Shown: positions 1 through 35,729 of the stretch, piece after piece | How the letters are laid out: each line of letters begins with the position of its first letter | How positions within the stretch are numbered: position 1 is the stretch's first letter | Assembly: GCA_021738045.1 (NCBI GenBank) | Contig: JAIPCU010000012.1 | Coordinates: forward strand, 1 to 35,729 | Source: Candidatus Methylopumilus sp. | GTDB taxonomy: Bacteria > Pseudomonadota > Gammaproteobacteria > Burkholderiales > Burkholderiaceae_B | DNA: 35,729 bases | Reading direction: 5' to 3' | Translations under genes and position numbers: made by a program | The notes under the pieces: generated by a model | What the model saw: only the letters and a program-made list of their open reading frames with translations | The model's database searches: none | Told to the model about the DNA's origin: nothing

Positions 1-1350
1 ACGCTGCTGCTCGATCAGCCCCGTATCTAAATCACCCGCGGCAAAGGCCTGGTCCGTCATCAGTCGCGTCAAAAACGCAACGTTGGTATGTACACCGACT
101 ACCTGTGTCTGCGCCAGCGCCTGCACCATCCGCGCACGCGCCTGATCACGATCTGCGCCCCACACAATCAGCTTCGCGATCATCGGGTCGTAAAACGGCG
201 AAATCGTATCGCCCATCCGCACACCGCCATCCACACGAATATCGGCATTGCTAAACGCGGTATGGGGCGGCAAGGCCAGGTACGCAAGAGTGCCCACCGA
301 AGGCAAAAAGTTTTTGTCTGGGTTCTCAGCATAAATGCGAGCTTCGATCGAATGACCACAGCGTGTCAGTTGCTCTTGCGTCAAAGGCAAGGCCTCACCA
401 CTTGCCACACGCAACTGCCACTCTACCAAGTCGAGCCCAGTAATCATCTCGGTAACCGGGTGTTCAACCTGCAAGCGCGTATTCATCTCCATGAAATAAA
501 AACGGCCGCTTGGCTCAACAATAAACTCAACCGTGCCTGCACCCACATAGTTCACGGCACGTGCCGCGGCAACCGCCGCTTCGCCCATTGCACGGCGGCG
601 CTCTTCGGTCATGCCTGGCGCTGGGGCCTCTTCGATGACTTTTTGATGGCGCCGTTGCACTGAACAATCGCGTTCAAACAAATAGACCGCGTTACCGTGC
701 GAGTCAGCAAACACTTGAATCTCAATGTGGCGAGGCTTTTGAACATAACGCTCAATCAAGACACGATCGTCATTAAAGCTTGAGGCGGATTCACGCTTGC
801 ACGAGGCCAAGGCACTGGCAAAATCTTCAGCGCTCGTCACAACACGCATCCCCTTGCCACCACCACCCGCGCTCGCCTTAATCATGACTGGGTAGCCGAT
901 GACATCAGCTTGCTGCTTTAAAAAGTCAGGATCTTGGTTGTCGCCGTGATACCCAGGCACCAACGGTACCCCAGCCTTTTCCATTAAGGTCTTTGAGGCC
1001 GACTTGCTTCCCATCGCCGCAATCGCTGACGCAGGTGGGCCAACAAAACTGATCCCGGCTTTTGCACATGCGCTAGCAAAATCAGCGTTCTCAGATAAAA
1101 ATCCGTAGCCCGGATGAATCGCTTGCGCACCGTGCGCGAGTGCCGCCTGCAAAATCGTTTCGCTTTTTAAATAACTTTCACGCGCTGCCGACGCACCGAT
1201 GTGCACCGCTGCGTCGCAACTGACCACATGCTTAGCACCTGCATCGGCATCCGAATACACCGCAATGGTTCGAATCCCCAAGCGGCGCGCTGTTGCAGCA
1301 ACACGGCAAGCAATTTCGCCGCGATTTGCAATCAATAACGTTGTAAACAC
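1..1350 (-). CDS. mccA: Methylcrotonyl-CoA carboxylase, biotin-containing alpha subunit (partial, C-terminus beyond window)
   Basis: This is the 450-residue N-terminal part of a biotin-dependent acyl-CoA carboxylase alpha subunit, running off the left edge. The translation opens VFTTLLIANRGEIACRV, then shows IHPGYGFLSENADFA, the ATP-grasp glycine loop AGGGGKGMR near residue 163 and NTRLQVEHPVTE, all hallmarks of the biotin carboxylase domain. Family members are about 650-680 residues, so the BCCP domain with its biotinyl lysine is outside the window. The start is GTG at 1350-1348, preceded by a strong AAGGAGC Shine-Dalgarno sequence. It lies 21 bp after mccB, so the substrate is inferred to be 3-methylcrotonyl-CoA (leucine catabolism) rather than acetyl- or propionyl-CoA. 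Sequence alone cannot exclude a geranyl-CoA or propionyl-CoA carboxylase. Confidence 0.93.
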   Translation of the reverse strand, partial: MFTTLLIANRGEIACRVAATARRLGIRTIAVYSDADAGAKHVVSCDAAVHIGASAARESYLKSETILQAALAHGAQAIHPGYGFLSENADFASACAKAGISFVGPPASAIAAMGSKSASKTLMEKAGVPLVPGYHGDNQDPDFLKQQADVIGYPVMIKASAGGGGKGMRVVTSAEDFASALASCKRESASSFNDDRVLIERYVQKPRHIEIQVFADSHGNAVYLFERDCSVQRRHQKVIEEAPAPGMTEERRRAMGEAAVAAARAVNYVGAGTVEFIVEPSGRFYFMEMNTRLQVEHPVTEMITGLDLVEWQLRVASGEALPLTQEQLTRCGHSIEARIYAENPDKNFLPSVGTLAYLALPPHTAFSNADIRVDGGVRMGDTISPFYDPMIAKLIVWGADRDQARARMVQALAQTQVVGVHTNVAFLTRLMTDQAFAAGDLDTGLIEQQR

Positions 1351-1371
1351 AATAGCTCCTTGATCCAACGT

Positions 1372-2979
1372 TTACATGCGAAACACGCCAAAGCGTGTGT
1401 CAGCAATCGGTGCGTTTAACGCAGCAGACAAGCCAAGCGCCAAGACACGGCGCGTATCCGAAGGCTGAATTACACCGTCATCCCACAGGCGTGCGGTGGC
1501 ATAGTACGGATGTCCTTCGCGCTCATATTGCTCGCGAATCGGCGTTTTAAATTCGTTTTCTTCATCGGCCGACCATTGCGCGCCTTTCGATTCAACGGCT
1601 TCGCGCTTAAGCGTTGCCAGCACACTGGCCGCCTGTTCGCCACCCATGACTGAGATACGCGCGTTGGGCCACATCACCAACAATCGTGGCGAAAAAGCCC
1701 GGCCGCACATGCCATAGTTACCGGCACCAAACGACCCACCGATAATGACGGTGAACTTTGGTACTGCAACAGTTGACACGGCTGTCACCAATTTGGCGCC
1801 GTGTCGGGCAATCCCTTCGTTTTCGTATTTGCGGCCCACCATGAAGCCCGTAATATTTTGTAAAAACACGAGTGGGATTTTGCGTTGACCGCAAAGCTCA
1901 ATAAAGTGTGCGCCCTTTTGTGCCGACTCTGAAAATAAGATACCGTTGTTCGCCACAATGCCAACGGGCATACCTTCGATATGGGCAAAGCCCGTCACCA
2001 GCGTCGTGCCAAACCGCGCTTTAAATTCATCAAACTCAGAGCCATCGACGATGCGCGCGATGATCTCACGCACGTCATACGGCTTGCGCGTATCGGCCGG
2101 CACAATGCCATTCACTTCGCGCATGTCGTAAGCAGGCGGCACGCTTTTTTTCAGCGCGAGCTGCGCCGGCTTGATACGGTTTAAGCGACCCACCGCATCA
2201 CGCGCAAGCGCCAAGGCATGGTGATCGTTTGCGGCAAGATGATCTGCGACACCAGATAAGCGCGTGTGCACATCACCGCCACCAAGATCCTCGGTTGAAA
2301 CGACTTCTCCGGTCGCCGCCTTGACCAGCGGCGGCCCACCTAAAAAGATGGTGCCTTGATTGCGCACAATAATCGACTCGTCACTCATGGCGGGCACATA
2401 GGCGCCCCCTGCGGTGCACGAGCCCATCACAACAGCGATTTGCGCGATGCCCTGAGCCGACATATTGGCTTGATTAAAAAAGATCCGGCCAAAATGATCA
2501 CGATCTGGAAACACATCCTCTTGACGCGGCAGGTTTGCACCACCCGAGTCCACCAGATACACACACGGCAAATTATTTTGCTGCGCGATCTCTTGAGCAC
2601 GCAGATGCTTTTTGACAGTTAATGGGTAGTAGGTGCCACCCTTCACCGTCGCATCGTTGCACACGATCACACACTCAACGCCCGAGATTCGTCCGATGCC
2701 TGTGATGAGACCCGCGCCTGGAGATTCGCCGTTGTACAGCCCATGCGCCGCCAATGGGGATAGCTCTAAAAATGGCGTGCCTGGGTCAAGCAGCTGCTCG
2801 ACGCGATCGCGTGGCAACAATTTGCCGCGACCTACGTGCTTTTGACGCGCCTGCTCGGTGCCGCCTAACGCGGTTTGCTCTAACTGCTTTTGTAAATCAT
2901 CAATCTGCGCCTGCATCGCCAGCGCATTTTGCGCAAACTCCGGCGATCGCGTGTTGATGAGTGATTCGATTTTTGGCAT
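1372..2979 (-). CDS. mccB: Methylcrotonyl-CoA carboxylase, carboxyltransferase beta subunit
   Basis: This 535-residue carboxyltransferase moves carboxyl from biotin to 3-methylcrotonyl-CoA, giving 3-methylglutaconyl-CoA in leucine breakdown. It has the crotonase-like halves of the family: the first half contains [10 protein letters not shown] and [16 protein letters not shown], and the second contains [20 protein letters not shown] and [15 protein letters not shown]. These read as MCC-beta rather than PCC-beta. Length and N-terminus ([15 protein letters not shown]) are normal for the family. It sits 31 bp downstream of ivd and 21 bp upstream of mccA, so the three are presumably one transcript. 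No methylglutaconyl-CoA hydratase gene (liuC) lies between mccB and mccA, although many liu operons have one there. Confidence 0.95.
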
Positions 2980-3010
2980 GTCTCTCGACCTTTGACCTTG
3001 TATGTGGTTC

Positions 3011-4189
3011 TTACATTGTTTCGTTAAAGAGTTCGCGCCCGATCAGCATGCGGCGAATTTCACTGGTGCCGGCGCCAATTTCATAAAGCTTTGCATCCCG
3101 CCAATAACGACCTAACGGATAATCATTGATGTAGCCGTTTCCGCCAAAGATCTGGATGCCTTCACCCGCCATCCATGTTGCTTTTTCGGCGCAATACAAG
3201 ATCACCGCCGCGCAGTCTTTGCGGATTTGACGCACGTGTTCGCTGCCTAGCTTGTCAAGATTTTTTCCAACCGTATAACAAAACGCGCGGCATGCCTGCA
3301 AGGTCGTGTACATATCCGCGACCTTACCTTGAATCAATTGAAACTCTCCAATTGACTGGCCAAACTGCTTGCGATCGTGGATGTATGGAATCACCTGATC
3401 CATCACGGCTTGCATGATGCCGATGGGCCCTGCGGCTAAGACGGCGCGTTCATAATCCAGACCACTCATCAGAACGCGTACGCCTCCATTCACTTCGCCG
3501 AGTACGTGGTCACCAGGGATCAAACAGTTTTCAAACAATAACTCACCCGTGTGACTGCCACGCATCCCCAGCTTGTCAAGTTGCTGTGCAATGCTAAAGC
3601 CAGGCATGCCCTTCTCGATTAAGAAAGCCGTCACCCCACGCGCGTTTGCCTCAGGATCAGTCTTGGCGTACACCACCAACGTGTCAGCGTCGGGACCGTT
3701 AGTGATCCACATCTTGGTACCGTTCAAGACATAGTCCGAGCCCTTGGGCGTGGCCCGCAGCTTCATACTCACCACATCAGAACCCGCACCGGACTCGCTC
3801 ATTGCAAGCGCACCAATATGCTCGCCTGTGAGTAACTGGGGCAGGTATTTTTTCTTTTGCGCAACGCTGCCATTGCGATGAATCTGGTTCACGCACAAAT
3901 TAGAGTGGGCACCGTACGACAACCCAATCGACGCGCTTGCGCGCGAGATTTCTTCCATCACAATCATGTGTGCCAAGTAGCCCATATTGGTGCCACCGTA
4001 CTCTTCACTGACGGTCATCCCCATCAATCCAAGCTCACCCATTTTTTGCCACAAATGCATCGGAAACTGATCGTCGCGATCGGTTTGCGCGGCCAAGGGT
4101 GCGATCTCATGCTGTGCGAAATTGCGCACCGCGTCACGCAGCATGTCGACATCTTCACCTAATTCGAAGTTCAAGCCTGGCAAGTTCAC
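3011..4189 (-). CDS. ivd: Isovaleryl-CoA dehydrogenase
   Basis: FAD-dependent acyl-CoA dehydrogenase of 392 residues that oxidises isovaleryl-CoA to 3-methylcrotonyl-CoA, the substrate of the carboxylase encoded downstream. Visible family motifs are [13 protein letters not shown] (129-139), [11 protein letters not shown] (159-169) and the C-terminal [20 protein letters not shown]. The catalytic base of isovaleryl-CoA dehydrogenases is the glutamate in a GLDxER context; here GLDYERAV places it at E247, unlike the C-terminal glutamate of other acyl-CoA dehydrogenases. This supports the specific assignment. The start is GTG at 4189, with GGGAG upstream. It is the first gene of the liu operon. 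A promoter and a LiuR-like palindrome lie in the 99-bp gap to the divergent hydrolase gene. Confidence 0.95.
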
Positions 4190-4218
4190 TGTCGTCTCCC
4201 GTCTGAACCGCTTAGTTT

Positions 4219-4234
4219 ACGTTTACGTAAGCGT
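4219..4234. promoter_or_regulatory. LiuR-like operator palindrome
   Basis: ACGTTTACGTAAGCGT is a near-perfect inverted repeat; 14 of 16 positions match its reverse complement. It lies between ivd and the divergent hydrolase gene. MerR-family LiuR regulators of branched-chain amino acid degradation in proteobacteria bind palindromes of similar ACGTTTACGTAA character, so LiuR is the likely ligand (inference from memory of the motif). The regulator gene is not in this window. The site overlaps the predicted transcription start of ivd, which would suit repression. Confidence 0.55.
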
Positions 4235-4240
4235 CATTGC

Positions 4241-4269
4241 ACATTATGATGCTCTGATCATACCGTCAA
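4241..4269 (-). promoter_or_regulatory. Predicted sigma70 promoter of the ivd-mccB-mccA operon
   Basis: On the minus strand a -35 hexamer TTGACG (4269-4264) is separated by 17 bp from a -10 hexamer TAATGT (4246-4241). The predicted start falls at about 4234, at the edge of the LiuR-like palindrome, leaving a leader of about 45 nt before the GTG of ivd. Confidence 0.5.
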
Positions 4270-4288
4270 GCCCGGAGACAAAGTACCA

Positions 4289-5362
4289 ATGAATCACCTT
4301 GAACAACAACTGCAATATCCTTTAGGGGACACCCTGCCGGACGCAGGGCTCACCCTTGAGGTCGCACCTGGCGTACGCTGGATCAGAATGCCCCTTCCTT
4401 TTGTGCTTGATCACATCAACCTATGGCTCTTGCGCGACAATATCGATGGCAAAGAAGGTTGGACCATCGTGGATTGCGGTGTGAGCAACGACCAAGTTAA
4501 AGGACTCTGGGACGACATCTTTCGTACTCAGCTCGACGGCCTGCCTGTGCTTCGTCTCATCGTCACACACATGCACCCCGATCACATTGGCCTGGCCTAT
4601 TGGTTATGTGAGCGCTGGAACATCCCGATTCACATCAGCATGACCGATTACATGACCGCTCAGGCTTGGTCCCAACGCACAGACGGTGGGGCAACGGGTG
4701 GTGAACGCACCGCGCAGCATCTGATGCGCCACGGCATGGTTGATCCAGATTCGATTCAACAAATTCGCGAACGCGCTTCGCACTACCCGGGGCTCGTGCC
4801 TCGGGTGCCGCCCGCGTTCGTACGCATCATGCACGGTTCAACCTTTCGCATCAACGGGCACCTCTGGAGCGCCATCGCCGGCTATGGCCACGCGCCAGAA
4901 CATATGTCACTTTATTGCGACGACAAAAAGGTTTTAATTTCAGGTGACATGGTATTGCCCCGCATCTCAACCAATATCAGCGTGTTTGATTACGAGCCCA
5001 TGGGCAACCCCTTACCCCTCTATTTAAACTCGTTACATGCTTACGATCACCTGCCAGACGACACCTTGGTGTTGCCCTCGCACGGGCGCCCCTTCACTGG
5101 CCTGCACGTTCGCATCGCGCAACAGCACTCGCATCACGCTGACCGCTTGGCTGAGGTCTACACCGCTTGCGCTGTCCCCCAATCGACCACCGATATCTTG
5201 CCACTGATGTTTAAGCGCAAACTCGATTTGCACCAAACAACATTTGCGATGGGCGAAGCGGCTGCGCATTTACACGCCCTGTATTATGAAGAAAAAATTA
5301 CCCGCGAGCTTTGCGCGGATGGCATCATTCGGTTTACTCAAAAAAGTCAGTCTCTCGCTTGA
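4289..5362 (+). CDS. MBL-fold metallohydrolase
   Basis: A 357-residue metallo-beta-lactamase-fold protein. The metal-binding signature HxHxDH is present as H94-M-H96-P-D98-H99, with later ligands visible in GYGHAPEH, the aspartate of ISGDMVLP and the histidine of LPSHGRPF. The fold is therefore complete and probably binuclear zinc. The substrate cannot be read from the sequence; thioesterase or glyoxalase-type chemistry is common for this fold. It is transcribed divergently from ivd across a shared regulatory region, which suggests a link to leucine or CoA-thioester metabolism. It is 19 bp upstream of the cystathionine beta-lyase gene, so it heads a three-gene unit. Confidence 0.88.
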   Translation: MNHLEQQLQYPLGDTLPDAGLTLEVAPGVRWIRMPLPFVLDHINLWLLRDNIDGKEGWTIVDCGVSNDQVKGLWDDIFRTQLDGLPVLRLIVTHMHPDHIGLAYWLCERWNIPIHISMTDYMTAQAWSQRTDGGATGGERTAQHLMRHGMVDPDSIQQIRERASHYPGLVPRVPPAFVRIMHGSTFRINGHLWSAIAGYGHAPEHMSLYCDDKKVLISGDMVLPRISTNISVFDYEPMGNPLPLYLNSLHAYDHLPDDTLVLPSHGRPFTGLHVRIAQQHSHHADRLAEVYTACAVPQSTTDILPLMFKRKLDLHQTTFAMGEAAAHLHALYYEEKITRELCADGIIRFTQKSQSLA

Positions 5363-5381
5363 CCTTGATTAAGGATTTATT

Positions 5382-6569
5382 TTGACCACTCATCATCTGG
5401 ATACCCGCCTGCTGCACATTGGCGCGGCAGAGTTTGATCCCAAGACCGACACTGCGCCCGTCAGCATTCCCGCGATTCGCACCAGTACCGTCCGCTTTAA
5501 AAGTCTCGAGGTGCTCGACCGCGCCATGGCCAAGCGCGCTGCGGGCGAACGTGTTGTCACCTACGGCATTGCCGGGCTTGACACGCACCGCGCCCTAGAA
5601 GAGGTCTTTATGCAGCTCGAAGGGGGTAGCTATTGCGTGCTGGCACCTTCCGGTCTGTCGGCAATCAGCATTGCATTTTTAGCCCTCTTGAGCAGCGGCG
5701 ATCATATGTTGGTGTCTGACTCTGTTTATGGCCCCGTTCGTACGGTCGATCAAAGCTTGTTAAGCCGCTTGGGTATTTCGGTCACCTATTTTTCAAGCCA
5801 GGATCAAATCTCTGAACTGGTGCAGCCCAATACAAAAATGATTTATGTTGAGTCGCCCGGTTCGTTGCTCTTTGAGATGCTTGATATGCCCGCACTCTCT
5901 AAGATCGCGCAACAGCACGGCTTAATTTTGGCCACCGACAACACTTGGGGCTCCGGTTATATCTATAAGCCTCTTTTATTAGGTGCCGACGTCTCGGTCG
6001 TAGCCGGCACCAAATATATCGTTGGGCATTCTGATGTCATGCTCGGTGCCATTATTGTTAAAGACGAAAAACTTGCAGCACGCATTCACGCAACGCAATA
6101 CGCCTTAGGCAATTCGTTGAGCGCAGATGACGCTTGGTTGGCGTTGCGTGGCGTCAAAACAATGGCAGTGCGGATGGCCCAGCATGCACGCAACACCCGC
6201 GAGGTCAGCGAATTCTTAGATACACGTCCCGAAGTCGTACGCATTTTTGACCCCGCTTGGCATAAAGATCCTGGTCATGCGTTGTGGCAGCGCGACTGCA
6301 CCGGTGCGAACGGCATGCTATCCATTGAGTTGAACTGCCCAGCGCTGGCCGCCAAACCCTTTGTCGATGCCTTAACCTTATTCGGTATTGGTTTTTCGTG
6401 GGGTGGGTTCGAAAGTCTTGTGCAGTGGGTCAACCCAGCGGTGCTCAGCAATCACGCCTACTGGAAGGGCAAGGATCACGCCCTAATTCGTCTGCACATT
6501 GGCCTTGAGTCACCGCGCGATCTGATCGAAGACCTGACTCAGGCCTTTAGCAAAATTCAACGCAACTAA
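5382..6569 (+). CDS. metC: Cystathionine beta-lyase (PLP-dependent Cys/Met metabolism enzyme)
   Basis: This 395-residue enzyme belongs to the Cys/Met-metabolism PLP family and is expected to cleave cystathionine to homocysteine, pyruvate and ammonia. The Schiff-base lysine is K211 in AGTKYIVGHSD, with the cofactor-binding aspartate D186 in ATDNTWG and the phosphate-binding region APSGLSA (88-94). The C-terminal GFSWGGFESL is typical of cystathionine beta-lyases rather than gamma-synthases. The start codon is TTG at 5382, with AAGGA six bases upstream; it gives the usual N-terminus. It lies 19 bp after the hydrolase gene and 15 bp before the DUF1330 gene. A C-S lyase with another substrate is possible. 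Confidence 0.9.
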   Translation: MTTHHLDTRLLHIGAAEFDPKTDTAPVSIPAIRTSTVRFKSLEVLDRAMAKRAAGERVVTYGIAGLDTHRALEEVFMQLEGGSYCVLAPSGLSAISIAFLALLSSGDHMLVSDSVYGPVRTVDQSLLSRLGISVTYFSSQDQISELVQPNTKMIYVESPGSLLFEMLDMPALSKIAQQHGLILATDNTWGSGYIYKPLLLGADVSVVAGTKYIVGHSDVMLGAIIVKDEKLAARIHATQYALGNSLSADDAWLALRGVKTMAVRMAQHARNTREVSEFLDTRPEVVRIFDPAWHKDPGHALWQRDCTGANGMLSIELNCPALAAKPFVDALTLFGIGFSWGGFESLVQWVNPAVLSNHAYWKGKDHALIRLHIGLESPRDLIEDLTQAFSKIQRN

Positions 6570-6584
6570 AAAAGGGATTTTTTT

Positions 6585-6887
6585 ATGAGTTCACCCAAAG
6601 GCTATGTATTTGTTGAGCTGGTCGTACGCGATCCAGAAAACTTCAAAAATCAATATCAAGTTCGTTCAACGGCTGCTGTCGCCGGGTTTGGCGGTAAGTT
6701 TCTAGTGCGTGGCGGCGCTGTGTCAATTAAGACCGGCCCCTCTGACGAGCGTCGTCGTGTCTTGATCGAATTCGAAAGCTACGAGAAAGCGCTAGCGTGG
6801 TACGACTCACCTCTGTCGCAAGAAGCAAAAACCTATCGTGATCAGTTTGCTCACGTGATCACGTTTTATGTGATTCAAGGAGCGTAG
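6585..6887 (+). CDS. DUF1330 family protein
   Basis: A 100-residue protein of the DUF1330 family, small ferredoxin-like alpha/beta proteins of the dimeric alpha-beta barrel superfamily. It opens GYVFVELVVRDPENFKNQY and contains RGG (residues about 42-44), RRRVLIEFESYEKALAWYDS and a closing FYVIQGA, all typical of the family. The function is unknown. An AAGGGA ribosome binding site precedes the ATG. It is the last gene of the hydrolase-metC unit and is followed directly by an intrinsic terminator. Confidence 0.88.
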   Translation: MSSPKGYVFVELVVRDPENFKNQYQVRSTAAVAGFGGKFLVRGGAVSIKTGPSDERRRVLIEFESYEKALAWYDSPLSQEAKTYRDQFAHVITFYVIQGA

Positions 6888-6901
6888 CTTACGGGCTTAA
6901 C

Positions 6902-6933
6902 AAAAAAAAGCAGCGCCGTCGCGCTGCTTTTTT
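6902..6933. terminator. Bidirectional intrinsic terminator
   Basis: An 8-bp perfect stem, AGCAGCGC / GCGCTGCT, with loop CGTC (6909-6928), is flanked by an A-run on the left and a T-run on the right. It can therefore end both the plus-strand DUF1330 unit and the convergent minus-strand dsbA transcript. Confidence 0.9.
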
Positions 6934-6955
6934 ATCGGTACTTTCAGAAAGCTTT

Positions 6956-7597
6956 TTATTTTGCACGAAGCTGTCTGATTAAACTATCAGTTACGTCAAT
7001 CGTTTCTTGATAACCGCCGGCCTCTGAGGGCGAAGTTAAAAAGCGACCACCTACAGCCATTGAGGGTGTGCCCTGAACCTTATATGCCCCCACGAGTTGA
7101 TCCGCACGACCGCTTTTTGACATCACACCAAACGAGTCGTACACGCTTTCAAATTTTGCGCGATCAACCCCTTGGGCAGCGACCCAGGCAACAATGTCAG
7201 GCTTGGTAAACAACCGCTTTTTATCGTCATGAATCGCATTAAACACTTTGCCGTGTAGATCTAGGCGATCAAGTGCCTCGAGTGAATAATACAGTTGCTG
7301 TAGAGGTTTCATGCTGGCGTTAAACGCCACGGGTACACGTTTAACGATTACATCAGTCGGAACTTTTTTTGACCACTTTTCTAACAGCGGCTCAAGCACC
7401 GCACAATGAGAGCACGCGTATGAAAAAAATTCGAGCACTTCTGTTTTACCTGGCTCGGTGGGCTGCGCAGGACTCACCTCAAGGTACCTCGCCTTGGCTG
7501 CGGCCGGCGTGCCCTGCGTCAAACCGGGCGCTGAAAACAACAGCGCTGTTGCGGTCATTAGTACACCAAGTGTTCGCACCAACAAAGCTATTTGCAT
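6956..7597 (-). CDS. dsbA: Thiol:disulfide interchange protein DsbA
   Basis: Periplasmic thioredoxin-fold oxidase that introduces disulfides into exported proteins. With the ATG at 7597 it is 213 residues. It starts with a hydrophobic signal peptide (about residues 1-29), followed by [13 protein letters not shown] with active-site C62-S-H-C65 and the cis-proline loop [16 protein letters not shown] differs from the CPHC of E. coli DsbA; a variant dipeptide can shift redox potential. A TTG five codons upstream would give MDEQE before the same sequence, but the ATG places the signal peptide properly and has GAGCAAGAG just upstream. It lies 39 bp behind the SPOR-domain gene in an argS-SPOR-dsbA row. 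Confidence 0.92.
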
Positions 7598-7636
7598 CTC
7601 TTGCTCATCCAAAAAAGTAAAACCGGTAAAAGTACC

Positions 7637-8311
7637 TTACTGTCGCACAACCGCTGTCGGGATTTTTTCTTGCCCAAGTCGTGTTCGTGTCTGATTCATA
7701 TCGTCGATTCGGGCAAACGGGCCAACCCTCACGCGGTTGACCTGTAAACCATTGACCTCTGCCCGCTGTATTTCAACTGACATACCCATCAATAAAATTT
7801 TTGCACGTAAGGCCTCGGCGTCTTCGAGCACTCTGAACGAACCAACTTGCAGAAAATAAGGGCCACTGGCTGGTGCTGTTGCGCTACTACTGGGTGCGGT
7901 CGACGTGACGGGTGCAGCCGGCGTTGGTTCAGGTCGTGCTTGCGGGCGTGGCTGAGTCTGTTGGGTCGAAGGAGCTGGCGTGAGCGTCGCGATCAACGCC
8001 CCTAGCGCGTCGGGTGCAGGTGTTGGACGCGACGATGACGTCGCAGGAGTTTCTCCGGTCGGTTGGTCAGGCGAGCTTGGTGCAGTCACAGGCCCCGTGC
8101 CTCGCCCACCTAAACCCGCGTTCGGGTCTGGTGCGTTTCGCGGATCAACCGTACTCGTGGCCTCTGGCGAACGACTGGCTTTATCGACAAACGGCATCGG
8201 CGACTTAATCACGTAAAAGGCCACAGCAACCGCAGCAATCAACCCAATCAATAGTCCAGCCAACACCCCGTAGAGCGTGCTGCCACCACCAGAAGATTTT
8301 TGTTTAGCCAT
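7637..8311 (-). CDS. SPOR-domain membrane protein (FtsN-like)
   Basis: A 224-residue bitopic inner-membrane protein. It has a short basic, Gly/Ser-rich cytoplasmic tail, one transmembrane helix around residues 13-33 (LYGVLAGLLIGLIAAVAVAF), a long Pro/Ala/Thr/Ser-rich periplasmic linker, and a C-terminal SPOR domain from about 149 (GPYFLQVGSFRVLEDAEALR) to RVRVGPFARIDDMNQTR. SPOR domains bind glycan strands stripped of stem peptides at the division septum, so a role in cell division or wall remodelling is inferred. The architecture is that of FtsN, but SPOR proteins of unclear function are common at this locus in Burkholderiales. It starts 9 bp after argS. Confidence 0.87.
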   Translation of the reverse strand: MAKQKSSGGGSTLYGVLAGLLIGLIAAVAVAFYVIKSPMPFVDKASRSPEATSTVDPRNAPDPNAGLGGRGTGPVTAPSSPDQPTGETPATSSSRPTPAPDALGALIATLTPAPSTQQTQPRPQARPEPTPAAPVTSTAPSSSATAPASGPYFLQVGSFRVLEDAEALRAKILLMGMSVEIQRAEVNGLQVNRVRVGPFARIDDMNQTRTRLGQEKIPTAVVRQ

Positions 8312-8320
8312 GAAGTAATC

Positions 8321-10006
8321 TTACATCCGTTCGGGGGCAGATACACCCAACAATGCCAGACCATTTGCAATCACTTGTCGCGTTGCATCGGCCAACCGTA
8401 ACCGCGCCTGCTTAACAGCGATATCATCCACCAAGACACGCTCAGCGTTATACCAAGCGTGAAAATCTGCCGCGCAGTCACGCAACCAAAACGCCACCAG
8501 GTGCGGTGACAGGTCGAGCGCGGCTTGAGACACCAGTGCCGCAAACTCTGCCAACCGTTGCATCAGCGCGATTTCTGTCGGTGCCACCAACAGGGTACTG
8601 TCTGCCGCACTCAGTTCTTGGGCGCTTAGACCGGCCTGCAGCAGCATCGAACAAATTCGCGCGTGGGCATACTGAATGTAATACACCGGATTTTCTTCAC
8701 TTTTTGAACGCGCTAAGTCGACGTCAAACACAAACTCAGTATCGGCGCGTCGTTGAATCAAAAAGAAACGTACCGCATCGCGCCCGACCCATTCGATCAA
8801 ATCTTGCAACGTGACATAACTACCTGCGCGTTTTGAGATCTTGACCTCAACACCGCCGCGCATCACCTTCACCATCTTGTGCAAAATATAGGCGGGGTAA
8901 TCAGCAGGGATCCCTAAAGCCAACGCCTGCAACCCAGCACGCACACGTGCAACGGTGCCGTGATGATCGCTACCTTGAATATTAATGGCACGGGTATACC
9001 CACGTTGCCATTTCGTGACGTGATAAGCAATGTCTGGCACAAAGTACGTGTAGCCACCCTCTGATTTACGCATCACGCGATCTTTGTCGTCACCCGTGCC
9101 CAGTTCAGTGGTGCGCAACCACAACGCGCCTTCGCTTTCGTAGGTATGGCCTGACGCAACCAACTGCTGCACGGTTTGCTCAACACGCCCCGAAGTGTAG
9201 AGCGAGCTTTCAAGGTAATAATGATCGAAGGCCAGACCAAAGGCTTGCAAATCAAAATCTTGCTCGCGTCTTAAATACGCTACCGCAAAACGGCGCACGT
9301 TATCTAAGTCAGCAAGATCACCACTCGCCAACACCGGTTCACCATCGCTCGCACTGACCGTTGCTTGCGCCAAAAAATCTTTTGCAATGTCAACGATGTA
9401 GTCGCCCTTGTAGCCCTCAGCTGGGTAAGCGTCGTCATCTGGACTTAAGCCCTGGCCTCGCGCCTGCACACTCAGCGCAAGGTTGTGGATCTGATTGCCA
9501 GCATCGTTGTAATAAAACTCGCGACTCACATCAAAACCACTTGCGTCAAACAGGCGGCACAACGCATCGCCGAGCGCTGCCTGCCTGGCATGGCCCACAT
9601 GCAAGGGCCCAGTCGGATTGGCCGATACAAACTCAACCAACACCTTTTGGCCGTTGCGTGGGGTTCGACCAAAGCTTGAGCCCTGCTCTGAGATTGCCGT
9701 CAACACAGCAATACGAGCGGCGTGGGTTAAACGCAAATTAATAAAGCCGGGGCCAGCTAACTCGGCAGCCGCAATCAGTGCTGTCGCACGAGGGTTCGCC
9801 ATCAGCGCATCCACGATCTGCTGCGCAAGCTCGCCAGGGTTGCGCTTGGCGGGCTTGGCCAATTGCATCGCGACGTTTGTGGCGATGTCGCCATGCGCTG
9901 CAACTTTCGGGCGCTCTAGCAAAATAGCGGGGTTGGCCTCTGGCAAAATGCTTGCCACGGCGGCCTGCAAACAAGAAATAATGGTCTGGTGTTGCTCGGG
10001 CAGCAT
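8321..10006 (-). CDS. argS: Arginyl-tRNA synthetase
   Basis: Class I aminoacyl-tRNA synthetase of 561 residues that charges tRNA-Arg. The N-terminal additional domain (about 1-115) is followed by the catalytic Rossmann fold with the HIGH-equivalent H136-V-G-H139 in [14 protein letters not shown], the signature [11 protein letters not shown] and the KMSKS-equivalent KISKRAG. The C-terminal anticodon-binding DALR domain ends [12 protein letters not shown], as expected. Length is normal. No clear Shine-Dalgarno sequence precedes the ATG. It is 51 bp downstream of the large rhs gene and 9 bp upstream of the SPOR gene; a TTGACA hexamer in the gap suggests its own promoter. Confidence 0.97.
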
Positions 10007-10009
10007 GGG

Positions 10010-10038
10010 CTTAAAAACACGACAAGTTGAAGTGTCAA
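10010..10038 (-). promoter_or_regulatory. Possible argS promoter
   Basis: The minus strand has TTGACA (10038-10033), a 17-bp spacer and TTTAAG (10015-10010), only four to six bases from the argS ATG. If real, the transcript would be leaderless or nearly so, which would fit the absence of a Shine-Dalgarno sequence. Confidence 0.3.
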
Positions 10039-10057
10039 ATGATAGCCTGAAATGCGC

Positions 10058-13000
10058 TTAGTCCCAGTGCCAGCCCACCTCGTCGCGTAACCATTTTGTA
10101 TAGCGCGGCATGTCGACCCACCCGACAGCGTCGGGGGCCTGCGGCAAGAGCGGTGACGAACGTGCCAGCAACGACTCGACCTGGCGGCGTACCTCAGCAC
10201 CCATTGCTGGGGCGTGATCCTGATAATTCACCCAAAGACGGCCATCGGGCTGATTCACTCGGCGATCCCCGCGCTGCACGGTTCGGGCAAATACCGCCCG
10301 CTCGTCATGAACTATCGGTCGGGTCACCGACGCTGCTTTGGGCCCAGCCCCAAGCGGCACGCCCGCCGCCTTCGCTTGCCAATGCATCCAAGCCAAGGCC
10401 ACCTGAGACAAATCACCAGGGGTCGAGCCAGGCGACGCCTCTCGCGTCAAGTAGCCGCCGCCAATATCGGCATGCGCTCCAACAAAGGCGCGCTCGACGA
10501 CATTACCCCCCACCTGCGTACCGCGCGCCGAGGTCAACGGAAACAACCACCGGTGCTCATGCAAGGCCACAGCATGCGCCACCCACTTCCAGGCCGGGGC
10601 AATGGTCAAATCAAACGCAGCATTGCCAGCACCCAGCACATTAAACTGCGCCACCGTGTCAAACAAACCCATGAAACGCAGGTCTACACAACTCGACAAG
10701 GTGCCGCGCTGAGGGTCTTGTAACCAAAAGCGGCCATCCCGCAGATGCTGAGCCACTCGGTTCCCAAAATGGCGGGCAAGCGCTGCCCCGCGCGAAAACC
10801 CCACCACATCCAACGCTAGCGCCGGTGCATCCTCTCTCTGCAAAGCCACTGCATTGAGCCAGCGCTCCCACTGCTGATCCACACGACTCGCCCCAGACCA
10901 AGCAACGGCCGCATCCGATGCATGCTTTGCACTTCCTACCTCAAGATCGCCGGCAGGGCCTTCGATATATTTCACCGCCCCACCCTGATATTGCTTGGCA
11001 AACAGCCAAACGTTGGTTTGCGACGTCGGGCTGTTACCCGTGCCATCAAACGCAAACAGCAATAACCCAAGTGGGTCAACGTAGCGCCGCGGTTGCTGCT
11101 CGGCATACCCATACTGACTGTTCCCCGGGATTGGGCCCAGTGGATCAGGTTCAAGATAGTGTCCCCAGCGAGGATCGTAGGTTCGTTGATAGTTGTCATG
11201 CCAGCCCGTAAGCGGATCCGCCACTTGCCCTGGCAAGCGCAAGGGCTGCACAAAATCTTTTCCTAGGTCGTGGTGCTGCTCGAGTAACTCACCAAGAGGA
11301 CTATAAGTGGCTTGCCAACGAACCGCCTGCCGTGCGTCGGTCAGCAACTGGGGCAACCCCACGGGATCAGTATGAAAGAAATAGAGGCTCGCCTGTGTCG
11401 CGTCATTGCCGTATTCAATCAGACCGATCGGCACCTGCTGCACGTAGATAAAGCGTCGCTTCACGCGCAGGCCGCTTTTATTTTCGTAGGCTTGTGCCAC
11501 CATCTTTTGCTGGTCATACAAAAACTGCGTACGCCCGTGCTGATCTTCGCGCCAGATTTGTTCGCCGACGGCGTTATGACCATAAGTCACTGCTTGTCCT
11601 AGGCGACCCTGATCCACGACGCGCGTGAGCCGGCGCTGTGCGTTATAACGCAGCACAAAACGGTCAACACGTGTCGGTAACCCGGTTGCATCACGCGCGA
11701 TCGCTTGACGCGCTGCGCCTGACACACGCCAGGCATACTCTCGTGCCGACGTCTGATTCTCAGCTGACGACCAACTACGATGTCGACGCAAGCGTTGCTC
11801 AACATCATAGTCATAGCGTGTATCCCGCGTCTGTCCGAGCAACGTCATGCGCTCGTGACTGAGCCGTGCGCGCTGATCGGTAGCGACTTGATGCCGATAC
11901 AGTGGCAACCGCGTGGCCGGTTGATACACCAGCAGCTGCTCAAGCCGCGCGGCCTGCCACCCAATGGCCTGAGACGTGGCCATTTGCCTGACGGTTAACA
12001 GACCGTTGCCGTGCACAAGCCCATTTGGGCCGATCTCGACAACCTTCTGCCGACGCCCGGCGGCAGTTTCCCACTCAACCGCTTGCAAGCTTGTGTGCGA
12101 CCAGCGATAGTGCAATACACCCCCTTCTGGCAACACGTGCGTCAGGCGTCGGCCCCGCGCATCATAAGTAAACGTCTCGCGATACCTCCACTCAGGGCGA
12201 AACACGTTGAACTGACCCGCGCCCGCTGTTCGTCGAAACACCACACGCTCGCGTAAATCGCCGTCTGAATTAAAGCGCCAGTGCTGCGTCTCTTCTGGGT
12301 GTGCAATCACAGAGGGGCGCCTACCTCGCCAAGCTACGCGTACCTCGACGGGTTCTGCAAAGTTCGAGCGCGCCTTGAAGCTTCGCACCCTTCTAAAAAT
12401 ATCAAAGTCCCAACGCCAAAGATCTTGCTCACCAAAGTTACGCAAGACTAAGTGCGCGTGCGGCAAGGGCCGTTCGCTTTGCGAAGCCCCATCGTGTCGC
12501 CCCATTGGCCTTTGCAACTGATGTGACCTCTGATACACAAGGCGCTCAGTCGCAACACCACGACTATGCCATTGAGTTAAATGTCCCGACCCAGCAAACC
12601 AAAGATGTAAGCCTGGCCATCCTTTGCCATGAAAAGACAAGTGCCGGATCGCATGCCGCGTATCCTGCTCAAGCACAAGCCCGAGTGCCGAGTCAGATAA
12701 AGCCGTTGGTAATCCTGCTGCAAGTAACTCTGGCGTGCCCGCGGCAAATGTCTGCACCCGACCGGCTCGGTCATACTGCCACGTGTGCGTACGCAGTGCT
12801 TTCGTCGCCGTTTGATCAACAATCGAGATCCCCGTCACGGCGTGCGCATGCCCAGCTTGTAGTCGCTCTTCGTGATGATAACGACGACGCATCCCATCAG
12901 GGCGAAGCACCTCAGCCAAGGCGTTCGCCTCATAACGATAGTGAAAGATCCCCAGTGGCGACTCGACAGCAACCAGCTTGTGCAAAGATTCAGGGTTCAT

Positions 13001-13708
13001 CGTGTCTAGCGATGCCGGTTGTTGAGCCATTGGCGCCGCATAGATAAAACGCAAACTCTGTTTGGTCTCAGTATCGGTCACTCGGTCAAGCTCGCCGTAC
13101 CATTTCGATGGTGATTGATGCCGCACAATATGCACAGCAAGTGCCTCACGACACTTGCCCTGTAGTCGACTGCGTTGATTCGACTCAACAAACGACCAGC
13201 CAATCAAGCGACCCGGCTCGTCAAAACGCAAACACTTTCCAAACGGCCACTGCCACTGCCAGGCTTTCCCCTTGCGCGTAATCACTCCATCCTCACGCGC
13301 TGGTCCAACACAACGTTGCGTTTGATCGCAATGAAAGGTCAAACGGCTACCGTCCGCCTGAAGCACCTGTAGGTGCGCACCCATCCAATAGAGTCGCGTG
13401 TCATACGACCACGACCAACCTCGCCCCAACGCACCCTCTCGAGGATCCATCGCGTTGTAGTGCCTCACCAACTCTAGGCCCGGTGCACTGACTAAACTGG
13501 GCAAATCCGTATCACGTTGATATTTATTACCATTGCGTCGATCAACCGGGTTGCCAATGCCATGGTTAGGGCTGCTGTGCGGGCGACCTAACGTCGCAAC
13601 ACCGCCTTGCTGACATGGGTTGCCCAGCTCTGTGACTTGACATGACGAACCCGCTGCCCATGCTGCTTTTAATAAAAATAACAATGCTCCGATCAACCAA
13701 AAGCGCAT
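10058..13708 (-). CDS. Secreted Rhs-repeat protein with C-terminal Tle1/DUF2235 lipase-like domain
   Basis: A 1216-residue polymorphic-toxin-like protein. Residues 1-20 look like a Sec signal peptide (MRFWLIGALLFLLKAAWA, then AGS). A DUF6531-type start follows (GNPVDRRNGNKY through LELVRHYNAMDPREGALGRGWSWSYD), then degenerate YD/Rhs repeats. The Rhs core ends with YLEPDPLGPIPGNSQYGY and VDPLGL at 877-882. Immediately after it comes LLFAFDGTGN (883-892), the opening of a DUF2235/Tle1 alpha/beta-hydrolase domain. The nucleophile elbow is GFSRGAA with S972, followed by MGLFDTV and GAHADIGGGY, which supply the likely Asp and His. The family includes type VI phospholipase effectors. No PAAR or VgrG, no type VI genes and no candidate immunity gene are adjacent. 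A periplasmic or secreted lipase-type effector is inferred; target and delivery route are unknown. Confidence 0.88.
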   Translation of the reverse strand: MRFWLIGALLFLLKAAWAAGSSCQVTELGNPCQQGGVATLGRPHSSPNHGIGNPVDRRNGNKYQRDTDLPSLVSAPGLELVRHYNAMDPREGALGRGWSWSYDTRLYWMGAHLQVLQADGSRLTFHCDQTQRCVGPAREDGVITRKGKAWQWQWPFGKCLRFDEPGRLIGWSFVESNQRSRLQGKCREALAVHIVRHQSPSKWYGELDRVTDTETKQSLRFIYAAPMAQQPASLDTMNPESLHKLVAVESPLGIFHYRYEANALAEVLRPDGMRRRYHHEERLQAGHAHAVTGISIVDQTATKALRTHTWQYDRAGRVQTFAAGTPELLAAGLPTALSDSALGLVLEQDTRHAIRHLSFHGKGWPGLHLWFAGSGHLTQWHSRGVATERLVYQRSHQLQRPMGRHDGASQSERPLPHAHLVLRNFGEQDLWRWDFDIFRRVRSFKARSNFAEPVEVRVAWRGRRPSVIAHPEETQHWRFNSDGDLRERVVFRRTAGAGQFNVFRPEWRYRETFTYDARGRRLTHVLPEGGVLHYRWSHTSLQAVEWETAAGRRQKVVEIGPNGLVHGNGLLTVRQMATSQAIGWQAARLEQLLVYQPATRLPLYRHQVATDQRARLSHERMTLLGQTRDTRYDYDVEQRLRRHRSWSSAENQTSAREYAWRVSGAARQAIARDATGLPTRVDRFVLRYNAQRRLTRVVDQGRLGQAVTYGHNAVGEQIWREDQHGRTQFLYDQQKMVAQAYENKSGLRVKRRFIYVQQVPIGLIEYGNDATQASLYFFHTDPVGLPQLLTDARQAVRWQATYSPLGELLEQHHDLGKDFVQPLRLPGQVADPLTGWHDNYQRTYDPRWGHYLEPDPLGPIPGNSQYGYAEQQPRRYVDPLGLLLFAFDGTGNSPTSQTNVWLFAKQYQGGAVKYIEGPAGDLEVGSAKHASDAAVAWSGASRVDQQWERWLNAVALQREDAPALALDVVGFSRGAALARHFGNRVAQHLRDGRFWLQDPQRGTLSSCVDLRFMGLFDTVAQFNVLGAGNAAFDLTIAPAWKWVAHAVALHEHRWLFPLTSARGTQVGGNVVERAFVGAHADIGGGYLTREASPGSTPGDLSQVALAWMHWQAKAAGVPLGAGPKAASVTRPIVHDERAVFARTVQRGDRRVNQPDGRLWVNYQDHAPAMGAEVRRQVESLLARSSPLLPQAPDAVGWVDMPRYTKWLRDEVGWHWD

Positions 13709-13802
13709 CGGTTTTCTACCTGTGACACAAAAGAGTAAGCTTGTAGCAATGAGGGTGAAAAAACCTCAGGGCAAGACGCTTTGATCCACAAGGAAAACTA
13801 CG

Positions 13803-14138
13803 ATGCTAGTCACTTTTAGTAGTAAAGCTGGCGCAGATATTTTGATGCTATCGCAACACGCCAAACCGATTCTGCAGATCATGGGCAAACTCGACGGCGC
13901 AGACTTGCCGGTCAGAGGCGTATTCATGCCCGAGCAGATGGTGCAAACCATTGACAAGCTCGAGCGAGCGATTGCATCGACGCCACCGCCTGACGAGGAT
14001 GATGACGATGATGCGCCAAAGGATCCCATCACCAGACCCGTAGGTCTGCGTCAGCGGGCATTTCCTTTGCTTGATCTGTTACGGCGGGCCAAAGACACAA
14101 ATCACCCGGTCTTATGGGAAGCTAGCTCCCCTTGGTAA
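13803..14138 (+). CDS. DUF1840 family protein
   Basis: A 111-residue cytoplasmic protein that opens MLVTFSSKAGADILMLSQHAKPILQIMGK, the characteristic N-terminus of the betaproteobacterial DUF1840 family. A highly acidic patch (PPDEDDDDDAP, about 62-72) separates the conserved N-terminal part from a C-terminal helix (RAFPLLDLLRRAKD). The function is not known. AAGGAAAA precedes the ATG. It is divergent from the rhs gene and convergent with the alcohol dehydrogenase gene (12-bp gap). Confidence 0.85.
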   Translation: MLVTFSSKAGADILMLSQHAKPILQIMGKLDGADLPVRGVFMPEQMVQTIDKLERAIASTPPPDEDDDDDAPKDPITRPVGLRQRAFPLLDLLRRAKDTNHPVLWEASSPW

Positions 14139-14150
14139 GTTCAATACACA

Positions 14151-15311
14151 TTAAAACGCTTTTTCAAACAACGCGCGAAAATCTGCGGTCGTCGTATGGC
14201 GCGGATTCCAGCGGTTGTAATTGGCCTGCGTACATAACTGCGCCATGTCATCAAAACAATCTGCGGTCACGCCAACATCCCTGAGCCGCGGCGGGATACC
14301 TAAATCCAAACACATGGCTTCAATCGCCTGAACCGCAGCTTGCGCAGCATCAAGCGTTGGCCATTGCTGAACCGGCCGCCCCATTGCTGCAGCGACACGT
14401 GCAAATTTTTGTGGATTTGCCACCAAGTTAAAACGCGCCACATGCGGCAAGCAAAGCGCGTTAGACAAGCCATGCGACAAATGAAACTGTGCGCCAATAA
14501 AACGCGCCATGCAATGCACGTTACCCAACCCCGTTTGTCCAAAGGTCATCCCAGCAAGCGCTGATCCGCACAGCATATTGAGCCCGGCTTCAAGATTGCC
14601 TCGATTTGCAACAAACGGACGTATGTTCGACGCCAACAATTCTATGGCCTGCAAATTAATGGCATCGGTGATTAAATTTGTCTGCAATGAAACATAAGAT
14701 TCAAACGCGTGTACAAACGCGTCTATGCCAGAATGTGCAGCAACGTGCGCCGGCACCGTACGCAGCGCCAACGGATCCAGTATTGCAAACACTGCCGGAT
14801 TCAACGCAGCATGCCGAATCGACATCTTGAGATTTTTTTCAGTATCCGTAATCACGCAAGACCCCGACACTTCAGACCCCGTACCCGCAGTCGTCGGGAT
14901 CGCGATGAGCGGCAGAGGCGCGAGACTAAACTTATCGATCCCCTCGTAATCGTGAATCCGCCCACCATTCGTGGCTAAAATCCCAACCGCTTTAGCAACA
15001 TCGATCGTGCTGCCGCCACCAATCGCAAGAATCGCTGTCGCCCCATGGGCATGGCACACCTCAAACGCCTTCTGTACCGTGTGTGCACTTGGATCAGGTT
15101 CAATCTCAGTAAAGACTGCGCTCTGAACACCCGCCGCCTTTAACAAGGTTTGTATTTGCGCGTAAAACTCGCTGTTCAACAACGCCGCATCAAGAGCCAC
15201 AAACATACGCCGACACGATAGCTTTGCAACGATCTCGCTGATCTTGTCTGACGCACCCACCCCCATATAAATCGTGGAAGGGCAAAAAAAGCTTGAAAGT
15301 GTTGTTGTCAT
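14151..15311 (-). CDS. Iron-containing (group III) alcohol dehydrogenase
   Basis: A 386-residue NAD(P)-dependent dehydrogenase of the iron-type family. The nucleotide-binding motif is IGGGSTIDVAK (97-107), with AIPTTAGTGSEVSG following at 137-150. All four metal ligands of the family can be placed: D197 and H201 in SGIDAFVHAFESY, H266 in GLGNVHCMA and H280 in FHLSHGLSNA. The substrate could be a primary alcohol, a diol, 4-hydroxybutyrate or maleylacetate; sequence alone does not decide. It is 97 bp downstream of the tctC-like gene on the same strand and may be cotranscribed with it. Confidence 0.92.
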   Translation of the reverse strand: MTTTLSSFFCPSTIYMGVGASDKISEIVAKLSCRRMFVALDAALLNSEFYAQIQTLLKAAGVQSAVFTEIEPDPSAHTVQKAFEVCHAHGATAILAIGGGSTIDVAKAVGILATNGGRIHDYEGIDKFSLAPLPLIAIPTTAGTGSEVSGSCVITDTEKNLKMSIRHAALNPAVFAILDPLALRTVPAHVAAHSGIDAFVHAFESYVSLQTNLITDAINLQAIELLASNIRPFVANRGNLEAGLNMLCGSALAGMTFGQTGLGNVHCMARFIGAQFHLSHGLSNALCLPHVARFNLVANPQKFARVAAAMGRPVQQWPTLDAAQAAVQAIEAMCLDLGIPPRLRDVGVTADCFDDMAQLCTQANYNRWNPRHTTTADFRALFEKAF

Positions 15312-15408
15312 TCTCTTTACGTCCCTTGAAACTTGGGTGGCCGTGACGGCTTAGACCGATCACGACTCAACCGCGCAACGCAGCCTTCACCCATCAAACC
15401 GATCATCT

Positions 15409-16398
15409 TTAGTCGGGGGTTGCACCCAAATCAATAATCAAAGGTCTCCAACGCGCAACTTCGCTCGCTAACAATGCGCGTGCACCTTCAGGAGTTTTTT
15501 GCTCAGGCGTTGTGTCTTCAATGCCCGCCGCCTCAAAGCGTGCCCGCAACGCTGGCGCTTGCAATGCCAAGACGAGCGACTGATTCAATTTTTTGACAAC
15601 CTCTGGCGGAGTCCCTTTTGGCACCAAAATCATATTCCAGATGTCATACAGTAAGTCAGGGAAACCCGACTCACCTGCTGAGGGTACATCGGGCAATGCA
15701 GCAATACGTTTTGGTCGCAACACCACCACACCCTTTACCAGTCCTGAATTAACGTACTTGACTGCCGTGGTGGTGCTCTCAACCATGTAATCAATATGGC
15801 CCGCCATGACATCGTTTACCGCTTGCCCCGCGCCACGATAATTCACGCCGTTCACTTTCACACCTAATTTGACGTTAATGAGCTGTCCACCCAGCCACGT
15901 CCCAGAGCCCACGCCAGCTGCGCCAAAATTTAACCGTGACGCATTTTGCTTGAGGTAAGCGGCAAACTCATCGAGTCCGCTCGCTGGAAAATCTTTACGT
16001 GCCGATACAATTTGTGGCGCATCGCCGATTGACGCAATCGGAATAAAATCTTTCAGTACGTCGAAACTTAAGTTTTTATACAGCGTGGCGCTCACGGCTA
16101 GTGTGCCGCCGTTACCAATCAGCATGGTGTAACCATCGCCAGGGGCTCGCGAAGCGCGCGTGCCACCAACTGTGCCGCCAGCACCCGGTGTGTTTTCAAC
16201 GATCACAGATTGGCCCAGCACTTTAGATAAACTCTCTGCCACCACTCGCGCCATCACATCCGTTGGGCCGCCCGCTGCAAAGGGCACGATCAAGGTCAAT
16301 GGTCGGTCAGGATACGCAGCAAAGGCTAAGGTACTTAAACTTGCCAACACAAGGGCACCTAACAATTGTGCCGTTTTTTGTTTTAGTCGATCAAACAT
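15409..16398 (-). CDS. Tripartite tricarboxylate transporter substrate-binding protein (Bug/TctC family)
   Basis: A 329-residue periplasmic binding protein. The signal peptide (LLGALVLASLSTLAFA, cleaved near 27) is followed by YPDRPLTLIVPFAAGGPTD, the standard N-terminus of Bug proteins. AGTVGG-type and GAAGVGSGTWLGGQ loops and LPDVPSAGESGFPDL are further family marks. Such proteins capture carboxylates for TctAB transporters, but most Bordetella-group genomes carry many copies without adjacent membrane subunits, and none is present here. The ligand is unknown. It lies between the gyrB terminator and the iron-type alcohol dehydrogenase gene. Confidence 0.93.
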   Translation of the reverse strand: MFDRLKQKTAQLLGALVLASLSTLAFAAYPDRPLTLIVPFAAGGPTDVMARVVAESLSKVLGQSVIVENTPGAGGTVGGTRASRAPGDGYTMLIGNGGTLAVSATLYKNLSFDVLKDFIPIASIGDAPQIVSARKDFPASGLDEFAAYLKQNASRLNFGAAGVGSGTWLGGQLINVKLGVKVNGVNYRGAGQAVNDVMAGHIDYMVESTTTAVKYVNSGLVKGVVVLRPKRIAALPDVPSAGESGFPDLLYDIWNMILVPKGTPPEVVKKLNQSLVLALQAPALRARFEAAGIEDTTPEQKTPEGARALLASEVARWRPLIIDLGATPD

Positions 16399-16430
16399 AA
16401 TGTTCCTCTGTTGTAATGGGTGCTCGAAAC

Positions 16431-16461
16431 AAAAAGGGCTGTGTTCACGCAGCCCTTTTTT
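16431..16461 (-). terminator. Intrinsic terminator downstream of gyrB
   Basis: A hairpin with outer stem AAAAAGGGCTG / CAGCCCTTTTT and a short loop (16442-16449) lies just past the gyrB stop. The minus strand ends in a T-run, so it terminates the dnaA-dnaN-gyrB transcript before the tctC-like gene. Confidence 0.85.
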
Positions 16462-16481
16462 ACTGACACGACGATGCTTAG

Positions 16482-18950
<2,469 letters not shown>

Positions 18951-20060
18951 TTAAATCCGCATAGGCATGACGACGTACTTAAAAGACTCGTCATCAGGCA
19001 AAGTAATAAGGGCTGAGGCGTTCGCATCGGGCATGACAGACCAGCGAATCGTTTCGGCTTTGACGTTGGCTAAGAAATCTAGCAAGTAGCTGACGTTGAA
19101 CCCCACGTCTAAAGCCTCGTATTCGTAATCAACGTCGATTTCTTCTTGTGCTTCTTCTTGTTCAGCGTTGGTTGAAGAAATCTTTAATAGATGCTGTCCC
19201 AACTGCAAGCGTACGCTGCGGAATTTGTCTGTTGTCAAAATCGCTGCGCGCTGCAAGCAGCCCTGCAAGATTTCACGCGAAACATCAAAATGACGCGTGT
19301 AATTAGAGGGGATCACGCGATTGAAGTCGGGAAATTTCCCTTCGACGAGCTTGGACACTAATTCAACATGCCCAAACGAAAAGCGTATCTGACCCGGTGC
19401 GACATCAACTGTAACTGGCTCGTCTGAGTCGTCTAACAAACGCTGCATTTCAAGTACCGTTTTACGCGGCACGATCACTTCGTGTTTCGCAAGAACACCC
19501 TCGACAGGGGTTGAGCTATGCGCCAAGCGATGCCCATCGGTTGCCACTGCTCGCAACAGACCTGGTTCAAACACCATCAACATCCCGTTCAAGTAGTAGC
19601 GGATGTCTTGTTGTGCCATGGCAAAGTGCGCCATGTTAAATAGATGCTTGAGTGTTTTGCGCGGTAGCGTCAACGAGACATCCCAGCGTTCAGGCTGCGT
19701 CATCGTCGGAAACTCAGTCGCTGCGAGCGTCTGCAGCGAAAAACGACTTTTACCCGTTTGCACCGCGAGTTTGCCGCCTGTCGTTGAGAGTTTGACATCG
19801 CCCGTATCGGGTAAGGCACGCAAGATATCTAAAAGCTTACGCGCTGCGACTGTGAGCGACTCGCTTTCTGCGCCGGTGCCAAAATCAGCATGCGTGGTGA
19901 TTTGTACCTCGAGGTCGGTCGCAATGAACGATACCCTTTCAGCTTGCTTGCGCACCAAAATGTTGGCAAGAATAGGCAGTGTGTGACGCCGCTCAACAAT
20001 TCCGGCAACCGTCGATAGCGGTTTGAGTAAAGCGTCGCGTGGGGTCTGGACAAGTTGCAT
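18951..20060 (-). CDS. dnaN: DNA polymerase III beta subunit (sliding clamp)
   Basis: Ring-shaped processivity clamp of 369 residues. It opens MQLVQTPRDALLKPLSTVAGIVERRHTLPILANIL and ends in the typical YVVMPMRI; VATDGHRLAHS and the central three-domain pattern are clear. Length is normal. It lies between dnaA (3-bp gap) and gyrB (3-bp gap), the conserved order. recF, which often follows dnaN in other bacteria, is absent here, as is usual in this group. Confidence 0.98.
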   Translation of the reverse strand: MQLVQTPRDALLKPLSTVAGIVERRHTLPILANILVRKQAERVSFIATDLEVQITTHADFGTGAESESLTVAARKLLDILRALPDTGDVKLSTTGGKLAVQTGKSRFSLQTLAATEFPTMTQPERWDVSLTLPRKTLKHLFNMAHFAMAQQDIRYYLNGMLMVFEPGLLRAVATDGHRLAHSSTPVEGVLAKHEVIVPRKTVLEMQRLLDDSDEPVTVDVAPGQIRFSFGHVELVSKLVEGKFPDFNRVIPSNYTRHFDVSREILQGCLQRAAILTTDKFRSVRLQLGQHLLKISSTNAEQEEAQEEIDVDYEYEALDVGFNVSYLLDFLANVKAETIRWSVMPDANASALITLPDDESFKYVVMPMRI

Positions 20061-20063
20061 AGA

Positions 20064-21542
20064 TTATCCCTTTAAAGTTTGTTCAAGCACATGCAGCGTA
20101 TGGTTAAAGTCTGCTTGTTTCGCGCGGAGATCGGTTATTTTTCTCACCGCATGTAGCACCGTAGTGTGATCACGACCACCAAACAGATCGCCAATTTCTG
20201 GCAAGCTTTTTTGCGTCAGTTCTTTAGCTAAATACATCGCGACCTGACGCGGCATCGCAATGTTGGCAGGTCGCCGCTTTGAATACATATCAGCGACCTT
20301 CATTTTGTAATAATCAGCGACAGTTTTTTGAATGTTCTCAACCGTCACTTGCCCGCTAGACGCCGACAACAAATCTTTTAAAGCATCTTTGCAGATATCA
20401 ACGTTGGCAACTTCGCGGCCATGAAAACGCGCATACGCCACAACTTTTTTCAGCGCACCCTCTAGCTCTCGAACGTTACTGCGCAAATGTTTGGCAATAA
20501 AAAACGCAACATCTTCGGGTAGTGTCACGCCCTCTTGCTCGGCCTTGCGCAACAAAATGGCGACGCGCATTTCAAGCTCGGGAGGTTCAATTGCAACCGT
20601 GAGCCCTGAGTCAAACCTTGAGATCAACCGCGTATCAATACCCGAGAGTTCTTTGGGATACGTATCGCTGGTAATGATGATTTGTTTGCGCTGCGCAACC
20701 ATCGCCTCAAAGGCGTAGAAGAATTCTTCTTGTGTACGGTTCTTTCCTGAGAAAAACTGAATATCGTCGATCAGTAGCAGGTCAAGAGAATGGTAATAGC
20801 GTTTGAAATCATCAAATGCTTTGCGTTGATATGCTTTGACAACGTCTGATACATACTGGTCTGCGTGAACATATCTGACGCGCGCACCTTTGCCCGCCGC
20901 GAGCAACGCATTACCAATGGCATGGATCAAATGCGTTTTACCCAAACCAACACCGCCGTACAAAAACAACGGGTTGTATGAGGTGCCGGGATTTTCGGCA
21001 ACCTGTAAGGCGGCAGCCCGCGCGAGCTGATTTGCCTTGCCGGTTACGAAATTATCAAAGGTAAGTTCTACGTTTAAGCGCGAGCGCTCGTCGGCCGATG
21101 AGGTGACAGCGTGTGCCGCCGTGACACCATTTAAATGCGATGTCTGCACAGCTGCTTGGCCTGGTGGTAGCAGTTGCGCGTCGAGCGGGTTGTCACTCAG
21201 ACTAGACAGCGGCGAAAGCGTCGTGGCCTCACCTTGCCCAGCCGCCGCCTCGTGTTGGGCGCTTGCCTTTGGGCTTGGCGCTCGCAACTCTTGTTCAGGT
21301 GCGGGCAGTTCAAACAAAACCTGTACGGGTCTGTTGTACCAGTTCGATGCAAAGGTTTCGATTTGATGCGCAAAGTTTTTGCGCACCCAGTCAAGTTTGA
21401 ATCGATTTGGCGCAGACAACCGTAAGCACGCCTGCGCTTCATCGAAGGCAAGCGGGATCAGCGGACGTATCCACGCGCTGATTTGCTGGGGAGGAAACTC
21501 CTGCTCTAGGTGCAAGACGCAGGACTGCCAAAACTGGTTCAT
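20064..21542 (-). CDS. dnaA: Chromosomal replication initiator DnaA
   Basis: Initiator ATPase of 492 residues that binds 9-bp DnaA boxes and melts the origin. Domain I (1-80) interacts with helicase loaders. Domain II (about 81-155) is a variable Ala/Ser/Gln-rich linker. Domain III carries Walker A GGVGLGKT (196-203) and Walker B LLLIDD with D259-D260. Domain IV has the box-recognition signature [15 protein letters not shown] starting at 455, identical in the recognition loop to E. coli DnaA, so canonical TTATNCACA boxes are expected. It is the first gene of dnaA-dnaN-gyrB. A DnaA box overlaps the -35 position of its predicted promoter, suggesting autoregulation. Confidence 0.98.
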
Positions 21543-21564
21543 GTGACTCGCTAAGTAAAATCTG

Positions 21565-21593
21565 ATTCTACCCTGTCAGGGCCAAGGTTATCC
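21565..21593 (-). promoter_or_regulatory. Predicted dnaA promoter overlapped by a DnaA box
   Basis: On the minus strand a -10 hexamer TAGAAT (21570-21565) lies 17 bp from 21593-21588. There the -35 hexamer is poor (GGATAA) and lies within the DnaA box at 21588-21596. Confidence 0.45.
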
Positions 21594-21596
21594 ACA
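21588..21596 (+). promoter_or_regulatory. DnaA box (TTATCCACA) upstream of dnaA
   Basis: A perfect consensus DnaA box, the only one seen in the 178-bp dnaA-rpmH gap. Because it is single and overlaps the dnaA promoter, it looks like an autoregulatory site rather than the origin. Confidence 0.8.
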
Positions 21597-21635
21597 GGGG
21601 CGCAGGCAATTTACCCTTAGGTTTGCCCTAACCAT

Positions 21636-21664
21636 TTGACTAAGTTCGGTTTTTTTGATGAAAT
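21636..21664 (+). promoter_or_regulatory. Possible rpmH promoter
   Basis: TTGACT (21636-21641), a 17-bp spacer and TGAAAT (21659-21664) lie upstream of rpmH. The -35 is good and the -10 is a 4-of-6 match. The leader would be about 50 nt. Confidence 0.4.
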
Positions 21665-21720
21665 GGAGGGCTTTTCGGTATTATCCTAAACCTTTTTCGC
21701 TCTTTGTTGGGCCACTCATC

Positions 21721-21855
21721 ATGAAACGTACCTACCAGCCTTCCGTTACCCGCCGTAAGCGCACTCACGGCTTTCGCGTGCGCATGAAAACACGCGGTGG
21801 CCGCGCAGTCATCAACGCCCGTCGTGCCAAAGGCCGTAAGCGTCTGGCCGTTTAA
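21721..21855 (+). CDS. rpmH: Ribosomal protein bL34
   Basis: A complete 44-residue L34, [18 protein letters not shown] through GRKRLAV, a very basic protein of the large ribosomal subunit. The in-frame upstream extension beginning at 21655 is not homologous to L34 and is rejected; the ATG at 21721 is the family start. It is divergent from dnaA and followed by rnpA, the nearly universal arrangement. Confidence 0.98.
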
Positions 21856-21926
21856 TCAGTCATCTGAACCTATCAGCCAACTTGACTGTTGTGGGTTCTT
21901 CGCCCACTTACGACAATACTGCTCTG

Positions 21927-22310
21927 ATGCCTAGCGCCACGTTTCCGACGGCGGCGCGCTTGCACCGCCCCACCGAGTTCTCTGCGGCCCTTTCAGGTCG
22001 TAGGGTCGCTCGTGGGGTTTATTTTGTATTGACGGCGAAAGTCGTTGTTTCGACCGAGCCGCTGTGCGCAGCGCCACCTATTGCTCGCTTAGGCTTGATC
22101 ATGGCCAAGCGCTTTGCTCAACACGCCTCAACACGCAATGCGTTAAAACGCGTTGTTCGTGAGGCTTTTCGCTCATGTCGCTTATCCTTACCTGCTGCAG
22201 ACTATGTAGTTCGATTGAACAGGCGCATTGAATCGGTCAGCTTAAGTGCACTGAAACGAGCGGCCCGCCAAGAGGCAGATGCGCATTTCGTGAAGGCCAG
22301 TCAATGCTAA
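21927..22310 (+). CDS. rnpA: Ribonuclease P protein component
   Basis: Protein subunit of RNase P (127 residues from the ATG at 21927), which assists the catalytic RNA in trimming tRNA 5' leaders. The core signature is present: [28 protein letters not shown], equivalent to the conserved RNR motif, preceded by [13 protein letters not shown]. An in-frame TTG 15 codons upstream (21882) would add a non-conserved segment. The ATG is preferred, although no strong ribosome binding site is visible. It overlaps yidD by 7 bp. Confidence 0.94.
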
Positions 22311-22585
22311 AGGTTTTGTTAATTTTGCCAATTCGGGCATATAAGTTTTTCTTGAGCCCTTGGCTTGGCAACAGTTGCCGGTTTACGCCAACCTGCTCAA
22401 GCTATGCCATCGAGGCCATTCAGACTTGGGGCGTCTTAAAAGGCTCTAGTCTTTCTGTATCACGCTTGGGGCGATGCCACCCTTGGTGTCAGGGTGGATT
22501 TGACCCTGTGCCAGCACCGCCCTCAAAAATAGTTTCTAAAAACACTGATTGCGCAGCACCATCACACCGCTGTCATCTAGATTAA
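22304..22585 (+). CDS. yidD: Membrane protein insertion efficiency factor YidD
   Basis: A small membrane-associated protein (93 residues) of the YidD family, always found between rnpA and yidC. It shows [29 protein letters not shown] and [14 protein letters not shown], the conserved cysteine-rich core. The N-terminal amphipathic segment is probably membrane-peripheral. [16 protein letters not shown] deviates slightly from the usual KG-W-x-x-RR version. It overlaps rnpA by 7 bp, implying translational coupling. Confidence 0.94.
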
Positions 22586-22638
22586 CGCTAAACTGCGAGC
22601 CTTCTCTGGTTCGCTTTTTTTTACATATTTGGGCAAGT

Positions 22639-24354
22639 ATGGACATCCGTCGCACCATCCTATTGATGATTTTTTCGTTTTCACTGCTGATGCTGTGGAA
22701 CAACTGGCAAGTTCATCAAGGAAACCCCCCTGTTTTTGGCGCACCACCCGCGAGCGTGAAGCCCAAAGCTGAGACCCCAGATGCGGCATCACCGGTAAAC
22801 AACGCGGGTGTGCCTGTGGCACCAGCCGCCGCCACCGCGACCACCGCTGCTAGCTCTGTTACGACGGTGCCCGGCTTAGCGGCTGCTGTGAGCCCCACCG
22901 CGCAAACCGTTGTGTTTAAAACCGATGTTTTAGCATTAACGTTCGATCTTCAGGGTGCTCAGCTGATTCGCACCGATTTGCTGGCCTTTCCGTCTATTGA
23001 TGATCCTCAAAAACCTTTCACGCTGCTAGAGCGTACGGCTGGCCATACCTACGTAGTGCAATCGGGTTTAACGGGCGCTCCAGCTGGGGTGACCTTTCCT
23101 AATCATCTCGTCCCGTTCACGCTTGAAACGGATGTGCGTGAGCTCAAAGGTGATACCTTAGTCATTAAGTTTTCTTCAACTTCTGGTGACGTCAAACTCA
23201 CCAAGACTTATACACTCAAGCGCGGCGACTACGCGGTTGATGTTGCCCATCAAATTGAAAACCTGTCCACGCAAGCGATTACTCCTTCGGTTTATTTGCA
23301 AATTACTCGCGATGGCTCTGACCCCGCCGGCACCAGCAGTGCGCCTAGTTTCTTAAGTGGCCCAGCAAATTTTGTCGGTGCGGCCATCTACTCTGAGCAA
23401 GAGAAGTTTCAAAAAGTGACGTTGAGTGAGGTTGAGAAGCGTAAAGCAACCTATATTAAGCAAGCAGACAACGGCTGGTTCGCCTTTATCCAACATTACT
23501 TTGTCACGGCTTGGGTGCCTGCTCAAGGCAAGTCGCGTACTTACGACATGACAGAGCTCGAAAAAAATCTGTACGCCATGCGTAGCATTGAGCCAGTTGG
23601 CACTGTTGCCCCTAACAGTAGTTTGACGATGGCTTCCAAATTATGGGTCGGTCCACAAGATCAAACGGCCCTCGAAGCATTGGCACCAGGCTTAGAGCTG
23701 GTGATTGATTACGGGCTACTGACGATTATCGCTAAACCAGTCTTCACCTTGATGACTTGGCTATTTTCGTTATTGGGCAATTGGGGCTGGACGATCGTTC
23801 TTTTAACAGTCTTAATTAAGGCCGCGTTCTACCCGTTGTCAGCCGCAAGTTATCGCTCGATGGCTAAGATGAAAATGGTTGCGCCCCGTTTGCAAGCATT
23901 AAAAGAAAAGTTTGGTGATGATCGGCAAAAGCTCAACACCGCCATGATGGAAATGTATCGCACCGAAAAAATTAATCCTCTCGGTGGTTGTTTACCCATC
24001 GTGATTCAAATTCCTGTTTTCATTTCACTTTATTACGTGTTAGGTTCAAGTGTTGAGTTGCGCGGCGCCCCTTGGGTGTTGTGGGTGCATGATCTGTCAG
24101 TGCGAGACCCATACTTTATTCTGCCAGCCATCATGATGGTGACCATGTTCGTACAAATGCGTTTGAACCCGACTCCACCCGATCCAGTTCAAGCAAAAGT
24201 CATGATGTTTATGCCTTTAGTATTTGGCGGCATGATGTTCTTCTTCCCATCCGGGCTTGTTCTGTACTGGTGTGTGAACAATATCTTATCCATCGCGCAA
24301 CAGTGGTACATCACAAATAAGATGGCTGCCATCGCTACCGCCGCAAATCGCTAA
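22639..24354 (+). CDS. yidC: Membrane protein insertase YidC
   Basis: Inner-membrane insertase (571 residues from the ATG at 22639) that works with SecYEG or alone. It begins MDIRRTILLMIFSFSLLMLWNNW, the conserved first transmembrane helix. A low-complexity Ala/Pro/Thr linker (about 45-85) and the large periplasmic beta-supersandwich domain follow. The C-terminal core contains LTVLIKAAFYPLSAASYRSMAKMK, INPLGGCLPIVIQIPVFISLYYVL and YWCVNNILSIAQQWYI. An ORF start 30 codons upstream overlaps yidD and lacks homology, so it is rejected. Confidence 0.96.
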   Translation: MDIRRTILLMIFSFSLLMLWNNWQVHQGNPPVFGAPPASVKPKAETPDAASPVNNAGVPVAPAAATATTAASSVTTVPGLAAAVSPTAQTVVFKTDVLALTFDLQGAQLIRTDLLAFPSIDDPQKPFTLLERTAGHTYVVQSGLTGAPAGVTFPNHLVPFTLETDVRELKGDTLVIKFSSTSGDVKLTKTYTLKRGDYAVDVAHQIENLSTQAITPSVYLQITRDGSDPAGTSSAPSFLSGPANFVGAAIYSEQEKFQKVTLSEVEKRKATYIKQADNGWFAFIQHYFVTAWVPAQGKSRTYDMTELEKNLYAMRSIEPVGTVAPNSSLTMASKLWVGPQDQTALEALAPGLELVIDYGLLTIIAKPVFTLMTWLFSLLGNWGWTIVLLTVLIKAAFYPLSAASYRSMAKMKMVAPRLQALKEKFGDDRQKLNTAMMEMYRTEKINPLGGCLPIVIQIPVFISLYYVLGSSVELRGAPWVLWVHDLSVRDPYFILPAIMMVTMFVQMRLNPTPPDPVQAKVMMFMPLVFGGMMFFFPSGLVLYWCVNNILSIAQQWYITNKMAAIATAANR

Positions 24355-24366
24355 TCTGCAGGTTGA

Positions 24367-25725
24367 ATGGCCTCGTTAAATCAGCATCCTATCGTCGCAA
24401 TCGCCACCGCCCCTGGTAGGGGTGGCATCGGTGTAGTGCGCGTCTCTGGGCCCCATTTGGGGCCCTTTATCTATGCGTTACTTGGTAGAGCTCTCGAACC
24501 CCGTCACGCCACGTACTGTCGCTTTCCAGATGCTAATGGCAACGCAATCGATCAGGGAATTGCTCTCTACTTTGTGAGCCCCGCGTCGTACACGGGTGAA
24601 GATGTACTCGAGTTGCAAGGGCACGGGGGGCCAGCGGTTTTACAACAGCTACTAAACCGCTGCTTGGCGGTTGGTGCGGCGTTCAACATTCATATCGCGT
24701 CACCTGGCGAGTTCACGTTGCGCGCATTTTTAAACGACAAAATTGATTTGGCCCAAGCAGAGGCCATTGCCGATTTAATTGATGCGTCTTCTGAAGCGGC
24801 AGCACGTGCAGCCGCGGTTTCGATGACGGGCTCTTTTTCAAAATGTATCAACACTCTTTCAGCCGCTATCGTTAATCTTCGAATGTTAGTTGAGGCCACG
24901 CTCGATTTTCCTGAAGAAGAAATTGAATTTCTCGAAAAATATCAGGCTCACGCAAAACTCGAGGGGCTACAAAACGAACTTGCAGAAATTCTATCTGCTT
25001 CACGGCAAGGTGTAGTTTTACGCGAGGGATTACATGTCGTTTTAGCGGGCGAACCCAATGTTGGAAAATCGAGTTTGCTTAATGCGTTGTCGGGACAAGA
25101 TCTTGCGATCGTGACTCATATCGCTGGTACAACCAGAGATAAAGTGAGTCAGGTTATTTCTCTTGATGGTGTGCCCATTACGATTACCGATACCGCGGGT
25201 CTACGCGATACCGCCGACACAATTGAGGCGATCGGTATTGAACGGACGTGGGCTGCGATTGAACAAGCGGATGTCATTTTGCATCTAAGTGCTGTTGATA
25301 CTAATCATCTCACGCTGGATCCGTATATTCAAAAACGTCGTTCAACGAAATCAATCGTTCTTAACGTTTGCAACAAAGTCGACCTATCAAACAAGTTAAT
25401 AAATGGTTCAAACGACACACTATTGATTTCAGCTAAAACTGGCCAGGGGCTTGATGCGTTGCGTGTAAAGCTACTTGAATTAGCTGGTTGGAACCCCGGA
25501 CAAGAATCTCCGTGGTTAGCACGGCAACGCCATGTCGATGCCTTGACCGCAGCACAACAGCATCTGACTCAGGCAAGTGAGTACGCTTTACAAAAAGATC
25601 TCGTCTTAGATCTTTTTGCAGAAGAACTTCGCTTGGCCCATACCCAACTTGGGCTCATCACAGGTCAGATGACTCCCGATGATTTGCTTGGCGAAATTTT
25701 TTCACGCTTCTGCATTGGCAAATAG
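24367..25725 (+). CDS. mnmE: tRNA modification GTPase MnmE
   Basis: A 452-residue GTPase that, with MnmG, installs the (carboxymethyl)aminomethyl group on wobble U34 of several tRNAs. The N-terminal tetrahydrofolate-binding domain ([28 protein letters not shown]) is followed by a helical domain. The inserted G domain has G1 GEPNVGKSS (228-236), DTAGLRDT and NKVDL, and the C-terminus is the invariant FCIGK with its essential cysteine. It starts 12 bp after yidC and ends 8 bp from the convergent SDR gene. The second half is visibly more AT-rich than genes further left. Confidence 0.97.
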
Positions 25726-25733
25726 CAATCTAG

Positions 25734-26516
25734 CTACTCGATGGTCCAGCCACCATCAACGGGCAACACTGCACCCGTAATATCCTTTCCAGCCTCACTA
25801 CATAAAAATACGGCAAAGCTCGCCACACTTTTCATGGCGACAAAGCGACCCGTCGGATGACGACTTGAAATGTAATCGTGCTCGGCCTCTTCAATAGGGA
25901 TTCCAGCTTTTGCGGCATTACCTGCAATCCGCTCAACGATTGGCGGTGTCGGTACTGTGCCGGGGCACAGAGCATTGCAAGTGATCCCCTCTGTTGCAAC
26001 ATCCATTGCTGTACTTTTTGTTAAACCTATCAATGCGGTTTTAGTCGTGATGTACGCGACGCGATTCGCTGTCGCAGTAGTTCCGTATACCGAAGATATG
26101 TTGATGATACGGCCCCACTTCTTAGCCTTCATCTGAGGAACTGTTAAACGCGAGGTATGGAAAGCAGCCGATAAATTTACCGCGATCGATTGATTCCAAG
26201 ACATAGTATCTAGTGTATCGATTGAAGCAAAATTTCTAATCACTGCGTTGTTGATTAAGATATCAACACCGCCAAATGTCTCGCTGGCGTGTTTAACCAG
26301 CGCTTCGATTTCGGATACAACTGTTAAGTTTGCCTGGCTGTAGATGACAGATACGTCGTACATTGCTCGCAATCGTTCACTCGCCTCTTGCATTTGCTCT
26401 AGTGGCTCGAGTCCGTGCAAAACAATATTTGCTCGTTGTTCGGCTAGTGCCTCAGCCATTGCATAACCTAAACCAGCGACCGACCCAGTAATTAAAGCTG
26501 TCTTACCGCGCAACAT
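25734..26516 (-). CDS. Short-chain dehydrogenase/reductase, 3-hydroxybutyrate dehydrogenase-like
   Basis: A 260-residue classical SDR. The NAD-binding TGSVAGLG is at 10-17, NNAV at 89-92, and the catalytic Ser142-Tyr155-Lys159 lies in ISSVYG and VAYITTK. The C-terminus TGAVLPVDGGWT is typical. Overall it resembles bacterial D-3-hydroxybutyrate dehydrogenases in length and tail (RHPTGRF...SVASFAVFLCSE). However, the substrate-binding segment between Ser and Tyr (TTATANRVA) does not show the residues I associate with those enzymes, so the substrate is left open. It is convergent with mnmE; its upstream side is an AT-rich region with DnaA boxes. Confidence 0.85.
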   Translation of the reverse strand: MLRGKTALITGSVAGLGYAMAEALAEQRANIVLHGLEPLEQMQEASERLRAMYDVSVIYSQANLTVVSEIEALVKHASETFGGVDILINNAVIRNFASIDTLDTMSWNQSIAVNLSAAFHTSRLTVPQMKAKKWGRIINISSVYGTTATANRVAYITTKTALIGLTKSTAMDVATEGITCNALCPGTVPTPPIVERIAGNAAKAGIPIEEAEHDYISSRHPTGRFVAMKSVASFAVFLCSEAGKDITGAVLPVDGGWTIE

Positions 26517-26599
26517 ATAGGTCCCCTATTTGAATCGAGTGAATCAACACTTATGTTGTTTCTACACATCAAATGAAAATTAGTTACAAAAAATTTAGC

Positions 26600-26608
26600 T
26601 GTGGATAA
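26600..26608 (-). promoter_or_regulatory. DnaA box (TTATCCACA, reversed)
   Basis: A perfect match to the high-affinity consensus, oriented opposite to the other two perfect boxes of this gap. Confidence 0.75.
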
Positions 26609-26714
26609 CAAGGGCTAGCGGGCTGTGAACAAACTGTGCATGAACAAAGAGTAAGTCTGACTTGTTGAGCAATCACAAAACTTATTCAACTTACTCCACA
26701 CAACTAAACAGAGG

Positions 26715-26723
26715 TTATTCACA
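26715..26723 (+). promoter_or_regulatory. DnaA box (TTATTCACA)
   Basis: A perfect match to TTATNCACA, in the AT-rich gap upstream of the SDR gene. Confidence 0.72.
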
Positions 26724-26777
26724 ACGTTAAAATTATGTAAGTCATTGAAAATAAATAGAAATAAAACTTTATACCTC

Positions 26778-26786
26778 TTATCCACA
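26778..26786 (+). promoter_or_regulatory. DnaA box (TTATCCACA) beside GC cluster and AT-rich tract
   Basis: A perfect consensus box followed at once by GGCC and TTATTA and then a long A/T tract. This order (box, GC cluster, trio-like bases, AT-rich DNA) resembles the basal unwinding arrangement described for bacterial origins. Confidence 0.75.
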
Positions 26787-26871
26787 GGCCTTATTATCCA
26801 TTAGTCTTTATATATAAAAACAATAAAAGAGATAAAACACCAAAGCAATACGGCGTACAAAAAGTTGTTGT

Positions 26872-26900
26872 CGATAAAAAAAATTTTCATTGTTTTATCG
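26872..26900 (-). terminator. Weak AT-rich hairpin after the aminotransferase gene
   Basis: CGATAAAA (26872-26879) and TTTTATCG (26893-26900) form an 8-bp inverted repeat just beyond the aminotransferase stop. It is AT-rich and lacks a clear T-run after the stem, so terminator activity is doubtful. Confidence 0.3.
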
Positions 26901-26908
26901 TGGTTAAA

Positions 26909-28078
26909 TCAAACCTTCGCTAAACGTTCAATTGCTAAATCAAGGGTGGCCTCCTGTTTAGCAAAACAAAATCGAACAAGTTGGTGATTCGAGGCGGGGG
27001 CATCGGTTGACTGATAAAAAGCTGAAACCGGAATGACAGTCACGCCATGGGTTTGTGTCAACCAAACTGCAAAGTCTGCTTCGCTTTGATCGGATATGTC
27101 GCTGTAATCAGCCAGTAAAAAAAAGGTTCCTGGACTTGGCAAAACCTTGAAGCGAGTTTGCCTTAAGCCATTCGAAAGGTAATCACGTTTAGTTTGATAA
27201 AAGCCTGGCAGGCTCAGATAAGTACTTGCATCGGCGGTGTATGCGGCCAACGCGTGTTGAAAAGGTGATGGCACCGTAAAGACCATGAATTGATGAACTT
27301 TTCTAAGTTCTGCTGTCATGTGTTTAGGCGCACAGCAATAGCCAATTTTCCAGCCTGTCGTATGGGTTGTTTTACCAAATGAAGAGATAACAAAGCTTCT
27401 GGCGGCCAGAGCTGGTCTGGTACAAAGACTAATGTGTTGAACACCATCAAAAATAATGTGTTCATAGACTTCGTCTGAAAGTAAAAATATGTGATGTTGT
27501 TGAACCAGCCTTTCTAACTCATCCAGGTCACCAGGAGTAATGACGGCGCCCGTTGGGTTATGTGGAAAATTGACAATGACCAATTTAGTTTTTTTAGTGA
27601 TTGCAGCGTGAACCAAGGTCCAGTCGACGCTATAAACAGGATTAGTTTGGCCCGGAGCACGCATTGGGACACTAATAGCCGTACCGCCCGCGAGTTTAAT
27701 GGCTGGGATATAGCAGTCATAGCAAGGTTCTAAAACGATTACCTCATCACCCGTTCCAACACACGCTAGTACGCTGGCCATGATTGCCTGTGTGGCACCA
27801 CTGGTAATCGTAATTTCAGTGTCGGGGTCATATTGGTGTTGGTAAAGGGCTGCAATTTTGTGATTAATCACCTCACGCAAGGGCATTACGCCAGCCATCG
27901 CGGGATATTGATTAAAACCCTTGTCCATCGCTTCAGATACCAAACGTAAGAGAGCTGGTTCAGTATTGAAATCTGGGAAGCCCTGCCCTAGATTGATGGC
28001 CTGATATTCCAAAGCCATCTTGCTCATGGTGGTAAAGATGGTGGCCCCAACTTCGGGCAGTTTTGATTGTATTTGCAT
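26909..28078 (-). CDS. PLP-dependent aminotransferase (methionine aminotransferase, YbdL-like)
   Basis: A 389-residue fold-type I aminotransferase. The PLP lysine is K236 in SSFGKTTHTTGWKIGY; N174 (NPTG), D202 and Y205 (SDEVYEH) complete the cofactor site. The N-terminus SKLPEVGATIFTTMSKMA and the sequence around VHQFMVFTVPSPFQHALA read like E. coli YbdL, which prefers methionine as amino donor; kynurenine aminotransferases are close relatives. It is transcribed leftward and sits between two DnaA-box-rich gaps, so it appears embedded in the origin region. No Shine-Dalgarno sequence is evident before the ATG. Confidence 0.9.
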   Translation of the reverse strand: MQIQSKLPEVGATIFTTMSKMALEYQAINLGQGFPDFNTEPALLRLVSEAMDKGFNQYPAMAGVMPLREVINHKIAALYQHQYDPDTEITITSGATQAIMASVLACVGTGDEVIVLEPCYDCYIPAIKLAGGTAISVPMRAPGQTNPVYSVDWTLVHAAITKKTKLVIVNFPHNPTGAVITPGDLDELERLVQQHHIFLLSDEVYEHIIFDGVQHISLCTRPALAARSFVISSFGKTTHTTGWKIGYCCAPKHMTAELRKVHQFMVFTVPSPFQHALAAYTADASTYLSLPGFYQTKRDYLSNGLRQTRFKVLPSPGTFFLLADYSDISDQSEADFAVWLTQTHGVTVIPVSAFYQSTDAPASNHQLVRFCFAKQEATLDLAIERLAKV

Positions 28079-28210
28079 GTTGGTTGGTTGGATGATGAGT
28101 CAGCGCGTACGAAGCCGCAAGTGAGCAATCGTCAATAGGTGTAGATGATTATTTGGTATTTGGATGATTCTTCAATAGAAAAGACCTATAAGCAGGATAT
28201 ACACACGAAA

Positions 28211-28232
28211 TGCACATGATATGCACATGATA
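28211..28232 (+). repeat. 11-bp direct tandem repeat
   Basis: TGCACATGATA occurs twice in a row, 21 bp to the left of the first perfect DnaA box of this region. Its 11-bp period matches the spacing of the DnaA-box-like motifs further right. Confidence 0.75.
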
Positions 28233-28252
28233 TTAACAACTTACTCACTGAT

Positions 28253-28261
28253 TTATCCACA
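28253..28261 (+). promoter_or_regulatory. DnaA box (TTATCCACA)
   Basis: A perfect high-affinity consensus box, just left of the 148-bp repeats. Confidence 0.78.
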
Positions 28262-28347
28262 AATTAAGGTTCCTAGGCGTTGGTAGGAAACTATTTATCC
28301 CAATTTATACAGAGATATTCAAAAGTTATACCAAGGTTATACCCAAG

Positions 28348-28356
28348 TTATACACA
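28348..28356 (+). promoter_or_regulatory. DnaA box (TTATACACA), unit 1
   Basis: A perfect TTATNCACA box, 18 bp before parS 1. Confidence 0.75.
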
Positions 28357-28373
28357 GATCACAGCGTTTGTAA

Positions 28374-28389
28374 TGTTCCACGTGAAACA
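28374..28389. promoter_or_regulatory. parS: parS site 1
   Basis: TGTTCCACGTGAAACA matches the universal chromosomal parS consensus TGTTNCACGTGAAACA. ParA and ParB are encoded 3-5 kb to the right. Confidence 0.95.
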
Positions 28390-28495
28390 ATCCCACCAAC
28401 TTACCCTCAAGTGAAGGTTTTAACTTGTTGGTAGGAAGTTATCTATCCCAATTTATACAGAGTTATCCAAAAGTTATACCGAGGTTATATCCAAG

Positions 28496-28504
28496 TTATA
28501 CACA
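28496..28504 (+). promoter_or_regulatory. DnaA box (TTATACACA), unit 2
   Basis: A perfect TTATNCACA box, exactly 148 bp from its counterpart in unit 1 and 18 bp before parS 2. Confidence 0.75.
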
Positions 28505-28521
28505 GAACCCTGCGTCTGTAA

Positions 28522-28537
28522 TGTTCCACGTGAAACA
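28522..28537. promoter_or_regulatory. parS: parS site 2
   Basis: TGTTCCACGTGAAACA, identical to parS 1 and exactly 148 bp from it. Confidence 0.95.
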
Positions 28538-28574
28538 ATCCCATCGACTTACCTTCAAGTGAAGGCTTTAACTT

Positions 28575-28685
28575 GTTGGTAGGAAGTTATTTATCCCAAC
28601 TTATACAGAGTTATCCAAATGTTATACCGAGGTTATAGCCAAGTTATACGCAGAATCCTGCGTCTGTAATGTTTCACGTGAAACA
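28575..28685 (+). repeat. 148-bp repeat, unit 3 (truncated after parS)
   Basis: Matches units 1 and 2 from GTTGGTAGGAAGTTAT to parS 3 (111 bp), then diverges. DnaA-like motifs start at 28591, 28601, 28611, 28622, 28633 and 28644. The last is TTATACGCA, one change from the perfect box of the other units. Confidence 0.92.
28670..28685. promoter_or_regulatory. parS: parS site 3
   Basis: TGTTTCACGTGAAACA, a fully palindromic parS, again exactly 148 bp from the previous site. Confidence 0.96.
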
Positions 28686-28834
28686 TTATGGAGATGCTGG
28701 AGCTTTGTATGACTGCCGCCCGGTAAATCGTTAAACTTGCAAACCGAAAACAAGCTAACAGGTTGATCACCCGAGGATAAAGGCTCAACTGCTGTGTTTA
28801 GAAAGAATTGTCCAAAATTGGCACTAATTATTAA

Positions 28835-28850
28835 TGTTTCACGTGAAACA
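28835..28850. promoter_or_regulatory. parS: parS site 4, adjacent to the mnmG promoter
   Basis: TGTTTCACGTGAAACA, perfect and palindromic, 165 bp from parS 3 and outside the repeat units. It ends three bases before the predicted -35 of the mnmG-rsmG-parA-parB promoter. Confidence 0.96.
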
Positions 28851-28853
28851 ATC

Positions 28854-28881
28854 TTTCAATTTAAAACGACAAGTCTATAAT
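28854..28881 (+). promoter_or_regulatory. Predicted mnmG-rsmG-parAB promoter
   Basis: A perfect -10 TATAAT (28876-28881) with a weak -35 TTTCAA (28854-28859, spacer 16). The predicted start is near 28888, about 25 nt before the mnmG ATG. No strong Shine-Dalgarno sequence is visible before that ATG. Confidence 0.5.
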
Positions 28882-28912
28882 CCATCCCCCGACTCAATTA
28901 AATGTACGAACC

Positions 28913-30817
28913 ATGAATCACCCCACTGTTTTTGATGTTCTTGTTGTTGGAGGCGGCCACGCTGGGACAGAGGCTGCGCTGGCTTCTGCTAGAAGTGGCG
29001 CAAAGACGCTTTTACTGACACATAATATTGAAACGCTTGGGCAAATGTCGTGCAATCCCTCTATTGGAGGTATTGGAAAAGGACATTTAGTTAAAGAGAT
29101 CGATGCCCTTGGTGGTGCAATGGCAATTGCAACAGACGAGTCAGGAATTCAGTTTCGAATATTAAATGCATCTAAAGGACCAGCTGTCCGCGCTACACGT
29201 GCTCAAGCGGACCGTGTTCTATATAGACAGGCAATTCGTAGTCGACTCGAAAACCAACCAAATCTTTGGTTGTTTCAACAATCTGTGGACGATTTAATAC
29301 TTGAGGGTGATCGCGTTGTTGCTGCAGTCACTCAATCAGGTATAACCTTTCGAACAAAGGCTCTGGTCCTGACGGCAGGGACTTTTTTAAATGGCCTTAT
29401 TCATATCGGGTTACAGAACTATTCTGCAGGTCGCGCTGGCGATCCGTCTGCCTCGTCCTTAGGGGCTCGGCTAAAAGAGTTAAAGCTTCCACAAGGACGC
29501 TTAAAAACAGGTACGCCGCCTCGAATCGATGGGCGCACAATTGATTATTCGTTGGTAACTGAGCAGCCAGGCGATTTAGATCCCATTCCTGTGTTTTCAT
29601 ATTTAGGCAGCCAAGCACTTCATCCAAAGCAAGTCCCTTGTTGGGTCACGCACACGAACGCACGGACACACGAAATCATTCGCAGTGGCCTCGATCGCTC
29701 ACCAATGTACAGCGGAGTGATTGAAGGAGTTGGCCCAAGATATTGTCCTTCGATTGAAGACAAGGTCCATCGGTTTGCCGATAAAGATTCACATCAAATA
29801 TTTCTTGAGCCAGAAGGTTTAACAACGAACGAAATCTATCCTAACGGAGTGTCAACAAGCCTACCCTTTGATATTCAGCTGGCACTGATACGCTCAATGA
29901 AAGGGCTTGAAAATGCTCATATCGTTCGACCAGGCTATGCAATCGAATATGATTATTTTGACCCGAGAGAGTTAAAAGCTACGCTTGAAACCAAAAGTAT
30001 TCAAGGATTGTTTTTTGCGGGTCAAATCAATGGAACAACGGGATACGAAGAGGCGGCAGCCCAAGGGTTGATTGCAGGCATGAATGCGGCGCGTGCAGCT
30101 CGAGATGAAAGCCCATTTATCTTGCGCCGTGACCAGGCCTATATGGGTGTACTGATTGATGATCTGATTACTAAGGGCGTCACAGAGCCTTATCGCATGT
30201 TTACCTCTCGCGCAGAATACCGCCTAAGTTTGCGAGAAGATAATGCCGATTGGCGCTTAACTGAAAAAGGCAGAGAGTTCGGTTTGGTCGATGACCAACG
30301 TTGGAACACCTTTATCAAAAAGAAAGAAACGGTTGAAAACGAGGTTGCCCGCTTGCGTGCGACGTGGGTAAATCCACGCATGCTAGACCCCACTGTCGCG
30401 GTAAAAACGCTGGGTAAAGAAATAGAACGCGAGTACTTACTCTCCGATTTGCTTAAGCGCCCAAACGTATCTTATCAAAGCTTGGTGAATATGCCTCTAC
30501 AACAGGGGTTCGATTTGCCGGCGGGCTTGTTGCCCGGAGACGAGGCCGAACAAGTCCAAATACAAATCAAATACGAAGGCTATATCACACGTCAGCAAGA
30601 CGAGGTCGATCGCCATCAAGCCCAAGATACCTTGGCGATTCCACCTGATCTCGACTTTAGCGTCGTGACAAGCTTATCTATCGAAGTCCGTCAAAAGCTA
30701 AATGTGCACCGGCCTGAAACAGTCGGCCAAGCCTCTCGAATTTCTGGCGTCACGCCGGCCGCAATCTCTTTGCTGTTGATTCATCTTAAGCGCCACCAAT
30801 ATGGCAAGGCCGCATGA
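28913..30817 (+). CDS. mnmG: tRNA uridine 5-carboxymethylaminomethyl modification enzyme MnmG (GidA)
   Basis: FAD-dependent partner of MnmE in wobble-uridine modification, 634 residues. The dinucleotide-binding motif [12 protein letters not shown] is at 11-22. [40 protein letters not shown] and [22 protein letters not shown] are invariant family stretches, and the C-terminal helical domain binding MnmE ends in [10 protein letters not shown]. The 5' part is AT-rich compared with genes outside the origin area. It is the first gene right of the parS/DnaA-box region and its stop overlaps the annotated start of rsmG. Confidence 0.98.
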
Positions 30818-31511
30818 CGTGAGCACCATTGCGCACGCAACAGTCAACGTCAGCACCAGTGAGCGGCTCTTACGCGCACTAGAGACTCTTCGCCTCAAGA
30901 GTCAGCCAACCCAGCAAGCTGCCTTGCTTGAGTATCTCTCGCAACTCATGCGCTGGAACAAGACCTATAACCTCACGGCAATTCGCGACCCTGATCAGGC
31001 ATTAGTTCACCACATCTTTGATAGCCTCTCTCTTGTGGCGCCTCTGAGCCGAGTGCTCTCACTTAACCCAACAGAGACGACCACGATCGTAGATGTCGGG
31101 TCGGGTGGAGGGCTACCAGGCGTCATCCTTGCAATTATGCTTCCTAGCGTAAGGGTGACCTGCGTCGACGCCGTAGAAAAAAAAACCATGTTCGTGCGAC
31201 AAATGGCGGGTGTACTTGCCCTTCAAAACCTGAGCGCACAGCATGCCCGCATTGAAACGCTCGAGCCCCTTCAAAGCACGCTGGTCACGTCTCGGGCCTT
31301 CGCCTCGCTACAAGATTTTGCGCAACTTGCAGGCCTGCATGTAAGAGAGGGTGGTTACCTCGTGGCCATGAAAGGTCGAGAGCCAACCGAAGAACTTACC
31401 GCAGTTCAAGCCCATACAGCTTGGTCTGCCCAAGCAATAGAACCCCTGACAGTTCCCGAGTTTGAAGGCCAGCGCTGTCTGGTCTGGATGCAACGGAAAG
31501 GAAACACATGA
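30801..31511 (+). CDS. rsmG: 16S rRNA (guanine-N7) methyltransferase RsmG (GidB)
   Basis: SAM-dependent methyltransferase that makes m7G527 in 16S rRNA. The SAM-binding motif is [16 protein letters not shown], followed by [18 protein letters not shown]; the N-terminal [21 protein letters not shown] is also diagnostic. The ORF is 236 residues from the ATG at 30801, which overlaps mnmG by 17 bp. A GTG at 30819, just after the mnmG stop, would give 230 residues and is equally plausible. It overlaps parA by four bases (ATGA), so translation is coupled. Confidence 0.96.
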
Positions 31512-32308
31512 ACACGCCCGTCACACCAACAACCGCTCGAGTCTTTTGTATTGCTAATCAAAAAGGCGGGGTTGGAAAAACGACAACTGCTATTAATCTT
31601 GCGGCTGGTCTAGCCAAGCTTCAACAACGCGTCTTACTGATCGATCTCGATCCGCAAGGCAACTCGACAATGGGCAGCGGCATCGATAAAAGTACCCTTG
31701 CCCATAACTTATATCAGGTTCTGATTGGTGAGGCGACGATTCAAGACGCCGTCGTCGCCTCTGAAAGTGGTGGTTACGATGTCCTGCCCTCTAACCGCGA
31801 ACTATCTGGCGCCGAGATTGATTTGGTTGGCATGGATCATAGAGAACTCCAACTCAAGTACGCACTTTCAAAAGTTGAACTGCAGTATGATTTTGTCTTA
31901 ATCGACTGCCCACCTACGCTGTCGTTGTTAACCTTAAATGGCTTGGCCGCAGCGCACGGCGTCATCATCCCGATGCAGTGTGAGTACTTTGCACTAGAAG
32001 GTTTGTCTGACCTTGTTAACACGATCAAACGTGTCCATCGAAATATCAACCCAGACCTGAGTTTGATCGGTCTATTGCGAGTCATGTTTGACCCACGCGT
32101 GACCTTGCAGCAACAGGTCTCTGCACAACTCGAAGCACATTTTGGTGACAAGGTTTTCAAGACCGTCGTGCCGCGAAATGTACGCCTTGCCGAAGCGCCA
32201 AGTCATGGTATGCCAGGTGTCGTTTATGACCCGACCTCACGAGGTGCGCAAGCCTATATTGCTTTCGGCGCTGAAGTGATTGAGCGTGTCCGCACAGTTC
32301 AAAAATAA
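31508..32308 (+). CDS. parA: Chromosome partitioning ATPase ParA (Soj)
   Basis: Deviant Walker-A ATPase of 266 residues that binds DNA non-specifically and moves ParB-parS complexes. The motif KGGVGKTTT lies at 19-27 with the signature lysine K19; VLLIDLDPQGNSTMGSG, FVLIDCPPTLSLLTLNGL and PTSRGAQAY are typical. It has no N-terminal helix-turn-helix, so it is the short chromosomal type rather than a plasmid type Ia ParA. Its start overlaps the rsmG stop. parB follows after 50 bp. Confidence 0.97.
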   Translation: MNTPVTPTTARVFCIANQKGGVGKTTTAINLAAGLAKLQQRVLLIDLDPQGNSTMGSGIDKSTLAHNLYQVLIGEATIQDAVVASESGGYDVLPSNRELSGAEIDLVGMDHRELQLKYALSKVELQYDFVLIDCPPTLSLLTLNGLAAAHGVIIPMQCEYFALEGLSDLVNTIKRVHRNINPDLSLIGLLRVMFDPRVTLQQQVSAQLEAHFGDKVFKTVVPRNVRLAEAPSHGMPGVVYDPTSRGAQAYIAFGAEVIERVRTVQK

Positions 32309-32309
32309 T

Positions 32310-32321
32310 ACAAATATTTGT
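32310..32321. promoter_or_regulatory. Short perfect palindrome between parA and parB
   Basis: ACAAATATTTGT is a 12-bp perfect palindrome in the 50-bp parA-parB gap, just after the parA stop. It could be an operator, a processing hairpin or chance. The parB ribosome binding site AAGGA lies downstream at 32348-32352. Confidence 0.3.
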
Positions 32322-32358
32322 GTTCGCAACGCGTGCACATGAATCATAAGGAAACACC

Positions 32359-33267
32359 ATGGTAACGAAGAAACCCAAGGGCCTAGGCCGAGGCCTTGAC
32401 GCGCTGCTTGGCGCAGACACCAATAGCTTGGATCAAGTTGGACAACCAGCAACACTCACAAGCGCACCAAATACGTTGTTGATCGAGCAACTACAGGCTG
32501 GAAAATATCAGCCTCGTACTCGCATGGACGAGGGTGCGTTGGCTGAGCTTGCAGACTCCATACGAGCTCAAGGAATCATGCAGCCAATTTTGGTTCGACC
32601 CCTAGATGCCCTCAAAGGTCAATACGAGATTATCGCTGGCGAGCGCCGTTTTCGTGCAGCACAGTTGGCCGGCTTAACAGAGGTACCGGTACTCGTTAAA
32701 CATGTTGCAGACGAACATGCTGCCACGATGGCGCTGATTGAAAATATTCAGCGCGAAGACTTGAATCCCCTTGAAGAAGCGCAAGGAGTGAAACGATTAA
32801 TAGAAGAGTTTGGCCTGACCCATGAGCAAGCCGCCACAGCAATTGGGCGCTCGCGCTCAGCCACCAGTAACTTGTTGAGATTGCTTAATCTCGCCACACC
32901 GGTACAAACGATGTTGTTGGCTGGCGATATCGACATGGGTCACGCCCGAGCGCTGCTCGCGGTCGACGCGGCAATACAAATACAACTTGCTAATCAAATC
33001 ATCGCTAAACGGCTCTCGGTGCGTGATGCCGAAGCGCTAGTGACGCGAACCACCAAAGAGCCCGGCAATAAAACGACGGCCAAGCCAACCAGCCAATCGC
33101 GCGACGTCACGCGCCTCGAAGAAACACTCTCTGATCAACTCGGCACGAAGGTGTCATTAAAAGTGGCCAGTAAAGGGCGAGGTCAACTGATCATCGACTT
33201 TCATGGGTGGGATCATTGTTCATCGCTCATTGAAAAACTTAATCTTAAAGAAGATATCGACGCATAA
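32359..33267 (+). CDS. parB: Chromosome partitioning protein ParB (Spo0J)
   Basis: A 302-residue CTP-dependent DNA clamp that loads at parS. The CTP-binding motif GERRFRAA is at 94-101, ENIQRE at 128-133 and the helix-turn-helix THEQAATAIGRSRSATSNLLRLL at about 154-176. A variable linker rich in Lys/Thr (about 233-250) leads to the C-terminal dimerisation domain ending IDFHGWDHCSSLIEKL. The N-terminus KPKGLGRGLDALLG carries the ParA-stimulating segment. Four parS sites lie 3.5-4 kb upstream. Confidence 0.97.
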   Translation: MVTKKPKGLGRGLDALLGADTNSLDQVGQPATLTSAPNTLLIEQLQAGKYQPRTRMDEGALAELADSIRAQGIMQPILVRPLDALKGQYEIIAGERRFRAAQLAGLTEVPVLVKHVADEHAATMALIENIQREDLNPLEEAQGVKRLIEEFGLTHEQAATAIGRSRSATSNLLRLLNLATPVQTMLLAGDIDMGHARALLAVDAAIQIQLANQIIAKRLSVRDAEALVTRTTKEPGNKTTAKPTSQSRDVTRLEETLSDQLGTKVSLKVASKGRGQLIIDFHGWDHCSSLIEKLNLKEDIDA

Positions 33268-33271
33268 CATG

Positions 33272-33299
33272 TGCGCGACGTGTTTGATTGCATCGCGCA
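33272..33299 (+). other. GC-rich inverted repeat after parB
   Basis: TGCGCGA (33272-33278) and TCGCGCA (33293-33299) form a 7-bp perfect stem with a 14-nt loop. No T-run follows, so it is not a standard intrinsic terminator. Confidence 0.35.
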
Positions 33300-33352
33300 T
33301 CGCACAGTGCCAATCTATCTAGCCATTACTCTAGTCAGCTGTAGGAAGACAC

Positions 33353-34951
33353 ATGACAAAAGACCAATATCAGCTTGTCACGCCAGCAACTTTAAAAAGC
33401 TGGTTACACGATAAAAAAGAAATTGCGCTACTCGATGTCCGAGAACACGGCCAGTACGGAGAAGAGCATCTTTTTTATGTCGTTTCTACGCCCTACAGCA
33501 AACTAGAATCAGAGGTTCAACGACTTGTGCCACGCAAAACCGTGCGACTGGTTTTAGTCGGCGATGATGCCAATGAATTAACAGCGCGCGCCGCACACAG
33601 ACTCGTGCAACTCGGGTACACAGACATCTATCTGCTTGATGGTGGCATCGCGCAATGGAAGAAGGCGGGCTACCAGGTCTTTGCTGGAGTCAACCTACCT
33701 AGCAAAGCCTTTGGCGAATTAGCAGAACATGCTTTTCATACGCCACGCATCACAGCGCAGGAGCTCAATGCAAAGATTGTTGCGCACGAAGATATTGTGA
33801 TTTTGGACGGAAGACCTTATTCAGAATATCGAAAAATGAGCATACCTACCGCGGCGTGTTGCCCGAATGGTGAGTTGCCTCTGCGTATTGATGACTTGGT
33901 GATTCGTCCAGAAACGACGATTGTGATCAATTGCGCTGGGCGCACGCGTAGCATTATTGGTGCGCAAACGCTCATCAACCTTGGTGTCAAAAATAAAATT
34001 CTTGCGCTTGAGAACGGTACCCAAGGCTGGTACCTTGCAGACCTCAAACTAGATCATGGGGCCACACGAAAGTACCCTGAAACAATCAACGCTATACATC
34101 TGACGGTACAACAACAGCGAGCAAAAGCGCTGGCCGAAAAACATGACGTCACGTTTGTAGATGGTGAAACAGTTGCACTTTGGTTACAAGACACTACTCG
34201 CACAACGTTTCTTTGTGATGTGCGATCACCTGAAGAATTTGCAGGCGGAACAATCCCCGGCGCACAACATACGCCCGGCGGACAACTTGTTCAGGCGACG
34301 GATCAATTTGTTGGGATACGAGGCGCGCGTCTGGTTGTCTTTGATGACGAAAATGTACGAGCCCCCGCAATGGCGTCCTGGCTTGCCATGATGGGATGGG
34401 AGGTGGCAGTGTTAACCAATGCCTTTACCCACCAGTGGGAAACCAGCGCTACGCCGCAACACACCAAGCAGCAAATACACATAAATGCCGTCACAACAAT
34501 TTCAGCCGAGCAACTCAAAAACTTAAACACAGCGACAACACACTGTATAGATGTACGAGCAAGTACAAAATATCGCGACGCCCATCTCAACGGTTTTGTG
34601 TGGTCGATCCGTCCAAACCTCAAGCAATTGCCGGCGATCAAAGGAGCCCCCGTCGTTGTCGTGGCAGATGACTTAGTCATCGCCCAATTGGCGGCGCAAG
34701 AGTTATCAGAGGCGGGTGCTGCGCGGGTACAAATCAATATTGATTCAGTTCAACAGTGGCGGGCAGCCGGCCTTGACATTACCGCCTCACCAACGTGTCC
34801 GACAGACCAAGACAGTATTGACTATTTGTTTTTTGTGCACGATCGCCATGATGGTAATCGTGCCGCCGCAATGCGTTACCTTGAGTGGGAAATCAACCTA
34901 CTGAATCAAATTGATGAACAAGAGCGACAAAGCTATCGCCTGCCCCACTGA
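33353..34951 (+). CDS. Four-domain rhodanese-like protein
   Basis: A 532-residue protein built of four tandem rhodanese-like domains: about 9-112 (LLDVREHGQYGEEH...LLDGGIAQWKKAG), 132-232 (ILDGRPYSEYRKMSIPTA...NGTQGWYLAD), 264-362 (LCDVRSPEEFAGGTIPGA) and 383-475 (CIDVRASTKYRDAHLNGF...QQWRAAGLDI). Only domain 2 has an active-site cysteine loop, CAGRTRS with C194. In domains 1, 3 and 4 the equivalent strand ends in VGDD, FDDE and VADD, without cysteine. A C-terminal tail (FFVHDRHDGNRAAAMRYLEWE) follows. Sulfurtransfer is thus expected from one site, with the others structural or regulatory. The physiological partner is unknown. It follows parB by 85 bp and may be separately transcribed. Confidence 0.88.
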   Translation: MTKDQYQLVTPATLKSWLHDKKEIALLDVREHGQYGEEHLFYVVSTPYSKLESEVQRLVPRKTVRLVLVGDDANELTARAAHRLVQLGYTDIYLLDGGIAQWKKAGYQVFAGVNLPSKAFGELAEHAFHTPRITAQELNAKIVAHEDIVILDGRPYSEYRKMSIPTAACCPNGELPLRIDDLVIRPETTIVINCAGRTRSIIGAQTLINLGVKNKILALENGTQGWYLADLKLDHGATRKYPETINAIHLTVQQQRAKALAEKHDVTFVDGETVALWLQDTTRTTFLCDVRSPEEFAGGTIPGAQHTPGGQLVQATDQFVGIRGARLVVFDDENVRAPAMASWLAMMGWEVAVLTNAFTHQWETSATPQHTKQQIHINAVTTISAEQLKNLNTATTHCIDVRASTKYRDAHLNGFVWSIRPNLKQLPAIKGAPVVVVADDLVIAQLAAQELSEAGAARVQINIDSVQQWRAAGLDITASPTCPTDQDSIDYLFFVHDRHDGNRAAAMRYLEWEINLLNQIDEQERQSYRLPH

Positions 34952-34987
34952 AATTCAACAAACATAATAGATTAAACATAGCTTAGC

Positions 34988-35063
34988 TACAATCCAGCAG
35001 CGTATGGCTCAAACTTTCGGCATTCAGGCCGAATCGTGCACCTTTCAGCAAAGAATCTGAGCC
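34988..35063 (+). ncRNA. Possible small structured RNA or leader between the rhodanese gene and tRNA-Tyr
   Basis: A -10-like TACAAT (34988-34993) is followed by a nested inverted-repeat set. The closing stem is GGCTCA (35006-35011) / TGAGCC (35058-35063). Inside are arm one, TTCGGC / GCCGAA (35016-35033), and arm two, CTTT / AAAG (35042-35053). Together they form a three-way junction. No good -35 is seen and no known RNA family is recognised. Confidence 0.25.
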
Positions 35064-35104
35064 TTATCACGCCGTTAAGGCTGGTTCATGACAAGGTACT
35101 GAAC

Positions 35105-35133
35105 TTGACAATGCGTAAAAACTCCCTCATAAT
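35105..35133 (+). promoter_or_regulatory. Promoter of the tRNA-Tyr/Gly/Thr-tuf operon
   Basis: A perfect -35 TTGACA (35105-35110), a 17-bp spacer and a -10 CATAAT (35128-35133) precede the tRNA by 15 bp. This is one of the strongest promoter matches in the window, as expected for stable RNA. Confidence 0.8.
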
Positions 35134-35148
35134 CGTTGGTTCTCTTGT

Positions 35149-35235
35149 GGAGAGGTGCCCGAGTGGTTAAAGGGGGCAGACTGTAAATCTGTTGGCCTTG
35201 CGCCTACGTTGGTTCGAATCCAACCTTCTCCACCA
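35149..35235 (+). tRNA. tRNA-Tyr (anticodon GTA)
   Basis: An 87-nt cloverleaf with encoded CCA. The acceptor GGAGAGG pairs with CTTCTCC (one G-T pair), the long variable arm is of class II as in all bacterial tRNA-Tyr, GGTTCGAATCC forms the T arm, and the anticodon GTA is at 35183-35185. Confidence 0.97.
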
Positions 35236-35274
35236 AGACTCCAGCGTGTATGGGGATTAAACAGCTCGAATCGG

Positions 35275-35348
35275 GCGGGTGTAGCTCAATGGTAGAGCAG
35301 AAGCCTTCCAAGCTTACGACGAGGGTTCGATTCCCTTCACCCGCTCCA
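35275..35348 (+). tRNA. tRNA-Gly (anticodon TCC)
   Basis: A 74-nt cloverleaf with encoded CCA. The acceptor GCGGGTG pairs with CACCCGC, the discriminator is T, the anticodon loop CTTCCAA has TCC at 35307-35309, and the T loop is GGTTCGATTCC. The outermost anticodon-stem pair appears to be a G-A mismatch. Confidence 0.96.
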
Positions 35349-35429
35349 GCGGTCTATTTAAGTTGGTTTTACGCAGTACAGCAGTACCCGGTACAGATAG
35401 TCTTCGTGGAGTGCAAGCTCGGCGAATGC

Positions 35430-35504
<75 letters not shown>

Positions 35505-35578
35505 GTAAAGATTAAGCAGTCGACGGCAGTATCGTTTTTATCTCATTCAATAGCGTCAATCTAGGTCAGGAGCCCGTC

Positions 35579-35729
35579 ATGGCAAAAGGCAAATTCGAAC
35601 GAACCAAACCACACGTCAACGTTGGCACCATTGGGCACGTTGACCACGGTAAAACCACACTGACAGCGGCAATCACAACAGTGTTGTCGCAAAAGTTTGG
35701 TGGCGAAGCTAAAGGCTACGCACAGATTG
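35579..35729 (+). CDS. tuf: Elongation factor Tu (partial, N-terminus only)
   Basis: The first 50 codons of EF-Tu, which delivers aminoacyl-tRNA to the ribosome. [19 protein letters not shown] is followed by [14 protein letters not shown], which contains the G1 P-loop [14 protein letters not shown] (35567-35572) is a good ribosome binding site. The gene runs off the right edge. It is cotranscribed with the three upstream tRNAs, and secE-nusG would be expected next. Confidence 0.97.

What the first reader, a model, noticed from the sequence alone, without database searches (positions are those of the whole stretch)
28279..28685. parS sites embedded in 148-bp tandem units that also carry DnaA boxes
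Three parS sites start at 28374, 28522 and 28670, exactly 148 bp apart, each in the same place within a repeat unit. Every unit begins GTTGGTAGGAA, then has a row of DnaA-box-like motifs, then parS. Chromosomal parS sites near origins are well known, but as separate 16-mers. An amplified module that multiplies the initiator array and the ParB loading site together is unusual. It suggests coupled selection of replication initiation and segregation, much like plasmid iteron-centromere units.
Basis: partly seen in the sequence, partly recalled or inferred. Interest (0 to 1): 0.85.

Follow-up and report, generated by a model that had tools for sequence, protein, structure and literature searches.

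The report
Tandem DnaA-box and parS origin module
Next to the probable replication origin of an uncultured betaproteobacterium, a short DNA block that combines likely binding sites for the replication starter DnaA and the chromosome-segregation protein ParB has been copied in tandem; the combined block is shared by nearly all examined members of its genus, but this exact tandem repeat was seen in only two species and its function is untested.

Summary
In detail: three parS sites exactly 148 bp apart, each in a unit with a row of same-direction, mostly weak DnaA boxes 10-11 bp apart. A fourth parS (28835) was missed and unit 3 is cut short (111 bp). These four are the only parS sites found in the genome (pattern with <=1 mismatch; 82%-complete MAG). 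What is conserved is the composite [box array]-[15-17 bp]-[parS] before mnmG: 27 of 28 genus members, but 4 of 49 and 2 of 24 parS-bearing loci outside the genus. The 148-bp tandem is shared with one sister species only, where one parS has decayed; two other relatives hold diverged duplicate modules. It is probably not the strand-opening core of oriC: a separate cluster 1.5 kb upstream (26517-26908) carries TTATATATA, present in 22 of 22 genomes examined. Best reading: the distal DnaA-binding part of a split origin region fused to the chromosome's centromere, enlarged by unequal recombination. Coupling of replication and segregation here is inferred, not shown. New variant of a known kind.

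The parts
28279..28426 (+). Tandem unit 1 (148 bp): GTTGGTAGGAA, six box-like nine-mers at 28295, 28305, 28315, 28326, 28337, 28348, parS, 37-bp tail
28427..28574 (+). Tandem unit 2 (148 bp), 133 of 148 identical to unit 1
28575..28685 (+). Tandem unit 3, truncated (111 bp, no tail); its 3' flank resembles that of G018's native copy, so it is probably the original copy
   Evidence: by eye
28374..28389 (.). parS 1, TGTTCCACGTGAAACA
28522..28537 (.). parS 2, TGTTCCACGTGAAACA
28670..28685 (.). parS 3, TGTTTCACGTGAAACA
28835..28850 (.). parS 4, outside the tandem array, 78 bp before mnmG; a site 57-83 bp before mnmG is seen in many relatives
28197..28261 (+). Six box-like nine-mers in 11-12 bp steps left of the units (28197, 28208, 28219, 28230, 28241, 28253; only the last, TTATCCACA, is perfect)
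26517..26908 (+). Probable oriC core: TTATCCACA boxes at 26600 (-) and 26778 (+), TTATTCACA at 26715 (+)
   Evidence: boxes 178 bp apart in 12 of 22 genomes
26808..26816 (+). TTATATATA, AT-rich element, probable DNA unwinding element
   Evidence: 22 of 22 genomes; unwinding is inferred
26909..28078 (-). Methionine aminotransferase gene separating the two box clusters
   Evidence: NF006569, 574.8 bits
28876..28881 (+). TATAAT, probable -10 element of mnmG
   Evidence: sequence; promoter role inferred
28913..30817 (+). mnmG (gidA)
   Evidence: TIGR00136, 895.6 bits
30801..31511 (+). rsmG (gidB)
   Evidence: TIGR00138, 142.2 bits
31508..32308 (+). parA
   Evidence: ParA/MinD-type ATPase matches, below the curated cut-offs shown; position before parB
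32359..33267 (+). parB
   Evidence: TIGR00180, 190.3 bits, over cut-off
20064..21542 (-). dnaA
   Evidence: TIGR00362, 550 bits

Best explanation
The region in front of mnmG is the distal DnaA-binding part of a split chromosomal origin region, fused to the chromosome's parS centromere. The probable core of oriC, with oppositely facing boxes and the AT-rich opening element, lies about 1.5 kb upstream (26517-26908) beyond an aminotransferase gene. In each distal module DnaA is proposed to anchor on the strong box nearest parS (TTATACACA in units 1 and 2) and extend along weaker same-direction boxes set about one helical turn apart; ParB loads at the parS 17 bp away and slides over the same DNA. 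Tandem copies arose by unequal recombination between repeats; in the sister species parS itself looks like a crossover seam. Shown: the anatomy, the conserved composite and its spacing, the confinement of parS to this spot, repeated duplication. Inferred: binding by DnaA and ParB, the role as a second origin half, the recombination route, and any mutual control.
For: Composite in 27 of 28 genus genomes with readable upstream DNA (forward box ending <=60 bp before a parS, last 700 bp before mnmG): 44 of 66 parS sites against 30.5% of random positions in the same DNA; boxes 131 forward, 11 reverse. 10-12 bp phasing far above simulation. Boxes and parS conserved, spacer and flank not. In 28 genus genomes with a match, every exact TGTTNCACGTGAAACA lies in this one region. 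Core element TTATATATA in 22 of 22, perfect opposed boxes 178 bp apart in 12 of 22 (alignment). Similar core and box-parS junctions in Advenella (L033, L053); opposed boxes 180 bp apart and a box-parS junction, without TTATATATA, in Pusillimonas (L050). Cumulative GC-skew minimum 2.8-4.2 kb before mnmG in 4 genus genomes. G000 and G018 units form one group (support 0.91) and G000 units 2 and 3 pair (0.93). The 37-bp joining tail is shared between the two species (25-30 of 37 identical) and differs from the native DNA after parS 4 (8-13 of 37); in G018 a copy of the mnmG-proximal parS is followed by that tail.
Against: No binding or replication data. Most boxes are weak matches. The window's own skew is nearly flat from 19 to 35 kb and its absolute minimum is at 35134, not at the core; for two of the four skew genomes (G031, G011) the contig ends about 7 kb past mnmG. 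Of 29 family and order genomes searched, the two same-family ones nearest in MnmG (G036, G034) have parS but no boxes near it. G016 of the genus fails the 60-bp test, and G029, 99% complete, gave neither mnmG nor parS. The random-position control ignores shared descent. The order of duplications inside the G000/G018 group is poorly resolved. In Bacillus subtilis ParA control of DnaA does not need parS near oriC (PMC7614844, abstract).
Confidence: 0.58

Rival explanations
1. Neutral tandem duplication (compatible with the composite being functional). Short repeats near the origin recombine unequally; one box set and one or two parS would do, and the extra copies are drifting by-products.
For: The 147/148-bp interval is in 2 of 28 genomes; boxes in the array do not clearly vary less than other bases; the third G018 copy has a ruined parS, and the last box of G000 unit 3 is TTATACGCA.
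Against: parS in all three G000 units fits TGTTNCACGTGAAACA, and tandem copies are still present in both species although their mnmG genes differ at 5.4% of bases; duplicate modules also remain recognisable in G019 and G026.
Confidence: 0.45
2. Selection for parS number only; DnaA boxes are carried along because they lie beside parS.
For: Pandoraea horticolens L041 has a 233-bp tandem array with parS (3.1 copies) and no box within 200 bp of any parS; family member G034 has seven parS before mnmG with no box beside them. G018 still has four intact parS, if its two contig ends overlap as they appear to, after one copy decayed.
Against: One parS is reported as sufficient for segregation in P. aeruginosa (PMC4368675, title in search listing). 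Does not explain the box-parS junction in 27 of 28 genus members. L041 does have a box cluster about 0.4 kb left of its array.
Confidence: 0.3
3. The distal boxes are a regulatory DnaA-binding cluster (titration or DnaA-activity control in the manner of E. coli datA or DARS, or DnaA control of the mnmG promoter) and not part of the origin.
For: They lie outside the conserved core and in front of the mnmG promoter; their make-up varies between relatives, which suits a modulatory role.
Against: Regular 10-11 bp same-direction weak boxes ending in a strong one resemble origin arrays (E. coli arrangement recalled); the site is 1.5 kb from the core rather than far away.
Confidence: 0.3
4. The tandem array is itself the complete oriC, including strand opening.
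For: 11-bp AT-rich repeats at 28196-28233 lie beside it; GC content of 28001-29000 is 0.40.
Against: A better candidate core with TTATATATA in 22 of 22 genomes and opposed perfect boxes 178 bp apart in 12 of 22 lies at 26.5-26.9 kb, also at 0.40 GC.
Confidence: 0.12
5. Assembly artefact of a metagenome bin.
For: MAG in 218 contigs; the G018 array falls at two contig ends.
Against: Copies differ, lie inside a contig, and a related array recurs in another assembly.
Confidence: 0.04

Closest known systems
Caulobacter crescentus parS region bound by DnaA (Mera et al. 2014, as described in review PMC6399470; passages read)
   Same: Initiator DnaA binding sites at the chromosomal centromere; DnaA proposed to act on segregation there.
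   Different: The primary parS of Caulobacter is described as within 8-10 kb of oriC (PMC7671480 passage). Here boxes and parS form one repeated module about 1.5 kb from the probable core, with 11-bp phasing.
Vibrio cholerae chromosome II rctA/parS2 next to oriCII (PMC6399470 passages; PMC3688505 start of abstract)
   Same: parS embedded among initiator-binding sites beside an origin; ParB2 spreading alters initiator action.
   Different: Initiator is RctB on a secondary chromosome, not DnaA on the main one; no tandem composite unit in the passages read.
Deinococcus radiodurans cisII/cisMP (PMC7671480, passages)
   Same: Direct repeats that bind both DnaA and ParB and give origin and parS-like function.
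   Different: Secondary replicons, 18-bp iterons with non-canonical parS, upstream of parAB; here canonical parS and E. coli-type boxes beside the main chromosome's dnaA and mnmG.
Burkholderia cenocepacia oriC1 region (PMC4948915, one section and passages)
   Same: parS and DnaA boxes in the same main-chromosome origin region of a member of the same order.
   Different: Origin features are called dispersed and the exact position uncertain; no composite or tandem unit in the text read.
Bipartite bacterial origins such as B. subtilis and Helicobacter pylori (recalled, not looked up)
   Same: Two DnaA-box clusters separated by a gene, one with the unwinding element.
   Different: The intervening gene is an aminotransferase and the distal cluster carries the centromere.

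Membership tests
Chromosomal ParABS centromere | Canonical parS palindrome near the origin | tested here: met
   Four sites in 477 bp, none elsewhere at <=1 mismatch in the 82%-complete genome
Chromosomal ParABS centromere | parA and parB nearby | tested here: met
   parA-like 31508, parB 32359
Chromosomal ParABS centromere | ParB binding and origin segregation | not testable with these tools
   needs ChIP and imaging
DnaA-dependent oriC, core at 26517-26908 | Cluster of DnaA boxes with conserved arrangement | tested here: met
   Opposed perfect boxes 178 bp apart in 12 of 22 genomes, imperfect versions aligned in others
DnaA-dependent oriC, core at 26517-26908 | AT-rich unwinding element | tested here: met
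   TTATATATA in 22 of 22; unwinding itself not tested
DnaA-dependent oriC, core at 26517-26908 | GC-skew minimum | tested here: inconclusive
   2.8-4.2 kb before mnmG in 4 genomes; flat in the window, absolute minimum at 35134
Bipartite origin (distal half 28197-28685) | Second box cluster near the core, conserved in relatives | tested here: met
   27 of 28 by the box-parS test
Bipartite origin (distal half 28197-28685) | Second cluster needed for initiation | not testable with these tools
   needs origin-plasmid assay
Plasmid iteron-centromere unit | Plasmid initiator and iterons at the locus | tested here: not met
   Annotated neighbours are chromosomal (dnaA, dnaN, mnmG, rsmG); no similar DNA in PLSDB; the repeats are DnaA boxes
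Known RNA element | Rfam match | tested here: not met
   0 matches in 26400-29000 at gathering threshold

The most novel reading that the evidence does not exclude
A main-chromosome origin in which an initiator array and the ParB loading site form one dosage-adjustable unit, so that each extra copy adds both a DnaA assembly platform and a centromere, and DnaA occupancy and ParB clamp loading on the same 100 bp directly gate each other.
Probability: 0.25. Interest if true: 0.85.

Novelty: new variant of a known kind. Interest (0 to 1): 0.55.

Why it matters
How bacteria link the start of replication to the start of segregation is still being worked out. Here the two sets of sites are 15-17 bp apart in the closest relatives, kept at that distance while the spacer sequence drifts, and related species carry one, two or three modules. 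That is a natural series for testing whether ParB clamps and DnaA assemblies affect each other in cis.

Tried and rejected
Tandem array as the whole oriC: set aside after the conserved core was found. Plasmid origin: no match in PLSDB for 28196-28912. RNA element: none. Lower substitution in boxes inside the array: tested, not seen. Conservation of the 148-bp period across the genus: tested, not seen beyond G018. The dnaA upstream region as origin: one perfect box only, at 21588.

Rows dropped and limits. Of 32 genus genomes, G027 and G029 had no mnmG match and G009 and G020 no readable upstream DNA, leaving 28. One search used the last 700 bp before mnmG and, for G018, only the contig that carries mnmG. 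The first look at genome-contig loci used 71 of 80; one search uses all 79 of L021-L099 (L020 left out because its contig number and length match G016 of the genus; inference). In one search G001 fell below the 300-bp filter, so its genus count is 26 of 27; one search has 27 of 28. G045, with mnmG split over two contigs, was left out (28 of 29 handles used). The G018 row is numbered from its contig end, not from mnmG. The pairwise table is unaligned and misleading for some G018 rows; only its alignment and tree were used. Absence from print rests on search in an open-access library only.

Full report
What is there. The window is a whole 35.7-kb contig of a 2.96-Mb, 82%-complete metagenome-assembled genome in 218 contigs. 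MnmG is 79% identical to an unnamed betaproteobacterial MAG and 75% to Noviherbaspirillum and an Oxalicibacterium MAG, so it belongs among the Burkholderiales or close to them. Genes run dnaN-dnaA (minus strand), rnpA-yidD-yidC-mnmE (plus), SDR dehydrogenase and methionine aminotransferase (minus), then mnmG-rsmG-parA-parB (plus). The finding lies between the aminotransferase and mnmG.

Check. parS sites lie at 28374, 28522, 28670 and 28835, and no other site with <=1 mismatch to TGTTNCACGTGAAACA was found in the assembled genome. The 148-bp tandem is real. Nine nine-mers within one mismatch of TTATNCACA lie in the 407 bp against 0.7 expected, two of them perfect, in 10-11 bp steps. Six further box-like nine-mers stand in 11-12 bp steps left of the units.

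Relatives. Of 32 genus genomes held, 30 have mnmG and 28 readable upstream DNA; all 28 have two or more parS there at <=2 mismatches. In 27 of 28 at least one parS has a forward box ending within 60 bp upstream; 44 of 66 parS sites qualify against 30.5% of random positions in the same DNA, and boxes are 131 forward to 11 reverse. These genomes are related, so the counts are not independent. Outside the genus, parS before mnmG is common (49 of 79 loci, 24 of 28), but the junction is rare among them (4 of 49 and 2 of 24): two Advenella, one Pusillimonas, one Burkholderiaceae MAG, and family members G032 and G033. A genus-wide scan finds matches in 28 of 32 genomes; every exact TGTTNCACGTGAAACA lies in this one region, and five single-mismatch sites lie elsewhere in five genomes.

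Conservation inside the module. Between the seven closest genomes (12 units), pairwise identity is 83% in boxes, 76% in inter-box linkers, 93% in parS, 49% in the spacer between last box and parS and 40% in the left flank, while the spacer measured stays 15-17 bp long. Against a strong reading, inside the G000 array boxes do not clearly vary less than other positions.

Copy-number history. G000 and G018 units group together (0.91), G000 units 2 and 3 pair (0.93), and the order between is poorly resolved. The 37-bp tail that joins units is shared by both species (25-30 of 37 identical) and unlike the native DNA after the mnmG-proximal parS (8-13 of 37), so a first duplication probably predates their split. 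G018 has a 147-bp interval and then a 312-bp repeat in which a copy of the mnmG-proximal parS is followed by the tail, so the crossover seam probably lies at parS (inference). Its last array-side parS has decayed. Two-module relatives G019 (71%) and G026 (65%) have module flanks more alike than the other two-module genomes compared (45-52%), which suggests older duplications; but the tree puts G019's first module with G007 (0.95) and its second with G017 (0.72), so that one may be older than the species. Pandoraea L041 has a 233-bp tandem with parS and no box within 200 bp.

Where the origin core is. A second cluster at 26517-26908 has TTATCCACA boxes facing opposite ways, 178 bp apart in 12 of 22 genomes by perfect boxes, followed by TTATATATA in 22 of 22. 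Advenella shows a similar layout (by eye). Skew minima in four genomes fall 2.8-4.2 kb before mnmG, nearer this cluster than the distal one; in the window the curve is flat and its absolute minimum is at the right end. I take this cluster as the probable core and the finding as a distal one.

Mechanism. Inferred: DnaA anchors on the strong box beside parS and extends over weak boxes, as described for anchor boxes in E. coli (PMC6399470, passage); ParB loads at parS and slides (PMC7614844, abstract). The genome encodes SMC (TIGR02168, 1092.7 bits), which ParB-parS complexes recruit at origins in several bacteria (PMC7022226, passage). DnaA at a centromere is described for Caulobacter, and a centromere among initiator sites for V. 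cholerae chromosome II (PMC6399470, passages). Against tight coupling: parS location does not matter for ParA control of DnaA in B. subtilis.

Verdict. A new variant of a known kind: a box-parS composite near-universal in one betaproteobacterial genus as held, multiplied in some members. The striking part is the composite, more than the 148-bp period.

Noticed in passing
L041 (Pandoraea horticolens), -985 to -266 before mnmG: Tandem array of 233-bp units, 3.1 copies, carrying parS and no DnaA box within 200 bp; six boxes (<=1 mismatch) stand further left at -1572 to -1382.
   Followed up: partly
L180 (G034), -1003 to -72 before mnmG: Seven parS sites (<=1 mismatch) in under 1 kb, several in pairs, next to a short-unit CCGCAC repeat.
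   Followed up: no
L023 (Oxalicibacterium MAG), -3150 to -2560 before mnmG: Two opposed box pairs, both 157 bp apart, each with a TATATA element: a possible duplicated origin core.
   Followed up: no
L193 (G035): Family member with DnaA boxes before mnmG but no parS there at <=2 mismatches.
   Followed up: no
window 10058-13708: 1216-aa protein with an RHS repeat-associated core domain between argS and an iron-type alcohol dehydrogenase.
   Followed up: no
window 35149-35729: Contig ends after tRNA-Tyr, tRNA-Gly and tRNA-Thr; five other genus contigs also end 5-7 kb past the mnmG start (G011, G014, G016, G022, G031), perhaps at a repeated tuf gene.
   Followed up: no
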